DNA of 64,000 bases from Desulfatirhabdium butyrativorans DSM 18734. Lineage in GTDB: Bacteria; Desulfobacterota; Desulfobacteria; Desulfobacterales; Desulfatirhabdiaceae. The translations under genes and the position numbers were made by a program. Positions 1-64,000 of this stretch are shown piece after piece. The first letter of the stretch is position 1, and each line of letters starts with the position of its first letter. Location of the stretch: assembly GCF_000429925.1 (NCBI RefSeq), contig NZ_KE386985.1, forward strand, positions 121,225 to 185,224, read 5' to 3'. The notes beneath the pieces were generated by a model, which made no database searches, had not been told where the DNA came from, and saw nothing but the letters and a program-made list of their open reading frames with translations.

Positions 1-2
1 CT

Positions 3-794
3 CTCGAATGTTTTATGGAAGCCGGCAGGATACTGCATCCGACGCTGAAGGTAACAGGGATTAGAGATGCACAGTTCCTGGACATGATCGAATGTCCCCC
101 GGGTGTGACGCGACATGCGCAGGTTCATTGCAGGACACTGTCGTGGAAAGCCAAAGAAGTGGTCTGCGAGGGATTCCTTTCGTCAAAAGGGATTTCGTTC
201 TCGCGCAGATCCGTTGAGCGAATGAACCCGGCATACAAGGCTCGGATTCTGCTGGGGATGACGCAGTGGGCCGACGTGGGATTGAGCGGTTTTCCCGTCA
301 GAATGGAAGAACTGGATTCCCGGTTCATGAATCACGAGGAAGTGATCAGCTGGTATGAAAAGCGAAGCGATCTGCAAGGCCGATATCGGGTTGTAGAAAC
401 GCTGGAAGGCACCGCTCCAAGAGCGGTCAGGGGCCGCGTGGTTTATCGCACCGGGGTGGATTTCAAGGCAACGAGAGAAACAAACTACCAGTATTCTCCG
501 TATCTTCTGGAAGCGCTGCTTCAGCTTGTGAACTTTCATGTCATCATGAGAGATGAGACTGAACAGCGCTCCATGATCCCGCTGCGCATCGGTGAGGTGA
601 TGTTCTGCCGCAAATGCTCGGATGGAGAAGAAGTGGATATCGAAGCACGTATGCGGGATCAGGATGATGAAGGGATCACCTGGGATGCCCGCGCTATAGA
701 CCTGGAAGGCAATGTACTCATGACCGTGAAAAAACTCGGAATGGGCTGGTTTTATAAGGCAGTGTCTGAAAAAAGTACCATTGTTGACGGTTGA
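3..794 (+). CDS. Polyketide-type dehydratase (hot-dog) domain protein, 5' end outside window
   Basis: The frame is already open at base 3, so the start lies upstream of the window; the ATG at 15 is probably internal. About 260 residues are visible. They resemble the C-terminal part of a PKS dehydratase: a segment reading YSPYLLEALLQLVNFH, then a strand-rich stretch ending in LEGNVLMTVKKL. In type I polyketide or polyunsaturated fatty acid synthases this domain removes water from the beta-hydroxyacyl-ACP intermediate. The catalytic His half is not visible here. The gene ends in TGA at 792-794, about 190 bases from the convergent SpoVR gene. Which synthase it belongs to cannot be judged; the family call is by resemblance only. 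Confidence 0.55.
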   Translation, partial: LECFMEAGRILHPTLKVTGIRDAQFLDMIECPPGVTRHAQVHCRTLSWKAKEVVCEGFLSSKGISFSRRSVERMNPAYKARILLGMTQWADVGLSGFPVRMEELDSRFMNHEEVISWYEKRSDLQGRYRVVETLEGTAPRAVRGRVVYRTGVDFKATRETNYQYSPYLLEALLQLVNFHVIMRDETEQRSMIPLRIGEVMFCRKCSDGEEVDIEARMRDQDDEGITWDARAIDLEGNVLMTVKKLGMGWFYKAVSEKSTIVDG

Positions 795-830
795 CGGAAG
801 AAGATTTGAGCCAGTTATGGCTACATGGCG

Positions 831-980
831 CCTGAACAGAAACCCTGTTTTCCTGGAAGTCCGAACCTGACAAGGGCAAGATTTACCTTAGTGTCTGAAC
901 GGAAAACACCTCTTCGGAGTAGCGCGTCGCCTGCGGGCAGGCAATGCGCTGTCCCGAATAGGGGTTTTCCTTCAAGTGCC
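831..980. repeat. Degenerate MITE-like repeat with TGCCTGAACGG-type ends
   Basis: The left part has CCTGAACAGAAACCCTG at 831. A second end-like motif, GTGTCTGAACGGAAAAC, starts at 890. The right end reads GGGGTTTTCCTTCAAGTGCC, a partial inverted match. Similar sequences occur at 13431, 17661, 19584, 32070, 55308 and 63898. The right end lies 2 bases from the SpoVR stop codon (983-985). Confidence 0.55.
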
Positions 981-982
981 CA

Positions 983-2623
983 CTACCTCAGGATGGTTTT
1001 CGAGAGTTTACGGTCCTCCATGGTGTAGAGCACCCGTTTCCAGGCAGCCGGAGGTGTTTCGGCCTCTTCCGGAACGCCCATGCCCGAAAACGTCATGATG
1101 GGCTCATCCGAGATCAGTTCGCTGGTCTCGAGCTTCACCGGTCCCCCCCACAGATAGGATACACCGATCAGAACATTGGGGATGAATTCGGTGACGAGTT
1201 GTTTGCCTTCGAATCGATGGTTGAGATACAGGATGTTTTTCTCCTGCCTGGGCGGCGGGATTTCGATATCGGGCGGATGATACAGGGAATCGATCACCAT
1301 GGCCCGGTAATCTTCCGCCTTGCGGCTTTTCACGATGTATTGCCATACCATCCGCTGTTCGTCGAGCCGCTGCTCGACAACGAAGAGTCGATACCGATCC
1401 ACGAAGCGTTGGTCAACGAAGCCGGAAATGAACTGAAAATCGTTCAGATTCCTGCGGATCTCGAAAATCCGGTCTCTGCCCCTGCCGGTAGTACGGTCGT
1501 ATCCCTCCCGCTGTCGATAATCGGATAACCGATCGTAGTCCCAATCCAGGCAGCCTTTTTCAGCCATTTCCTCGATATAGGCAAAAAGGCGCATGCCCAG
1601 GGCATAGGGATTCAATCCGACCCGCGGCAGGGATGTGACTTTTGCGTTGACCAGGGCGAAATCCACTTCATGGCCGTTGATTCGGTCATCCGCAAGAAAC
1701 AGCTTCTCATGCCAATAGCTGGCCCATCCTTCGTTCATGATTTTCGTGCGAATCTGCGGTTGGAAGAAGAGGGATGTGTCCCGCACGATCTGGACGATCA
1801 GTTTCATCCAGCGGTTTTCTTCCCGGTTCAGGAATGCCGAATGTTCCAGGATATATTGGACGGGATCGAGGCTTTCGCTTGGTGGGGCGATCAGGCTTTT
1901 GTTGAAAAAAGCCTCGAATTCGGGGTATTTTTGATTGACCTCCGAAAAGAAAATCTGGTCTGCGGATTCCCCATATTGATGGGTGGCTGCATTGTAGGCA
2001 TCGATTTCCTTCATGTATTCCGATATCCGGACCTGTTTGATGGACTGAAGAAACACGTCGAAATAGTAATCGAATCTTTTCGACGGGAGGGTTTCTGCCG
2101 GTTTGTCCTTCCTGGAGAGCAGGTCGTAATAGCCGACCAGATTGTCGATGCTTCGTGCGAATTCGATCACATAATCGGCCCAGCGGCCTTTCTCGTTGCG
2201 AAGCAGGGCGATGGTCCGCTTGTCCGATAGCGCCCGGCCGCAGAAATCGTCATCCCAGGTATGCTGGTAAAATGAATTGTTCTGGAAAAAGTCGATGTGG
2301 GCCAGTACGTGATAGAAAATCATCACATTCAGCCAGTCGGGGTTGTTGTCGTTATAGTATGAAATGGCGGGCCGGGTGTTGATGACGGTTTCGTAGGGAT
2401 TGTTCGGATAGAGCTCGTAGCGGCCTTTTTCCTTGAGCACTTCGACATCGTGCACCCAGTAATCGTAGAGGGTGGGGATCATGTACTTGGGAGAAAGCTC
2501 CAGCAGATCGCGGTTGGTCACGATGTATTCGAGGGTTTCCTCTTCGAAACGAAGACCGGCCGAACGGGCCCGCTCCTTGCAGCCCTCCATGATCCCTTTG
2601 GTGTGCTGATCGATCAGTTCCAT
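983..2623 (-). CDS. SpoVR family protein
   Basis: This 546-residue protein matches the SpoVR family in length and in its WASYWHEKLF and NPYALGMRLF-type motifs (roughly residues 300-350). SpoVR is named from Bacillus spore cortex formation, but it is widespread in non-spore formers, where it usually sits in one operon with the kinase PrkA and the DUF444 protein YeaH. Its biochemical activity is not established. Here it is alone: prkA and yeaH are about 33 kb away on the same strand (37383-39440 and 35450-36820). The start ATG at 2621-2623 faces xerD across a 130-base divergent gap. The stop codon abuts a dispersed repeat. Confidence 0.9.
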   Translation of the reverse strand: MELIDQHTKGIMEGCKERARSAGLRFEEETLEYIVTNRDLLELSPKYMIPTLYDYWVHDVEVLKEKGRYELYPNNPYETVINTRPAISYYNDNNPDWLNVMIFYHVLAHIDFFQNNSFYQHTWDDDFCGRALSDKRTIALLRNEKGRWADYVIEFARSIDNLVGYYDLLSRKDKPAETLPSKRFDYYFDVFLQSIKQVRISEYMKEIDAYNAATHQYGESADQIFFSEVNQKYPEFEAFFNKSLIAPPSESLDPVQYILEHSAFLNREENRWMKLIVQIVRDTSLFFQPQIRTKIMNEGWASYWHEKLFLADDRINGHEVDFALVNAKVTSLPRVGLNPYALGMRLFAYIEEMAEKGCLDWDYDRLSDYRQREGYDRTTGRGRDRIFEIRRNLNDFQFISGFVDQRFVDRYRLFVVEQRLDEQRMVWQYIVKSRKAEDYRAMVIDSLYHPPDIEIPPPRQEKNILYLNHRFEGKQLVTEFIPNVLIGVSYLWGGPVKLETSELISDEPIMTFSGMGVPEEAETPPAAWKRVLYTMEDRKLSKTILR

Positions 2624-2753
2624 GCGTCCGTGCCTTTCATGAAAAGGACAGGGGGCGGAGGCCGCCTTGAGGTGAGAAACGGGATGTGCTGTCGAACGGG
2701 CTCGGCATTTTTTTTACGTCAGATCGTTTTGCAAAGTCAATGGGAAGAATCCG

Positions 2754-3677
2754 ATGGAACAACGCCCCGAAATACCTGCAAGGAACATGCTGCATGTCTG
2801 GATCGATCGTTTCATCGCCTATCTGAAAGTTGAAAAAGGTCTCAGCAGAGCCACGGTGGAAGCCTATTCGGCGGACCTTGCCCGATATCAGGCCTCGATG
2901 ATGGCGGAGGGATGTTTGGCATTCTCGGAAGAGGATACGCTCGTGGTTCTGAAGCATCTGGTATCCCTCCGGAAAGAGGGGGTTGCCGCCCGCTCCCGCA
3001 GCAGGCATCTGGTCAGCATCCGGGGATTGTATCGCTTTTTGGTGCGGGAAGGGCAATTGAAATGCGATCCGACCCAGACCATCGATTTCCCCAAGACCGG
3101 ATTGCGTCTTCCGGATGTGCTTTCTGTGGACGAGGTCAACCGCTTGTTGCAGGCGCCGGACACCAGCACCCCTGTCGGGCTACGGAATGCGGCCATGCTG
3201 GAGCTGATGTACGCAGCGGGACTCCGGGTGTCCGAACTGGTAGGGGTCAAGGTTTTCGAAGTGAATACGGAAGCCGGTTTTGTTCGGGTCACCGGTAAGG
3301 GAGCTGCAGAACGGATTGTTCCCATCGGAGAGCCCGCAAGGCAAAAAGTCCTGCTGTATCGGGATACCGTAAGGCCAAGACTGCTCAAAGGAAAGGAGAG
3401 CCCCTATCTGTTTTTGGCGAGGTCGCCGAAACCCATGACCCGTCAGGGATTCTGGAAATTGTTCCAGCAATATGCCGCTTTGGCCCAGATTCAGAAAGAC
3501 GTTTCTCCCCATAGCCTTCGGCATTCTTTTGCCAGTCATCTGCTGGAGGGTGGAGCGGATCTGCGCTCCGTTCAGGTAATGCTTGGGCATGTCGATATTT
3601 CCACCACCCAGATCTATACCCATATCGCCAGGGAACAACTCAAACGGATTCATGAAACCTATCATCCAAGAGGATGA
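2754..3677 (+). CDS. xerD: Tyrosine recombinase XerD
   Basis: This 307-residue protein has an N-terminal SAM-like core-binding domain (about residues 12-100) and a C-terminal catalytic domain. The first catalytic Arg is R158 in YAAGLRVSEL; HSLRHSFASHLL carries the HxxR pair, LGHVDISTT follows, and the nucleophilic Tyr is in the terminal QIYTHI. XerD works with XerC at dif to resolve chromosome dimers. Length and motifs are those of the housekeeping XerD rather than a phage integrase, and no attachment repeats were seen beside it. It is transcribed divergently from SpoVR. Confidence 0.9.
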   Translation: MEQRPEIPARNMLHVWIDRFIAYLKVEKGLSRATVEAYSADLARYQASMMAEGCLAFSEEDTLVVLKHLVSLRKEGVAARSRSRHLVSIRGLYRFLVREGQLKCDPTQTIDFPKTGLRLPDVLSVDEVNRLLQAPDTSTPVGLRNAAMLELMYAAGLRVSELVGVKVFEVNTEAGFVRVTGKGAAERIVPIGEPARQKVLLYRDTVRPRLLKGKESPYLFLARSPKPMTRQGFWKLFQQYAALAQIQKDVSPHSLRHSFASHLLEGGADLRSVQVMLGHVDISTTQIYTHIAREQLKRIHETYHPRG

Positions 3678-3787
3678 GAACATTGAGGCATTGCCATGGA
3701 AACATCGCGTTTGAAAAGCGGTTCTTTGTTGACAATCCATCCCTATCTTCCTTAAGAAGGTACGGATGGTTGATCGTGAAAATGCCG

Positions 3788-3870
3788 CAGTGGGCGGTCG
3801 GCAGCAAATACCTGGCCTGTTTTCATCTGCGGGGGAGGAGACACCGCCATGAGCATTTCCTGTGGTGTTG
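3788..3870 (+). repeat. Fragment of the intergenic mosaic repeat
   Basis: The stretch contains GCAGTGGGCGGTCGGCAG, then TTTTCATCTGCGGGGG, then ACCGCCATGAGCATTTCCTG. The same blocks occur in the same order near 25012-25135 and in part near 28707-28860. It lies in the 248-base gap between xerD and the cyclase gene. Just upstream a short hairpin with CCATCC and GGATGG arms (about 3739-3770) follows a TTGACA box. I see no gene in this gap. Confidence 0.5.
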
Positions 3871-3925
3871 TTTGGGGCCATCGGGGTTCGAACCTACCAG
3901 CGAATGATCACCGGGAAATGGTGCC

Positions 3926-4951
3926 ATGAACGGGCTTTTGCTGATCGATGATGACGAAGGCGTTCGACGCTCCATTATCCGCGCCCTCAAGCGGGAGCCT
4001 TATGCCATTCAGGTGGTGGAGAACGGCGAGCGGGCCATCGATTATCTCCAGGAACATGCGGCGCATGTCTCCGTCGTGATCTGTGATTATAAAATGCCCG
4101 GCATGAACGGGATCGAAACCCTCGAGATTATCGGAAGGCTATATCCGGAGATCACCCGCATCGTCCTGACCGGTTATGCAACGATGAACATGGCCATCGA
4201 TGCGGTGAACCAGGCGGTTGACGGTTTTTTGATGAAACCTTTCGACAATGTCGAGCTCAGATCCAAGATTCGGGAAATTCAAACCCGCAGAAGGCTGCGA
4301 CAGTTCGTTTCGGAGCAGGTATACCGGGAAATCGCAGCTTCTCCCGATGCGCTGAACCCCCGGTTTCACGAAGCGACGATCCTGTTCTCGGATATCCGCG
4401 GATTTACCCAGATGAGCCGCAACCGCATGCCTGAGGAAATCGCCGAATTTCTCAATGTCCACTATTTCGTGCCGATGGGCGAGATCGTCTACGCCAATCA
4501 GGGAACGACGGACAAATGGATCGGTGACAGCATCATGGCCGTCTTCGGTGCATTCCATTTCCTGGAACACCATGCCGTACTCGCCGTAAAGACAGCCATC
4601 GCCATGCAGCGGAAGGCGGAACGAATCAACCGGGAGCTTGCCGACAACCCATCGTTTCAATTGGAAATCGGGATAGGTGTTTCCAGCGGAAGCGTTTTTT
4701 CGGGTGTTTTGGGATCGTTGCGGAAAAAGGAATTCACATCCATCGGCATGCCGGTAAACCTCGCATCGCGATTGCAAGCCATTGCCGGGCCCGGTGAAAT
4801 CCTGATCAGCAGGAGCACCCGTGATGCGTTGAACGGCTCGATTCCGGTGCAGGAACTGGATTCCATGCCAATCAAGGGATTCGATGAGCCTGTCCAGGTT
4901 TTTCGGGTGGCGCCGGAAGCCATGAATGGGAACGCGGGTTCGTCATTGTAA
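3926..4951 (+). CDS. Response regulator with class III adenylate/guanylate cyclase domain
   Basis: A REC domain fills residues 1-120: the DDD cluster at LLIDDDEG, the phospho-acceptor Asp in VVICDYKMPGMNG and the Lys in LMKPF. A class III nucleotide cyclase domain follows from about residue 150. Metal ligands are visible in ILFSDIRGFTQ and KWIGDSIMAVFG. The Lys of TDKW and the Thr of FTSIG sit at the substrate-selecting positions, which suggests a cAMP-forming class IIIb enzyme, and VNLASR carries the transition-state Asn and Arg. All catalytic residues appear present, so phosphorylation-controlled cAMP synthesis is expected. No kinase gene is adjacent, so its partner is unknown. A two-cNMP-domain protein at 60943-63393 is a possible cAMP reader, though far away. 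Confidence 0.88.
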   Translation: MNGLLLIDDDEGVRRSIIRALKREPYAIQVVENGERAIDYLQEHAAHVSVVICDYKMPGMNGIETLEIIGRLYPEITRIVLTGYATMNMAIDAVNQAVDGFLMKPFDNVELRSKIREIQTRRRLRQFVSEQVYREIAASPDALNPRFHEATILFSDIRGFTQMSRNRMPEEIAEFLNVHYFVPMGEIVYANQGTTDKWIGDSIMAVFGAFHFLEHHAVLAVKTAIAMQRKAERINRELADNPSFQLEIGIGVSSGSVFSGVLGSLRKKEFTSIGMPVNLASRLQAIAGPGEILISRSTRDALNGSIPVQELDSMPIKGFDEPVQVFRVAPEAMNGNAGSSL

Positions 4952-4983
4952 TCGCTGTCGTTGTCCTGAGCGGCTGCATGATT

Positions 4984-5093
4984 CCATTTTGAGGTCAAAA
5001 TGGTGTTCCGGCAATCATTCGAACGGAGACAGCGAAGTTCTCAACGGTATTCGTTCGAACGATTGCTGGAATCAAATCCGGGCCTTCGGCCCG
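4984..5093. repeat. Inverted-repeat element with hairpins between cyclase and glgP
   Basis: Three structures follow each other. CCATTTTGA and TCAAAATGG pair around GG at 4984-5003. TTCCGGCAATCATTCGAACG at 5006-5025 is matched by an almost perfect inverse copy at 5052-5071 (two mismatches). CGGGCC and GGCCCG pair around TTC at 5079-5093. The sequence from TCAAAATG to CGGAGAC recurs near 12081-12115, which marks a dispersed family. The last hairpin could act as a weak terminator ahead of glgP. Confidence 0.6.
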
Positions 5094-5209
5094 TTTGCCG
5101 CAAGCACAACCTAATTTGTTTTTCCTCAGGCGCTGCAGGGATCGCTCAAGATGCCGGGATATTCACCCTGGGATGAACGGTTCTGGCGCATCGGCATAGG
5201 AGGGTGATC

Positions 5210-7693
5210 ATGAAGGGATGTACCGGAACGAAAGCGTTGAAAAACGATACGGATAGCCTTCGAAGGGCCATCTGCAGGCATATTCGGTATGACCAGGCAA
5301 AGCGGTTGGAAGACGCATCGATTCGGGATGCTTTCATGGCCCTGACCCACAGTGTCCGGGATCGGCTGATCGAAGGGATGATTGCTACCCAGAACCGCTA
5401 CGAAAAGGCAAATGCCAAAAAAGTGTATTACCTTTCCATGGAATTTTTGATCGGCCGTCTGCTGGAAAGCGACATGATCAATCTGGGGATTTATGAATCC
5501 TGCTCCAGGGCGCTTTCTGCCATCGGGATGAAGATGGCCGACGTCATTCAGCAAGGTCCCGATGCGGCTTTGGGCAATGGCGGACTGGGAAGGCTTGCGG
5601 CCTGCTTTCTCGATTCCATGGCAACCCTTGGCATACCGGGCTTCGGGTATGGGATTTTTTATGAGTACGGGCTGTTCAAACAGGACATCGAAAACGGCTA
5701 TCAGAAGGAGAAGCCGGACCGGTGGATATCCGATGCCGGACCGCTTGCCGTCGAACGGCCGGAAGAAGCCTGCATCATTCCGCTTTACGGCCGGATCGAG
5801 CATGGGCAGGACCTTTTCGGCAATTACAATCCGATGTGGCTGGACTGGAAGGTGATTGTCGGCGTTCCCCACGACATTCCCGTCGCGGGCTTCGGTGGCC
5901 ATACGGTGAATTACCTGCGGTTGTATGCAGCCAAATCCTCCTCCGAGTTCGATATCCAGATTTTCAACACAGGCGATTATTTCAAGGCGGTCGAACAGAA
6001 AATCGGATCCGAAAACATTTCGAAAATCCTTTATCCAAGCGATACGATCGAAACCGGCCGTGAACTGCGCCTGATTCAGGAATACTTTCTGGTCGCCTGC
6101 TCGCTTCGCGATATCATCCACAAATATCAGAAACAATACCCAACGCTGGAGCATTTCCATGAACATGTTCAGATTCAGATGAACGATACGCATCCTTCCC
6201 TTGCCGTAGCCGAACTGATGCGCATTCTGGTCGATGAACAGGCGATGGAATGGAAGCGGGCCTGGGAAATCACCCAGGCCACACTGGCCTATACCAATCA
6301 TACCTTGTTGGCCGAAGCATTGGAAAAGTGGCCGGTTTCCATCTTCGATCATGTGCTGCCAAGACACATGCAGATCATTTACGAAATCAACCATCGTTTC
6401 CTTGCGGATGTTTCGATCCGGTGGCCTGCAGACGACGACAGGTTGAGGCGCATGTCGCTCATCGAGGAGGGGCCGGAAAAGCAGGTTCGGATGGCCCATC
6501 TGGCCATGATCGGCTCTCATTCCACCAACGGCGTGTCCGCACTGCATACCGAGTTGCTCAAGGTCTCGGTCGCCTCCGACTTCCATGATCTGTTTCCGGA
6601 GCGTTTCAACAACAAGACCAACGGCATTACCCAGAGACGCTGGCTGCTCAAGGCCAATCCGCTGCTTGCCGGGCTGATCACACAGACCATCGGTGACCAA
6701 TGGATCACCCAGCTCGATCTGCTCAGGCGTCTTGAGGCGCATGCCGCCGATCCGGAGTTTCAGGAACGCTTTGCGGAAGTCAAATACAAAAACAAGCTGC
6801 GTCTGCAGCAAATCATCTACGATGCCACCCGTATCGCCGTCGATCCATCCTCCATCTTTGACATTCAGGCCAAGCGCATCCATGAGTACAAACGCCAGAT
6901 GCTCAACGTGATGCACATCATTCACCAGTATCTGTCCATGGTGGAAGACGGCAGGGCCCCAAAGCATCCCAAGACCTATATCTTCGCGGGGAAGGCGGCT
7001 CCGGGGTACTGGGCGGCCAAACAGATCATCAAGCTCATTCACAATGTGGCGGATATCGTCAACCAGGACCCTCGGGTCGATGACATGATCAAGGTTGTCT
7101 TCATACCGGACTATCGGGTTTCGTTGGCGGAAACGATCATTCCTGCGGCGGATATCAGCGAGCAGATTTCCACGGCCGGGAAAGAGGCCTCCGGTACGGG
7201 CAACATGAAATTCGCGCTTAACGGCGCGGTGACCATCGGTACGCTGGATGGGGCCAATATCGAGCTGCAGGAAGAAATCGGAAGCGACAACATGTACGTT
7301 TTCGGACTGACGGCGGATCAAATTCAGGATCAACTGTGCAAAAAATCGTATAATCCGGTGGATCTCTATATGGGTAACGACAGCATCCGGCGGGTGCTGG
7401 ATGCCTTGTGGGGAAACCGGTTTGCACCGAAAGAGCCGGGCCTGTTTCAATGGATTTATTACCACATCCTCGAAAAAGGGGATGAATATCGGCATCTTGC
7501 CGACTTTCCATCCTACATTCAGGCGCAGGAAGCCATTCTGAACGATTACAGCGATCCGCTCAGGTGGCGGGAAAAAGCCATTCTGAATGTGGCGAGGATC
7601 GGCAAATTTTCCAGTGACAGGACCATCCTCGAATATGCGAGGGATATCTGGTGGATCGATCCGGTGCTGGAAACGGGCGGAAAAGCCGAATGA
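5210..7693 (+). CDS. glgP: Glycogen/maltodextrin phosphorylase (GT35)
   Basis: This 827-residue enzyme removes glucose from alpha-1,4-glucans as glucose 1-phosphate, using pyridoxal phosphate. The family signature EASGTGNMKFALNGA contains the PLP-binding Lys, and GNGGLGRLAACFLDS near residue 120 and MNDTHPSLAVAEL match glycogen phosphorylase. The length is typical. The ATG at 5210 is preferred because AGGAGG at 5198-5203 lies 6 bases before it; a GTG at 5204 is the alternative. The gene is first in a run of four genes joined by ATGA-type overlaps. Phosphoglucomutase (51348) and ManA (14127), elsewhere in the window, use the resulting sugar phosphates. Confidence 0.96.
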   Translation: MKGCTGTKALKNDTDSLRRAICRHIRYDQAKRLEDASIRDAFMALTHSVRDRLIEGMIATQNRYEKANAKKVYYLSMEFLIGRLLESDMINLGIYESCSRALSAIGMKMADVIQQGPDAALGNGGLGRLAACFLDSMATLGIPGFGYGIFYEYGLFKQDIENGYQKEKPDRWISDAGPLAVERPEEACIIPLYGRIEHGQDLFGNYNPMWLDWKVIVGVPHDIPVAGFGGHTVNYLRLYAAKSSSEFDIQIFNTGDYFKAVEQKIGSENISKILYPSDTIETGRELRLIQEYFLVACSLRDIIHKYQKQYPTLEHFHEHVQIQMNDTHPSLAVAELMRILVDEQAMEWKRAWEITQATLAYTNHTLLAEALEKWPVSIFDHVLPRHMQIIYEINHRFLADVSIRWPADDDRLRRMSLIEEGPEKQVRMAHLAMIGSHSTNGVSALHTELLKVSVASDFHDLFPERFNNKTNGITQRRWLLKANPLLAGLITQTIGDQWITQLDLLRRLEAHAADPEFQERFAEVKYKNKLRLQQIIYDATRIAVDPSSIFDIQAKRIHEYKRQMLNVMHIIHQYLSMVEDGRAPKHPKTYIFAGKAAPGYWAAKQIIKLIHNVADIVNQDPRVDDMIKVVFIPDYRVSLAETIIPAADISEQISTAGKEASGTGNMKFALNGAVTIGTLDGANIELQEEIGSDNMYVFGLTADQIQDQLCKKSYNPVDLYMGNDSIRRVLDALWGNRFAPKEPGLFQWIYYHILEKGDEYRHLADFPSYIQAQEAILNDYSDPLRWREKAILNVARIGKFSSDRTILEYARDIWWIDPVLETGGKAE

Positions 7694-8841
7694 AGGGGAT
7701 ATTCTGGTTTTGTCTGTTATCCATGCTGTATACGCTCATCGGATATCCCTGCTGGCTGTGGATGCTCGCCAGGGTGGCGCCGAGGCCGATTCGCAAAGGA
7801 AAACATACGGAGGCGGAGGCGCTTCCGACGATTTCCATCATTCTGGCTGCCAGAAACGAGGGGGAGCGGATCGAAAATCGCATCCGCAATCTCCTGGAGC
7901 AGCGGTATCCAGTCGAAAAGATGCAGTTGATCCTTATCGATGACGGCTCCGGGGATGAGACGGCGCTCAAGATCCGTTCCTGTTTTGATACGCTTCCGAA
8001 GAACCTTCCGAAAATGTTTCTGAGCCATCACCCCTCGAAAGGCAAACCCTGGTGTATCAACAGTGCTGCAGAAGGCGCCACTGGTGAAATACTCGTCTTC
8101 TGTGATGCCCGGCAACGGTTTGGGGCGGATGCCCTGCAGGAAATGGTTCTGAACTTCAGTGATCCGGCGGTGGGCTGTGTCAGCGGGGAGCTTGTTTTCG
8201 AGACGACGGCGGGAAGCGATATCCAGGTCGAGATGGGTTCCTACTGGAAATTCGAAACATGGATCCGGGGCCTCGAATCCCGTACCGGATCGGTGGCGGG
8301 TGCGACCGGCGCCATTTACGCGCTGCGAAAATCTCTTTTTCGGCCGATTCCGCAAGAGACCATTCTGGATGATGTGCTTATCCCATTGAGGGCCGGACTT
8401 GCCGGTTACCGGATCGTATTCGAGCATGGGGCGAGGGCTTATGATGTGGTTTCAAAAGACATGGAACAGGAGCGGCGTCGAAAAATCCGGACTCTGGCCG
8501 GAAACTGGCAATTGCTTTTTCTGGAACCGGCGCTGGCGCATCCACGGAAAAATCCCCTCTGGTTTCGGTTCATGTCCCATAAAATCCTGCGATTGATCGT
8601 GCCATACTGGGCCATTTGCATGGTCATTGCGGCCATGGCGATTCGAGATGCCTTCTCCATAGCCGTTCTTGCGCTGTTTTTCGCTTCGGTGCTCCTGGCG
8701 CTTGCGCCGCCGCAGAAGCTGTCGGGGGCTGGATTGGGTAAGCCTGCCCGGATCTGCCGGGCCGTCATTTTTCTGTATGCCTTTGCGGCAATCGCTCCCT
8801 TGCGGCTGCTGTTCTCTCCGCGTTCACTCTGGTCAAGATGA
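7690..8841 (+). CDS. Glycosyltransferase family 2, membrane-associated
   Basis: This 383-residue protein begins with a hydrophobic helix (residues 3-22), followed by a GT-A domain. LIDDGSGDET is the nucleotide-sugar site, CDARQ the DxD-like position, and DDVLIPLR plus RRRKIRTLAGNW resemble the acceptor and QxxRW-like segments of processive GT2 enzymes. Two or three membrane helices follow at the C-terminus (about residues 305-375). The ATG overlaps the glgP stop by 4 bases (ATGA), which argues for translational coupling. The product is expected to be an exopolysaccharide or glycolipid; donor and acceptor are unknown. Confidence 0.85.
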   Translation: MKGIFWFCLLSMLYTLIGYPCWLWMLARVAPRPIRKGKHTEAEALPTISIILAARNEGERIENRIRNLLEQRYPVEKMQLILIDDGSGDETALKIRSCFDTLPKNLPKMFLSHHPSKGKPWCINSAAEGATGEILVFCDARQRFGADALQEMVLNFSDPAVGCVSGELVFETTAGSDIQVEMGSYWKFETWIRGLESRTGSVAGATGAIYALRKSLFRPIPQETILDDVLIPLRAGLAGYRIVFEHGARAYDVVSKDMEQERRRKIRTLAGNWQLLFLEPALAHPRKNPLWFRFMSHKILRLIVPYWAICMVIAAMAIRDAFSIAVLALFFASVLLALAPPQKLSGAGLGKPARICRAVIFLYAFAAIAPLRLLFSPRSLWSR

Positions 8842-9986
8842 AACCGATACCCATTTTGTTCCTGATCTACGACCTCGAACCCGGAGGCCCCGAGCTTCGG
8901 CTGCTGGATCTGGCGAGGCGGTTTTCCGCCGATTGGCCGATCCATATCTGTGTGACCAGCCGCAAGCTGACCCTTTTGCCCGAATATCTGGCCTGCCCCT
9001 GCAATGTTTCCGTTACCGTCGTCCCTATCCGCAGGGCCTATATGGATTTCGCCGGAGTGATGCGCATCTGGCGATATGTGCGGCGCAACGATATTCGGAT
9101 TGTCAATTCCTATGATATCAAGGGGCTGCTCATTGGCGCCGCCATTCGCGCGATGTCCGGCAACCGGGTGGTGACGGTCCATCATACGGTCGATTTATTG
9201 CATAATTTCAGCCTGCTGCAGAAGTGGGCGTTGGCCGTGCTGCTGAAAACGACGAGCGCCTCGCTGTGCAATGCGCACTATATCCGGCGATTCATCGAAA
9301 ACACCTATGTGCCGGCCGGGCGCATCCATGTCATTCACAATGGCATCGACAGTGTACTTTTCCGGAAAGACTTGACTTCACGAACGCACTATAGGACAAG
9401 ATACGACATCGACGATGCGGAAACCCTCATCGGCACAGTCGCCAATTTCCGGGAAGAAAAGAATTATCCCTTCCTGTTTCAGGCGTTCATCCGGGTTCGG
9501 CAACAGTATCCGAAGGTCCGGTTGATGTGTGTCGGTGGCGGGCCGGACTTCCTGCGGCTCAAAGCCCTGGCGGAATCGATGGGGTTGCGGGACGTGATTT
9601 TTACAGGCTATGTTCAGGATGTGGCAGGCCATCTTTCCGCAATGGATCTGTTTGTGTTCTGCTCCCTGCACGAAGGGCTGCCCAACGCCATCCTTCAGGC
9701 CATGAGCATGCCCCTTCCCATCGTGAGTTCCGCGGTCGGGGGAATCTGTGAGCTGATATCGGATGGCAGGGAAGGGCTGCTCGTTGCCGCCGATCATATG
9801 GATGACTTTCTGAGCGCCGTTTCCGATCTTCTCGAGCATGGGCAAAAGGCCCAGTGGCTGGCCGGCAATGCGCGGCAAAAAATTCTGGAATCTTTTTCCA
9901 TCGAAATCATGGTGGAGCGTTATGAGCAATTTTTTCGTCAGGTCGTCGCTGCAGCCCGATCTGGGCTAAAGGAGCCGCTGTCGTGA
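8838..9986 (+). CDS. Glycosyltransferase family 4 (GT-B fold)
   Basis: This 382-residue protein opens with LIYDLEPGGPELRLLDLARR, the glycine-rich N-terminal loop of GT4 enzymes. The C-terminal half has the donor site: GTVANFREEKNYPFLFQAF, VGGGPDF, then FVFCSLHEGLPNAILQAMSM with the ExxxxxxxE pattern. Such retaining enzymes build cell-surface glycans. Its ATG overlaps the GT2 stop by 4 bases, and its own stop overlaps the MlaE start. The sugar donor cannot be read from sequence. Confidence 0.88.
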   Translation: MKPIPILFLIYDLEPGGPELRLLDLARRFSADWPIHICVTSRKLTLLPEYLACPCNVSVTVVPIRRAYMDFAGVMRIWRYVRRNDIRIVNSYDIKGLLIGAAIRAMSGNRVVTVHHTVDLLHNFSLLQKWALAVLLKTTSASLCNAHYIRRFIENTYVPAGRIHVIHNGIDSVLFRKDLTSRTHYRTRYDIDDAETLIGTVANFREEKNYPFLFQAFIRVRQQYPKVRLMCVGGGPDFLRLKALAESMGLRDVIFTGYVQDVAGHLSAMDLFVFCSLHEGLPNAILQAMSMPLPIVSSAVGGICELISDGREGLLVAADHMDDFLSAVSDLLEHGQKAQWLAGNARQKILESFSIEIMVERYEQFFRQVVAAARSGLKEPLS

Positions 9987-10789
9987 ATACGATGAATGCC
10001 TTTGTTGTACAACCCCTTGCCGCACTGGGCCGTTCCGTCATTCATCCCGTCCAGGAGATGGGACGAATGGCCATTTTTCTGTTCCAAGGCCTGATTCACA
10101 TGTTTTCCTGGCCGATCCAGGTTTTCAAGATTGTGGAACAGACCTATTTCATCGGCATGAAATCCGTTTTTGTCATTTTGCTGACTGGCGCGTTTACCGG
10201 CATGGTTCTGGGGCTTCAGGGCTATTATACCCTGGTGAAATTCGGTTCGGAAGGCTTGCTGGGAGCGGCGGTGGCGCTGACCATGATCCGGGAGATGGGA
10301 CCGGTGCTGACGGCGATCATGATCATCGGGCGGGCGGGATCGGCAATGGCTGCCGAGATCGGCATCATGCGTATCTCCGAACAGATCGATGCCCTCGAAA
10401 CCATGAACATCAACCCCATCCGGTTTCTGGTCAGTCCCCGGATCGCCGCATCCCTGATCAGTTTTCCGCTCCTGACGGCACTCTTCGACGTCATCGGCAT
10501 CATCGGCGGGTATCTGACCGGTTCCCTGCTTTTGGGTATCAATTCCGGAATCTATTTCGCCAGGGTGGAATCGAGCGTGGAAATGGTGGATGTCAACGGC
10601 GGATTCATCAAAGCCCTGGTTTTTGCCGTCATCGTCGCCATGGTTTGCTGCTATCAGGGGTATATGACCCATACCCGGCCCGGAGGATTCGGATCGAAAG
10701 GGGTGAGCCTTTCCACGACATCGGCCGTCGTCATGTCCTGCGTGCTGGTGCTGGTTTTCGATTATGTGCTGACGTCCTTTCTCCTATAG
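9983..10789 (+). CDS. mlaE: MlaE-family ABC transporter permease
   Basis: This 268-residue membrane protein carries the MlaE (PF02405) hallmarks: GAFTGMVLGLQGYYTL, MIREMGPVLTAIMIIGRAGSAMAAEIG, EQIDALETMNINP and several hydrophobic spans. MlaE is the permease of the Mla system, which moves phospholipids between inner and outer membranes. The GTG at 9983 is chosen because AAAGGAG at 9968-9974 lies 8 bases before it and it overlaps the GT4 stop. No MlaF ATPase or MlaD protein follows: the next 430 bases are gene-free. The permease is therefore an orphan within this window, tied to glycosyltransferases. Confidence 0.9.
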   Translation: MNTMNAFVVQPLAALGRSVIHPVQEMGRMAIFLFQGLIHMFSWPIQVFKIVEQTYFIGMKSVFVILLTGAFTGMVLGLQGYYTLVKFGSEGLLGAAVALTMIREMGPVLTAIMIIGRAGSAMAAEIGIMRISEQIDALETMNINPIRFLVSPRIAASLISFPLLTALFDVIGIIGGYLTGSLLLGINSGIYFARVESSVEMVDVNGGFIKALVFAVIVAMVCCYQGYMTHTRPGGFGSKGVSLSTTSAVVMSCVLVLVFDYVLTSFLL

Positions 10790-10814
10790 TTCTTGGTGTT
10801 CACAAATCGGGAAT

Positions 10815-10836
10815 GCGGTTCAAATATTTGAACCGC
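10815..10836. other. Perfect 22-base palindrome after mlaE
   Basis: The half-site GCGGTTCAAAT is followed directly by its exact reverse complement. It lies 26 bases after the mlaE stop. No T-run follows, so it is either a weak or Rho-assisted 3' end structure or a dimeric operator. The rest of the 10790-11222 gap is described under the sigma-54 promoter and small RNA entries. Confidence 0.5.
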
Positions 10837-10942
10837 TGGCTATTGTAGAAATAAGCTGTAATGTTATGTTGTTATCATGATTCTTTCGGCGTATCCCGTT
10901 TCGGGAGGTTCAAAATTATAAATCCATCGGGGAATTCCACGC

Positions 10943-11035
10943 TGCAGGAATATACAGATATTGCAAGAACAGATTGATATGACAGGCTTTTAAAAATATT
11001 TGTTTCCTGATCCGAGACTTGGCACATGCATTGCA
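10943..11035 (+). promoter_or_regulatory. Sigma-54 promoter with possible upstream activator site
   Basis: TGGCAC at 11020-11025, five bases, then TTGCA at 11031-11035 match the -24/-12 sigma-54 consensus (TGGCAC-N5-TTGCW) exactly in sequence and spacing. Transcription should start near 11046. About 90 bases upstream, TGCAGGAATAT-ACAG-ATATTGCA (10943-10965) is an imperfect dyad that could bind an NtrC-type activator. One such activator is encoded at 57099-58445, but its target is unknown. Confidence 0.6.
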
Positions 11036-11045
11036 TATTCCTTTT

Positions 11046-11124
11046 GCAACCTAATAATTCTTCATCTTTTTCCTCCTTTTTGCAAACGACCGACGGGTGG
11101 CTAACCCGGCGGTCGTTTTGTTTT
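11046..11124 (+). ncRNA. Candidate short sigma-54-dependent RNA with CU-rich tract
   Basis: Between the sigma-54 promoter and an intrinsic terminator there is room for an RNA of about 80 bases with no plausible coding frame. Its 5' half is unpaired-looking and CU-rich, with TTTTTCCTCCTTTTT at about 11067-11081, complementary to Shine-Dalgarno sequences. CTTTTGCAACC and CTTTTTGCAAAC flank this tract as a direct repeat. A strong hairpin and T-run close the RNA. This layout (seed tract plus terminator) is typical of regulatory RNAs. Alternatively it is a prematurely terminated leader of the downstream FAH-family gene. Confidence 0.4.
11087..11124 (+). terminator. Intrinsic terminator upstream of FAH-family gene
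   Basis: CGACCGACGGGT (from 11087) pairs with ACCCGGCGGTCG around a short GGCTA loop, with one internal mismatch. It is followed by TTTTGTTTT. It ends transcripts arriving from the sigma-54 promoter at 11020. Confidence 0.75.
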
Positions 11125-11222
11125 GGCGCCATCCCCATTTCCATGATTCCAAAATTCGGGCGATTTGCCCGCAAGGGCATGATGCATTTCGATATCCGGG
11201 ATATTGAAGGAGTGTATTGCCG

Positions 11223-12089
11223 ATGAAACTGGTCCGTTTTATCGACGGAAACGGCGTTCGTCCGGGATTGTGGACGGAAAAAGGCCTGATCGATCTGAGA
11301 GCCGTATTCCCCGAAATCCCCGACATCGGTCAGACGTTTTTTGAACAGGGATGGCTTGATCGGCTTCGGGAGCGGTCCATCGATGGGCCTGCCGTTCAGG
11401 CGCGATTGAGCTATCCGGTTGTCTCTCCAGGCAAAATCATCTGTCTGGGGAAAAACTATGCCGAACATGCCAAGGAAGGCGGTTTCGAGGCACCATCGAG
11501 GCCGCTGCTCTTTGCCAAGGCCTCCAGCGCGTTGAACGGGCCTTACGATCCCATTTTGTTACCGTCCAGCAGCAGGGATGTGGATTGGGAAGTGGAGCTT
11601 GCCCTGATCATCGGAAAACGATGCAAGCGCATGAGCAGAGCCCATGCCCTGGATGTGGTGGCCGGCGTGAGCATTTTGAACGATGTTTCGGCGCGGCATG
11701 CGCAGTTCGCCGATTCCCAGTGGTTTCGCGGCAAATCCTTCGATACGTTTGCACCCATGGGGCCTTTTCTCGTTACGCTGGATGAAATTGGGGATATCGG
11801 CAATCTCCGCCTGGAAACGATCGTCAATGGCATCACGATGCAGGACGGAACCACGCGGGATCTCATCTTCGACATTCCCACACTCATCGAGAACATCAGC
11901 GAGGATATCACCTTGATGCCCGCAGACATTATTTCAACCGGAACACCGGCAGGCGTCGGATTTTTCCGGAACCCGCCGATTGTCCTGAAGGAAGGGGATG
12001 TCGTCGAGTGCCGCATTTCGGGATTGGGTGCGCTGGTGAACCGGGTGATTGCAGAGGGAACCGCCCCTTCCAAATTGCCATCAAAATGA
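11223..12089 (+). CDS. Fumarylacetoacetate hydrolase family protein
   Basis: This 288-residue protein has a short N-terminal domain and a C-terminal FAH fold (from about residue 65). ICLGKNYAEHAKE and DVDWEVELALIIG carry the metal-binding acidic residues; FDTFAPMGPF and ISTGTPAGVGF are conserved signature segments. Members hydrolyse acylpyruvates or isomerise 2-hydroxyhepta-2,4-diene-dioates in aromatic degradation, or decarboxylate oxaloacetate; the substrate cannot be chosen from sequence. The ATG at 11223 is preferred (GAAGGAG at 11206-11212). No other catabolic gene is adjacent. The small RNA candidate and its terminator lie in front of it. Confidence 0.88.
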   Translation: MKLVRFIDGNGVRPGLWTEKGLIDLRAVFPEIPDIGQTFFEQGWLDRLRERSIDGPAVQARLSYPVVSPGKIICLGKNYAEHAKEGGFEAPSRPLLFAKASSALNGPYDPILLPSSSRDVDWEVELALIIGKRCKRMSRAHALDVVAGVSILNDVSARHAQFADSQWFRGKSFDTFAPMGPFLVTLDEIGDIGNLRLETIVNGITMQDGTTRDLIFDIPTLIENISEDITLMPADIISTGTPAGVGFFRNPPIVLKEGDVVECRISGLGALVNRVIAEGTAPSKLPSK

Positions 12090-12090
12090 T

Positions 12091-12217
12091 ATTCCAGCCA
12101 GTATTCGAGCGGAGACCGCGCAAGCAAGCGGGCAGCGACGAGACCGTATAGTGAGTGCGTCGAATCGAAGCGCTGCGAGACTGCCAAAGGCATCCATTCG
12201 AATGCGAACTGGAATCA
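12091..12217. repeat. TTCCAGC inverted-repeat element, second copy
   Basis: ATTCCAGCCAGTATTCGAGCG at the left is matched imperfectly by an inverse end, CATTCGAATGCGAACTGGAAT, at 12195-12215. The left side (TCAAAATG, then TTCC, ATTCGA and CGGAGAC) is clearly related to the element at 4984-5071. The right end overlaps the stop codon (12215-12217) of the radical SAM gene. Confidence 0.55.
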
Positions 12218-13384
12218 GATGTATTGATCGACCATTTCACAGATCATCCGGTCGATGCCATCCTTGCCCTGCTTTTCTTCGATGTCCTGAACCAGTCGCT
12301 CGATTCGGGTTGTGGTGGCCCGGTCCCGGTACATGTCCTCGATGGTGCGGAATGCCCCGCCTCTGCGGCCCACCCTGAAAATCAGGCGATCCTTTTCGGG
12401 GAGCTGCAGATAGCGATCGATTATCGCAAGCATGCGTTCCTTGTCTTGCGGGAGCTTGCCGCTGACGTCTTCGAGCAGATTCATGATGTGATCGCTGGTG
12501 AGGGTGCTGTGTATCCCATCGAGCGACGAGACAAAGAGGCGGATTTCCGCTGCGACGGCGTCATCGGTTTGCATCTGAAAACTGCCGTCCTGAAGTTTGG
12601 CATACAGGGGGACCCTTTTTGGAACCCGAAGGCTGCGGAGCCGGATGAAATGCGGGTCGATGGCATTCAACACCCTGGCGGTCTCCAGCGCATGCTCCCG
12701 CCACAATTGCCGCCCGCCCAGTCCGGGCATGACATATTCGGAAACTTCCATGCCTGCTTCCTTGAGCTTTCTGCCCGCCTCGATATGTTGCTGAGCGCTT
12801 ACCCCTTTCTGGATCAGCTTCAGAACGGCATCGCTTCCGGATTCCAGGCCGATGTGCACGCGATCGAGGCCGGCTTCACGAATCGATTTGAGCGCCTCGA
12901 GCGTCTTGCGGATGATGGTGCGGGATCGGGAATAGGTTGTTACCCGGGATATATCCGGAAACTGTTCCCGGAGAAATCGCAGCACCTCGAGCAAGTCTTC
13001 GGTCCGCATGACGAGATTGTCGGCATCCTGGAGAAAAACGGCTCCTGTTCCATAATAGAGCCACATGGCCATCGACTGGTAACAATGGCTGTATCTGTTA
13101 TTTCCCCAGATCGAGCCGATCACTTGATCATTCACTGCTCCGGCCTTCCCCATTTTCCAGGAAAGTTGGCGGATATCATCCACGATGGCCCGGGCTGTGC
13201 GAATATCGGTCTTGATTTCATCGATTGTTCGCAGGGAAAACTTCCGGTTCTTGTAAACCGGGCAGAACAGACACCGGTTCCAGGGACAATTGCGGGTGAT
13301 GCGCAGCAGAAGACTCTGGCTCTCGTTGGGCGGCCGGATGGGGCCTTGCTCGAATTCGGCTTTTTCGATGGATTGAGTGCTCAT
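12215..13384 (-). CDS. Radical SAM protein with CX4CX2C cluster motif
   Basis: This 389-residue protein starts at the ATG with CAAAGGAG placed 11 bases before it. The cluster motif RNCPWNRCLFCPVY has spacing Cx4CxxC instead of the usual CxxxCxxC. DRVHIGLESGSD and EYVMPGLGG are typical of the radical SAM barrel after the cluster, resembling the Elp3/HemW-like group. The C-terminal part (after about residue 290) is helical. The reaction is unknown. It stands alone between the FAH gene and a small exported protein. Its stop codon is formed at the edge of a dispersed repeat. Confidence 0.85.
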   Translation of the reverse strand: MSTQSIEKAEFEQGPIRPPNESQSLLLRITRNCPWNRCLFCPVYKNRKFSLRTIDEIKTDIRTARAIVDDIRQLSWKMGKAGAVNDQVIGSIWGNNRYSHCYQSMAMWLYYGTGAVFLQDADNLVMRTEDLLEVLRFLREQFPDISRVTTYSRSRTIIRKTLEALKSIREAGLDRVHIGLESGSDAVLKLIQKGVSAQQHIEAGRKLKEAGMEVSEYVMPGLGGRQLWREHALETARVLNAIDPHFIRLRSLRVPKRVPLYAKLQDGSFQMQTDDAVAAEIRLFVSSLDGIHSTLTSDHIMNLLEDVSGKLPQDKERMLAIIDRYLQLPEKDRLIFRVGRRGGAFRTIEDMYRDRATTTRIERLVQDIEEKQGKDGIDRMICEMVDQYI

Positions 13385-13430
13385 GTGGCTTTCTCCTTTG
13401 ATCATTGGCATGCCTTTGGTGCAGAGTGCT

Positions 13431-13483
13431 GCCTGCCCTCCGGCTCATATTGTGCTCAAAACCGGGTTTCCGTTCAGACACGA
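13431..13483 (-). repeat. Half copy of TGCCTGAACGG MITE
   Basis: Read on the minus strand it begins TCGTGTCTGAACGGAAACCC and continues with GAGCCGGAGGGCAGGC, as in the left halves at 17661 and 55308. The right half is missing. It lies upstream of the radical SAM start. Confidence 0.55.
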
Positions 13484-13618
13484 TGTAGCCTGGATATTGA
13501 AGAAGATAACGACAACATCGTTTCCGCACAACAGCCCATTGCCTGCCGAATGAAAATTTCGTAAAAAGGGCTTCCCAATGCGATTCTATCGATGCGATCG
13601 AGAAAGGAGCGTCATGTG

Positions 13619-14077
13619 ATGAACAACAGGTTTTCAGAATGGCATGCTGTTTGGCTGATTCTTGGGTTTCTGATGATAACCGACCCAGTCTGGTCATCGG
13701 ATTCCATTGTCGGATGGACAACGTCTGAAACGGTAGTGAGCGACGGCAAGAAAACCATTTCATCGGAAACGATCCAGCCGATCTATATGGCCCCGGATAT
13801 CGGGAAATACATCCTGATCGACGGAAAGCGTTATGTGGCATCTGGAGATCATCGTTTCGTTCTTCAGCGACGAATGCCATCACCCGCGCAGGATGCTTCC
13901 GAAAGCACTTCCGTTGAACACCATCGATCCAAAAAACACCATCATCACAGCAAAGACAAAAAAGAATCGGAAGACTGGAAGCGCATCGATGCCGAACGGA
14001 ATGATTCCATGACGCCTTCCCAGAAAATCTACCGGGACATCAAGAAGAAAAGCTATCCCGAGCTTTTCGAAAAATAG
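13619..14077 (+). CDS. Hypothetical exported protein with His-rich segment
   Basis: I do not recognise a family. This 152-residue protein starts at the ATG with AAAGGAG at 13603-13609. Residues 1-27 look like a signal peptide (hydrophobic core AVWLILGFLMI, cleavage probably after VWS). A short beta-rich part follows, with two repeated-looking strands (YILIDGKRYVAS). Around residue 100 a cluster reads SKKHHHHSKDKK, then a charged tail ending in KSYPELFEK. The His/Lys cluster might bind metal, but that is conjecture. It is convergent with manA (50-base gap). Confidence 0.6.
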   Translation: MNNRFSEWHAVWLILGFLMITDPVWSSDSIVGWTTSETVVSDGKKTISSETIQPIYMAPDIGKYILIDGKRYVASGDHRFVLQRRMPSPAQDASESTSVEHHRSKKHHHHSKDKKESEDWKRIDAERNDSMTPSQKIYRDIKKKSYPELFEK

Positions 14078-14126
14078 GTTTGCATCCCCTGTTCACCCGA
14101 TGCCAACGATGTGTATGGCTGGTTTT

Positions 14127-15332
14127 TCAGGGAACCACGGCTCGAAACAGGCGGCCTGAGCCTTTGAGACGAATCGCGGAACAATCCGGCATGACCAGAA
14201 AGGACGTTCCCTTCCCGATGACCAGATTCGATGCGCCAGCCGATTCCGTTCGAGCCGCAAGGCTTCCCCGGGTACACAGAAAGATCTCGATGCCACCGGT
14301 GCAGGATAGATCGACGGATGTGGCGCCATCCAGATCGATCCGCGACAATCGGAATTCCGCAGCGGGAGCCGGATAAATGCTTTCGAACGTATCGAGCGCT
14401 TGGGCCTGCAGGGGCGAAACCCGGGAAGGCGAGAAATTGACGATGCTTGCCAATGTCTCGATATCGATATGTTTCGGCGTGAGTCCTCCCCGGACCACAT
14501 TGTCGGAATTGGCCATGATCTCGATAGCCGTCCCTTCGAGATAGGCATGGAGCGTGTTGGGGGGCAGGAAGAGCGCTTGGCCGGGTTCCAGGCAGATGAC
14601 ATTCAGGAAAAGCGGCGCGAGGCACCCGATATCCGATGGATAGGCCATCAACAGCTTTCCGATCCACTCGGATATCGATGCCGGAAGCGCCCGGGATTCG
14701 ACTTGCTGCCGCAGGGCGGTCAGAACCATTTCCTTGCGGTGCGGATCGAGCTCGAGAAGCGTCCGGAAAAGCATGCGCAGCCCTGAAGCCTCATCGGCGG
14801 CATGGACCAAGGCGTTCCATTCTTCATGCAGCAGCGCGGAAAATGGCTCTACATTCGCGAGAACGGCATCGATTGAACGGAAGCCGCACATGGCCCAGAA
14901 AGGTGTCAACGCGCAGACGCATTCCGGCTTGGGGTTGGGATCCTTATAGGTTCTCCGGGGATCATCGACTGCCATTCCGCGGGCATTTTCCGACTGAAAT
15001 CCGGAGATTGCCTGATGCCGATCCGGGTGCGCCTGGATGGATAGCGGCCGGGATGCCGCAAGCACCTTCATCAGAAACGGCAGCTCCCCGCCGTAACGGG
15101 AAAATACGCGCTGGCCCAGATACCGCTCCGGTTGTTCGAAAATCAGCTGCAGCAACGAAACCCAGGCATTCCCTTGCCGAAGCTCCGAGGAGCCCAACCG
15201 GTGTGCGCCGATCCACATTTCGGCAACGGGGTGCCCCGGGATGACGGGAATCCCCAATAATTCGGGAATGGCGCTATCCGAGCCCCATGCATAAGGCTTG
15301 AGCGGATTTTTCAGGATGGCCAGCTTATCCAC
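14127..15332 (-). CDS. manA: Mannose-6-phosphate isomerase, class I
   Basis: This zinc enzyme interconverts mannose 6-phosphate and fructose 6-phosphate, feeding GDP-mannose and glycan synthesis. NPLKPYAWGS opens the protein. LSIQAHPD carries zinc ligands, KPECVCAL holds the conserved Glu, and LPPNTLHAYLEGTAIEIMANSDNVVRGGLTPKH includes the last zinc His and the catalytic Arg region. Length about 400 residues fits class I. I prefer a GTG start at 15330-15332 because AAAGGA sits 6 bases upstream and the family homology begins there; an ATG at 15413 would add 27 unusual residues. Confidence 0.92.
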   Translation of the reverse strand: MDKLAILKNPLKPYAWGSDSAIPELLGIPVIPGHPVAEMWIGAHRLGSSELRQGNAWVSLLQLIFEQPERYLGQRVFSRYGGELPFLMKVLAASRPLSIQAHPDRHQAISGFQSENARGMAVDDPRRTYKDPNPKPECVCALTPFWAMCGFRSIDAVLANVEPFSALLHEEWNALVHAADEASGLRMLFRTLLELDPHRKEMVLTALRQQVESRALPASISEWIGKLLMAYPSDIGCLAPLFLNVICLEPGQALFLPPNTLHAYLEGTAIEIMANSDNVVRGGLTPKHIDIETLASIVNFSPSRVSPLQAQALDTFESIYPAPAAEFRLSRIDLDGATSVDLSCTGGIEIFLCTRGSLAARTESAGASNLVIGKGTSFLVMPDCSAIRLKGSGRLFRAVVP

Positions 15333-15631
15333 AACGAATCCTTTCCGTGGTTCGGTCGTTTTCAATCGGGAAAATGTTCCTTTTCGCCCGTTCAATGAAA
15401 GTCGGAAACCCATTTTTCACTGTACGCCCAAGTCCGAATTGCCGTCTGATTCAGTATCTTGTTCATTCCTCTGGATCAAGCCAAAACTTTGCCAGGAGAT
15501 GGAAACCGGCAAAATTCCTTTCACGAACCATTCTCCATGCGGTTCGAGAACGGCAGCCTTGACAAGGCATTGTCCCTTTGAGAAAGTCATCCGGGCTCGA
15601 TCGTGAAAGAAAATCGAAAAGGAGATGGATC

Positions 15632-15990
15632 ATGGCAGGTAACAAGTGGTTGCACCAGTCGGCAATTGTTCTTCTCGGAATCTGTTTCATGGCGGGTCAT
15701 ACTGTCTTTGCCGCCTCATCGGTTCGGATGCCAAAGGCGGTCAAACTGCTCGATATGACCTATGTTTTCGATGAACATACCATTTATTGGCCTACTGCGG
15801 AACCGTTCAAACTGCAAAAACAGCAATGGCGGATACTGGAAGGCGGCTGGTGGTATGCTTCGAATCTGTACGGCGCATCCGAACATGGGGGCACACACGT
15901 GGATGCGCCCATTCATTTCGCTGAAAAAGGAAGGACGATCGATCAGGTTCCATTGGCGGAATGGGTCGGACCGGCTGGCCTTCCGCCGAT
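15632..15990 (+). pseudogene. Cyclase/kynurenine formamidase-like exported protein, 3' truncated
   Basis: The start has a good AAAAGGAGAT site. A signal peptide (LLGICFMAGHTVFAAS) is followed by the start of a PF04199 metal-dependent cyclase: LLDMTYVFDEHTIYWP, YGASEHGGTHVDAPIHF with the HGGTHVDAPxHF zinc motif, then RTIDQVPLAEWVGPA. Resemblance stops there. The frame runs on to 16288 only as the antisense of the convergent kinase gene. Family members usually continue for 100-150 residues, so the C-terminal half has been lost. It is probably non-functional, although the zinc motif is intact. Confidence 0.75.
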
Positions 15991-17601
15991 CCGATCTTTC
16001 AGCCGGTTTGCCAGCCCGGCGGGATCTTCATCGTTTTCCGTATCGAATGCAATGGCAAAGCGCGTTTCGACCCCGGTCAGCGGTTCCATCGTCTGCAATT
16101 GTTTCTCGAGGATATCCGGACCGGCATCCGAGACGCCTTTCTTGCGCTCACGGATTCTGCGGCGCAGGGTTGCCGCGGAAGCCTGGAGAACCACGATGCA
16201 AAAAGGCACATGCCGCTTTTCGGCAACCTTGCGAAACCGGTCTCTTTCCGATGCCTTGAGAAATGCCGCGTCCACAATCACGATGTAGCCCGCATCGAGG
16301 ATCGTTTCCGAAAGGGAAATCAGGCGATCGTAGGTGAGGCGTGTGGCATCCTGCGAGTAGATGCCTTCTCCAAAACCAGCCGCCGCCCCGGAGCGGCTTG
16401 CGATTCCGAAAATCCGTTTGCGCTCCACATCGGATCGAATGCGAAATGCGGGAAGCCTTTCGATCAGCGATCTGGCGATCCGGCTTTTCCCGGAGGCCGA
16501 CGGTCCGAAGGTCAAAATGATACCCCTGGGGGCGGGCTGGATCAATGTGGATGCATAGGCGATGTATCGGCAGAATTCATGCATCGAGGCTTCGGCGTCG
16601 CCACTACGGGTTTCCTGCCTGGCCCGGATGAGCCGAACCTTTGCCCGCACCATCACCCGGTAGACCATATAGAAGCGGAGCAGCGCCAATCCATCGAAGT
16701 CACCCGTACGCTCCAGGTATCCGTCCAGAAACCGCTGCGCAAAGGCAAACGCATTCTGAAAGCCCAGATCCATCGTCAGAAACGCGCAATCGTTGATGAC
16801 ATCGATCCATCGCAGATACGGATCGAATTCGATGCAATCGAAGACGAGCGGTTTGCCCGCAATCCAGGCGAGATTCTTCAGGTGGAGATCCCCGTGGCAC
16901 TCCCGGACTTTTCCGGTTCGACTTCGCTCCAGGAAGCGCCCGATCTGGCCGCGATAGGTCTCTGTGCTCCACGATGCAATGTCAGAAAGCGCATTCCGGC
17001 ATGCCTCCGGTGGACGCCACTGCCGAATCTGCGAAAAATTGCCCTCCACGGCACGCCAGATGGTATCCGGTGCGCCATAAATGGAATTGACCGCCCGCTC
17101 CGCAAGCATTTCGTGAAAGGATGCGACGGTTTCCGCCAGCGCGTCGATATGCTGCGAACAGAGCAATCCTTCGGAAAGCATCCGGTCCATTTGCCGGGTT
17201 TCGTCGAAACGGACCATTTGAACGACATATTCGATCGGATCGCCGGGAGGCGACCATCTTGGCGACTCGGCCGTTCCATGCAATGGCAGAACGCCGAGAT
17301 AAATTTCGGGGGCCAAACGCCTGTTGAGCCGCACTTCGGCTTCGCAAGCCTGTTTCCGTTTTTCAAGGGAGGAAAAATCGAGAAATCCCAGATCGATCGG
17401 CTTTTTCATTTTGTAGGCAAATCGGCCTGCCAGAAGAACGAAGCTGATGTGGGTTTCGATCAGTTGAACGGAATCGACGGGGTGGGGATATCGGCCAGGA
17501 TCGAGAAGGGCTTGGATAAGGGGGGGATTTCCGGTATTCAGAGCGGCCTCCTGTTCGATTTTGCTGGATTCAATCCCCCGTTTTCTGGGGGCAAGTTTCA
17601 C
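15943..17601 (-). CDS. Aminoglycoside phosphotransferase-like / P-loop kinase two-domain protein
   Basis: This 552-residue protein joins two domains found together in COG2187/COG0645 proteins. The N-terminal half is protein-kinase-like: VRECHGDLHLKNLAW is the catalytic HGDxHxxN loop and VFDCIEFDP the metal-binding Asp segment. The C-terminal half is a zeta-toxin/gluconate kinase-like P-loop ATPase: LTFGPSASGKSRIAR is Walker A (about residue 365), and VIVDAAFLK and RRRIRERKKG are the lid elements. The substrate is unknown. Its last 16 or so codons overlap the truncated cyclase, so a deletion may have brought the two 3' ends together. Confidence 0.85.
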   Translation of the reverse strand: MKLAPRKRGIESSKIEQEAALNTGNPPLIQALLDPGRYPHPVDSVQLIETHISFVLLAGRFAYKMKKPIDLGFLDFSSLEKRKQACEAEVRLNRRLAPEIYLGVLPLHGTAESPRWSPPGDPIEYVVQMVRFDETRQMDRMLSEGLLCSQHIDALAETVASFHEMLAERAVNSIYGAPDTIWRAVEGNFSQIRQWRPPEACRNALSDIASWSTETYRGQIGRFLERSRTGKVRECHGDLHLKNLAWIAGKPLVFDCIEFDPYLRWIDVINDCAFLTMDLGFQNAFAFAQRFLDGYLERTGDFDGLALLRFYMVYRVMVRAKVRLIRARQETRSGDAEASMHEFCRYIAYASTLIQPAPRGIILTFGPSASGKSRIARSLIERLPAFRIRSDVERKRIFGIASRSGAAAGFGEGIYSQDATRLTYDRLISLSETILDAGYIVIVDAAFLKASERDRFRKVAEKRHVPFCIVVLQASAATLRRRIRERKKGVSDAGPDILEKQLQTMEPLTGVETRFAIAFDTENDEDPAGLANRLKDRIGGRPAGPTHSANGT

Positions 17602-17660
17602 CGGAACGATAAGCGAGGAAATGATTCAACCCGGTGCACGTTTATCGACCGCGCTTCAAC

Positions 17661-17790
17661 AGTGCCTGAACAAAAAGCCCTGTTTTGGTTACAACCTGAG
17701 CCGGAGGGCAGACGGTTCCACGCTGTATCGCAAAATTGCCTGCCCGCAGGCGGCGCGCTGCTCCAAATAGGGGTTTCCCGTTCAGGCACT
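17661..17790. repeat. Complete MITE-like element with perfect 11-base terminal inverted repeats
   Basis: AGTGCCTGAAC at 17661-17671 and GTTCAGGCACT at 17780-17790 are exact inverse copies. Inside are GAGCCGGAGGGCAGACGG, then TGTATCGCAAAATTGCCTG and CCCGCAGGCGGCGCGCTGC. No coding capacity. Base 17790 is also the last base of the IspH-UbiA stop codon (17790-17792, minus strand). Confidence 0.75.
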
Positions 17791-19514
17791 CAATAGGCGG
17801 AAAAGAGCAAGGCCAGCAGACCCGAGAGCACGAGAGCCGATTCGACCCGAAATTCGAGGCGGATACCGGGCATCATGTGCCCGGCGCGATGCCAGCCGAT
17901 GATCAATCCCATGAGCGCCGGGCAGATGGTCAGCAAAACGGCCCAAACCGGAAACCATCCGATCAGCGCGCCCAGTACGGGAATGGCAGCCTGAATCTCC
18001 AGAAAGACAAAAAGCATGCGCAGGGTCTTCTCTTCGCCGAAGACCAGCGGAATGGTTTCCCGGCCAAAAATGCGATCGCCCTGCATGTCGAGAATATCGA
18101 AAAAGGCGGTTCGGACGAAAACGAGCCCTGACGACCAAAAAAAGACCAGGACGGTGCCAAAAACCGGAACGGGGTGAACGGAAAGGGCCGGAAGCAGCGC
18201 GCTGACCACCCCCCAGGCGATGGCGATCAGCACGGTCTTTGAACCGGGGATATCTCGAAGCCGGCGCATCCGCCATTTGAAATGTTTGGGAATGACCGGC
18301 ACATTGTAAGACAGGCCGGTCACACTCATGAACAACAGCGTCAAAAAGGACAACCACCCGAGCCGAAAAGACAGCCAGATGCTTCCGAGGCTGGAGACGA
18401 GAGCCAGGGCAGCCAGTACATTTCGATACTTCCGGTAGAATTTTTCCCTGTCCGGATCGTTGTACCGATCCGCATGGGTTCCAGTCAGGTTGTTCAGGAT
18501 GTGCATCGAAAATACGTAAAGCACGGCTATGGCCGCATGGTTCCTGGAGCGGGAAACGCCCTGGAGCCGGGAACAGGCGATGCACAGTGATCCGGCTGCC
18601 AGCGCCACATAGACATTGGTCAGCAGGGCTGCCTGCTGGATGGAAAAGAATGCGCGCCTGAACCACAGGCCGCGTTTGAGCGAAAGACTTTCCACCCGCC
18701 GAACGACACGGTTGATCACCCAGTTTGGAGTGGATGCGCCTGCCGTAATGCCCAGAACGCGGCTCTTTTCCAACGCTGCGGCATCGATGTCGTGATCCGA
18801 TTCGATGGCCAGTGTTTTCAAGCCATTCTCTTCAGCGACTTCCGCGAGCCGTCTCGTGTTGCCGCTGGTTTTTCCGCCGACCACAATGAGCAGATCGCAG
18901 TTGGTTGCAAGTTTCTTGACTTCCTCCTGGCGGGTCGCCGTGGAATCGCAGATGGTATCGAAAATCCGGTATGCGGGACGATGACGCTGAGCCCATGCCT
19001 GGATTTTTTCGAACATGCCGGAATTGTAGGTCGTTTGTGCGACGACGATCGCTTTCTCGAAAACAGCCAGATTGATAAACTCTTCAAGATCGGCGGCCAC
19101 ATAGCCTCGATCTTCGGCAAACCCTTTCAGGCCTTTCACTTCCGGATGGTCTGCGTCACCGAGAATCACGATGGGGAACCCGTCGCGGACATGTTTTCGA
19201 ATGATCTGCTGTACCTTGATCACCCGGGGACAGGTCGCATCGATCACCTGGAAGCCGGCCCGCGCCAGTGCTTCCTTTTCCTGTGGCGGCACGCCGTGAG
19301 CCCGGACGATGACCGTTCCGGATCCTGAGTCGGGGATCTGATCCAGGATCCGGATATTTTTTTCTTCCAGAAGCGCCAGTACTTGCGGATTATGGATCAG
19401 GGGGCCGTAAGTCAGGATCGGCGCTTCGTATTTGGCCGGGGCATCGAGCGCCATTTCGACGGCGCGCTTGACACCCATGCAGAAGCCGGCTGTCCGGGCA
19501 ATGACGATTTTCAT
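17790..19514 (-). CDS. ispH: IspH fused to UbiA-like prenyltransferase
   Basis: Residues 1-285 are 4-hydroxy-3-methylbut-2-enyl diphosphate reductase, the last MEP-pathway enzyme making IPP and DMAPP. The three cluster Cys are in RTAGFCMGVKRA, IDATCPRV and DTICDSTATRQ; VRAHGVPP and TSGNTRRLAE are also present. Residues from about 300 form a UbiA-type membrane prenyltransferase with a first Asp-rich motif (NNLTGTHADRYNDPDRE) and a second (DILDMQGDRIFGRET) plus about seven hydrophobic spans. The frame is continuous, 574 residues. The fusion would link isoprenoid formation to its use, for example in quinone or archaeal-type lipid synthesis; the aromatic acceptor is unknown. Start chosen at the canonical MKIVIARTAGFC. 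Confidence 0.88.
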   Translation of the reverse strand: MKIVIARTAGFCMGVKRAVEMALDAPAKYEAPILTYGPLIHNPQVLALLEEKNIRILDQIPDSGSGTVIVRAHGVPPQEKEALARAGFQVIDATCPRVIKVQQIIRKHVRDGFPIVILGDADHPEVKGLKGFAEDRGYVAADLEEFINLAVFEKAIVVAQTTYNSGMFEKIQAWAQRHRPAYRIFDTICDSTATRQEEVKKLATNCDLLIVVGGKTSGNTRRLAEVAEENGLKTLAIESDHDIDAAALEKSRVLGITAGASTPNWVINRVVRRVESLSLKRGLWFRRAFFSIQQAALLTNVYVALAAGSLCIACSRLQGVSRSRNHAAIAVLYVFSMHILNNLTGTHADRYNDPDREKFYRKYRNVLAALALVSSLGSIWLSFRLGWLSFLTLLFMSVTGLSYNVPVIPKHFKWRMRRLRDIPGSKTVLIAIAWGVVSALLPALSVHPVPVFGTVLVFFWSSGLVFVRTAFFDILDMQGDRIFGRETIPLVFGEEKTLRMLFVFLEIQAAIPVLGALIGWFPVWAVLLTICPALMGLIIGWHRAGHMMPGIRLEFRVESALVLSGLLALLFSAY

Positions 19515-19583
19515 CTCAGAGGGGTTCCTGCTGGCATTCCTTTGGATTCCAGACTTGTTGTCGCAGATGACCAACCAACGGTT

Positions 19584-19667
19584 GTGCCTGAACGGGAACT
19601 TCGATTTTTTCCCGGCCTGCCCGCAGGCGATCCGCTGTCCCCAATAAGGGCTTCCGTTCAAGCATGC
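19584..19667. repeat. Short TGCCTGAACGG MITE copy upstream of ispH
   Basis: GTGCCTGAACGGGAAC at the left and GCTTCCGTTCAAGCATG at the right are inverse ends of about 12 bases with mismatches; CCTGCCCGCAGGCGATCCGC is the shared centre. It fills most of the gap between the CooT-like stop (19670) and the ispH start, so the ispH leader crosses it. Confidence 0.6.
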
Positions 19668-19669
19668 CG

Positions 19670-19864
19670 CTACAGCGTCTCATGCTTGAGAAAAACCTTG
19701 TGATCGACCAGGGAAAGGGAATAGATTCTGGCCTTGACGAATTTCTGGTCTCCGAAAATATTGATCAGTCGCAGCCCCCCTTCCTCGGGTTCCACCACAT
19801 CCACACCTTCCATGACGAGTTTCGTTTCGTCGCCTTCAATCAGATATGCATTCGCCTCACACAT
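19670..19864 (-). CDS. CooT-like nickel-binding protein
   Basis: This 64-residue protein starts MCEANAYLIEGDE, with the N-terminal Cys2 that binds nickel in CooT of the carbon-monoxide dehydrogenase system. The rest (VMEGVDVVEPEEGGLRLINIFGDQK) is the short beta-barrel of the family. Homologues occur widely in anaerobes, beside CODH genes or elsewhere, and may store or deliver nickel or another metal. Here it follows a DUF3842 gene, a pairing that suggests a shared role. GGTGAGG lies about 9 bases before the ATG. Confidence 0.85.
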   Translation of the reverse strand: MCEANAYLIEGDETKLVMEGVDVVEPEEGGLRLINIFGDQKFVKARIYSLSLVDHKVFLKHETL

Positions 19865-19963
19865 CGGATCATCCTCACCTGTTCCTTGGGGTTCATGTAA
19901 GCCGTTTCCGTGAGCGTCTCCCGGTGTTTCGCGCCCAGGGCGGCCTTTTCCAACATCCATATC

Positions 19964-20419
19964 TTACCGGCTCTCGCCTTGGCCATGACGATCATCGGAT
20001 GGTTGTCGAATATATTTTGTCAGACAATTCTGGATCATGTCCTCGATGAGTCTGGGCAGCGGGCTGGAGATCAAGCCGATGAGCTCGACCGATTCCTGGG
20101 TGAGCGGCAGGAGCAGTTTTGGCGCCGGACAAGCAGAAACGGCCTCTGCGATTCTGGGAGTCACCTCCCCCATCATGGCATGGGCCAGCACGATGCCCAG
20201 TGGACCGATGACAACATCCGCCCTCGCCACTGTCTGAACGATGGCATTTTCGCCCGTAGCGCCGCGGTTGGCCCTGGCCTTGAGCATCTGGGTGGTTGCA
20301 ATGGCATTTGTGCCCAAGGCGATGATCTCTACCGATTCCTCATAAACATCTTTCAACCGCTTGATGATGGTGCTGCCGATGCCGCCGCCCTGACCGTCGA
20401 TGACACAAATGCGTTTCAT
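19964..20419 (-). CDS. DUF3842 family protein
   Basis: This 151-residue protein opens with MKRICVIDGQGGGIGSTIIK, a Rossmann-like glycine-rich loop typical of DUF3842. ALGTNAIATTQMLKARANRGATGENA and DVVIGPLGIVLAHAMMGEVTP are the other conserved segments. The function is unknown; the fold suggests nucleotide or cofactor binding. It lies between an NYN-domain gene and the CooT-like gene on the same strand. A metal- or cofactor-handling role alongside the nickel protein is inference only. Confidence 0.85.
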   Translation of the reverse strand: MKRICVIDGQGGGIGSTIIKRLKDVYEESVEIIALGTNAIATTQMLKARANRGATGENAIVQTVARADVVIGPLGIVLAHAMMGEVTPRIAEAVSACPAPKLLLPLTQESVELIGLISSPLPRLIEDMIQNCLTKYIRQPSDDRHGQGESR

Positions 20420-20458
20420 GATGTGCTGTTCCGTCGTTGTTGAGCCCAGAAAAAGTCG

Positions 20459-20989
20459 TCACAACTTGTCGATGCGAAGCCTTGTTTTGCGCTGTTTTCG
20501 AGGCGGTTTTCGAGAAGGCCCCTTTTTACGGGTACCCGGCACCCAGCCTCCCGGTCCTTCTTCTTCCGGGGCATCTACCCCATCTTCATGCCGGGAAGCC
20601 ACCTGCATCCGAAAGACAAAATCTTCAGCGTTCAACACGGCGCATCCGGCGGCTTCGGCATGTTGCAGGATATCCCGGTCCGAACTGATGATTACGGCCC
20701 TCTCCCGTTCACCGGATGCCATCCGTTTGATGACGCCATCGGCAAGCTCTCCGGGACGGGAAAAGACGATGTGAATGCCGCTTTTTTGATGCTGTCTCTG
20801 CCCCTGGATCGAAGCGCTGGTGCCGTCAAAAACGACCGTGATACGGCGATTGGGCCGGATTCTTTTGTATGCGGCAAGTTGTTCGATCAGTGCATCGCGG
20901 CCCAGCTCCAGGTCCATCTTGTCGAGATGGGCCAGCTCCGGGCTCTGGCGAATGAGATTGTACCCGTCCACGATGATATGAAGGCTCAT
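20459..20989 (-). CDS. NYN (YacP-like) endoribonuclease domain protein
   Basis: This 176-residue protein has the PIN-like NYN fold: LHIIVDGYNLIRQ with the first Asp, ITVVFDGTSAS, FSRPGELADGVIKRM and VIISSDRDILQHAEAAG with the terminal acidic residues. YacP/Rae1-type proteins cleave RNA, in Bacillus at the ribosome. The C-terminal 40 residues are basic (KGPSRKPPRKQRKTRLR), suited to RNA binding. It lies 25 bases after parB in the same direction. Confidence 0.85.
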   Translation of the reverse strand: MSLHIIVDGYNLIRQSPELAHLDKMDLELGRDALIEQLAAYKRIRPNRRITVVFDGTSASIQGQRQHQKSGIHIVFSRPGELADGVIKRMASGERERAVIISSDRDILQHAEAAGCAVLNAEDFVFRMQVASRHEDGVDAPEEEGPGGWVPGTRKKGPSRKPPRKQRKTRLRIDKL

Positions 20990-21014
20990 GTGCGCCCTGC
21001 ACCGTTATGTTCTT

Positions 21015-21920
21015 TCAATCGGGATCGAGCGAGCAGCTCAGCAGATCGATCAGACGATTCAGCTCCTCATCGGAGCCGAAAGCGATTTCCAGCCTGCCCC
21101 GTTTGCCGCTTTTGTGGATGTTTACCCGCGTACCGAGCCTTTTGGTGAGTTCTTCGGAAACGGCCCTGATCTGAATCTCATCCGGGCCCGGTGTCCGTGG
21201 CGCTTTTGCGGGAGCTTTCATCCGTTGAATGAGGGCTTCCGTTTGGCGCACCGAAAGCTCTTTTTCCACAACCATACGCCAAATCTCTTGTTGCTGAGCC
21301 GATGTTTGGCATCCGAGAAGCGCCCGGGCATGTCCCATGCTGATCTGGCCGTTCAACACCGATTCCCGGATGAGCTGGGGAAGCTGTCGCAGCCTCAGGA
21401 AATTGGCAACAGCGGGCCTGCTCTTCCCCACCCGTTCGGCCACTTCGTCCTGGGTCAGTTTGAATTCCGTCATCAGCCTGTGGTAGGCTTCAGCTTCTTC
21501 GATCGGATTGAGATTTTCCCGCTGAATGTTTTCGATGATGGAGATCTCCAGAAGTTTCGTATCCGAAACTTCCTTCACGACAACCGGAATCTGGGAAAGA
21601 CCGGCCCTTTTTGCGGCACGAAGTCTCCGCTCGCCAGCCACCAGTTCGAATCCCGTTTCCGCCCTCCGAACCACAACCGGCTGCACAACGCCCTGTTCCC
21701 GAATGGATCGGGTCAAATCTTCGAGCTCTTCCTCACCGAACCGGATGCGGGGTTGATAGCGATTGGGAGTGATCCGGCCGATATCGCACATGAAATAATC
21801 GGATGCAGCGGGAGCCTGCAGATCCGTGTCCACGTCCGGGATCAATGCACTGAGGCCTCTGCCGAGCGCCGAACGCCTGCCTTTTGCTGCCGGATCGAAT
21901 GATCGTGTCTCTGAGCTCAT
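21015..21920 (-). CDS. parB: Chromosome partitioning protein ParB
   Basis: This 301-residue protein has the N-terminal GRGLSALIPD ParA-interaction segment and the CTPase/ParB domain: TPNRYQPRIRFGEEELEDL, then GVVQPVVVRR and ELVAGERRLRAAK with the GERRxRA box. A KorB-like HTH covers LTQDEVAERVGKSRPAVANFLRL, and a C-terminal dimerisation tail is present. It loads at parS sites and recruits ParA/SMC. It follows parA by 126 bases. I did not find a parS consensus nearby. Confidence 0.95.
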   Translation of the reverse strand: MSSETRSFDPAAKGRRSALGRGLSALIPDVDTDLQAPAASDYFMCDIGRITPNRYQPRIRFGEEELEDLTRSIREQGVVQPVVVRRAETGFELVAGERRLRAAKRAGLSQIPVVVKEVSDTKLLEISIIENIQRENLNPIEEAEAYHRLMTEFKLTQDEVAERVGKSRPAVANFLRLRQLPQLIRESVLNGQISMGHARALLGCQTSAQQQEIWRMVVEKELSVRQTEALIQRMKAPAKAPRTPGPDEIQIRAVSEELTKRLGTRVNIHKSGKRGRLEIAFGSDEELNRLIDLLSCSLDPD

Positions 21921-22046
21921 GTGGATACCGATAGAATCCTGTTGTCGGAATTTGTCCCCTCGTTTGTGCAGAAATCCGCATTGTTGAGGGGAGTCCGTCT
22001 TCTCCTGGCGCCGGTAAGCGTCGAACGCGGGGGTTTCGTTCGGTCG

Positions 22047-22808
22047 TTATGTGCCAAGCAGTATTTCCCGGGCCAGATCGAAATAGCCGAGGGCTCCCGC
22101 ACACCCCGCATCGTAGAGCAGAATGGGTTTCCCATGACTTGGGGCTTCGCTGAGACGAACGCTTCGGGGAATGGCTGTCCGGAATACCCGATCCTGGAAA
22201 TATCGGGTGGCCTCCTCTGCGACCTGCCTGGACAAATTGGTCCGTTTGTCATACATGGTCAGCAAAATTCCCATCAGGCGGAGCGCCGGATTGAAATGCT
22301 TCTGAATCCGCTTCATGGTGTTGAGCAGTTGGCCCAGACCTTCGAGAGCATAGAATTCGCATTGAAGCGGGACCAGCAGCACATCCGATGCAGTCAGCGC
22401 ATTGACGGTGAGCAGACTGAGTGATGGGGGGCAGTCCAGGACAATATAGTCAAATCGATCCGTTACATCTGCAACGAGTTCCTTGAGCACGGTTTCCCGA
22501 TGGGGATTGTCGACCATTTCGATTTCGAACCCGATCAGCTCTTCCTTTGCCGGGATGACCTTCAGTGCGGGGATTTCGGTGTCTCTGACCAGTTCCGTTG
22601 CGGAATTCCTTCCGATCAGCCCATGGTAGATATTGGCGGGAAGATCGGTTTTGGAAATGCCGAGCCCTGTTGTGGCGTTTCCCTGGGGATCGCAGTCGAT
22701 CAGAAGGATGCGCTTTTCCGATACGGCCAGTGCTGCCGAAAGGTTGATGGCGGTCGTCGTTTTCCCGACCCCGCCTTTTTGATTCGCTATGCAGATAATC
22801 ATTGCCAT
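22047..22808 (-). CDS. parA: Chromosome partitioning ATPase ParA (Soj)
   Basis: A deviant Walker A motif, ANQKGGVGKTTTAINL, is near the N-terminus; VLDCPPSLSLLTVNAL is Walker B/A'. LRLMGILLTMYDKRTNLS and the C-terminal IPRSVRLSEAPSHG complete the Soj family. The ATPase cycles on nucleoid DNA to move ParB-parS complexes. The start is uncertain: ATGs at 22808 (used), 22802 and 22826 are in frame, and none has a strong ribosome site. The upstream 99 bases are shared with the divergent M48 peptidase gene. Confidence 0.94.
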   Translation of the reverse strand: MAMIICIANQKGGVGKTTTAINLSAALAVSEKRILLIDCDPQGNATTGLGISKTDLPANIYHGLIGRNSATELVRDTEIPALKVIPAKEELIGFEIEMVDNPHRETVLKELVADVTDRFDYIVLDCPPSLSLLTVNALTASDVLLVPLQCEFYALEGLGQLLNTMKRIQKHFNPALRLMGILLTMYDKRTNLSRQVAEEATRYFQDRVFRTAIPRSVRLSEAPSHGKPILLYDAGCAGALGYFDLAREILLGT

Positions 22809-22907
22809 GGTTGCGGACAGTATCATAAAATTGATTCATTGAAAAGCGAATCGGCCGAATCGAACAGATCGAATCGAATTCGCTCAACCGCAAGAGCAGG
22901 TGCTCAC

Positions 22908-24392
22908 ATGACCCGATGGAATTTGCGTTCAAGACTGCTGTGCAGCGCCATGGTCGTGATCATCGTGGCAGGAATGCTCATCCCCGCTCGACCGGCGCGG
23001 GCGATCACGATACACGAAGAAGAAGAGTTGTCCGTAGAATTCATGACCATGGCCAGAGAATCGCTGACGCTCATCGACGATTTTCTCATCCGGGATTACG
23101 TGACGCGTATCGGAGAGAAAATCGTCCGCATTTTGCCGACTCAGCCGTTTGCCTATCATTTCTATGTTGTCAAGGATCCGACATACAACGCTTTCGCCGG
23201 CCCCGGGGCGCACGTGTTCGTCAACAGCGGATTGCTGGCGGCAATGAGTTCGGAGTCCGATCTTGCTGGCATCCTGGGCCATGAAATCAGCCATGTCGTA
23301 TGCCGCCATGTTTCCGACAGCATCGATCGGCAGAAGAAAATCGGGATCGCTACGCTGGCAGGCATTGCAGCCGGCCTGCTTCTGGGTGCAGCGGGCAGCG
23401 CTGCCATTGGAAATGCGGCCAGCATCGGATCGATGGCTGCAGGCCAGTCAATTGCCCTGTCACACAGCCGGGATGATGAAATGCAGGCCGATCAACTCGG
23501 TCTCGAATTTTTGACCAAAGCCGGTTACAATCCGGCCGGTCTGCTGGAAATGCTGAAAAAAATCCGCAGTCAGCAATGGTTCGGACCGAAACAGATCCCG
23601 ACATACCTGTTGACCCATCCGGCTGTGGATGACCGGATTGCCTACATTTCCTCCTGGATCGAGTCTCATCCGAAAATGCCTCCTGCGGTGGCCACCCCGG
23701 ATTTTGTCCTTGCCCGAACGAGGCTTGTGGCCTTGTATGAAAACGAAGATTTGGCCAAACACGAACTGGAGGATTCCCGGAAAGCGGACCCGCGCTCGGC
23801 ATGGCCGATTTACGGCGAAGCCCTTCTGGCCATGCGGATGGGCCACAATGAAAAGGCGGTAACCTTGATGCGGCAGGCGCTCGAACGGCAGGCCTTCGAT
23901 CCGGTGGTTCTGACCGGCATGGGTCGGGTGTCTTATGCCGCCGGCAACTACAACGAGGCGCTTTCCATCCTGGACAGTGCGGTTTCCCTTGCCCCCGATG
24001 ATTCGGAGGCCAAATTCTATCTGGGCAAGACCCAGATGGAGCTCGGCAAATATCCGCAGGCCGCCGAAACCCTGCAGACCGTGTTCCGGCGTTATCCCGA
24101 ACACCGTCAAACCCTGTACAATCTGGGAAAGATTTATGGCGCCATGGGTAAGGATGCGGAGGCAGCCTATTATCTCGGGCTGTTTTACCGGTTGAATGCC
24201 GAGTACAGAAATGCGGTGTTTCAGTTTCAGCGGGCACTCGATATGGGGATCGACTCCATGAAAAAGGAGCAAATCGAAATGCTGCTCAAGGAATGTAAAA
24301 AGCGGGGCAGGCTTCTGACGCAGGAATCGGAGCAGCGGCAGCGGAACCTGATGCGGCTCACCCCAAGAACCCGTATCCTTCCAGTGCGATAA
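22908..24392 (+). CDS. M48 family metallopeptidase with TPR repeats (BepA-like)
   Basis: This 494-residue protein has a signal peptide (LCSAMVVIIVAGMLIPARPARA). The M48 domain carries ILGHEISHVVCRH (HExxH zinc site, about residue 125) and EMQADQLGLEF with the third ligand Glu. A hydrophobic segment (LAGIAAGLLLGAAGSAAIG) lies between them. The C-terminal half (from about 290) has four or so TPR-like repeats. This is the layout of BepA, a periplasmic protease/chaperone for outer-membrane protein assembly. Start ATG at 22908 has AGCAGGTG upstream. mobA follows 8 bases later. Confidence 0.88.
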   Translation: MTRWNLRSRLLCSAMVVIIVAGMLIPARPARAITIHEEEELSVEFMTMARESLTLIDDFLIRDYVTRIGEKIVRILPTQPFAYHFYVVKDPTYNAFAGPGAHVFVNSGLLAAMSSESDLAGILGHEISHVVCRHVSDSIDRQKKIGIATLAGIAAGLLLGAAGSAAIGNAASIGSMAAGQSIALSHSRDDEMQADQLGLEFLTKAGYNPAGLLEMLKKIRSQQWFGPKQIPTYLLTHPAVDDRIAYISSWIESHPKMPPAVATPDFVLARTRLVALYENEDLAKHELEDSRKADPRSAWPIYGEALLAMRMGHNEKAVTLMRQALERQAFDPVVLTGMGRVSYAAGNYNEALSILDSAVSLAPDDSEAKFYLGKTQMELGKYPQAAETLQTVFRRYPEHRQTLYNLGKIYGAMGKDAEAAYYLGLFYRLNAEYRNAVFQFQRALDMGIDSMKKEQIEMLLKECKKRGRLLTQESEQRQRNLMRLTPRTRILPVR

Positions 24393-24400
24393 GGCTTCTT

Positions 24401-25012
24401 ATGCCCGTTACGGGAATCATTCTGGCCGGGGGGCTGGGGAAGCGCTACAACGGTATCGACAAGGCCCATCTTTCCATCGATGGCCGCTCGATCCTCGATC
24501 GGATTCTCGACACCTTCGACGGTTTGTTCGAGGAGATCATCCTGGTGACCAACCATCCGGCCCGCTATGCGTCCTGGGACCTGTTCACGGTTTCCGACCT
24601 TTACGCCGTACGGAGCTCACTGACCGGGTTGCATGCAGGACTTTTTCATGCATCCCACGGGTATGCCTTTGTCACAGCCTGCGATATGCCGTTTACCGAT
24701 CAACGGATCATCCGTCTGCTGCTCGACCGCATCGATACGCGATGGGATGCCATCATGCCGCAGACCGAAAAGGGGTTGGAGCCTTTATGTGCGGTGTATG
24801 CCACCCGGTGTGCGGGGCAGATCGGTCAGCATATCGAGCGGAATCAGCTCAAAATTCAGCGGGTGTTCAATCCGGACAAAATTCTTCGGATTCCGGAAAC
24901 GCGATTTCGAAAGATTGATCCCGACCTGCGCTGCTTTTTCAATATCAACCGGCCAGAAGAGTTTGTCGAAGCGCAGCGATGGCTGCCACAGCACCCGAAC
25001 GGACCCTCATAG
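24401..25012 (+). CDS. mobA: Molybdenum cofactor guanylyltransferase
   Basis: This 203-residue protein starts GIILAGGLGKRYNGIDKAHL, the nucleotide-binding loop with the conserved Lys of MobA. FVTACDMPFTDQ carries the metal-binding Asp. It attaches GMP to molybdopterin, giving the guanine dinucleotide cofactor of DMSO-reductase-type enzymes such as formate dehydrogenase, itself often a selenoenzyme in this group. Its TAG stop (25010-25012) runs directly into a heptamer repeat array. Confidence 0.9.
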   Translation: MPVTGIILAGGLGKRYNGIDKAHLSIDGRSILDRILDTFDGLFEEIILVTNHPARYASWDLFTVSDLYAVRSSLTGLHAGLFHASHGYAFVTACDMPFTDQRIIRLLLDRIDTRWDAIMPQTEKGLEPLCAVYATRCAGQIGQHIERNQLKIQRVFNPDKILRIPETRFRKIDPDLRCFFNINRPEEFVEAQRWLPQHPNGPS

Positions 25013-25303
25013 TGGGCAGTGGGGAGTCGGCAGTGGGCAGTGGGCAGTGTGGCCCGTCACCCCGGTTTCAGCCGGAATGACGACCGGATTTTCATCCATG
25101 TGGGCGGCGGCTACCGCCATGAACATTTCCTGCGAAAGTCGAATATCAGAAGTCAGAAGTCAGCGGATGGTTCCCATTTTTTGTACTTGCTCCTGCAACT
25201 TTCATTTATCGGGATGAAACCCTGGTTGCATGGGCGATTATCGCGACAATACGCCTCCCCGTGACATTGGGGACAATCGTTGTCGTTGTCGTAATCGTAA
25301 TCG
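25012..25303. repeat. Mosaic repeat block: GTGGGCA heptamers, hairpin pieces, GACAAC hexamers
   Basis: GTGGGCA/GTCGGCA heptamers run from 25012 to about 25053. Then come GTCACCCCGGTTTCAGCC (REP-like), ACCGCCATGAACATTTCCTGCG, GAAGTCAGAAGTCAG (two or three heptamers) and, at 25275-25303, inverted GACAAC/GATTAC hexamers. This fills most of the 357-base gap after mobA. No gene is visible. Confidence 0.8.
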
Positions 25304-25369
25304 AAACCCCCTTGCCCCTTCACCCGGTCGAAAGCCTGTCGCTGGCAGCGTCTCGATCAACGGAAGCCG

Positions 25370-26743
25370 TCAGGACGGCGTTTCTCCTCCGGCCAGCACC
25401 ACGCGGTTTCGGCCCGTTTTCTTCGCTTCGTACAGGGCATCGTCCGCCTGTTTCAGGAGCGTCTCACCCGGAATCGGCTCTGTTGTCTCCGGATCGTTTC
25501 CTGCGATGCCGAAGCTGGCCGTGATGCGGATTTCCCGATCCTGATCCATGATGGGAGAGGCCTCGATCGACTGGCGCAGCCGCTCGGCGGCCTGTTGGGC
25601 AGCCGCCTTGTCCGTTTCCGGCATCACCACCATGAATTCCTCACCGCCGTAGCGGGCGATCCAGTCCCCGGTTTTTCGAAGAGCGCCCTGCATGACGGTG
25701 ACGAAATGCTGCAGCACACGATCTCCGGCCTGATGGCCGTAAGTGTCGTTGACGAGCTTGAAATGATCGATGTCGCACATGACGACGGCAAGCGGCCTCT
25801 TGTATCGAATTGACCTGCCGTATTCGATATCGAATTGCTTGTTGAAATATCCCCGGTTGAAACATCCTGTCAGCGGATCGGTGATGGAAAGCTGCTCGAT
25901 TCTGGCCTTGGCCGCTTCCAGCAGCCGGATGGTCTCCCGCAGCTCCTTGTTGATCCGGTTTCGTTCGATGTGGACCCCGAGCCTTGCCAGAAGCTCTTCC
26001 TTGGCAAAGGGCTTCACGAGATAATCCGATGCACCCACCCGGAACACCTCGAGTACCTCGCTCAGATCGGATACCGCCGTCAGCACGATGATCGGCATAT
26101 CGATCTGTTTCAATTCCTTCCGGACGAGTCTGCACAGATGGATGCCGTCCATTTTGGGCATGACCAGATCGGTGATCAGGATATCGATCTCGTTTTTCGG
26201 ATCGCTCAGGAGGCGATAGGCCTCTTCCCCATCCTCTGTTTCGAGCACCTGGATGCCTTCACGGCGCAGGCACATGGCGGTGATTTTCCGGGCAACGGTA
26301 TTATCGTCCGCAACCAGCGCGCGAATATTCTGTTCCACGATGGATCTGCCGAGGATTTTGTTGACAGCCGCCAGTATCTCCCCTTTTTTGAAGGGTTTGG
26401 CAATGAAATCGACGGCCCCAAGCTCGAAGCCTTTTTTCCGGTCTTCGAGCGTATCGTTTCCGGTGATGAAGATGATGGGTATCCGGCGGTCTTCGCTTTT
26501 GGAAAGAAATTTCGCATATTGACTTTCCCGAAGCTTTTTGCATGTTTCGAATCCATTGAGCTTGGGCATTTCGATATCCATGGTGATCAAATCGGGAGAA
26601 CTCTTGGATGCCACCTGAATGATGGCTTCCAGCCCGTTTTTTGCCTCGATCACTTCGTAGCCGCTGCCCTCGAGCTCGTCCCGAATCTGCATCCGAATCA
26701 ACTGGCTGTCATCGACAACCAGAATACGCTGTTTTTCACTCAT
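25370..26743 (-). CDS. REC-REC-GGDEF diguanylate cyclase (PleD-like architecture)
   Basis: This 457-residue protein has two receiver domains. REC1 (about 1-125) has ILVVDDSQ and LITMDIEMPKLNG; REC2 (about 145-265) has ALVADDNT and ILITDLVMPKMDG, each with its switch Lys. The GGDEF domain shows TDPLTGCFNRGYF and YGGEEFMVVMPETD, so it should make c-di-GMP. The inhibitory RxxD site is altered: the residues before GGEEF read KTGD, with Lys where Arg is normal. It is last in the chemosensory cluster, overlapping the cheR stop by 4 bases, and takes the place of WspR as output protein. Confidence 0.93.
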   Translation of the reverse strand: MSEKQRILVVDDSQLIRMQIRDELEGSGYEVIEAKNGLEAIIQVASKSSPDLITMDIEMPKLNGFETCKKLRESQYAKFLSKSEDRRIPIIFITGNDTLEDRKKGFELGAVDFIAKPFKKGEILAAVNKILGRSIVEQNIRALVADDNTVARKITAMCLRREGIQVLETEDGEEAYRLLSDPKNEIDILITDLVMPKMDGIHLCRLVRKELKQIDMPIIVLTAVSDLSEVLEVFRVGASDYLVKPFAKEELLARLGVHIERNRINKELRETIRLLEAAKARIEQLSITDPLTGCFNRGYFNKQFDIEYGRSIRYKRPLAVVMCDIDHFKLVNDTYGHQAGDRVLQHFVTVMQGALRKTGDWIARYGGEEFMVVMPETDKAAAQQAAERLRQSIEASPIMDQDREIRITASFGIAGNDPETTEPIPGETLLKQADDALYEAKKTGRNRVVLAGGETPS

Positions 26744-27579
26744 GGAAGTTCCCGCGTTCGTTGATAGAAAAGTGTTCTCAGATGTCTTTTGGGTTTGAAT
26801 AACGGCTGCGGCTCGAACAGGGATTCTGCGGAGCCCAGCACGAGAAATCCATCCGTCATCATCACCCGTGCGATCCGTTGATATAAAGCCGTTTTGACAT
26901 CCGGGCTGAAATAGATCGAAACGTTCCTGCAGAACACGACATCGAACCGGCCGATGCCTGCAAAGGATTCGAGCAGATTCAGCCTTTTGAATGTCGCCCT
27001 GGATCTCAGCTCGTCCCGGATTTTCCACCCTGCGGCCACCCGCTGGAAACAGGTTTCGATCTGGCTTTGATTCAGTCCTTTTTGGACTTCGGCATCCGAA
27101 TAGATACCGGCGCTGGCCTTGCTGATGTTCGTTGCGGAAATATCCGTTCCCAGGACGGAAAATTCGATGCCTGTATGGTGCAGCATTTCATGGCAGGCCA
27201 TGGCGATGCTGTATACTTCCTGTCCGGTAGAACATCCGGCGCTCCAGAAACGAATGTTGGGAGATGTCTCACCGCGGCCTCGTTTATTGTCCACAACATC
27301 GGGTATGATGCGGTAGCGAAGCGCATCGAAAACCTGGGGATCCCGAAAAAAGGCGGTTTCCGGGGTTGTGATGAGATCGACGATTTTCCGATCGATTTCA
27401 TGCGTGCTATCCTGAACGGCGCGCTGATAGAGCTCCGCCATACCTTTGCAGCCCAGCGATTCAACCAGGGGCGAGAGGCGGTTTTCGATCAGATATGTCT
27501 TGGAATCATCGAGTACCAGGCCGCAGAGCTTCTCGATATATCCCGACAGAATGCGGAAGGTTATCCGATCGATATCCAT
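26740..27579 (-). CDS. cheR: Chemoreceptor glutamate methyltransferase CheR
   Basis: CheR methylates receptor glutamates using S-adenosylmethionine. An N-terminal helical domain (residues 1-75) precedes the methyltransferase fold with FWSAGCSTGQEVYSIAM (SAM loop), VLGTDIS, and FDVVFCRNVSIYFSPD. The ATG at 27579 is chosen for its AAGGGAG site; an upstream ATG at 27612 would overlap cheB. The length, 279 residues, is normal, without the TPR extension of some WspC-like CheRs. Confidence 0.93.
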   Translation of the reverse strand: MDIDRITFRILSGYIEKLCGLVLDDSKTYLIENRLSPLVESLGCKGMAELYQRAVQDSTHEIDRKIVDLITTPETAFFRDPQVFDALRYRIIPDVVDNKRGRGETSPNIRFWSAGCSTGQEVYSIAMACHEMLHHTGIEFSVLGTDISATNISKASAGIYSDAEVQKGLNQSQIETCFQRVAAGWKIRDELRSRATFKRLNLLESFAGIGRFDVVFCRNVSIYFSPDVKTALYQRIARVMMTDGFLVLGSAESLFEPQPLFKPKRHLRTLFYQRTRELP

Positions 27580-27604
27580 TGGGCTCCCTTCCCGATGAGG
27601 GCGG

Positions 27605-28672
27605 TCAGACAACGGTTTTCAGAATTTCTGCGGCAAGTGTTTCGATCGGCGCGACGACATCGACGATTCCCGATTCAATCGCCTTTTTCGGCATCCCGAA
27701 CACGGCGCAACTGGCTTCATCCTGCGCAACGACCGTTGCACCCAACTGCTTCAACCGTTTGAGTCCTTCCACCCCATCGGCGCCCATTCCGGTCATGATG
27801 ACCCCCGTCACCTGCCCGCCGAAATGTTCGGCCAGGGATCGAAAGAGGTAATCGGCCGAGGGCTTGCAGTTGTTTTCGGGCGGATCGTCTGTGACCCGGA
27901 TGACCAAACCCTTGCCGGCATGCGGCGATGGTTCGATGCGCATGTGTTTGCCTCCCTGCGCAATGTAGACATTGCCGGAAAGAAGTGGCTCGGCGTCCTC
28001 GGCTTCCTTGACATGAAGCGGGCTGACACTGTCGAGTCTTTCGGCCATGACGGATGTGAACAGTGCGGGCATGTGCTGGACGATCAGGACAGGAACATGC
28101 AGGGTCTGTGGAAATTTCGGGACGATCTGCAGCAGCGCCTGGGGGCCTCCTGTCGAAACGCCGATGCCGATCACCCGGGATTTGATGCCATTCTGAAAAA
28201 CCGCAGGCGGCCGCGGCTTCAGCGGCGAAAATCGTCTTTCTGTATTGATCCGGATCCGCTGGATTCGCCGGACCGCATCCAGAATATCGCTCAGATGGGC
28301 ATGAAGCAAGCGCCGGTTATCCTCGAGCGTTCCGGAAGAGGGTTTGGTAATGAAATCGAATGCGCCTTTTTGCAGCGCCTCCACCGTGATTTGCGCCCCA
28401 TCGATGGTGTGCGCGCTGTACATGATCGGTACGACGGGCATCCGATTTCTGCCGAGCGCATCGAGAACGGCCATGCCATCCATTTCGGGCATGTCGATGT
28501 CGAGAACGATCATGTCCGGCTTGTACTTCGCAATGGCCGCCATGGCTTTTATACCGTTTTCGGCCACACCGACGACCTCGACGTCTTCGAGTTCGGATAC
28601 GACATCCAGCACGATTCGACGGTACATTGCGCTGTCGTCGACGATCAGAATCCGGATGGGATTATCGCTCAT
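27605..28672 (-). CDS. cheB: Chemotaxis methylesterase/glutamine deamidase CheB
   Basis: The N-terminal REC domain has ILIVDDSAMYRRI and IVLDIDMPEMDG (phospho-Asp). The C-terminal esterase has the Ser of GIGVSTGGPQAL, the His of IVQHMPALFTSVMAERL and the Asp of VIMTGMGADGVEG, a complete triad. CheB removes methyl groups from receptors under control of CheA. 355 residues. The start ATG at 28672 begins MSDNPIRILIVDDS. A mosaic repeat separates it from cheW upstream. Confidence 0.95.
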   Translation of the reverse strand: MSDNPIRILIVDDSAMYRRIVLDVVSELEDVEVVGVAENGIKAMAAIAKYKPDMIVLDIDMPEMDGMAVLDALGRNRMPVVPIMYSAHTIDGAQITVEALQKGAFDFITKPSSGTLEDNRRLLHAHLSDILDAVRRIQRIRINTERRFSPLKPRPPAVFQNGIKSRVIGIGVSTGGPQALLQIVPKFPQTLHVPVLIVQHMPALFTSVMAERLDSVSPLHVKEAEDAEPLLSGNVYIAQGGKHMRIEPSPHAGKGLVIRVTDDPPENNCKPSADYLFRSLAEHFGGQVTGVIMTGMGADGVEGLKRLKQLGATVVAQDEASCAVFGMPKKAIESGIVDVVAPIETLAAEILKTVV

Positions 28673-28706
28673 TGGCGGTTTTGCGCTCCATGATAGTGTG
28701 AAAACA

Positions 28707-28870
28707 GTGGGCAGTCGGCAGTGGGCAGTGTGGCCCGTTAGCCCGGCGAAAGCCGGGGCCCAGAACAATTCGAAGGCCCGCTATGATGGTATTGGATTCC
28801 TCCCGCCACTGGCGGGATTTCTCCGGAATGAGGATTTGATTTTCATCCCCTGTGGCGGTAAACGTTGCCA
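28707..28870. repeat. Mosaic repeat block with GTGGGCA heptamers and REP-like hairpin
   Basis: GTGGGCA, GTCGGCA, GTGGGCA and GTGTGGC run 28707-28734, followed by AGCCCGGCGAAAGCCGGGGC, a stem with a GAAA loop. The tail TTTTCATCCCCTGTGGCGGT matches the blocks at 3788 and 25012. It interrupts the che cluster between cheW and cheB. Confidence 0.75.
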
Positions 28871-28945
28871 TGGACGCGGATGGAACTGCCAACAGCCGAT
28901 TGGTCTCAAAGAAGCCGCATTCAATCGGTAGATCGTCGTTCTTCA

Positions 28946-29443
28946 TCAACCAACGTGAATGTTTTCATTGGCTTGGCGTCGCCGACCCGGATCGAGTGAG
29001 GCTTCCAGAAGCCGGTCCATATCGAAAATGCCAATCAGTTGTCCCTTGTCCTGAATCACTCCCCGGATGATGTCCACCCATTCATCGATCAGATTGGAAG
29101 GCGGTTCGAAAGCCTCCGACGGATCCCGTTCGATGACATCGCCGATTTGCCGCACCAGGAACCCCACGGGTTCGTTGGATTCCCGTATGATGAGCGTATG
29201 CCGATTCAGGTACCGCTCCAGTGTGGCCCCCATCAGGAGAGATTCGAGATCGATCAGTGTGACGATTTGCCCCCTCAGGTTCATGATCCCGGCAACGTAG
29301 TCCGGCATCAGGCAAACCGGGGTGATATCCGTCGTGCGGATGATTTCCTGAATGCGGTCCATGCAGATGCCGAAATAGTGATCGCCGATACACACGGTGA
29401 CGATTTCGATCCGTTTCGAACAGGAGGCGGATGCGGCGCTCAT
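28946..29443 (-). CDS. cheW: Chemotaxis coupling protein CheW
   Basis: This 165-residue SH3-like scaffold links receptors to Che[45 protein letters not shown] and [13 protein letters not shown] are the standard CheW strands. Its ATG overlaps the MCP stop by 4 bases (29440-29443), which implies coupled translation with the receptor. Confidence 0.93.
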
Positions 29444-31521
29444 TTGGTGAAATCCTCGATGATTTTCTGCAGATTGTGCGCCAGTTCCTTGAGCTCGTCC
29501 GCCCGGGTGGACACGATGCCGCTGTTGTCTGAAATGGCTTCCGTGGCCTCATTGACTTCAACGATGTCTTCCGCGATGTTCCTGGCCATCGAAGAGCTTT
29601 CGGCAACGTTGCGGGTGACATCCTGAATGCCGTGTGCAGCCTGGGAAACGTTTCCGGCTATGTCGTTGGTGGTGATGGACTGCTCTTCCACAGCCGTGGC
29701 AATGGATGTGACGATTTCGTTGATATCGGAGATGACGGTGGAAATGCGCTGAATCTGTTCCACCGTACCCCGGGTAGAGGACTGGATGCTTTCGATCTTC
29801 ACCTTGATTTCGTCGGTGGCAACGGCGGTCTGCTTGGCCAGTTCCTTGATTTCGTTGGCGACAACCGCAAAACCCCTTCCGGCGTCTCCCGCCCGGGCGG
29901 CTTCGATGGCTGCATTCAGGGCAAGGAGGTTCGTCTGATCGGAGATATCGGCGATGGTCTCGGTAACCTTGCCGATTTCCGTGGCTGAGATACCCAGCTC
30001 ATCGACGGTCTTGGATGCGGCGCCGGCATCGGTGACCGCCCGGCTGGTGATGTGCCGGGCTTTTTCGGCATTTCGGGCGATTTCGTTGATTGTCGCAGTC
30101 ATCTCTTCTGCGGCCACGGCAACCATGTTGACATTGGTGGATACCTGCTCGCCTGCAGCAGCCACCGATGTCATGTTGTTGCTCATCTGCGCTGCGCTTG
30201 ATGCCACATTGGATGTCCGGGCGGATGTCGTTTCCGCATTCGATGACAGTTTACTGGAAATATCCGACAGCTCGGTAGAAGCTGAAAACAGCTTCTGGAT
30301 ATCCGTGGATAATTGCCCCATCATCTTCTGAATGCCGCCGACCATCTGATTGAGTGCCTGGGCAACCATGCCGATTTCATCCGATCTCTGGACGGGAAGG
30401 GTTCCCGAAAAATCACCCTGAGCCACTTTCTGAGCGAATTTGGCGCTCTTGTGCAAGGGCTTGGTGATTGATTGGGCGATGAAAAAGGCGCTCAGCAGCA
30501 CACCCAGGATACCGAAGGCGGCAATGAGGGTCATGGCCCAGTCGAGCGTATTGAGCACCCCGAAGGCTTCATCCGTGTGCATATCGGCCAGGATCGCCCA
30601 GTTCAGTCCATCGATTTTGAGCGGCGCAAAAGCGCTGATGACATGGTGCCCATCGGGGTCTTTCGTTTCGATGACGCCGGATTTTCCTTCGAGCGCCATG
30701 CGGACAGGCTGGGTATCGATCTTGCCGGTATCGGGATTGGAAAAAGAGGCTTTCAGGGAATACCTGCCGGGGTTGGATCGGGAATCGGAGCGCATCAGCA
30801 AATCACTCCCGACAAGATAGGTTTCGCCGCTTTTTCCCAAACCCGCCTGCTGGTTCATGATGGTATTGATCTGGTCCACCGAAAGCTGGAAGGCCAGCAC
30901 GCCTTCCAGAACGCCATTGTCGCCGATCACGGGGTATCCGACGAAGGCGACGGGCCGGTTGCCGAATGGCGGATAGGGCGAAAAATCCTCTACTGCCGGA
31001 TTTCCGGTTGACGTCACCTTTTTCCAGAGTCGTGCAAGGCCGCTGTTTTTGAGCGGTCCGCTCGACAGGTTTGTGCCTTCATCCGGCTGATGATTGCAGG
31101 TAAACATGACATGCCCGTGATCCGCGCAGATTACCGCGATGTCGGGATAACCGCTTTCCTTCCAGAAATTGATGATGGGAACGGCGTAACTGCCGATGAT
31201 TTCCTGATACATCGCGTTGTTCAGATTGAAGTTTCCGTCCGAGATCATGGCGGCTTGATGATAGGCGAGCAACTTGGACACGAGTTCCTTGACATCGTGG
31301 CCTGCGCTGAAGATTCTCATGGTCGTCAATGTCCGGTGAAAATATTCCTGAATTTCCGCCTTTTTCACATCCCTGACCACGACCAGATGTTCATTTACCT
31401 GACTTTTCAGTGAACGGCTGGTGATGACTTTCGAGATGAGCCCCATTGCGAAAAACGGAATAAGGCCGACGATTGTCAGAATGGTAAAGAGTTTGGTGCG
31501 CATTTTCATTCGTGAAAACAT
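29440..31521 (-). CDS. Methyl-accepting chemotaxis protein with periplasmic Cache-type sensor
   Basis: This 693-residue receptor has TM1 ([19 protein letters not shown]), a long periplasmic region (about 40-330) of dCache type ([41 protein letters not shown]), TM2 ([19 protein letters not shown]), a HAMP domain and a signalling domain with the hairpin tip [20 protein letters not shown]. No C-terminal CheR-tethering pentapeptide is present. The ligand is unknown. The start at 31521 has GAGGAG 6 bases before it. It begins the cheW-cheB-cheR-GGDEF series; cheA lies upstream beyond 600 bases of repeats. Confidence 0.93.
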
Positions 31522-31544
31522 CAACGTCTCCTCAATCATAGTCA

Positions 31545-32118
<574 letters not shown>

Positions 32119-32145
32119 TCGATGGGCCGGAATTCCTGTCCTCGT

Positions 32146-35100
32146 TCATTTCCCCGGCTGCAGGAGGGTTTGCAGCGACTGCAGCAGGCTTTCCTTGTCC
32201 AGTTTGATCTGATAGTCGGTTACACCCGCATCGAAGGCCTTTTGCCGATCCGCATCGTCTGCAAGTGTCGTCAACGCCGCAATCGGAAGGTTCGCCCAGC
32301 GCCTGTCTCGGCGAATCGTGCGCACCAGTTCATAACCGTTCATCCGGGGCATCTCGATGTCCGTCACGACCACCGATATTTCATCCCCATGTTCCTGAAG
32401 GCTTTCCCATCCCTGCTGGCCGTCTGCTGCGGTCAGAATGCGATATCCCGCAGACTGGAGAATGGAGGCGACATGGCTTCTGAAAAAATCGGAGTCTTCC
32501 ACCAGCAGCACCGTTTTGTTCTGATCATCGCCTTTCCGGGCGTGCTCCGGGTTGCCGATCCATTCCGGATGTCTGGCATGGACCAGATCGACCAGGTCGA
32601 GCAGCCGGATCGTCACCTCTCCCACCCGGATCGAGCCGATGACGCCTTCGGATCGATACAGGACGCCATCGATGGGTTCGCTGGTGAGCATCGTATCGAC
32701 GGGACCTTTTCCGAGAAGTCCCAGAATCCGGCCGCCGACACGGAAAATGATGACGATATTGGTTTCATCCGGGTTTCTGGAGCCAATGGCGGGACCTTCC
32801 TCCGCTTCGATGATTCGAAGATCCTGGCCGATATGGTTGATGGTTGCAATGTCTCCGATATGGCGAATGTCCCGGTTCCGGCATCGGATGATCCGAACCA
32901 CCGAGCTGATGGGAACGGCCAGATGATCGCCCGGGGCGTTTCGAAACACGACAAGATGCAGCATGTCGCGGGAAGATGCGTTAGCCGCAGGGGTGAGGGG
33001 TCTCGCGATTTCCAGTGCCCGTGACGTGCCGCTTACCGAATGGACTTTACCCAGGATCGGGATTTGGTTGACATCGAGAATCAGGGCGATGGAGCCATCG
33101 CCGAGGATGGTGGCCCCGGAAAAGACCCTGCAATTCCGGAAATGCTTTCCGAGCGGTTTGACAACGATTTCCTCGAAATCGTGAAAGGAATCCACGATCA
33201 ACCCATAATCGACGGTGCCGCTGTTGATCACCAGGACGTTGATTGCACTGGTGCTGTGGTATCTGCGATCGGAACACCTGCGGCTGTTTCCCGGGGATTC
33301 GGTTTCAGGACCGCCTTCCGTCCACGCCGGCATGCAGGTGTCGTCATCGGCCGATCCGCCGGAAAACAACGTTCCGAATCTCCTGGATCGCCGATCGGCA
33401 ATGGATTTCCTTCTGTCGGCCATCCGGTCCTTGGTGTCCGGATCAACGAATGTCCGCTGAATTTTCAGAACATCCGTCAGGCGGATCAGCGGCAGCAGCC
33501 TTCCCCGGAGCCGGAGCACTTCGGCGTTGCCGACGATCTCGATGCGGTCCTTGACGCGGTCCGCCTTGATGCGGATCAATTCCTCGATATGGACCTGGGG
33601 GATCGCAAAGCGCTGTCCTTCCACATGTACCAACTGGCAGGCGATGATGGCGAGCGTCAGGGGAAGCTTGATGCGGAATCGCGTTCCCGCTTGATGGCGC
33701 GAATCGATATCGATGGTGCCGCCGAGCTTTTCGATATTGGCCTTGACCACATCCATGCCGACGCCCCTGCCCGACCATTCCGTCACTGTTTGGGAAGTGG
33801 AAAAACCCGGAGAAAAAATCAGGCGGATTTTGTCTTCCGGCGACAGAAGCCGGACCTTTTCTTCCGCAACAAACCCTTTTGCGATGGCACTTCGGGCGAT
33901 ATTTTCCGGATCGATTCCGGCGCCGTCGTCCCGGACATCGATGATGACCTGTCCTCCCTGGCTGAAGGCCGAAAGATGGATATGGCCCGTCGCGGGTTTG
34001 CCGATGGAAAGGCGCTGAGCGGGAGGCTCGATACCATGATCGACCGCATTGCGCAGCATGTGGACCAATGGATCGTTGATGGCCTCGATCACGGTTCGGT
34101 CCAGTTCGACATCCGCCCCATCGAGTGTCAATTCCACTTCTTTGCCGAGATGAAGCGCAATATCCCGAATCACTCGCGGAAATCGATGAAAGAGGTCTCC
34201 GATGGGGCGCATGCGGGTTTTCATGATCACATGCTGCAAATCCGATGTGATCAGATCCACCCGTTTGGCAAGAGATTGCAGCCGTGAACTTTCGGTTTGG
34301 GAAACCGTCTTGAGCAGTTGGTTGCGGCTCAGGACAAGCTCTCCTGCCAGGTTGACCAGCGAATCGAGAACATCGAGATGCACGCGAATGCTCTGATGTT
34401 CGGCCGCCTGGATCGGCATATAGGCGATGGGCGGAACGGATTGATCCCTGCTGCGGGGAGGATCGACCGGTTGCGCTGTTTTCAGCGCTTCTTCTGCAGG
34501 ATCCGGCATGGAAGTGGGGGGGTGGGGTGTTCTATCCGCCTCGATTCTGGTCGGACGAGATGATCCAGGGGGCTCGGAAAGAGCCTCTTGCACCGCTGAA
34601 TCGTCTTCCGGGTCATCGGATGGAGATGTCTTTCCCATCGTTTCCTCGCCGATTTCCTCAACGGCGGATGGGAGTTCGGTTATCCGGTCTGCTTCGATGT
34701 CGAGCAGAAGAGCGAGATCCTGCTTGTCCAGAATGCAGGCAAACGAGACTTCGAAGGAAGCTGTTGGGCATGTCGTTGAATCGCCGGGAATGTTTTGGTT
34801 TGATGTTCCGCCGCAAGGCCGCTTTGAAAGGATCGTCCCGTAAGCGGAGATTTCATGCAAAAAATCCTCGAAGGATCTATCCTTCAGGGAAGGGTCCTTT
34901 TCCGGGCAAACGGCAAAGCGGTACACGTGGGATCCTTCCGGGAGATCGGGCGCGATGCCGCATTCCATGTTCGTGGTGGCTGGCGCGGTATTTTCATTTT
35001 CCGGAAGGTTCTCCCGTGAAGAAGCATCTGTTGAAGGGGTCCCCCCCAGGATATGGTTGAGGGCTGCAATCGGTTCGGAAACATCGATGGCATCGTGATC

Positions 35101-35424
35101 CGTGACGTTGAGCACCATGCGGCGCAGCAGATCGGTAGCCGATAGCAGAACGGAGACGATTTCACGATCCGGTTTCAGCGTTTTGGTGCGGAGTTTTCCC
35201 AGGACGGTTTCGATGGCATGGGCCAGATCCCGGATTTTGGACAGGCCGATGAATCCGGCTCCGCCCTTGATGGAATGGGCCCCTCGAAATACCTTGTTGA
35301 TTCGCTCCGGATCGATGTCTGCGCCCGCCTTTTCGATCGCGAGAAAATCGTCCTCGATGGTGGACAGATGGTCGAGCGCCTCATCGACAAATGCTTTCAA
35401 CAGTTCATCCTGCGTCAAACTCAT
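32146..35424 (-). CDS. cheA: Hybrid chemotaxis histidine kinase CheA with C-terminal receiver
   Basis: This 1092-residue kinase starts with an HPt domain (H50 in GAHSIKGGAGF). A variable acidic and Pro-rich linker follows (about 130-340), then the dimerisation helices and an ATPase domain: HMLRNAVDHGIEPP (N box), DDGAGIDPENIA (G1) and WSGRGVGMDVVK (G2). Two CheW-like domains follow; the first is interrupted by a charged insert rich in DRRKS/DRRSRR, the second includes LHLVVFRNAPGDHLAVP. The C-terminal REC (from about 970) has VVVTDIEMPRMNG. CheA-REC hybrids are typical of Wsp- and Frz-type systems. It is the first gene of the cluster; no separate CheY is present. Confidence 0.94.
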   Translation of the reverse strand: MSLTQDELLKAFVDEALDHLSTIEDDFLAIEKAGADIDPERINKVFRGAHSIKGGAGFIGLSKIRDLAHAIETVLGKLRTKTLKPDREIVSVLLSATDLLRRMVLNVTDHDAIDVSEPIAALNHILGGTPSTDASSRENLPENENTAPATTNMECGIAPDLPEGSHVYRFAVCPEKDPSLKDRSFEDFLHEISAYGTILSKRPCGGTSNQNIPGDSTTCPTASFEVSFACILDKQDLALLLDIEADRITELPSAVEEIGEETMGKTSPSDDPEDDSAVQEALSEPPGSSRPTRIEADRTPHPPTSMPDPAEEALKTAQPVDPPRSRDQSVPPIAYMPIQAAEHQSIRVHLDVLDSLVNLAGELVLSRNQLLKTVSQTESSRLQSLAKRVDLITSDLQHVIMKTRMRPIGDLFHRFPRVIRDIALHLGKEVELTLDGADVELDRTVIEAINDPLVHMLRNAVDHGIEPPAQRLSIGKPATGHIHLSAFSQGGQVIIDVRDDGAGIDPENIARSAIAKGFVAEEKVRLLSPEDKIRLIFSPGFSTSQTVTEWSGRGVGMDVVKANIEKLGGTIDIDSRHQAGTRFRIKLPLTLAIIACQLVHVEGQRFAIPQVHIEELIRIKADRVKDRIEIVGNAEVLRLRGRLLPLIRLTDVLKIQRTFVDPDTKDRMADRRKSIADRRSRRFGTLFSGGSADDDTCMPAWTEGGPETESPGNSRRCSDRRYHSTSAINVLVINSGTVDYGLIVDSFHDFEEIVVKPLGKHFRNCRVFSGATILGDGSIALILDVNQIPILGKVHSVSGTSRALEIARPLTPAANASSRDMLHLVVFRNAPGDHLAVPISSVVRIIRCRNRDIRHIGDIATINHIGQDLRIIEAEEGPAIGSRNPDETNIVIIFRVGGRILGLLGKGPVDTMLTSEPIDGVLYRSEGVIGSIRVGEVTIRLLDLVDLVHARHPEWIGNPEHARKGDDQNKTVLLVEDSDFFRSHVASILQSAGYRILTAADGQQGWESLQEHGDEISVVVTDIEMPRMNGYELVRTIRRDRRWANLPIAALTTLADDADRQKAFDAGVTDYQIKLDKESLLQSLQTLLQPGK

Positions 35425-35449
35425 GCGTTTATCCTTGTTGGCAGGCCGC

Positions 35450-36820
35450 TTATCCGATCAATTTGCGAATTCCGTCAATCAGGCGGGTCTCGTCTGCATC
35501 CTGTGCCATGACATCATATTTCAAGAGGGCCGGTTTGTCGAATGGAAGCTTCGAGGCCTTCAGATACCGCTCCACTTCGGAACCGCCCGGGCTTGTCCCC
35601 GATGCCACGATGGTAATCCCCACCCTTGCGGCGTATCCGAGCATTGCCGTCAGCGCCGGGATGGTTTCCTTTCCGCCGCTGTCCCAGTCGTCGCCGTCCG
35701 TTCCGTGAAACACGTAGATGTTGTAATCGGCAGCCAGGTTTTCCTTTTCGACGATCTGGTTGACCAGTTTGTAAGCCGATGCCACCATCGTCCCCCCGGC
35801 CACCCGGGAATTGTAGTAGGTATTGAAATCCGGCACTTCCTTTGCCGTCGTATCGTGCAGGATGAATCGGGTTTCCACCTGCTTTTCGTACTGATAGAGC
35901 AGCCACGCATAGATCAGCACGTGCTGGGAGACCACCAGCTCTGTGGGTTTTCCGGTCATGGATCCGCTGTAGTCCCGGATAAAAAAGACCATGGCCTGGG
36001 ATTCGTAGTCCTTTTCCCGGGATAGGATGCGATAGACCTTGTCTCTTGGGCCGATCATCAGATCGGTCGGATCGATTTCCCGGGACGGGTCGACCGTGCC
36101 GAGAGCGATGTTGGTCTGGACGATCTTTTTGAGGGTTGCCTTCTTGTCGAGCAGTTGGCCAAAACCCCGGTGTCGGTCCGTCAGATCGTAGACATATTTG
36201 CTGAAGGCCCGTTTCTTGCCTTTGTCCTTGAGGTTCGGGAGTTCGAATTTTTCGGTGAGGATTTTGCCCAGATCATAGGCGCTCGACTCGATTTCATGGT
36301 TTTCCGTATCTCCTTGTCCGGGCCCTTGCCCTGCGCCTTGCTGGGGCCGGACGGGTTCTTCGCCGATGACTTCCCCTTCTTCGCCCTCACCCGATCCGCC
36401 GGAAGAATCGGGATGCTTGGGGTCGGCCGTGCTGTCATGGATCAGTTTTTCCTCGACGGTCGTCGGTACGACGACGACCTTGTCCTTTCCACCCCTGCCC
36501 GGCTTGATCAGCCTGCCGACCCGGATCTTCTTCGGGAACCCGTCCTTCTCCCGCTGCCTGTCCCGCTCCAGCAGTTCTTCGAGCGACTGCAGCCGGACAT
36601 CCGGTGAGGGCATGGACGGCCGAATGTCCTGCAGCAGGATCAGATCGGCCCAGTCCCGAAGTCGGCGGAGGAGATGCTCTTTCCCCGAATGCCCGCGGGC
36701 TTCTTCCGGTTCGGCCCCGTTTTCGATCATCTCCAGTTCCCGCTGGATCACGATCCGCTGCGCCTCATCCAGCCCACGGGCCTTCAATCGTTCGATCAGC
36801 GCGATGTCGTCGGGTTTCAT
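35450..36820 (-). CDS. yeaH: YeaH/YhbH family (DUF444) protein
   Basis: This 456-residue protein has the DUF444 profile: a positively charged N-terminal part, a flexible Gly/Glu-rich stretch (SSGGSGEGEEGEVIGE), and a vWA-like domain with FFIRDYSGSMTGKPTE (MIDAS-type DxSGS) and VFHGTDGDDWDSGG. It acts with PrkA in stationary-phase and nitrogen-stress signalling in E. coli. The ATG at 36820 overlaps the stop of the transposase-like gene by 4 bases. In related operons it directly follows prkA. Confidence 0.9.
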   Translation of the reverse strand: MKPDDIALIERLKARGLDEAQRIVIQRELEMIENGAEPEEARGHSGKEHLLRRLRDWADLILLQDIRPSMPSPDVRLQSLEELLERDRQREKDGFPKKIRVGRLIKPGRGGKDKVVVVPTTVEEKLIHDSTADPKHPDSSGGSGEGEEGEVIGEEPVRPQQGAGQGPGQGDTENHEIESSAYDLGKILTEKFELPNLKDKGKKRAFSKYVYDLTDRHRGFGQLLDKKATLKKIVQTNIALGTVDPSREIDPTDLMIGPRDKVYRILSREKDYESQAMVFFIRDYSGSMTGKPTELVVSQHVLIYAWLLYQYEKQVETRFILHDTTAKEVPDFNTYYNSRVAGGTMVASAYKLVNQIVEKENLAADYNIYVFHGTDGDDWDSGGKETIPALTAMLGYAARVGITIVASGTSPGGSEVERYLKASKLPFDKPALLKYDVMAQDADETRLIDGIRKLIG

Positions 36821-37362
36821 GAGGAGTCCCCCCAAATGAACAACGTGTCCAAAAACCATTGTTTGGGATTGTTTTGGACATATTTACGGAGTTGGTGCAA
36901 TTCCGTTTCGTTGCGGACAATGTGTTCCCAATAACTGCGTTGCCATAATTTCCTGCCGGGGGTATTCTCTAAATCATTCACCCGTTTCGTGACAGCCGAT
37001 TTGAATCCGGCTATGACCGCCCCGACAGACCGTGGTTGTGGTCCTGTAGGGGCGACCGGCCGGTCGCCCCTACCTTTCGACATGGAAACGGAATTGGTGA
37101 TTAAAAAAATCGCGTGAAAATGATTGGGCATTACCATCCAGTTATCCAATTCAATTTCATGGCGAATTGTGGCGGTTTTCATCCATTCGTCGGCGACGAT
37201 TTTTCCAACGTCGTTCAACCGCATTTCTCCGTCTACGATTTCCCCGAACAGGCATTCCTGATGATGTGTGCAGGTCGTGATGAAATATGCCCCTTTTTTC
37301 GAATAATCGTATCCATGAAGCCGGATGGAACGGCGGTGATGAATGGCCGGATCAAATTTCAC
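36817..37362 (-). CDS. REP-associated tyrosine transposase (RAYT, Y1_Tnp)
   Basis: This 181-residue HUH nuclease has LHGYDYSKKGAYFITTCTHHQ at the start, WMVMPNHFHAIF with the HxH metal site, and RKYVQNNPKQW with the probable catalytic Tyr. RAYTs are related to IS200/IS605 transposases and are linked to REP hairpins, which are plentiful in this window. GAGGAGG follows the prkA stop 12 bases before the GTG at 37360-37362, and the stop overlaps yeaH. The gene thus forms part of a prkA-RAYT-yeaH transcript and appears intact. Confidence 0.87.
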   Translation of the reverse strand: MKFDPAIHHRRSIRLHGYDYSKKGAYFITTCTHHQECLFGEIVDGEMRLNDVGKIVADEWMKTATIRHEIELDNWMVMPNHFHAIFLITNSVSMSKGRGDRPVAPTGPQPRSVGAVIAGFKSAVTKRVNDLENTPGRKLWQRSYWEHIVRNETELHQLRKYVQNNPKQWFLDTLFIWGDSS

Positions 37363-37382
37363 GGCGTCTGCGATCCTCCTCT

Positions 37383-39440
37383 TTACTGCTCGTCCTCCTG
37401 GGTGCAGAAATACTCGATCGTTTTCTGGGCGCAGGTCTGGCAGTAGCCAAGCTTGTTCAGCATGGTCGTGATCATCCGGTCGTAGAGCTTCTGATTTTCC
37501 TCGTTGGTCCGATTGGCCAGGGCGCCGATCAGGCTGCCGGCCCCGGCAATGTCGGATTTGAGGCGCACATCCGTAATGGCCTTCACCAGTTCCAGGTTGT
37601 CCATGAAATCGTAATTGGGATCGACCGAAATCTTCTGCCCGTAAATCTTGCGGATCGAGGTGCGGAAGGTTTCCCGCTGCTCCCGGGTTTTCAGCCCCAG
37701 CCGCTCTTCCACGCTGTTGATGTAACGCTCGTCGATCTTGATCGCCTTCAGCTCGCCGGTCTGCGGGTCCTTGTATTTCCACATCTTGTCGGGGCCGAGG
37801 TTTTCCGCATCCACGCCGATGATCATGTTGACATAGTTGAGCACATCTTTCCGGATGGCCAGGGGCTCGTCCATGTAGGCATTGAACATTTCGGTCATGA
37901 TCCGTTCCCGGTAGAGCCCCTTGGCGATTTTGAGATCCTCGAGGTATTTGATCCGATCGTTGGCGTCGTTGACATAGTCGAGCACGATACGCTCAAGCGC
38001 CTTGAACACATCGTATGCGAACATGCAGCGGCCTTCGTTCGTTTCGGAACTTTCGACCAGAAGCTGAATGGCCCGGCCCAGATTCCGCTGGCCAAGACCT
38101 TTTTGGCCGAAGCGGCGGGTGATATCCGGATCCTGCGCCAGGGTGTCGATGACCTCGGCCAGTGTTTTGATGCTCTTTTCACCGGCGATATCGCCTGCGG
38201 CAAGCTTCAGGGTTTCCACGGGGGTGAGTTTTTCGCTTCGGGGCAGCCTGCTCAGCACAACGGCGATGGAAGCCGCATAGTTGAGGTTGGGGTCCTGGTG
38301 GAGGGCTTCCCTCGTCAGGGTGGTTCGGGTTTCGGAGCCGATGGCGTAGGCGGTGAGAAATTTCTGCAGCTTGTAGTTGGTGTTGTGGGATACATAGCAG
38401 ATGCGGCACCTGTCGACGATCGGGGCTTCTTCTTTTTCATTCAGAAACTTGTTGAACTCGTTGTTGTTGCTGGTTGCCAGAATCAGCGTGTCGATCGGCC
38501 ATTTGTATCCGTCGATCTCGATGGTCCGGTTCTGGATGACCCCGAGGTAGACCTGAACCAGGTCTTTCTTGTTCTTGAAGATTTCGTCGCTGAAATGAAT
38601 GCCGCCGCCGGCCACCCGGGCCAGGGCTCCCCGGCGCAGATCGAAGCGGTAGGGGTTGTTCGTATCGGTGATGTGCAGGAGCCGCTGAATGGATTCTTCT
38701 CCCAGCAGATCTACGGCGGATGATGTGATCTTGTCCTTGGCCGGGTATTTTCCGGTGATTGTCCCGAGGCTTTCGGTCAACGGAACCGGCAGAATCTCCA
38801 CCTGCTCGAGCATCCTGGCGATCTGTCCCTGCCGAAACGTTCGGATATCATTCCAGATGTACTGACTGCAGGCGCCCAGCGGACGGTAATTTTCCATCAG
38901 AGCGGCGATCTGGGCGTCTGTGAAGCCGAGGGTCTCCTGGAGAAAGCCGAGGCTTTCCTCGCGGCTTTCGAACAGATTCAGAGCGAGAATTGCCGGATCT
39001 TCATATGTCTGGGATTCGATGGCGGAAATTCTTCCGTATGTCCCGATGGCATCGAGCCCGGTGAATCGAAACGTATATTTCCGGTTCTTGGGCTCTTGCA
39101 GGAATTCCCGGTATCGGGCGCAGAGAAACTCCACGAAATAGGTTTTGCCGTTTCCGGGTTCACCCACCAGAACGAATGCCATTTCCTTTGAGGAGCCGCC
39201 TTCCGCCGCATCTTTCACATAGGAGACAAAGCTGTTGATTTCATCGTACATGCCGATGATGTGTTTTTTCCCTTTGCGAAAGATCTGAAAATCGTAAGTC
39301 GTTTTGCCGTTGACCACGACTTTGCTGATTTCCTCTTCCAGGATCATTCGCGCGATGCTCTGGAAGGCGTTTTCGAAGGATCGCCGGCCGGATTGCAATT
39401 CGTTGAGATGGTGGGCGAGCGAATTGGGCTTGTCGTTCAT
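37383..39440 (-). CDS. prkA: PrkA serine protein kinase / AAA protein
   Basis: This 685-residue protein has the PrkA AAA domain: FVLVGEPGNGKTYFVEFLCARYREF is Walker A, and GIHFSDEIFKNKKDLVQVYLG the Walker B region. TLILATSNNNEFNKFLNEKEEAPIVDRC, and a kinase-like C-terminal region from about residue 430 follow. The usual length is 640-690. The ATG at 39440 has AGGAGG about 9 bases upstream. PrkA proteins are implicated in sporulation in Bacillus and in stress response in E. coli; both kinase and protease roles have been proposed. Confidence 0.93.
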   Translation of the reverse strand: MNDKPNSLAHHLNELQSGRRSFENAFQSIARMILEEEISKVVVNGKTTYDFQIFRKGKKHIIGMYDEINSFVSYVKDAAEGGSSKEMAFVLVGEPGNGKTYFVEFLCARYREFLQEPKNRKYTFRFTGLDAIGTYGRISAIESQTYEDPAILALNLFESREESLGFLQETLGFTDAQIAALMENYRPLGACSQYIWNDIRTFRQGQIARMLEQVEILPVPLTESLGTITGKYPAKDKITSSAVDLLGEESIQRLLHITDTNNPYRFDLRRGALARVAGGGIHFSDEIFKNKKDLVQVYLGVIQNRTIEIDGYKWPIDTLILATSNNNEFNKFLNEKEEAPIVDRCRICYVSHNTNYKLQKFLTAYAIGSETRTTLTREALHQDPNLNYAASIAVVLSRLPRSEKLTPVETLKLAAGDIAGEKSIKTLAEVIDTLAQDPDITRRFGQKGLGQRNLGRAIQLLVESSETNEGRCMFAYDVFKALERIVLDYVNDANDRIKYLEDLKIAKGLYRERIMTEMFNAYMDEPLAIRKDVLNYVNMIIGVDAENLGPDKMWKYKDPQTGELKAIKIDERYINSVEERLGLKTREQRETFRTSIRKIYGQKISVDPNYDFMDNLELVKAITDVRLKSDIAGAGSLIGALANRTNEENQKLYDRMITTMLNKLGYCQTCAQKTIEYFCTQEDEQ

Positions 39441-39654
39441 GGCGGACACCTCCTGTGTAGGGTGCAGGACCGGATGCCACGCGGCAGCTTTGCACAGAGG
39501 CTGCCTTGCAGTAACGGGCCGTTATCAAGAAGGAGCGCTACGGTTGATCGAAGCTATGAAAACATTGCATCAAAGTCAAGATAAAACCAGGTCGCCTATA
39601 AAGCGGGATAGCAGGCAGCAGAGCTTCTCGGCATAAAAAATAAGCAAACCGCTT

Positions 39655-39683
39655 TTGACAAAGCTTCCCTGACGGTTTATTCT
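39655..39683 (+). promoter_or_regulatory. Sigma-70-type promoter for the cytidylate kinase-like/selenoprotein genes
   Basis: TTGACA at 39655-39660, a 17-base spacer, then TATTCT at 39678-39683. The start codon is about 40 bases downstream. The preceding bases 39600-39654 are A-rich. This is the best sigma-70 match I found in the window. Confidence 0.6.
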
Positions 39684-39729
39684 TTGCCATCGTTGATCAT
39701 CTGAAATTTGCGGACAGAAAGGACTGCGC

Positions 39730-40575
39730 ATGCCCATCATCACCATTTCAAGAGGTTCCTACAGCAGAGGAAAGGAAGTAGCCGAAAGGGTCGCATCGGC
39801 GCTGGGGTACCGATGCATATCCCGGGATATCCTGCTCGATGCTTCCGAAGAATTCAATCTCCCGGAGATCAAGCTGATCCGGGCGCTTCACGATGCCCCA
39901 TCGGTGCTGGAGCGATTCACATACGGCAAGGAGCGTTATATCAACTATATCCGCTCCGCGCTTCTGCAGCAGGTGCAGGGAGACAATGTCGTTTATCACG
40001 GTCTTGCCGGTCATTTTCTGCTCGCCAACATCCCGCATGTGCTCAAGGTGCGGATCATTGCGGACATGAACGACCGGGTCCGGGAAGAGATGAAGCGGGA
40101 AAAGATTTCCGAGGAAACGGCCCGCTACATTCTTTCCAAGGACGACGAAGAACGCCGGAAATGGGGCATCCAGGTGTATGGCGCCGATACCTGGGATTCC
40201 CGGCTCTACGACATGGTCTTGAAGATCAAAACCCTCTCTGTCGAGGATGCGGCCGACCTGATCGTGGAGACTGCCCGAAAACCGGCGTTTCAGATGACAC
40301 CGGATGACCTGAAGAGGCTCAGGGATATGGCATTGGCCGCACGCGTTCAGGCAACCCTGGGAAACCTCATTCCCAGTATCCAGGTGTATGCCGAAGATGG
40401 CGCCGTGACCCTGTGCAACATTCATGTCAATGTATCTCTGGAAACCAATGTTCTGGAGGAGGCGAAACAGATGGCCGAAGCAATGGATGGGGTCAAGTCG
40501 GTCGTTCTGAACATGACGCCAAAATCCGAAGATTGCCAGCACATCAATCCGTTTTACAACATCAACTGCAAATAG
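39730..40575 (+). CDS. Cytidylate kinase-like family protein with C-terminal added domain
   Basis: This 281-residue protein opens with PIITISRGSYSRGKEVAERVA, the P-loop region of the cytidylate kinase-like (COG1102-type) family, and has RDILLDASEEF, VYHGLAGHFLL and LKVRIIADMNDRV in the expected order. The P-loop is divergent: SRGSYSRGKE has no GKS/GKT ending, so ATP use is unproven. Residues 200-281 form a separate domain with paired strands (VYAEDGAVTLCNIHVNVS, GVKSVVLNM) like a small BON or metal-transport fold, and two Cys near the end. It leads the unit with the first selenoprotein, whose ATG is 9 bases after its stop. Confidence 0.75.
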   Translation: MPIITISRGSYSRGKEVAERVASALGYRCISRDILLDASEEFNLPEIKLIRALHDAPSVLERFTYGKERYINYIRSALLQQVQGDNVVYHGLAGHFLLANIPHVLKVRIIADMNDRVREEMKREKISEETARYILSKDDEERRKWGIQVYGADTWDSRLYDMVLKIKTLSVEDAADLIVETARKPAFQMTPDDLKRLRDMALAARVQATLGNLIPSIQVYAEDGAVTLCNIHVNVSLETNVLEEAKQMAEAMDGVKSVVLNMTPKSEDCQHINPFYNINCK

Positions 40576-40584
40576 CCGGTCATC

Positions 40585-40839
40585 ATGGAGTCATTGATCT
40601 GTTACTGTTTTGGGTATTCCGCGGCGGATATCGAGGACGATGTTCGCAGGAATGGCAAATCGACGATTCTCGAGCGGATCGTCCGGGAGAAAAAGGCAGG
40701 TGGCTGCCATTGCGTCACCAAAAACCCGAAAGGAAGATGATGCCTTGCCGATGTTCGCCAGGTGGTGGACAAGGCGGGTGCAGAAATCGGTATTTCGAGC
40801 CGGGCAAAAAACGGCGCTCCCGTTCAGGTGCCTTGGTGA
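40585..40839 (+). CDS. Selenoprotein: CopZ/BFD-like iron-sulfur domain with Sec in place of a Cys
   Basis: Read through the in-frame TGA at 40738-40740, this encodes 84 residues with Sec52. The protein has CYC (Cys6, Cys8), GKSTILERIV, CHC (Cys41, Cys43), then NPKGR-Sec-CLADV. This matches the [2Fe-2S] BFD-like domain of CopZ-type metallochaperones, where the same site reads NPxGxCCLGDV, so Sec replaces the first Cys of the CC pair. Sequence resemblance continues on both sides of the TGA, and a SECIS-like hairpin follows it. Standard reading would give a 51-residue fragment. The ribosome site is weak, so coupling to the kinase-like gene is likely. Confidence 0.85.
40742..40775 (+). promoter_or_regulatory. 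Candidate bacterial SECIS hairpin for the first selenoprotein
   Basis: Just after the TGA, GCCTTG (40742-40747) pairs with CAAGGC (40770-40775). Above a 5' bulge CCGATG, TTCGCC (40754-40759) pairs with GGTGGA (40764-40769), allowing G-U pairs. The apical loop AGGT starts 20 bases after the TGA and has G in its second position, as bacterial SECIS elements need. Confidence 0.7.
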
Positions 40840-40860
40840 GCCCCGATATTCGGATCGTTA

Positions 40861-40966
40861 TTGACTTTCGTTATAGGGCGCATTACCTTATTCACTAAAG
40901 GAACGATTGCATGGGGCGATCGGATGTCATTCAGGGGCTGCAGAAAAAGGCAGACCCCATTTTTTT
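40861..40966 (+). promoter_or_regulatory. Attenuator-like leader before the HesB-type selenoprotein
   Basis: A possible promoter (TTGACT at 40861, 17 bases, TACCTT at 40884) is followed by an intrinsic terminator. GGGGCTGC (40934-40941) pairs with GCAG-A-CCCC (40950-40958), then seven T. The gene's GAGGAGG site begins right after. ATGGGG at 40911-40916 could pair with CCCCAT (40955-40960) and compete with the terminator. Transcripts from this promoter must therefore pass a terminator, which suggests control by attenuation. The hairpin could instead simply end the upstream unit. Confidence 0.5.
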
Positions 40967-40980
40967 CTGAGGAGGCAATC

Positions 40981-41298
40981 ATGTTTGAGGTCAGCAAATC
41001 GGCTACAGAAGCCATTTCCGAATATTTCCGGGGGAAAAAGCCGGTTCCAATACGGGTTTTTCTGAACGAAGGCGGCTGAGGCGGGCCAAGCCTGGCGATG
41101 GCTCTGGATGAGCCTCGGGACAACGATGCAACGTATGAGATCGACGGGTTTACCTATCTGGTGGACAAGGACTTCATGGCCAAGGCACAACCCATCAAGA
41201 TCGACTATATGGTCAGCGGGTTCAAGCTCGATTGCGGCATCGACTTCGGTGCATCATCGGGAGGATGCTCGAGCTGCGGAAGCGGCACATGCGGTTGA
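40981..41298 (+). CDS. Selenoprotein: HesB/IscA-like protein with Sec33
   Basis: Read through the TGA at 41077-41079, this encodes 105 residues. PIRVFLNEGG-Sec-GGPSLAMAL aligns with the GCSGxSY segment of IscA/HesB scaffold proteins, with Sec at the first cluster-binding Cys. LDEPRDNDATYEIDGFTYLVDK and IDYMVSGFKLDCGIDF continue the family. The C-terminal end GGCSSCGSGTCG replaces the usual CGCG motif with four Cys. HesB-like selenoproteins are known from Desulfobacterota. GAGGAGG lies about 7 bases before the ATG. Likely roles are Fe-S assembly or selenium/sulfur redox chemistry. A bidirectional terminator follows. Confidence 0.92.
41078..41116 (+). promoter_or_regulatory. Candidate SECIS hairpin for the HesB-like selenoprotein
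   Basis: GAGGC, starting within the TGA at 41078, pairs with GCCTC (41112-41116). Above it CCAAGCC (41086-41092) pairs with GGCT-C-TGG (41100-41107) with one bulged C. The loop TGGCGAT begins 14 bases after the TGA, with G second. Confidence 0.65.
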
Positions 41299-41327
41299 TC
41301 GAACGATCCTGACCACTCGAAATCAAC

Positions 41328-41370
41328 GTCCCGGAACGGCAAACAATCTGAAGCCGTCCCGGGACAATTT
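41328..41370. terminator. Bidirectional terminator between HesB-like gene and tatA
   Basis: GTCCCGGAACGGC (41328-41340) and GCCGTCCCGGGAC (41353-41365) form a 13-base stem with one mismatch around a 12-base loop. AATTTT follows on the plus strand. The genes on both sides converge here. Confidence 0.75.
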
Positions 41371-41549
41371 TATGCGTTTTTCTTTTCTTCGATTTTATCC
41401 TTTTCCTTCTTTTCCTCGGATGTGGCCTCCTTGAAATTCCGGATGGCCTTTCCAAGTCCACCGCCGATTTCCGGAAGTTTTCCTGCTCCGAAAATGATCA
41501 GTACGATCACCAGAATCACCACCAACTCGGACATTCCCAAACCGAACAT
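41370..41549 (-). CDS. tatA: Twin-arginine translocase subunit TatA/TatE
   Basis: This 59-residue protein has the single TatA membrane helix ([19 protein letters not shown]), the hinge [19 protein letters not shown] with the conserved FGxxKLP turn, and a charged amphipathic tail. TatA forms the translocation pore for folded proteins such as cofactor-bearing oxidoreductases. GGAGG precedes the ATG. No tatC lies nearby. It follows the zinc-ribbon gene by 8 bases. Confidence 0.92.
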
Positions 41550-41557
41550 ACTGCCTC

Positions 41558-41977
41558 CTATTCCGAAGAAGCTCCTCGCTGCATTTCGTCGACCAGTTGC
41601 ACGAAGGCCTTGGTCCTGACATAGCGATCCATCGATGCCTGAAAATCGATCCATCGCCTCCAGGTTTCGAGCCACTCGTCGTTGCGCCAGTAATATTGGA
41701 CCTTGCCCTTACCCTGAAGGCGGTGGATGAAATCGAGATACTCTTCCGTACAGGATTCGCAAAACCGGTACGGGATCGCCACTTCGTGATCGTGATCCGG
41801 CCTGGTTTTCAACAGCTCGTTTTCATCGATTTCGAGCCCGCATTTCTCGCAGATATTGCTGCACCTGCGGCAGCGGAAGGCCTGCCGCAATGCAAGCGCT
41901 TTCCGCCGGGCCATCTGGGTTTGCTCGACGGCTTGTTTCTGCTGAATCCTGCCGTTCAGGGATATGATATTCGCCAT
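41558..41977 (-). CDS. Hypothetical zinc-ribbon protein
   Basis: I do not recognise a named family. This 139-residue protein has an N-terminal Gln/Arg-rich helix, then [12 protein letters not shown] and a distant CESC, a pattern that could hold one or two zinc ions. The C-terminal half is Trp/Tyr-rich and helical ([19 protein letters not shown]). It lies 8 bases ahead of tatA in the same direction, so the two are probably co-transcribed. A role in export quality control would be speculation. Confidence 0.65.
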
Positions 41978-42063
41978 GTTTCACCGCTTTCCACCGGCCG
42001 AATGAAGATATTGACAGACAGTATAGTCTCTTCCGAATATCAATACAAGAAGACATTCCCCCA

Positions 42064-42828
42064 TTACAGGATCAGTCGCTGGGGATCGCAGCGGTTGCGC
42101 AGCGTATCGAGCTCGTCCCGGGTTGGCGGAGAGATTTCGGAGGCACCCGAGATATCGATCGAAAAGCCCATGTTCTGCAGAATCGATTGGGGGTGAACAC
42201 CGGGGTAGAATCCGGTCAGGATCATCCGCTTGGTGTTGGCGTCAAAGCCCATGACACCGAGGTTGGTCACGACAGCCAGCGGGCCGCCTTCGGGAAGACC
42301 CGCCCGGCTCCTGCCTTCCGGGCCGTCGAGATATCCCGGCGTGGTGAGGTAATCGAGCCGTTCGACGAATTTCCGCTTTTCGTGCTGCATGAAGGTGATC
42401 GTTCTCGGTACGAAGGAGCCGACATCGCAGGCCCCCCCGCTGCCGGAGAACCGTGTGCGGGGGGCGTGATAATCACCGATGCAGGTGGAATTGAGATTCC
42501 CGTAAGGATCGATCTGGGCTGCCCCCAGAATGCCGATCACCCGTTTTCCCGTGAAGCGGTTCTGCATCGTGGCGAATGAGTCGGCGAGACTTCCGTTGAC
42601 CGATGTCCAGAACATGACCCGGGAGTCGGCCACAGCCAGGGGAACCTCTTCCAGAAGCGAGTCGATCGCGCCGGTTTCGAAGAAAATGGTGCTGTGCGGC
42701 GCGCTGATGTGCTTTGCCGCCATTGCCGCCACCATCGAAATTCCGGTTCCGCAAAAAACGATATCGCCGTCCTGGATCATCCGTGCGGCGGCAATGGTCA
42801 TGAGTTCTTTCAAGGAATATTCCGGCAT
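42064..42828 (-). CDS. CoA-transferase subunit B (glutaconate-type)
   Basis: This 254-residue protein belongs to the CoA-transferase beta family: AARMIQDGDIVFCGTGISMVAAMAA, FFETGAIDSLLEEVPLAVADSR, and GAAQIDPYGNLNSTCIGDY with the conserved glycine-rich turns. The Glu in FFETG may be the covalent carrier of CoA. Together with the A subunit just upstream it would move CoA between acids. The substrate is not clear; glutaconate- and 3-oxoacid-type homologues exist. The neighbouring korDABC enzyme makes or uses acyl-CoA, which fits. Confidence 0.85.
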   Translation of the reverse strand: MPEYSLKELMTIAAARMIQDGDIVFCGTGISMVAAMAAKHISAPHSTIFFETGAIDSLLEEVPLAVADSRVMFWTSVNGSLADSFATMQNRFTGKRVIGILGAAQIDPYGNLNSTCIGDYHAPRTRFSGSGGACDVGSFVPRTITFMQHEKRKFVERLDYLTTPGYLDGPEGRSRAGLPEGGPLAVVTNLGVMGFDANTKRMILTGFYPGVHPQSILQNMGFSIDISGASEISPPTRDELDTLRNRCDPQRLIL

Positions 42829-42842
42829 GACATCTCTCTCCC

Positions 42843-43820
42843 TTACCTTCTGTCCAGCCCTACCGCATAACCGGTGCGGGCGTCGGCCCGGATCGCGTTC
42901 AAATCCGCTTCATTCTGCAGCGCCAACAGTTCCCGGTGGTCTTTCACACCGTAGATGAACCTATCCAGGTATTCCGCATAGCGGCTGTCGTCCTGCGCCG
43001 CCTTCCGGTAGGCGTTGAGATATTTGGGATCGTAATCGTAGTGGCGATAGCATGCCGTCGGGTAAGCCCCGTAGGGCACGTGCACGACTGCAGACACGCA
43101 GAAGTGCGGGACCTGGTTGCTGTCCGCACCGGCCTTGAGGGAATCATCCGCAATCAGCTCCTCGCAGGTCACGATGACATGTCTGGCTGCCTTGAACTGC
43201 TCCACATCGGAAAAGGTCAGGCCTTCGATGCGGGCCGTTCCCTGAATATCCGCCTGTTGAACATGGATGATGGCGACATCGGTGTTGATGGCGGGAACCA
43301 GAACGAGTTTCCCGGCCTCTCCCCAGGCGCCGAACGGATTGTCCACCACCATCAGTTTGTCATCCGGGATGCGGGGATCGGCTTTGCGCATTTCGCGGGA
43401 AAACCCCCATTTCCGGACGATGTCCGTACCCAGTCCGCTTCGGGTCGGCAGAAAGGGGACGCCCATCGCTCCCGCCATGAACCGGAGGGTCATGTGATAA
43501 TTGGAATAATCCTCGTATTGAATCGATCGGCTCTCGACAGCCTTGCGAAACCGGATGCAGGTCGGGGCAAACCGCCCTGTGCCGGCGTATGCGATTTCGA
43601 TCCGGTCCACACATCCGGCGCCTACCAGCTCATCCACCCCTTGGCCGTTCGAATGGGCATAGAGATGGAGATGATCGATCCGCTGCCGGATGATTTCATA
43701 GACCGCAGCCATTGGGTTGCGGCTGGTGGTGAAGCCGCCGATCGACAGGTGGCAGCCGGGAGCGACAAAGGTTGAAACGGCTTCGCTCAAGCCCATCACT
43801 TTTGAAAAACGGTGGTTCAT
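42843..43820 (-). CDS. CoA-transferase subunit A (glutaconate-type)
   Basis: The 325-residue alpha subunit has GCHLSIGGFTTSRNPMAAVYEIIRQ near the start, HSNGQGVDELVGAGCVDRIEIAY, and VPAINTDVAIIHVQQADIQGTARIEG, the standard order for family I CoA-transferases. The ATG at 43820 (MNHRFSKVMG) is used; the ribosome site is weak and an upstream ATG at 43883 is possible. The stop is 14 bases before subunit B. Upstream lies a block of repeats. Confidence 0.85.
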   Translation of the reverse strand: MNHRFSKVMGLSEAVSTFVAPGCHLSIGGFTTSRNPMAAVYEIIRQRIDHLHLYAHSNGQGVDELVGAGCVDRIEIAYAGTGRFAPTCIRFRKAVESRSIQYEDYSNYHMTLRFMAGAMGVPFLPTRSGLGTDIVRKWGFSREMRKADPRIPDDKLMVVDNPFGAWGEAGKLVLVPAINTDVAIIHVQQADIQGTARIEGLTFSDVEQFKAARHVIVTCEELIADDSLKAGADSNQVPHFCVSAVVHVPYGAYPTACYRHYDYDPKYLNAYRKAAQDDSRYAEYLDRFIYGVKDHRELLALQNEADLNAIRADARTGYAVGLDRR

Positions 43821-43899
43821 CTCATGTCTTTCTATACGAGCCAGTTGCAAAAGGCCTTCTGCATCATTCCGGCCAAAAGTCATTCCGACGAAGGCATTG

Positions 43900-44297
43900 G
43901 GCCGTCAATCCGGCGAAGGCCGGGGTAACGAATTTCGATTACGACAACGACAACGATTCCTGCCATGTCGCGAGGAATCCAGTTTCATGAGAGCGGGAAT
44001 TGCACAGGATCTGGACCCCTTCTGCCGGAGGCAGGTTTTCGCCGGGGTGACGGGTCCGGGAAAATACGATTACGACAACGACAACGACAACGACAACGAT
44101 TACTGCAACGACAACGATTGCGGCAACGGTTATCCCTTGCTTCGCGAGGAGAGGCATTTTCCCGATAAATGTTCATGGCGGGGTTGCCGCCCCTACAAAA
44201 TCAAAATGTTTTCATCCGCCACTTTTTCCCTCACCAACACCCCCATCGCTCATAGCCCATCGCCCATAGCCTATAACCCATCGCCTATCACCTATTG
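43900..44297. repeat. Mosaic repeat block with hexamer arrays and a CCCATCG heptamer array
   Basis: It includes AATCCGGCGAAGGCCGGGGT (REP-like), GACAAC hexamers at 43936-43958 and 44067-44130, TTTTCGCCGGGGTGACGGG, AATGTTCATGGCGGGGTTGCC, and nine or so heptamers of CCCATCG/CCCATAG/CCTATAA type at 44242-44297. The array runs into the korC stop codon (44292-44294). It fills the 471-base gap; no gene is visible. Confidence 0.8.
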
Positions 44298-44834
44298 CAC
44301 CGATTCCGCCAGTGCAAGACCGATATCGAAGGCCTTCCGGTTCATCTCGATGAAGGCTTCGGGGATCCGGGCCTGGAGCACGTTCAGGATGGACTCGGTA
44401 GAGACCAGTTTCGTGATCCCGACGACCGCACCGAGCATGCAGATGTTGAAAACGATGGGTTTCCCGATCTGTTCCATCACGGCCTGATACATCGGCAACT
44501 CGATCTGACGGGCCTCGACCTTGCGTTCCGTTTTTACAAAACGCGGATCGGTCAGCAGGGTTCCGCCGGGCCGGATGATCGGATAGTATTTGTTGTATGC
44601 CTCCTGGGTCAGGCAAACCAGGAAATTCGGCTGGGTGACCTTTGGAAACCGGATGGCGGAATCGGAGATGATGACATCGGTCCGGGTGGCCCCGCCGCGG
44701 GCTTCCGGACCGTAGGACTGCGACTGCACGGCCGTCAGGTTTTCGTACAGCACGGCTGCCTCGGCAAGAATGATGGCGGCCGTGATGACGCCCTGGCCGC
44801 CGGAACCCGAAAACACCATTCTGCATCGTTCCAT
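44292..44834 (-). CDS. korC: 2-oxoacid:ferredoxin oxidoreductase gamma subunit
   Basis: This 180-residue subunit has MVFSGSGGQGVITAAIILAEAA, SQSYGPEARGGATRTDVIIS and FNICMLGAVVGITKLV, the usual gamma-subunit profile. It joins the alpha, beta and delta chains to oxidise a 2-oxoacid with CoA, giving acyl-CoA, CO2 and reduced ferredoxin, or runs in reverse. Its ATG lies 3 bases after korB. The stop codon falls inside a heptamer repeat array, so the natural end of the gene may have been set by the repeat. Confidence 0.92.
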   Translation of the reverse strand: MERCRMVFSGSGGQGVITAAIILAEAAVLYENLTAVQSQSYGPEARGGATRTDVIISDSAIRFPKVTQPNFLVCLTQEAYNKYYPIIRPGGTLLTDPRFVKTERKVEARQIELPMYQAVMEQIGKPIVFNICMLGAVVGITKLVSTESILNVLQARIPEAFIEMNRKAFDIGLALAESVQ

Positions 44835-44837
44835 GGT

Positions 44838-45641
44838 TTACCGTCCTTTCCGTGCCGTCTCGATGACCCGGGCATACTGGTCGCAATATTCGGGTACATC
44901 CTTATCAACGAAAATTCCCCGCTGAATCAGCTCGGGATGCTCCTCGGCCGCCTTGGAATCCTTCGGAACCGTCCTGTCCTTCATGAGTTTCATCATTTCG
45001 ACGGCTCCGCCTTCCTTGTTCTTTCTCCCGAAATAGGTCGGGCACTGGCTCATCACTTCCACGACGGAAAAGCCCCTGTGCCGGATGGCTTTCTCGATGA
45101 TGTCGGTGAGCTGCTGCACATGATACGTGGTGGAGCGGGCGACGAAGCTTGCGCCTGCGGCGGTGGCCAGCGACACGACATCGAAGCTCTGATCGATGTT
45201 GCGATAGGGCGCCGTGGTCGCCAGGATTCCCTCACCCGAAAGCGGCGAATACTGGCCGCCCGTCATGCCGTAAATCCGGTTGTTCATGACGATGGCCGTC
45301 ATATCGATGTTTCTCCGGGCGGCATGGATGAAATGGTTGCCGCCGATGGCCAGCGCGTCTCCATCGCCCATCGGAACGATCAGGTTCAGCTCGGGCCGGC
45401 TCAGTTTCACGCCGGTGGCGAAAGCCAGCGCCCGGCCGTGGATCGTGTGCAGGGTATGAAAATCGACATATCCCGAAATGCGGGATGAGCACCCGATGCC
45501 GGAGACCATGACGATTTCGTTTTTCCGGATCCCGAGCCGTTCGATGGCGTGCAGCATGGCGTTCAGAATCACGCCGTGGCCGCATCCCGGGCACCACATG
45601 TGGGGGAAAAAACGCTCCCGAATATCGTTTCGGATGGACAT
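44838..45641 (-). CDS. korB: 2-oxoacid:ferredoxin oxidoreductase beta subunit
   Basis: This 267-residue subunit has WCPGCGHGVILNAMLHAIE and GIGCSSRISGYVDFHTLHTIHGRA (cluster-linked Cys and TPP segments), and MGDGDALAIGGNHFIHAARRN with AIVMNNRIYGMTGGQYSP, the GDG...NN thiamine-diphosphate motif. It lacks the extra ferredoxin domain; that is supplied by KorD. AAAGGGGGTG precedes the ATG, and the korA stop is 2 bases upstream. Confidence 0.94.
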   Translation of the reverse strand: MSIRNDIRERFFPHMWCPGCGHGVILNAMLHAIERLGIRKNEIVMVSGIGCSSRISGYVDFHTLHTIHGRALAFATGVKLSRPELNLIVPMGDGDALAIGGNHFIHAARRNIDMTAIVMNNRIYGMTGGQYSPLSGEGILATTAPYRNIDQSFDVVSLATAAGASFVARSTTYHVQQLTDIIEKAIRHRGFSVVEVMSQCPTYFGRKNKEGGAVEMMKLMKDRTVPKDSKAAEEHPELIQRGIFVDKDVPEYCDQYARVIETARKGR

Positions 45642-45643
45642 GT

Positions 45644-46795
45644 TCACACCCCCTTTCCCTGGATGAGCCGAAGGATGTTGCGAATATCCGTCGGATTGAT
45701 GAAGACCCCGTCGATGCGATTGGCCAGAAAGACCTTCTGGTCGGAGCCTACGGCCAGTTTGACCTGCTCCATGACCTGGCCCATGTTCATCTCCACGACG
45801 ACCACATATTCGGCCCTGGCGCAAACCGATCGGACGATGTTGTGGGGAAAGGGCCACAGGGTCTGCAACTCGAGCAGCCCGAGCTTTTCGCCCCGTTTTC
45901 TGCGGTTTTCGACGACATGCAGGGCGCTGCGCGCCGAGGAGCCGTAGGATACGAGAATACAGTCCGCATCTTCCGTTTCGTAGGTTTTGTACCGGGCGAT
46001 TTCATGAACGTTGTTCTGAATCTTGTCCACCAGATGCCGGAGCAGCCCGTGCGCCACCTGCGGGCTGTTGGAAGGGAAACCCCACATGTCGTGAACGAGT
46101 CCGGTGACATTGTAGCGATGCACCCCGCCGAAATCGGACATGGGAAGCCTGCCGTCTTCTCTGGGCAGATAGGGGTGAAAATCGACACCTTCCTTGACGG
46201 ATGTGCGCAGGCGCTCGACAATGGGCATTTCGCCCGGTTCGGGCATGACGAGTTTTTCCCGCATGTGCCCGACCACCTCATCGAAGAGCAGGATGACGGG
46301 GGTGCGGTAGGTTTCCGCCATGTTGAAGGCCTCAACGGTCATGGTGAAAATGTCCGGATGGTTGCTTGCGGTCAGACAAATGATGGCATGGTCTCCGTGG
46401 GTGCCCCACCTGGCCTGGTTGACATCTCCCTGGCTGACGTGCGTGGGTAGCCCTGTAGATGGCCCTCCCCGCTGAACGTTCACGATGACCGACGGAATTT
46501 CGGCCATGATGGCGTAGCCGAGGGCCTCCTGCATCAGGGAAAAGCCGGGGCCGCTGGTTGCCGTCATCACCTTGTTTCCCGTAAGGGATGCGCCGATGAT
46601 GGCGCAGATCGAAGCGATCTCGTCTTCCATCTGGATGAATTTTCCGCCGGCCTGCGGCAGCCGGCTGGACAGATGCTCCGCGATTTCGGTGGAAGGGGTG
46701 ATGGGATAGCCTGCGAAAAAATTGAGGCCGGCATAGAGGGCCGCTTCCACGCAGACTTCGTTTCCCTGGATGAATTTGATCGGTTGGCTGCTCAT
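45644..46795 (-). CDS. korA: 2-oxoacid:ferredoxin oxidoreductase alpha subunit
   Basis: This 383-residue subunit has FIQGNEVCVEAALYAGLNFFAGYPITPSTEIAE, SGPGFSLMQEALGYAIMAEIP, and VQRGGPSTGLPTHVSQGDVNQARWG, the family's substrate and TPP-pocket loops, and a C-terminal domain with ILVSYGSSAR. This gene order (D-A-B-C) is found in 2-oxoglutarate (Kor) and branched-chain (Vor) enzymes; I use kor symbols but the substrate is not proved. Confidence 0.93.
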   Translation of the reverse strand: MSSQPIKFIQGNEVCVEAALYAGLNFFAGYPITPSTEIAEHLSSRLPQAGGKFIQMEDEIASICAIIGASLTGNKVMTATSGPGFSLMQEALGYAIMAEIPSVIVNVQRGGPSTGLPTHVSQGDVNQARWGTHGDHAIICLTASNHPDIFTMTVEAFNMAETYRTPVILLFDEVVGHMREKLVMPEPGEMPIVERLRTSVKEGVDFHPYLPREDGRLPMSDFGGVHRYNVTGLVHDMWGFPSNSPQVAHGLLRHLVDKIQNNVHEIARYKTYETEDADCILVSYGSSARSALHVVENRRKRGEKLGLLELQTLWPFPHNIVRSVCARAEYVVVVEMNMGQVMEQVKLAVGSDQKVFLANRIDGVFINPTDIRNILRLIQGKGV

Positions 46796-47007
46796 GATGC
46801 GTCCTCCTCTGTCACGATTTCAATGGCCAGATCCGGGCATCTGAGTTCGCAGAGCTTGCAGCAGATGCAATCCTGCGGCCGTTTGGCAACCGCCTTTTCC
46901 TGCTCATCCAGTTCGAGGACCTGCTTGGGGCAGAAGGCCACACAAATTCCGCAGCCCTTGCACCAATCCCGACGGATACGATGCTCTTTCAATTTGGGTT
47001 TCGACAT
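46792..47007 (-). CDS. korD: 2-oxoacid oxidoreductase delta subunit, 2x[4Fe-4S] ferredoxin
   Basis: This 71-residue protein has two cluster motifs: DWCKGCGICVAFCPKQVL (CxxCxxCxxxCP) and DCICCKLCELRCPDLAI. It carries electrons from the thiamine centre to ferredoxin. It is the first gene of the korDABC unit, and its stop overlaps the korA start by 4 bases. An upstream ribosome site (GGAGAAAT) is present. Confidence 0.93.
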   Translation of the reverse strand: MSKPKLKEHRIRRDWCKGCGICVAFCPKQVLELDEQEKAVAKRPQDCICCKLCELRCPDLAIEIVTEEDAS

Positions 47008-47125
47008 GATATTTCTCCGATTTCAGGTAGGGACGATTCACAATCGCCCTATAGGTTCACGGAAAATGAATGGATTGCAGGGCGGTTCGCGAACCGCCCC
47101 TACATTGAAAAATACGGAAATCCCG

Positions 47126-48136
47126 ATGAAATCCCTGGTTGCTGCGCTCTCTGTCGTCTTGTTTTTCATCCTGACGGTGCTTGCCGGCTCTGTCGGTCTC
47201 GAGTACCGCAGGCATTGGGAAAGGGCTCTTGATCCGCACGGCCCGTATGTTCTGATCGATATTCCCAAAGGCCAGCCATTTTCGGCAACGGCGACTCAGC
47301 TTCACCGGTCCGGTCTGATCGATCGGCCGGTGCTTTTTCGGCTGGCTGCCCGTATCACGGCAATGGATCATGCCGTCAAGGCAGGCGAATACCGGCTCTC
47401 CGCCGCCATGTCGCCCAAGGCCATATTGGCGAAACTGGCATCCGGTGAAGTCGCTCTGCACAGCCTCGTCATACCGGAAGGCTATACCCTGGAGCAGATC
47501 GCCCAGGTCATCGCACAATCCGGCATTTCGGATGCCGCAGCCTTCCGGAAGGCTGCGACCGATCCAGCCGTTTGTGCCCGTTTCGACGTTCCGGCTCAAA
47601 GCCTCGAAGGGTATTTGTTTCCGGATACCTATTTTTTCCCGAAGGCGACCCCGGCAATGGCGATTTTGCAGGCCATGATCCAGCGGTTCCGCTCGAAGCT
47701 CACCCCGGCCATGATCGAGCAGGCCCGGCATCTTGGCATGTCCCTGTATGAGATCGTGACCCTCGCATCCATGATCGAAAAGGAAACCGGCGTCGATGCG
47801 GAAAGAAGTCTCGTTTCTTCCGTGTTTCACAATCGGCTGAAAAAAGGCATGCGTTTGGAAAGCGATCCGACGGCGGTCTATGGGATTTTCAATAACCGGG
47901 GAATGATCACCCGGGAGCATCTGCAGGCATCCACACCGTACAACACCTATCGTATCGCCGGACTTCCCAAGGGGCCTATCGCCAACCCCGGGCTTGCATC
48001 CATCATGGCTGCCCTGTATCCGGCACAAACCGATTATCTCTATTTTGTGGCCAGGGACGATCGCAACCACCGGTTTTCCAGAACCTGGGCCGAGCATGAG
48101 CAGGCCGTCGGGGCATATCGATCCTTCAGGAAATAG
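47126..48136 (+). CDS. mltG: Endolytic murein transglycosylase MltG
   Basis: This 336-residue protein has one N-terminal membrane helix (LVAALSVVLFFILTVLAGSV), a LysM-like region (YVLIDIPKGQPFSATATQL, SLVIPEGYTLEQIAQVI) and the YceG catalytic domain. The catalytic Glu is in TLASMIEKETGVDAER, followed by VFHNRLKKGMRLESDPTAVYG and ITREHLQASTPYNTYRIAGLPKGPI. MltG cleaves new glycan strands and sets their length. The ATG at 47126 starts MKSLVAAL. It is divergent from korD. Confidence 0.94.
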   Translation: MKSLVAALSVVLFFILTVLAGSVGLEYRRHWERALDPHGPYVLIDIPKGQPFSATATQLHRSGLIDRPVLFRLAARITAMDHAVKAGEYRLSAAMSPKAILAKLASGEVALHSLVIPEGYTLEQIAQVIAQSGISDAAAFRKAATDPAVCARFDVPAQSLEGYLFPDTYFFPKATPAMAILQAMIQRFRSKLTPAMIEQARHLGMSLYEIVTLASMIEKETGVDAERSLVSSVFHNRLKKGMRLESDPTAVYGIFNNRGMITREHLQASTPYNTYRIAGLPKGPIANPGLASIMAALYPAQTDYLYFVARDDRNHRFSRTWAEHEQAVGAYRSFRK

Positions 48137-48151
48137 ATTCCGGTGAAGGAT

Positions 48152-48465
48152 GATGAACTCGTAAAAAGCCGATCTACCCCCGATTTTGTGGTATTTCCGG
48201 GCCTGAGCAAGGGGGCGGGTACGCCTTTTGATGCTGCAGCGGAAACTTGTTTGAAGCCGCCGGAGATCGTAGGGCCGGGCATGCAAAACGCTTCGGCTTG
48301 TGTTTGAATAGCTTGCCATTTCGATGAGATGCTCTCACCTGGAGCGTCTGGCACCATGCCCGGCCCTTACGAGCTCGGGCGGCTGAGTTTTTCCGATGCA
48401 GCGAAAAAGGTGTGCCCGCCCCCATGCGGCTCGCTGGAGACTCACTGACTTTTTGCGAGGCCATC
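48152..48465. repeat. MITE-like element with GATGAACTCGTAAAAAG ends
   Basis: GATGAACTCGTAAAAAG (48152-48168) and CTTTTTGCGAGGCCATC (48449-48465) are 17-base inverse ends with four mismatches. Inside, GATGCTGCAGCGGAAAC, TTGTTTGAAGCCGCCGGAG and CGAGCTCGGGCGGCTGAG are shared with the insertion in the element at 55308. No coding capacity. The right end covers the DUF2062 stop codon (48464-48466). It fills the 327-base gap between mltG and DUF2062. Confidence 0.7.
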
Positions 48466-48988
48466 AAGGATGGTTTGCGTGTTTCTTCCGCCTCTGATAG
48501 CGGGATATCAGCGCATAGGATACGTAATAACCCAGGACGGCCAGCGGCAGTCCAATGACCACGCCGCCGAGCGTCATGGCGATCAGGATATCGGGCGTTT
48601 CCTTGATCAGGTCCAGAAAGGATCGCGTACTCGGATCGCCGATGCATTTCTGGGCGATTTGGATTTGGAACACTTTCTTGCCGACAACGTAATTGAACCA
48701 ATAGATGAAAGGCGCGGTCAGCGGATTGGTGATCCAGACGCCTGCTGCGGCAGACAGTTTGTTCCACTTCAGCGGGATGGCGAAGAAGATGGCGATGGCC
48801 ATCTGAAATCCCATGGTAGGCGTCATGCCGACAAACAGACCGAGTGCAAAACCCAGGGCGATATGGTGCGGCTCTCCCTCAATTGCCAGAAAACGTTTGT
48901 ATGCCTTATAAAACCGATCTTTGGTTCGTGAGAACCAGGAGGGGATCGTTTGATTTTGTTTGGACGTCGAATCGGTATTCGGAATCAT
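48464..48988 (-). CDS. DUF2062 domain membrane protein
   Basis: This 174-residue protein has the DUF2062 core: ALGFALGLFVGMTPTMGFQMAIAIFFAIPLKWNKLSAAAGVWITNPLTAPFIYWFNYVVGKK, with GxTPxxGxQ and TNPLTAPxIY the conserved parts, and a last hydrophobic segment (ILIAMTLGGVVIGLPLAVLGYY). The function is unknown; similar proteins sit near glycosyltransferase and lipid genes. GGAGAAGG lies just before the ATG at 48988. An ATG further upstream (49150) would add an atypical 54-residue tail. Confidence 0.85.
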   Translation of the reverse strand: MIPNTDSTSKQNQTIPSWFSRTKDRFYKAYKRFLAIEGEPHHIALGFALGLFVGMTPTMGFQMAIAIFFAIPLKWNKLSAAAGVWITNPLTAPFIYWFNYVVGKKVFQIQIAQKCIGDPSTRSFLDLIKETPDILIAMTLGGVVIGLPLAVLGYYVSYALISRYQRRKKHANHP

Positions 48989-49183
48989 TCCTTCTCCGTA
49001 TTGGTAGAGGCAACCATAATATCCCTGTTTCAGTTTTTCAAGAACAAAGGGTAGAATGAAGGAACCGGTAAGAACCCGGGAGTCGGAAGACGGGATGTGA
49101 GCGGAAAAACGCGGCCGCTCCGCCCCGCGATCTCCATTCGCTTCAGACACGTTTTCGCTGAACGTTCTCTCGGCCTCACGCCC

Positions 49184-50806
49184 TCACGTTTTCACTCCCC
49201 GAAAACGGATGTTGTCGATTGCGGATCGAAAACGTTCGACAAGCGATTCATCCGCGCGATGAAAAAAGAACCCGCCCCCGGGATCGGCGCCACGGATATG
49301 CCCATCTTCCAGAAACAGCCGGAGCAGATGGATACCGATCCGGTCTCTTTCGGACAAATCTTTTCCATTCTGCTCCGGATCGAGCCGCTTCAGATCGATG
49401 CCCGCATCGGCGAGCCGTTTGATGAAATTGATGATTCGGCAAATCCGCATCAGGGTGACGGTCTCGATCCGCGTGGTCCGATGGGCAAGGGGCAGGGCGG
49501 TTGATCGGAACCGGGCGATATCCGCCGGCAGGAGCCCTCCTTGCGCACACCAGGCATAATCCATGCTTCCGGGAGCCGGATAATAGACCGATACGCCGAT
49601 GAGCACCCGCTTTTCGGCCAGGCAGATCAGATCGGCCAGCGAGGCCCTGGCTGTTTGATCCGGGGCTGCGATCAACAGATAACCGACGGCATCCATGCCG
49701 TTATTCTCGGCAAGGATCAGGCACCGATCGAAAGCATCGATGATATGGGGCCTGTTGAAGCGCTTCATCTGGGCCGGATCGGTAGACCCGAGCGAGAGAT
49801 TCAGGGTGCGGAATCCGGCGGTTCGCATCTCGGCCACCAGTTCGGCATTGAGAGAAGGCGGATAGAGACCGTTCATCGCCCGAAGCTCGATTTTCCGATC
49901 CCCGAACCTTTCCCGAAATTCTTCCAGAAAGCCGATCATCCCTTCCCGGTCGAGGCTCAGGTGTTCGTCCTCGAAGTCGATGAACCCGACATCGTATCGA
50001 GAAAGTGCCGCATCGATTTCCGCCATCACGGCATTCCAGGGCATGCGCCTGTAGGAAACGCCCGACCCGCTCCCGAAGCAGCAATAACTGCACTGCATGG
50101 GGCATCCGCGGCTGGCGGCGACGACGATGGCGGAACGGTTGTTCCGGCTGTAGAAATCGAGCCGAATGAGATCGAGCGCCGGTGGAGGCAGCCGGTCGAT
50201 GCGGCGCAATTCGGCGGGTTCCTTCACAACCGTTTTGCCGCCTGTGTTTCGGAAGGCGAGGCCCGGAACGGCATCGAGTCCCGCCCCCGTGCGCAGACAG
50301 ACCGCCAGCTCGGTCATGGCCGCTTCGCCGTCGCCCCGGATGACAAAGTCCACATCGGGCATTTCCAGGACCGTTTCCGGAAAGGCCGTTGGATGATGGC
50401 CGCCCAACACGATCTTGCAATTCGGATGGAATTTCTTTATGGTCTTCGCCAGATGCAGGGCCTCGTTGCTGTAGGCCGTAAACAGCGAAGAAATGCCGAC
50501 AAGCCATGGCTTGGCAGCGCGAACCCGCGATGCGAGATGTTCGAAACTGTAACCGAAATGTCGGTATCCGTTGAACAGGCCGAACGGCGAAGCATCCGGC
50601 GGGCCATAGAGATCGGCCGCTTCCTGCATGGATTCCGGCAGGGCGATCCGCTTCTGCTTCGATGTCGCCAGAGCATCGATCAATTCCACATCGAAGCCCG
50701 CCTTCCGGAGAGAAGCTGCAATACGGCTCAGCCCGTAGGGGAAGGTCCGCTTCTGTGTCAGGTAGAAATCCCGGATGGGGGGTTGTACGAGAACGATCTC
50801 ACTCAT
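49184..50806 (-). CDS. B12-binding-domain radical SAM protein
   Basis: This 540-residue protein starts with a cobalamin-binding-type Rossmann domain (residues 1-165: LVGISSLFTAYSNEALHLAKTIKK, IVLGGHHPTAFPE, DFVIRGDGE). It lacks an obvious DxHxxG, so cobalamin may bind base-off or not at all. The radical SAM cluster is SRGCPMQCSYCCFG (CxxxCxxC), followed by FIDFEDEHLSLDREG and LNLSLGSTDPAQMKRFNRPH. Such proteins often methylate unreactive carbons. The substrate is unknown. Its start overlaps the NFACT-R gene by 8 bases. Confidence 0.88.
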   Translation of the reverse strand: MSEIVLVQPPIRDFYLTQKRTFPYGLSRIAASLRKAGFDVELIDALATSKQKRIALPESMQEAADLYGPPDASPFGLFNGYRHFGYSFEHLASRVRAAKPWLVGISSLFTAYSNEALHLAKTIKKFHPNCKIVLGGHHPTAFPETVLEMPDVDFVIRGDGEAAMTELAVCLRTGAGLDAVPGLAFRNTGGKTVVKEPAELRRIDRLPPPALDLIRLDFYSRNNRSAIVVAASRGCPMQCSYCCFGSGSGVSYRRMPWNAVMAEIDAALSRYDVGFIDFEDEHLSLDREGMIGFLEEFRERFGDRKIELRAMNGLYPPSLNAELVAEMRTAGFRTLNLSLGSTDPAQMKRFNRPHIIDAFDRCLILAENNGMDAVGYLLIAAPDQTARASLADLICLAEKRVLIGVSVYYPAPGSMDYAWCAQGGLLPADIARFRSTALPLAHRTTRIETVTLMRICRIINFIKRLADAGIDLKRLDPEQNGKDLSERDRIGIHLLRLFLEDGHIRGADPGGGFFFHRADESLVERFRSAIDNIRFRGVKT

Positions 50807-51191
50807 GCGGGGGTTCGGGAAGGCCGGGTTTGACCAGGAGCACCGTCTCTTTCCGGATCATGACCGTTCCGGCTTTGGCCCCGGATGGCTTGGATACGTG
50901 GCGGGCACGGGTCATCGAAACGGCGGTCGTGCCGCCGTTTCTGGCCTTGCTGTGCCAGGCGGCAATGGATGCCGCGGCCCGGAGAATGGATTTGTCCGGT
51001 GCGCCATCCTGCCGGTGGCGCAAGATGACGTGGCTTCCCGGCATGCCCTTGACATGAAACCACCAGTCGTCGGCAGCGGCCACGCGAAGACTGAGCCGGT
51101 CGTTGGCCTCGTCGGTTTTCCCGGCCAGAACGATCCATTCCCCATCGAGGGTGTAGTGATGAAAATCCTGTTCGTTCAAGGTGTTATTCAA
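50799..51191 (-). CDS. Stand-alone NFACT-R RNA-binding domain protein
   Basis: This 130-residue protein is only the NFACT-R (DUF814) domain: GEWIVLAGKTDEANDRLSL, DDWWFHVKGMPGSHVILRHR with the conserved DxWxHxxxxPGSHV box, ILRAAASIAAWHSKAR and VSMTRARHVSKPSGAKAG. The full RqcH/NEMF protein, which extends nascent chains in ribosome rescue, has long N-terminal parts that are absent here. A short protein may act as an RqcP-like or tRNA/RNA-binding factor. It is coupled to the B12 radical SAM gene by overlap. Confidence 0.87.
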   Translation of the reverse strand: MNNTLNEQDFHHYTLDGEWIVLAGKTDEANDRLSLRVAAADDWWFHVKGMPGSHVILRHRQDGAPDKSILRAAASIAAWHSKARNGGTTAVSMTRARHVSKPSGAKAGTVMIRKETVLLVKPGLPEPPHE

Positions 51192-51347
51192 ATGGTTCTT
51201 TCAAAATGATTGAGAGAGACTTCAACGGCATGATAAAAGGTGACAAAAATACAATGGCTGCCGAAAAAATGAAAGCGAAAACCGATTTCTGCGAGTGGTG
51301 CGTTCGCGCAAGCCCTGCCGTTTCATCCCGAGAGAGGAGAGATCGAC

Positions 51348-53012
51348 ATGCCCGTTCATGAACTTGCCGGAAAACCGGCGCCCGAATCCCTGCGTGTCAA
51401 CGTTCCGGCCCTTGTCAGCGCTTACTACACCCTGCATCCCGATCCGCTGGAACCTTCGCACCGGATCGCATTCGGCACATCGGGGCATCGGGGCTCCTCG
51501 CTGCGGTTGCAGTTCAACGAGGATCACATCGGCTGCATCACCCAGGCCATCTGTGAATACCGGGCATCCCAGGGCATTGTCGGGCCGCTGTTTCTGGGAA
51601 AGGATACACATGCCCTGTCCGAGCCGAGCTTCCGGACGGCAATGGAAGTGCTTGCGGCAAACGGTGTGCATGTTCAGGTTCAGCAAGGCTTCGGGTATAC
51701 GCCGACGCCCGTCGTTTCCCATGCCGTTCTGTGCTGGAATCGCGGCCACGACGCCGGGCAGAAGGCCGACGGCATTGTCATCACCCCTTCCCACAATCCG
51801 CCGGAGGATGGCGGTTTCAAGTACAATCCGCCACATGGCGGACCCGCGGAAACCGCCGTCACCAGCTGGATCGAAAAACGGGCCAACGACATGCTCCGGG
51901 ATCCGGCAGAATCGGTGAGGCGCATGCCTTATGCCAGGGCGCTCGCATCGGCGTTCGTCCATCCTTACGATTATATCGCCGCCTATGTCGGTGATCTGGA
52001 CAGCGTGATCGACATGGAGGCAATCCGGAATGCCGGGCTTCACCTCGGCGTCGATCCCATGGGCGGGGCTGCGGTGCATTACTGGGATGTCATCTCGGAT
52101 CGTTTCCGTCTCGACATCCGGGTGGTCAATCCGGCGGTGGATCCCGCCTTTTTGTTCATGACCGTGGACAAGGACGGGAAAATCCGGATGGACTGCTCAT
52201 CGCCCTATGCCATGCAGCGGCTGATCGGCCTGAAGGCGGCTGTGGATCTGGCCTTCGGAAACGATCCGGATGTGGATCGCCACGGGATCGTGACCCCGGA
52301 CGCCGGGCTGATGGCGCCCAATCCCTTTCTTGCCGTATGCATCGATTATCTGTTCCGGCACCGGCCGCAGTGGAACGCCTCGACAGCCGTCGGCAAAACC
52401 CTGGTCAGCAGCGCCATGATCGATCGGGTGGCGGCCAGCCTGAACAGATCCGTCGTGGAAGTCCCGGTCGGATTCAAATGGTTCGTTGACGGGCTCATTG
52501 GGGGGCGTTTCGGATTCTGTGGGGAAGAAAGCGCCGGCGCCACCCTGCTCCGGAAAAACGGGGATGTCTGGACGACGGACAAGGATGGCATCGTTCTCGA
52601 TCTTCTGGCTGCGGAAATTCTGGCGGTTACCGGGAAAACCCCGAGCATGCACTATGAGGCGCTGCAGCAGCGGCTGGGCAGTCCCGTATACGAGCGCATC
52701 GACGAAAAAGCCTCGGCCGGGCAGAAAGCGGCGCTGCTTTCCCTCTCGCCCGATGCCATCCAGACCCGTGAGCTTGCCGGAGAACCGATTCTGGCGAAAC
52801 TGACCCGTGCGCCGGGAAACGACCAGCCCATCGGCGGTCTCAAGGTCGTCACCGAAAACGGCTGGTTTGCGGCAAGGCCCAGCGGCACCGAAAACGTGTA
52901 CAAGATCTATGCGGAAAGCTTCAAAGGAAAGGCGCATCTGGCGCTGTTGCAGCAGGAAGCCCGATCCATGGTTGCCGGGGTCTTCGCCGCGGCCGGATGC
53001 CCGGCGGAATAG
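51348..53012 (+). CDS. pgm: Phosphoglucomutase, alpha-D-glucose-specific
   Basis: This 554-residue enzyme interconverts glucose 1- and 6-phosphate. ITPSHNPPEDGGFKYNPPHGG carries the phosphoserine loop, FGNDPDVDRHG is the metal-binding DxDxD region, FCGEESAGATLL is the sugar-binding loop and RPSGTENVYKIYAE the phosphate-binding loop. Length fits the Pgm (not GlmM) group. GAGAGGAGAG precedes the ATG. It joins GlgP (5210) functionally, taking its glucose 1-phosphate into glycolysis. Confidence 0.96.
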   Translation: MPVHELAGKPAPESLRVNVPALVSAYYTLHPDPLEPSHRIAFGTSGHRGSSLRLQFNEDHIGCITQAICEYRASQGIVGPLFLGKDTHALSEPSFRTAMEVLAANGVHVQVQQGFGYTPTPVVSHAVLCWNRGHDAGQKADGIVITPSHNPPEDGGFKYNPPHGGPAETAVTSWIEKRANDMLRDPAESVRRMPYARALASAFVHPYDYIAAYVGDLDSVIDMEAIRNAGLHLGVDPMGGAAVHYWDVISDRFRLDIRVVNPAVDPAFLFMTVDKDGKIRMDCSSPYAMQRLIGLKAAVDLAFGNDPDVDRHGIVTPDAGLMAPNPFLAVCIDYLFRHRPQWNASTAVGKTLVSSAMIDRVAASLNRSVVEVPVGFKWFVDGLIGGRFGFCGEESAGATLLRKNGDVWTTDKDGIVLDLLAAEILAVTGKTPSMHYEALQQRLGSPVYERIDEKASAGQKAALLSLSPDAIQTRELAGEPILAKLTRAPGNDQPIGGLKVVTENGWFAARPSGTENVYKIYAESFKGKAHLALLQQEARSMVAGVFAAAGCPAE

Positions 53013-53056
53013 AATCCGGAATCCGGGGCGCCAACTGCAAAACCAGCATATTTCGT

Positions 53057-53078
53057 CACCCCGGCGAAAGCCGGGGTG
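53057..53078. repeat. REP-like hairpin after pgm
   Basis: CACCCCGGC and GCCGGGGTG pair perfectly around a GAAA tetraloop, 45 bases after the pgm stop. The same core (CCGGCGAAAGCCGG) occurs at 28744-28760 and, inverted, at 63441-63458, with related copies at 25055, 43909 and 44036. It may double as a terminator structure. The rest of 53013-53293 shows no gene. Confidence 0.75.
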
Positions 53079-53293
53079 CCACAGGAGGACTTTCGCAATT
53101 GGCTTCCGTATTTGCTGGGGCGGGCTATGGACCCGCCCCGATGCCCGGTCCGGAGGCATATCGGAAAATCGGGGTCTGGAGAGTTGTTTACGGGTCTGTC
53201 GCATGGTGATCACCTCGCCAGAAGTCTTCAAATAACGCCTGAATCCTTTTTCCGTTTGGCGATGGATCGCATTCCTGGAGGAGGAAGCACCGA

Positions 53294-54829
53294 GTGCTTG
53301 CCAGAATCTTCAGCAGCGCCGTCATCGGCATCGATGCCTACATCATCGAGGTCGAAGTCGATCTGACGAACGGTTTGCCCAGTTTCGCCACTGTCGGACT
53401 GCCCGAGGCCGCCGTCAAGGAGAGCAAGGAGCGGGTCAAATCCGCCATCCAGAATTCGGGCTATTCCTTTCCGGATGACCGGATCACGGTCAATCTGGCT
53501 CCGGCCAACATCAAAAAGGAAGGTACGGGATTCGACCTGCCCATTGCGCTCGGGATCCTGACGGCGACCCGGCTCATCGTTCAGGAACGGGTGGACGGTT
53601 TTCTGGTGCTGGGCGAGCTTGCCCTGGATGGCAGAATCAAGCCGGTCAACGGCTCGCTGCCCATGGCCATCGCAGCCAGGGCGGCCGGATACCGGGGAAT
53701 TCTGGTCCCGTATGAAAACCGGCTCGAAGCCTCGGTCATCTCCGATCTCGACGTCATTCCCGTACAGAACCTCTCTCAGGCCATCGAATACCTGAGAGGC
53801 AATCAGAACATCGAGCCGGTGCGGACGGATATCGATCCGCTGTTCCGGAGGCAGGATCCGTACGGGGTGGATTTCGGCGAAGTCATGGGGCAGGAATACG
53901 CCAAGCGGGCGCTCGAGATTGCCGCATCCGGCGCCCACAATGTCATCATGGTCGGCCCGCCCGGATCCGGGAAGACCATGCTCGCCAAGCGTCTGCCCAC
54001 CATCCTGCCGCCGCTCGGGTTCGAGGAGGCCATCGAGACGACCAAGATTTTCAGCGTGGCCGGGATGTTGCCCAAGGACCAGGCGCTGATTACCACCCGG
54101 CCTTTCCGTTCCCCCCACCACACGATATCGGATGCCGGTCTGATCGGCGGTGGGCATTACCCGAGACCGGGGGAGGTCAGCATCGCCACCAACGGCGTGC
54201 TCTTTCTCGATGAGCTGCCCGAGTTCAAGAAGCATGTGCTCGAGGTGCTGCGCCAGCCCCTCGAAGACGAAAAAGTCACCATCTCCCGGGCATCGATGGC
54301 CATCACCTATCCGGCCCGGTTCATGCTGGTGGCTGCCATGAATCCCTGTCCCTGCGGCTATCTGTCGGATCCGAAACACGAGTGCAAGTGCTCGGCCCAC
54401 CAGATTCAGCGCTACCGCTCCCGTATCTCCGGGCCGCTCATCGATCGCATCGACATCCACATCGAAGTGCCCGCCGTTCCCTACAAGAAGCTGATGGGTG
54501 CAGGCTTCGATGCCGAAACGTCGGATGCCATCCGCAGCCGGGTCTGCAAGGCAAGAGCCATCCAGCAGGAGCGGTTCCGGAGCAGCTCCATTCACTGCAA
54601 CGCCCACATGGGAAGCCGCCTCATCCGGAAACACTGCAGGCTGGATGCCGAAGGCGTTTCCCTGATGGAAGGGGCCATCGACCGGTTGGGCCTTTCGGCC
54701 CGGGCCTTCAACCGGGTTCTCAAGATCGCCCGCACCATCGCCGATCTCGACGGCACGACGAATATCGAGGCGGATCACGTTTTTGAAGCCATTCAGTACC
54801 GGACGCTGGATCGCAGCAACAACAAGTAA
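53294..54829 (+). CDS. YifB-family Mg-chelatase-like AAA ATPase (ComM-like)
   Basis: This 511-residue protein has an N-terminal Lon-protease-like S5 domain ([20 protein letters not shown]), then the AAA core: [25 protein letters not shown] (Walker A), [24 protein letters not shown] (Walker B) and [18 protein letters not shown] with a Cys-rich CPCG...C.C site. ComM is a hexameric branch-migration helicase that helps natural transformation in some bacteria. The start is GTG with AGGAGG upstream. Confidence 0.93.
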
Positions 54830-54966
54830 ACCAGTTGCAGCAGCGAACATCCGATGGGTTTCCACGCAGCAGGCTTTGGCCATCCTGCATGAAAACGATT
54901 TCCGAAGGCAGTCACCGATCATCATTTGTTGACAATCGTAAATCATGTATTTGCAGATTTATCATT

Positions 54967-55257
54967 ATGGAGATGCATAACCCACCACATCCTGGAGAAA
55001 TTCTGAAAGAAGAGGTCGTCGTCGCCGCCGCCGGCATCACGATTGCCGAGGCGGCAAGGCAACTCAGGGTATCTCGCGTCACATTATCCAGGATACTGAA
55101 CGGGAAGTCTTCCATAACCGCAGCGATGGCGCTTCGGCTAAGCGTTTGGCTGAAAACAAGCCCTGATGTATGGATGAACCTGCAAACGCAATATGATCTG
55201 TGGCGCGCCAGGCAAGATATGGATTGTGATATCACGCCAATCGTACTGGCTGCATGA
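54967..55257 (+). CDS. higA: HigA-family antitoxin (Xre-type HTH), orphan
   Basis: This 96-residue protein opens MEMHNPPHPGEILKEEVV, the HigA N-terminal signature. An HTH follows (ITIAEAARQLRVSRVTLSRILNGKSSIT), and the C-terminal LSVWLKTSPDVWMNLQTQYDLW is the family's conserved stretch. HigA normally neutralises the RNase HigB, whose short gene lies directly upstream. Here the 137 bases upstream have no HigB-like frame, only a TTGACA box and a TAAATC/GATTTA dyad that may be its operator. It appears to be a solitary antitoxin. Confidence 0.88.
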   Translation: MEMHNPPHPGEILKEEVVVAAAGITIAEAARQLRVSRVTLSRILNGKSSITAAMALRLSVWLKTSPDVWMNLQTQYDLWRARQDMDCDITPIVLAA

Positions 55258-55307
55258 AAAGAAGCCAGCACGAAAGACGGGCATGGCGCGGATTTCCACG
55301 TTTATTT

Positions 55308-55620
55308 AGTGCCTGAACGGAAAACCCGTTTTGGGTACAACATGAGCCGGAGGGCAGGCTGTTTTGCGATGCAGCGGGAACTTGTCTGAAGCCGCCGGAG
55401 TCACGCCAACGGCGTGATGGGTTGGGCGTTCTCGGGGAGAAAGCATGAATTAAAACCCTCATTAATTGGATTCGGCTTTTCTGGGTGGACCCGGATCCGC
55501 CCGACCCGTACGAGAGATCGGGCGGCTGTCCTGTGTTCCGCAGGATTTCAAGCTGTATCGCAAAATTGCCTGCCCGCAGGCGGCGCGCTGCTCCAAACGG
55601 GGGTTTTTCGTTCAAGCACG
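55308..55620. repeat. MITE copy split by a second element
   Basis: The left end TAGTGCCTGAACGGAAAACC starts at 55307-55308 and the right end ends TTTTTCGTTCAAGCACG at 55620, an inverse pair. The left half to about 55370 and the right half from about 55553 match the element at 17661. Between them lie GATGCAGCGGGAACTTG, GAAGCCGCCGGAG and TCGGGCGGCTG, shared with the element at 48152. It fills most of the 372-base gap ahead of the histidine kinase gene. Confidence 0.7.
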
Positions 55621-55629
55621 AGGTAAGCG

Positions 55630-57084
55630 ATGACCGGGCAGTCACTCCCATTTCAGTGGAAATCCTTCAGCCTGAAGATTCTGTTGCCAACAGGGCTCAC
55701 CCTTGCGCTGTTTGTTCTGGCAATGGTTGTGTGGATCATTCCCGCGATCCAGGAAAACAGCATGGAGCGCAAACGGGAAATGATCCGGGAGCTGACCAAT
55801 TCGGCCTGGAACATTCTGGCCAAACTGGAAAACGATGAACGGGCGGGGATGCTGAGCCGGGAGCAGGCGCAGCAGCAGGCCATCGACCAGATCCGCAACC
55901 TGAATTATGGCCAGCACATGAAGGACTATTTCTGGATCAACGACATGCATCCGCGAATGGTCATCCACCCCTATCGGGCAGACCTGAACGGTGCGGATTT
56001 AAGCGACTATCGGGACCCGAACGGCAAGCGGGTATTCGTGGAATTTGTCGATGTGGTGAAGCGTTCCGGTTCCGGATATGTGGGCTACATGTGGCAGGAT
56101 CGTGACGATACGCGGCACATCGTACCGAAAATTTCCTATGTCAAGGGTTTTGAGCCCTGGGGATGGATCATCGGCACCGGGATTTACGTGGATGATGTGC
56201 ATGCGGAAATGCGTTCGCTGATCCATTCGGTCATGAAGATTTCCGCAATGATTCTGCTGATGGTGTCGCTGCTGATGGCGGTCATTATCCGGCAAAGCTA
56301 TCAAACCCAGAAGCAGTTGCGCATCGAAGAGGATGAGCGCAGGAAGGTTCAGGAGAGCCTGGTGTTTTCCGAGAAGATGGCTTCCCTGGGAAAGCTTGCG
56401 GCAATGGTGGCTCATGAGATCAACAATCCGCTTTCCGGCATTCTTTCCTATGCCAGGCTTTCATCCCGCTATCTGAAGCAGGCTGCCTGCGATCCGGGTG
56501 TTGCGGCGGAAATCCATGGCAATCTCGATTTTATCGCGAACGAGGCCAAGCGCTGCGGTGCCATCGTGCAGAATCTGATGCTCTTTGCCAAACGCGCTTC
56601 CGGAGATGTGAAGACCACCCATCTCAACGAGATTATCGATACGGCTCTGAAGGTCATCGATCACAGCGCCCGAATGAAAAATCTGACGCTCGGCAAGGAA
56701 CTGGCGGAAGGGGACGATCTGCTCCAGTGCGATCCGGGCGCCATCCAGCAGATTCTGGTCGCCATGATCGTCAATGCCATCGAATCTTCCTCGCCGGGAG
56801 GAGCGATCGTCGTTTCGACCGACTACCGGGATCCGGATAACGTTCAGCTCCGATTGCGGGATTTTGGAGCCGGCATCGCACCGGATCAATTGCCGCACAT
56901 TTTCGAGCCATTCTTTTCGACGAAGGAAAGCAGCAAGAGCCTGGGCCTGGGCTTGTCCGTGGTATACGGCATTGTCCGCCGCCACGGCGGGTCCATCAGC
57001 GTCGATTCACGCGTCGGCGAGGGAACCGAATTCGTCATCACGCTTCCCCGCACCCAGCAGACCCCGACCAACCAGACGGCATAA
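55630..57084 (+). CDS. Sensor histidine kinase with single Cache domain (NtrB-type)
   Basis: This 484-residue kinase has TM1 (LTLALFVLAMVVWIIPAI), an sCache sensor (about 45-195, with YGQHMKDYFWINDMHPRMVIHP and GWIIGTGIYVDDV), TM2 (ISAMILLMVSLLMAVII), a short coiled coil, the H box LAAMVAHEINNPLSGIL, the N box MIVNAIESSS and G boxes (LRDFGAGIAPD, LGLGLSVVYGIV). Like other NtrB/DctB types it should phosphorylate a sigma-54 activator; the gene for one starts 14 bases after its stop. The ligand is unknown. Confidence 0.93.
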   Translation: MTGQSLPFQWKSFSLKILLPTGLTLALFVLAMVVWIIPAIQENSMERKREMIRELTNSAWNILAKLENDERAGMLSREQAQQQAIDQIRNLNYGQHMKDYFWINDMHPRMVIHPYRADLNGADLSDYRDPNGKRVFVEFVDVVKRSGSGYVGYMWQDRDDTRHIVPKISYVKGFEPWGWIIGTGIYVDDVHAEMRSLIHSVMKISAMILLMVSLLMAVIIRQSYQTQKQLRIEEDERRKVQESLVFSEKMASLGKLAAMVAHEINNPLSGILSYARLSSRYLKQAACDPGVAAEIHGNLDFIANEAKRCGAIVQNLMLFAKRASGDVKTTHLNEIIDTALKVIDHSARMKNLTLGKELAEGDDLLQCDPGAIQQILVAMIVNAIESSSPGGAIVVSTDYRDPDNVQLRLRDFGAGIAPDQLPHIFEPFFSTKESSKSLGLGLSVVYGIVRRHGGSISVDSRVGEGTEFVITLPRTQQTPTNQTA

Positions 57085-57098
57085 AGGAGCTTTTCAGC

Positions 57099-58445
57099 AT
57101 GAAACCAGCGGATATAGGCATACTGATTGTTGACGATGAAGCTTCGGTTCGGGATTCCCTCTGCAAATGGTTCAGACTGGATGGGTACCGGGTGGATACG
57201 GCGGATGAAGGTGCCAGCGCGCTCAGAAAACTTCAGGACGATTCCTGGGACATCGTGTTGCTGGACATCAAGATGCCGGGCATGGACGGCCTGGAGTTGC
57301 AGCGGCGGATCAAACAGATCGACAAGGATATCGTCACGATCGTCATGACCGCCTTCGCTTCGGTGGATACGAGCATCCAGGCCATGAAAGAAGGGGCTTT
57401 CGATTATATCGTCAAACCCATCGATCCGGACGATATGGGACACTTGATCCGCAATGCCGTGCAACACCGCCAGTTGCTGACGGAAAACCTCAACCTGCGG
57501 CAGCAACTGGCGGAAATGTCGTATTCCGATGAAATTGTGGGCGAAAGCGACGCCATTCGGCAGGTTCTGGCCAGAGTTGCCACGGTGGCGCAGACCGATT
57601 CGACCGTCATGATCCGCGGCGAGAGCGGGACCGGCAAGGAGCTGGTCGCCATGGCCATTCACGGAAACAGCAACCGCAGATATTTCCCCATGATCACCAT
57701 CAACTGTGGCGCCTATACCGAAGGCCTGCTGGAAAGCGAGCTCTTCGGCCACGAAAAAGGCGCCTTTACGGGTGCAATGTACCGCAGGCGGGGTAAGCTG
57801 GAGATGGCGGACAAGGGAACCCTGTTTCTGGATGAAATCGGCAATATCGGCCGGAAGATGCAAATGGACCTGCTGCGGGTGATCGAGTCCCGGCAGTTTA
57901 CGCGTCTGGGCGGAGACAAACAGATCCAGGCGGATTTCCGGATCATCAGTGCGACCAACCGGGACCTGGAGCAGGCGGTCCGGGAAGGCAGTTTTCGCGA
58001 AGACCTGTACTATCGGCTGAATGTGTTTTCCATAACCCTTCCCCCGCTTCGGGAGCGAAAATCCGATATTCCGCTCATCGCGCGGTTTTTCATGAATCGG
58101 TTCGCGCGTTCGATGAACAAGGCCGTTACGGATATTTCTCCGGAAACACTGGATATGCTCATGAAATACAATTGGCCGGGCAACATCCGTGAGCTGCGCA
58201 ACGTGATCGAGCGGGCGATGGTGGGTGCAAAGAGCTCCCGGATCGATCCCGGCGATCTGTCCTTTCCCTTTCATCCGTCTCCCGGAGCTGTGGAGGACGA
58301 GTCCCTTGAGGCTGTGGAAAAAAACCATATTCAGAACATCCTGAGCCGAACGGGGGGCAATGTCTCCCAGGCTGCTGCAATTCTCAAGATCAGCCGGCTG
58401 ACATTGTACAACAAGATCGAAAAATACCAACTGAAAAAGGGATGA
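57099..58445 (+). CDS. Sigma-54-dependent response regulator (NtrC family)
   Basis: This 448-residue protein has a REC domain (ILIVDDEASVRD, IVLLDIKMPGMDG, VKPID), the AAA+ domain (IRGESGTGKELVAMAIH, EKGAFTGAMYRRRGK with the sigma-54-contacting GAFTGA loop, GTLFLDEIG), and a Fis-type HTH (GNVSQAAAILKISRLTLYNKI). It is the partner of the kinase upstream and would activate sigma-54 promoters. The one I see in the window (11020-11035) is a possible target, not shown. AAAGGAG lies about 10 bases before the ATG. Confidence 0.95.
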   Translation: MKPADIGILIVDDEASVRDSLCKWFRLDGYRVDTADEGASALRKLQDDSWDIVLLDIKMPGMDGLELQRRIKQIDKDIVTIVMTAFASVDTSIQAMKEGAFDYIVKPIDPDDMGHLIRNAVQHRQLLTENLNLRQQLAEMSYSDEIVGESDAIRQVLARVATVAQTDSTVMIRGESGTGKELVAMAIHGNSNRRYFPMITINCGAYTEGLLESELFGHEKGAFTGAMYRRRGKLEMADKGTLFLDEIGNIGRKMQMDLLRVIESRQFTRLGGDKQIQADFRIISATNRDLEQAVREGSFREDLYYRLNVFSITLPPLRERKSDIPLIARFFMNRFARSMNKAVTDISPETLDMLMKYNWPGNIRELRNVIERAMVGAKSSRIDPGDLSFPFHPSPGAVEDESLEAVEKNHIQNILSRTGGNVSQAAAILKISRLTLYNKIEKYQLKKG

Positions 58446-58466
58446 TGATCACCAGGCGCCGCGACA

Positions 58467-58994
58467 ATGTCCCGTATCTATCTGGTACCCATTCATCTGA
58501 ATGCCCCCGAATGGCTCGGGAGGCTCAGGGCCTGTATCGAGAAAACCTTCGGCATTCGGGCCAAATGCTGCAGCTTCCCCATCGATCTGCCGGCGGCCTT
58601 TGATCCCGCCAGAAATCAGTACAGCTCATCGTTGATCCTGCAGCAACTGATCGCCAACCCTCCTGCTGATGCCCGCAAAATTCTGGGTATCACCGATGTG
58701 GACCTGTTCATTCCCATCTTGACCTATGTTTTCGGCGAAGCCCAACTCGACGGCATTGGCGCCGTGGTTTCCCTGCACCGGCTCAAAAACCGGTTTTACG
58801 GTCTGCCGGAGGACAACGATCTGATGGTTGAGCGGCTGATGAAAGAGTCGGTGCATGAGCTGGGACATACGTTCGGATTGTTCCATTGCGCATGGTTCGG
58901 CTGCGCACTGAATGCATCCACCTATGTGGAGGATATCGACCAGAAATCCTGCGAGCTCTGCCCGGACTGCCGGAATGCGATCGGATTGGCGTGA
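58467..58994 (+). CDS. Archaemetzincin-family zinc metalloprotease
   Basis: This 175-residue protein has the archaemetzincin zinc site HELGHTFGLFHC followed by CALN and, 17 residues on, CELCPDC. The family pattern is HExxHxxGxxHCx4CxM...CxxC; here the Met-turn residue is Leu. The first His triplet and all four Cys are present. The N-terminal half (YLVPIHLNAPEWLGRL, VDLFIPILTYVFGEAQL) is also typical. Its substrates are unknown. It follows the regulator by 21 bases and may share its transcript. Confidence 0.9.
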   Translation: MSRIYLVPIHLNAPEWLGRLRACIEKTFGIRAKCCSFPIDLPAAFDPARNQYSSSLILQQLIANPPADARKILGITDVDLFIPILTYVFGEAQLDGIGAVVSLHRLKNRFYGLPEDNDLMVERLMKESVHELGHTFGLFHCAWFGCALNASTYVEDIDQKSCELCPDCRNAIGLA

Positions 58995-59113
58995 GAAATT
59001 CGGGAGGGAGGCTTCGCTGGGCCGCACCGGAAGGCCGAAAATCGCCGTCTGTTGCGCCCAGCGTGGGTTTTTGCTGGATCGGGCGTGCGGACCGAAAGCC
59101 CGCACGCTGGGGA

Positions 59114-60436
59114 TCAATGTTTCACTTTTTCACCGCCGTCAGCCATGGTGAATCCCAGTTTGGGTTCGAAAATGACGCCTGCAGGAACGGCGGCCATCCT
59201 GGGTGTCTTGATCAGAAATGTCAGCCCTGCGGCAAGGACACACAGCATTGCGGCCAGCACGAAGGCCGAGTTGAAATTGCCGGTGGCTGTAACCATCATC
59301 TGGGACACGCGGCTCATGACAAAACCGCCGATGCCCCATGCCGAGAACAGGATGCCGTAGTTGATGCCGAAGGACTTGAGGCCCCATAAATCCTTGGCGA
59401 AAGAGGGAAACAGACACAGGTTGGACCCGTAGCTGAAACCGATAAAGGTTGCCAGCAACAGGATCAGGACCGCGTTTCCGCGGGCCGCTCCGACCAGCGA
59501 AATGGCCGCAACCATCAGAAGCGCCTGCAGCCCCAGCATCAGCAGCAGCGTATGATTCCTGCCGATTTTGTCCGATAGAATCCCGGCAACGACGCGGCCG
59601 CTCGCATTTCCCACCGCCATGATCGCCACAGCCAGAAATGCCGCATTGGGCATGCTCTGTTTGGCCATGCCGGCGATGCTGCTGATCACCATCAGGCCAA
59701 CGCCCGATCCGATGAAGAAGATGAACCACAGAATGTAGAAATTGGCCGATTTCAAGATGTCACGGGGGGTGGCATCCACCGTCGGCTGTTGTTTCCTGGC
59801 TGTGGCCGGATTTTTGGGTTTTGCGCCCTGGGGGACGTAGCCCTTCGGCGGATTGACCAGGAGCAGGGACAGGCCGCATACCACGACCAGAAATGCGCAT
59901 CCGAAGACCATCATGGAGCGGTTGATGCCCATGGTTTTCAGTAAATATTCGGATAGTGGCGCGATATACACCGATGCCAGTCCGAAACCCGCCACCACCA
60001 TCCCTGCGATCAGCCCCGTTTTTGAGGGGGGAAACCATTTCAGTGCCGGCGGTGTGGCGGCGGAGTATCCGAACCCGAATCCGGAGCCTGCCAGAACACC
60101 AAAACCCGTGACCCAGGCGATATAGCTGTTGCTGAACGAGCACATCAGCAAACCCATTGCAACCAGAAGTCCTCCGATGAAAGCGGTGACGCGCGGCCCG
60201 ATCCTGTCCTGGCATTTTCCGGCGACGACCATGGAGAAAGCAAAGCAGAGGCAGCAAACCGAATATGGGTCGTTCAGTTGCGCAGCGCTCCAGGTGAACA
60301 AACCATCTTTTGCCGCAATCGAGGCGGCAATGGACCCCTTGAAGATGCTCCATGTGTAGAGGATGCCCAGCGCGAGATTGATGCCGATTCCCGCGAATGT
60401 GACCAGCCAACCCTTGTTTTTCACTGCTTCCGCCAT
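59114..60436 (-). CDS. OFA-family MFS transporter (oxalate:formate antiporter-like)
   Basis: This 440-residue protein has 12 predicted hydrophobic spans. GIGINLALGILYTWSIFKG in TM1, YSVCCLCFAFSMVVAGKCQDRIGPR in the TM2-3 loop, and GFGFGYSAATPPALKWFPPSKTGLIAG are OFA family signatures. Members exchange oxalate for formate or carry other monocarboxylates. GGAGGGGGT precedes the ATG at 60436. Its stop is near GC-rich hairpins (59083-59107). Confidence 0.88.
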   Translation of the reverse strand: MAEAVKNKGWLVTFAGIGINLALGILYTWSIFKGSIAASIAAKDGLFTWSAAQLNDPYSVCCLCFAFSMVVAGKCQDRIGPRVTAFIGGLLVAMGLLMCSFSNSYIAWVTGFGVLAGSGFGFGYSAATPPALKWFPPSKTGLIAGMVVAGFGLASVYIAPLSEYLLKTMGINRSMMVFGCAFLVVVCGLSLLLVNPPKGYVPQGAKPKNPATARKQQPTVDATPRDILKSANFYILWFIFFIGSGVGLMVISSIAGMAKQSMPNAAFLAVAIMAVGNASGRVVAGILSDKIGRNHTLLLMLGLQALLMVAAISLVGAARGNAVLILLLATFIGFSYGSNLCLFPSFAKDLWGLKSFGINYGILFSAWGIGGFVMSRVSQMMVTATGNFNSAFVLAAMLCVLAAGLTFLIKTPRMAAVPAGVIFEPKLGFTMADGGEKVKH

Positions 60437-60942
60437 ACCCCCTCCTTTGGATGATAATCTGCTTCTGCCGTCGATGATGAAGTACCGAATGGGTCTGTAA
60501 CCTGCACAGGAGGGATGAAGCAATAAGGATACCACCAGAGGATGGAGATTGATCGCGAATGAAGAATATACGTAATAACAAATGGTTGAAAATCAATGAT
60601 GGCAGGCGGCATTACGGGTCATGCTGTCCGTGATGAAGGGAGCAGTGTTTAATAATGATACAAAAGACGATCAAATTTAAACGAATGGAAAATTTGAATA
60701 CAATTCATATATTTGAAAGGAATCGCTTTGTTTATATTGTAAACACTGCTCTGTAAATATTTTGAACAGCGACAGGGGGGCTGGGAACGACCGCATCAAA
60801 ACAGCCTGCCCCCTGGCCCGGGTTAGGCAGAACGTGAGGTTCCGTTCCGGCGCAGGAGGGAATGGCCGCCGCGAAAGAAATCCCATGCGGGATGAATGCA
60901 ATGGTCTGGAAGCACAGGGAGATTCGCAGGGAAGAGAAACAT
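60437..60942. promoter_or_regulatory. 506-base gap with AT-rich island and a 12-base inverted repeat
   Basis: GAGCAGTGTTTA (60640-60651) and TAAACACTGCTC (60740-60751) are exact inverse copies flanking 88 AT-rich bases, which stand out from the GC-rich surroundings. No gene is visible. The island lies upstream of the OFA transporter, so it may hold its promoter and operator; several TTGA and TTAAA-like boxes exist on the minus strand but none is convincing. A second hairpin with GCCTGCC and GGCAG arms lies near 60805-60831. Confidence 0.5.
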
Positions 60943-63393
60943 CTATGATCCGATGAATTCAAAACGGACGTGCTGCTGCATTCGCTCGATTCGGATGAAA
61001 ATTTCTTTCAGCATGGTCCGTTCGATTTGGGTCAGTTCTTTTGGATTGACGAAGTTGTTTGCTTCGGTTCTATCGATCAGAAGCCCATGCACCTGGCGGG
61101 AGAAGCGAAGCTGCATCAGGAATCCATAGGCATGCTCCATTTCCTTGTATGCCTCCCATGCCAGTTTCTTCCGATGAACCAACTGCAGCATCCGCTCCGG
61201 CGTATTGGTTTCGGCCACCCCGTATTTGAGCGCATAGATGCGGATGATATCGATGATTGGCATCATTGCGCTCTTGATATCCAGGGAATCCCGGTATTCT
61301 CCTTTGGATTGCACGACGAAATTCCGGAAAAAACCAACAGGTGGGCGGAAATACAAGGCGTTTTCGGTCATGTGCCGGAAAAATCCGGCCCATCCGAGTA
61401 ACGTCTCCATCAGATACCGGCGCAGATCACGCACCAGGGCCATGTCTCCGTATCCTCCCCGGAAATCGAAAAATATGCTGGCCTGAAGCAGATCTTCCGC
61501 TTCCGCCTGATGGGTCCAGTTCGAAAAATAGCGTTTCCAGACCGATACGGGCTGGCACCACAACGGGTTTTTGGCCATGACGCCGCCCTGGCAGAACTCG
61601 TAACCGGCCTGATTCAGCCAGTTGCAGACCGTTTCTCCCAGTGCCAGAAAATACGATCGGACCGTTTCGCCGCTCGATTCCGGAGGGTCTTCATAGAGAA
61701 TGGCGTTGTCCTGATCGGTTTTCAGCGTCTGTTCCTTTCTGCCTTCACTGCCCAGAACCATGAACGCAAACCGGCAGGGCGGAGGCCCGATTGTTTCGAT
61801 GGCCATATCGAGGATTTTGACCAGGATCATGTCTGAAACGGTTGTGATCATTCGGGTCAGATTCTCGGCCTTTGCGCCGCAGCGAATCAGATGCTGAATG
61901 ACGGCAGGCAACTGCCTGTGCAAACGGGCCATTTCATCCAGGCTGCCGGAAGCCTGGATTTCCCGCATCAGGTTCAGGGGGGAGTGGCCCCGGGCGGCCA
62001 GAATATCCCTGTTGGTCAAAATGCCGACGACCGTATCCCGCGCATCGGTGATTGCCAGATGTTTCACGCCCTGCTGCATCATGACCATCATGGCATCGAA
62101 TATCGGGACTTTTGGGGAAATACCCCGCAACGGGGAGGACATGATGGCGGCCACCGGTTCCTGAATGTCCAATCCGGCTGCAATGACCTTTTTCCGCAAA
62201 TCGCTTTCTGTCACAATCCCGATGAATTTGCCCTGCCTGTCGGTCACCAGGATGCTGCTGCACCGATGGTGTCCCATCCGCTCTGCAACCGTGCGGATGG
62301 GCATATCCATGGGACAGTGGACGATGTTGGCCTGATAAATCCCCTCGATGGGTTGATCAAGATGGCTCGGTGCGGTTGTTTCACCGGCGTGAATCATTTG
62401 GGCAACGATGGCCGCATAGGATCGATCCAGCATCCATTTCCCGAATGTGTCGGTAAAAAAGGCCCTGAAATGCTCGAACCGGTTGCATGTCTCCAGAAAC
62501 CGCTCTTTGGGCCATACGTAGCAATACGTGTTTTCCGTGGCTTTGAGGGAGCGGATGGCGATGGCGTTGTTCAGCAGCATGGAAATGCCGCCATAAAGAC
62601 TGCCTTCGCCCATCCGGTCATGCAGGATGAGGTGATTGCCTTCCTCAAAATAGCGCTCGGCCGCGCCTTTCTGAATGAGAACCAGGTACGCGATCTCGGA
62701 GCTTCCCTGGCTGAAGATGACGTGATTCTGCGGATGGAATACGATGGACAGTTCGGAGGCGATCCTGGCGATTTCAGCCTCCGGCAGGAAGGAGAACGGC
62801 GCAATATCCTGCAGGAAACTCCTGGCCTGCCTGGATACGATCATGGATGCATAGGAGGCATCCATCATTTTCCGAGTGAACGTGCCTGTAAAAAACTCGG
62901 TCACAACCGGATGGCGGTTGCAGAGATCCAGAAATACGTGTCCCGGAACCACCCATAAAACCGTATCCCGTCTCGCTTTGACCGATTTGTCCGCCAGACC
63001 GGCATTCAGCAGCATCGATGTTGCGCCAAAAATATCGCCTTCCGAAAGAATGCGGCTTTGGTGGGCGAGATCGAGCAAAAACCCTTCGCACTGGGGGGCG
63101 AACAATTCGCTTTCTTTCGAGCCGTTTGTCCCCGTTGTTTCAATCGGTTGTCGATCCTGAAGCTCCAGTATCCCTGTCTTGACGAGATAGACGTTTTCAA
63201 CCCTGGATGTGCCTTGAAGAAACAGGATGGTGCCTTCGGGAATCGCCTCCGGGTAGATGGCAGGGGATAGGGCTTTTCGTTCGGATTCCGGCAGGGAGGC
63301 AAAAGGCGGGATCCGGGAAAGCCAGTCGACGATCCGGTTGCCGGATTCATCGGAGATTGGGGCCGAATTTGTCGAAAAATAGCCTGTTCCCAT
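60943..63393 (-). CDS. Double cNMP-binding, CBS pair and DUF294 nucleotidyltransferase protein
   Basis: This 816-residue protein has five modules. Two cNMP-binding beta-barrels (about 35-165 and 200-320) with ISEGDIFGATSMLL-like and MGEGSLYGGISMLL loops; two CBS domains (about 345-470: SSILVTDRQGKFIGIVTESDLRKK, HLAITDARDTVVGILTNRDIL); a DUF294 nucleotidyltransferase (about 490-640: FMVLGSEGRKEQTLKTDQDNAILYED with the GS...DxD site); and DUF294_C with LQASIFFDFRGGYGD. One cNMP domain is usual; two is less common. It may be a cAMP- and adenylate-responsive enzyme. Its substrate is unknown. The start is ATG at 63391-63393. Confidence 0.9.
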   Translation of the reverse strand: MGTGYFSTNSAPISDESGNRIVDWLSRIPPFASLPESERKALSPAIYPEAIPEGTILFLQGTSRVENVYLVKTGILELQDRQPIETTGTNGSKESELFAPQCEGFLLDLAHQSRILSEGDIFGATSMLLNAGLADKSVKARRDTVLWVVPGHVFLDLCNRHPVVTEFFTGTFTRKMMDASYASMIVSRQARSFLQDIAPFSFLPEAEIARIASELSIVFHPQNHVIFSQGSSEIAYLVLIQKGAAERYFEEGNHLILHDRMGEGSLYGGISMLLNNAIAIRSLKATENTYCYVWPKERFLETCNRFEHFRAFFTDTFGKWMLDRSYAAIVAQMIHAGETTAPSHLDQPIEGIYQANIVHCPMDMPIRTVAERMGHHRCSSILVTDRQGKFIGIVTESDLRKKVIAAGLDIQEPVAAIMSSPLRGISPKVPIFDAMMVMMQQGVKHLAITDARDTVVGILTNRDILAARGHSPLNLMREIQASGSLDEMARLHRQLPAVIQHLIRCGAKAENLTRMITTVSDMILVKILDMAIETIGPPPCRFAFMVLGSEGRKEQTLKTDQDNAILYEDPPESSGETVRSYFLALGETVCNWLNQAGYEFCQGGVMAKNPLWCQPVSVWKRYFSNWTHQAEAEDLLQASIFFDFRGGYGDMALVRDLRRYLMETLLGWAGFFRHMTENALYFRPPVGFFRNFVVQSKGEYRDSLDIKSAMMPIIDIIRIYALKYGVAETNTPERMLQLVHRKKLAWEAYKEMEHAYGFLMQLRFSRQVHGLLIDRTEANNFVNPKELTQIERTMLKEIFIRIERMQQHVRFEFIGS

Positions 63394-63440
63394 GCTTTCC
63401 TCACATGCTTGGTGGAATCTTGTCTGGATCCCAAAATGGC

Positions 63441-63700
<260 letters not shown>

Positions 63701-63897
63701 CGCCCCTATTCTCTCTTTCCTCCATTGAATATCGTGAAGCGATTGTATCGGATCGGACAAGCCTGTCAACATGGATGCTCCCGATAGGCGTTTCACAAGC
63801 CCGGGTTGGCGTCATCGCCATGCCTGATTCCCTTTCGCATCCGGATGCCGTGAAATGTCGTTTTCAAACCGCACGTAATGCGCTATTCTACCAACGT

Positions 63898-63965
63898 ATT
63901 CCTGAACCGGCATCGGGTTTTGGGCTGCATGAGTCGCAGCAGATGCTGCAAGCGGAAACAGCTCT
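63898..63965. repeat. Partial MITE-like copy at the right edge
   Basis: TTCCTGAACCGGCATCGGG, then GGTTTTGGGCTGCATGAGTCGCAGC and TGCTGCAAGCGGAAACAG resemble the left half of the TGCCTGAACGG element. The match is degenerate. The remaining bases to 64000 show no clear gene. Confidence 0.35.
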
Positions 63966-64000
63966 GGTGGATGGGCTTGATAACCACCGGAAGCGGTCTG

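Follow-up and report, generated by a model that had tools for sequence, protein, structure and literature searches.

Three genes stand in a row on the forward strand of the Desulfatirhabdium butyrativorans DSM 18734 genome, two of them with an in-frame TGA, and this raises the question of whether they form a system or are merely neighbours. A preliminary description of the 64,000-nt stretch analysed here (the window) had proposed a selenium-dependent system for Fe-S or metal handling. The three open reading frames are indeed present in that order. Gene 1 (39730..40575, + strand) encodes a 281-aa protein of the Cytidylate_kin2 (PF13189) family; gene 2 (40585..40839, + strand) encodes an 84-aa selenoprotein with the pattern CxC...CxC...UC and a predicted CopZ/BFD-like [2Fe-2S]-type domain; gene 3 (40981..41298, + strand) encodes a 105-aa selenoprotein of the IscA/HesB family with the motif UGGP. 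The gene 1 stop is separated from the gene 2 start by 9 nt and gene 2 from gene 3 by 141 nt. Two selenoprotein genes adjoining in one window are weak evidence of joint function. On balance we lean towards a two-part explanation, in which the neighbourhood is a lineage-specific one of three unrelated genes and the gene 2 family carries soft metal(loid)s.

The domain encoded by gene 2 was compared with profiles and structures. It matched NF047645 (CopZ_Nterm_CC) with 57.8 bits, over positions 85-137 of 138 only and short of the cut-off of 100, and PF04324 (Fer2_BFD) with 22.2 bits, below the gathering score of 26. The three best Foldseek matches in the PDB to its AF2 model (pLDDT 82) were all Bfd, with a TM score of 0.65 by target and E values of 1.4-1.7. 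Judged from profiles and model, the domain is likely Bfd/CopZ-like. In a weak alignment with Archaeoglobus fulgidus CopZ (2hu9; E 0.14 and 0.03), C6, C8, C43 and C53 of gene 2 fall opposite C75, C77, C109 and C119, which we take to be the [2Fe-2S] ligands of CopZ. Sec52, encoded by the TGA at codon 52 (40738..40740, + strand), a column conserved in homologues, falls opposite C118, the first Cys of the CC pair, and C41 has no Cys counterpart. The selenocysteine had been thought to replace a cluster cysteine; since it corresponds to C118 while the presumed cluster ligand is C119, it probably lies beside the ligand instead. The GRUC at residues 50-53 corresponds to the GxUC motif of CopZ-family form 1, which agrees with membership of a selenoprotein family that is known but uncharacterised.

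Relatives of gene 2 were taken from 47 loci in genomes of the organism's class and from 80 loci of a named collection (the best 80 of 152 relatives); 15 were common to both, which left 112 non-redundant loci. The neighbour clusters around the named loci (best 80 of 152) comprised ArsR, an ArsP-type permease, ACR3, LMW-type ArsC, ArsM, MerA and MerR, labels that were assigned first by eye and then partly checked by HMM. Ars/mer HMMs were built from these named-set clusters, and 40 loci around gene 3 homologues, from class genomes only, served as controls. An ars/mer gene was found within 3 kb in 26 of the 80 named loci (best 80 of 152) and in 4 of 32 further class loci, together 30/112 compared with 0/40 controls (p 3e-5; the named part again the best 80 of 152). 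Within 10 kb the counts were 37/112 and 1/40; when only ArsP, ACR3, ArsC and TIGR02053-verified MerA within 3 kb were counted, they were 21/112 and 0/40 (p 0.0009); and at least two different ars/mer families within 5 kb were found in 18/112 gene 2 loci and 0/40 controls, the named loci in all three counts being the best 80 of 152. Because the HMMs were trained on neighbours of the named set, the named comparison is partly circular; the class genomes are the fairer test, and this test is much weaker (6/47 gene 2 loci with an ars/mer gene within 3 kb compared with 0/40 controls, p 0.02).

The signal became clear only once the 80 named loci (best 80 of 152) were added. Apart from a few ArsM-like genes, the 10 kb around the class loci held nothing but general families, and no conserved neighbour family was found within 1.5 kb of 30 gene 2 loci (own included), the clusters there overlapping gene 2. 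Overall, 82 of the 112 loci (80 of them the best 80 of 152 named) had no ars/mer gene within 3 kb, and in 36 of the 80 named loci (best 80 of 152) less than 3 kb was available on at least one side. Singly, MerR, RND, TauE, DoxX/MauE and ArsC showed no enrichment at p 0.05 around gene 2.

The immediate same-strand neighbours of gene 2 in the named loci (best 80 of 152) amounted to 94 proteins, among which were ArsP_1 (6), ACR3 (5), MerA (5, fusion included), LMWPc (4), MerT (3), DsbD_TM (3), and chromate transporter, TauE and MauE (2 each). The order ArsR-ArsC-ArsP-gene 2 occurred in L211, L187 and L218, ArsC-ACR3-ArsP-gene 2 in L174, gene 2-ArsC-ACR3-ArsM in L110 and MerA-MerC-gene 2 in L155. 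The home-made MerA, ArsR and MerR models are broad. Six nearby MerA proteins (L147, L152, L155, L186, L113 and L132) all passed the TIGR02053 cut-off; the MerA labels of L164 (two ORFs), L162, L191 and L206 come from the broad home-made model only, and the genes so labelled in L162 and L191 resemble flavin disulfide reductases of other kinds. A MerA label in the class locus L125 proved false and was left out of the ars/mer counts. In L204 (9580-9975) and L199 (9616-9972), a CMD/AhpD-like gene, supported by a Pfam match in L204, lies directly upstream of the gene 2 homologue; the CMD/AhpD-like family also has selenoprotein members.

The copy in the window lies outside any ars/mer operon. Seven HMMs found no ars/mer gene in the whole 64 kb, and the single gene 2 copy of the genome shares its contig with neither of the two ACR3 loci. 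When homologues were ranked by score, the copies closest to it were not enriched for ars/mer context (9/28 compared with 22/84, p 0.35).

In one contig, the association with mercury genes extends to a single polypeptide. At L148:1806-3473, in a Myxococcales MAG, a UGA-containing gene 2-type domain forms the N-terminal part of an in-frame fusion with MerA, a 556-aa protein that passes TIGR02053 (568 bits; cut-off 454). This fusion is known from that one MAG contig. The N-terminal position on MerA is the one that NmerA, an HMA domain, holds, and from which it delivers Hg(II) to the catalytic site. Neither gene 2 nor the L148 fusion matched an HMA domain. A further candidate for an extra N-terminal domain on MerA, in L132, was rejected as an ORF extension.

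The gene context suggests a metal role for the gene 2 family. The protein's scaffold would be Bfd/CopZ-like, with a [2Fe-2S] cluster or a metal held by C6, C8, C43 and C53, and the protein would bind soft metal(loid)s, Hg(II) or As(III), and pass them on. Capture of these ions would fall to an added soft-metal site formed by the extra pair C41/Sec52. The captured ion would then be delivered to the catalytic site of MerA, as NmerA does, or to the efflux permeases ArsP and ACR3. The isolated copy of D. butyrativorans may do the same job as the ars/mer-linked copies. Stated in full, the proposal is that a widespread family acts as a selenol-based Hg(II)/As(III) carrier replacing NmerA/MerP in anaerobes, with a cluster site and a C41/Sec52 capture site, and works both in trans and fused to MerA; in this form it is tentative, plausible rather than probable. 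The same context can be read in terms of redox chemistry, the family being a Bfd-like [2Fe-2S] electron carrier or a selenol-disulfide reductant for arsenate reductase, MerA or other redox enzymes, with no metal carriage. Sec is usually redox-active, and DsbD_TM (CcdA-like), MauE and DoxX proteins, which are known from thiol-redox relays, are among the immediate neighbours of gene 2; Bfd ferredoxins head the list of fold matches, albeit with E values above 1. However, ArsP, ACR3, MerT and MerC are transporters, and the L148 domain takes the very place of NmerA. We regard the redox reading as doubtful, although the Bfd resemblance and the DsbD_TM/MauE/DoxX neighbours give it real weight.

Whether the carrier proposed for the gene 2 family works together with genes 1 and 3 was judged from other gene 2 loci. 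Homologues of gene 1 or gene 3 (tblastn, E 1e-3) were found around gene 2 in none of the 47 class loci, up to 10 kb on each side, and in none of the 80 named loci (best 80 of 152), where flanks of at least 1 kb on both sides were available in 63/80 and of at least 3 kb on both sides in 44/80. Gene 2 was likewise beside gene 3 homologues in 0/40 gene 3 loci. Within the family, gene 2 occurred in 3 of 8 genomes (own included), and the other two lacked the gene order; the D. butyrativorans genome is the only representative of its genus among the eight sampled. Since no gene 1 or gene 3 homologue accompanied gene 2 in the 112 loci, a conserved three-gene system is not supported. The proposed selenium/Fe-S system thus gives way, the three genes not being neighbours in any of the other loci examined. 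The idea of metal handling survives for the gene 2 family alone, on the ars/mer linkage and the MerA fusion; no tie to it was found for either the kinase-like or the HesB-like gene. A functional unit could still be recent and restricted to the genus. The 9-nt gap and shared strand of genes 1 and 2 would agree with this, as would the sole sigma-70-like site in 39400-41500, which sits upstream of gene 1; but the number of promoter hits does not exceed what shuffled sequence gives, 141 nt precede gene 3, and genes 1 and 3 are beside gene 2 in none of the other loci examined, so that we consider such a unit improbable.

Read as unrelated neighbours, genes 1 and 3 each have a family identity of their own. 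Gene 1 passed PF13189 (152.1 bits, E 2e-44; gathering score 28) and fell short of the (d)CMP kinase model TIGR02173 (25.7 bits; curated cut-off 102.1). Its family signature is RGSYSRGKEVAE. The P-loop had been called degenerate; the motif RGSYSxGK, however, was present in 30/30 gene 1 homologue loci (own counted), and this form is therefore a family trait. The C-terminal stretch is weakly BON-like (15.9 bits, below the cut-off of 27), and the protein ends in NPFYNI. Matches to gene 1 were found in 167 of 192 genomes of the class, often several per genome, and tandem paralogues in 4/30 homologue loci; by profile match, gene 1 belongs to a group of several PF13189 kinase-like paralogues that are common among genomes of the class. 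A literature search on this kinase family found nothing. On the minus strand, a region of the window at 35450-39449 holds PrkA-like kinase and YeaH-like genes (labelled by eye), divergent from gene 1.

Gene 3 passed NF038090 (IscA_HesB_Se) with 111 bits (curated cut-off 85) and missed TIGR01911 (HesB_rel_seleno; 25.9 bits, curated cut-off 66.35). Its TGA (41077..41079, + strand), codon 33 and read as Sec33, was kept in 49 of 50 loci, a set that counts the own locus, represents some genomes twice and yields 41 distinct TGA sequences; in L242, from a genome of the same family (G010), a HesB-like relative has Cys for Sec. The SECIS apical stem-loop (41100..41114, + strand; GGCUC-UGGAU-GAGCC) has five stem pairs that are kept at 95-100% in the 41 distinct sequences. 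The earlier assignment as a Sec-containing HesB/IscA-like protein is borne out by the NF038090 match and the conserved TGA, and with matches in 176/192 class genomes, gene 3 is, as far as profiles tell, an unremarkable IscA/HesB-family selenoprotein. Around its relatives, an FmdB-like zinc ribbon (18/40 loci, upstream), a macro-domain-like protein (14/40, upstream) and an epimerase-like gene (15/40, downstream) were frequent, all labelled by eye; one representative of each of these three neighbours found no match in the window. Among the 40 gene 3 loci, L232 has a distant kinase paralogue about 6 kb from the gene 3 homologue. In five class genomes (G005, G025, G097, G099 and G110), close homologues of genes 1 and 3 are about 27-30 kb apart, perhaps an old shared region.

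Selenocysteine coding was most extensively documented for gene 2. Matches at E 1e-3 were found in 58/192 class genomes. Below E 1e-12, an internal TGA was present in 50 of 51 matches in the 192 genomes (manual count), and 47/192 genomes (own included) held such a match. Of the 49 TGA-containing matches outside the own genome, 48 were fetched, and in these 48 class copies, from 46 other genomes and picked for having an internal TGA, the TGA fell at one alignment column in 48/48. The search pattern for the named collection allowed any residue at this position, and Sec occupied the same column in 80/80 named loci (best 80 of 152). Far from being confined to one sequence, the Sec codons are conserved in dozens of species, and the preliminary assignment of a selenoprotein holds for gene 2 as well. 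C41, C43 and C53 were invariant in 48/48 class copies and C6 and C8 in 47/48, the exception being cut by a contig end. The SECIS apical stem-loop (40753..40770, + strand; GUUCGCC (or GUCCGCC)-AGGU-GGUGGAC) lies 15 nt after the UGA, and the fold of 40730-40785 gave a z score of -4.6. Among 113 distinct gene 2 sequences, the stem pair +17/+30 was C-G in 95, U-A in 13, U-G in 4 and unpaired in 1, and the two positions were coupled (p 7e-14, relatedness ignored); because a change at +17, a third codon position, is synonymous, the coupling points to RNA structure. Conservation was lower for the outermost pair (99/113) and the innermost (89/113).

A search for a Cys-containing gene 2 homologue brought up one good match without the TGA (L271:4977-5201, genome G134), which has no in-frame ATG, GTG or TTG start and looks like a startless relic. 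It keeps C6, C8, C43 and C53 and has F and R at C41 and U52, a pattern that agrees with the proposed ligand split and is too weak to count. By eye, it is near MoaA-like and FmdE-like genes. In another genome (G137), a pair of oppositely oriented gene 2 paralogues, about 0.9 kb from each other, lies in L138 (contig C6, about 597640-598742), and a third copy is on another contig. That the TGAs are real stops or pseudogene lesions is very improbable: although the gene 3 SECIS, folded as a single sequence, scores weakly (z -1.0) and scanning the window with Rfam at gathering thresholds gave no match, the TGA is conserved at one column in relatives of both genes, the gene 2 stem shows compensatory changes, and the genome carries SelB, tRNA-Sec and SelA, all above cut-offs.

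Selenoprotein gene neighbourhoods were reportedly treated by Haft & Tolstoy in 2025. The families of genes 2 and 3 are both known already: Table 1 of PMC13188914 lists "copper chaperone Copz family form 1, GxUC" and "HesB-like, UxGP", and the tables of PMC9312934 include both. The passages compared from these two reviews give neither a function nor a neighbourhood for CopZ form 1; PMC13188914 speaks there of several selenoproteins related to transport that have been implicated in resistance to Hg/As and does not name CopZ form 1 among them. PMC2398784, the source cited for CopZ form 1, contains neither "CopZ" nor "2Fe-2S" in its main text. A MerP with Sec and a putative mercuric transport protein do appear in its lists; the involvement of selenoproteins in mercury handling is therefore, as such, no novelty. 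Term searches of PMC9402790, PMC12013277 and PMC5029168 gave no match. The link of the gene 2 family to ars/mer genes was not found in the passages searched and may already be in print; this link and the MerA fusion appear new relative to the literature passages compared. Through gene 2, a selenoprotein family that is still uncharacterised is tied by position, and once by fusion, to the detoxification of mercury and arsenic. If the proposal is true, a family given no function in the review passages would gain a concrete and easily tested one, and it would suggest why an organism would spend Sec on this protein, selenolates being very tight binders of Hg(II).

Compared with known systems, gene 2 shares its GxUC motif and probable CopZ/BFD-like domain with CopZ form 1 (cd10141; PMC13188914, PMC9312934). 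For gene 3, the UGGP motif agrees with the HesB-like UxGP of the reviews, whereas the protein misses their model, TIGR01911; only its neighbours in the window are unusual. The Csac_0668 family (NF045877, CopZ form 2) has the same domain type with Sec at the Cys pair, but its motif is CU where gene 2 has UC, and gene 2 scored 23.6 bits compared with a cut-off of 190. The N-terminal domain of A. fulgidus CopZ has Cys at the positions that align with the CxC, C43 and U52-C53 of gene 2; gene 2 differs from that protein in lacking its N-terminal half and HMA domain, in the extra C41 and in having Sec for C118. The closest parallel in proposed function is with NmerA/MerP, which are HMA-fold Hg(II) carriers, whereas gene 2 and the L148 fusion have no HMA match. 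The position of the L148 domain N-terminal to MerA, the siting in mer operons and the proposed job are alike.
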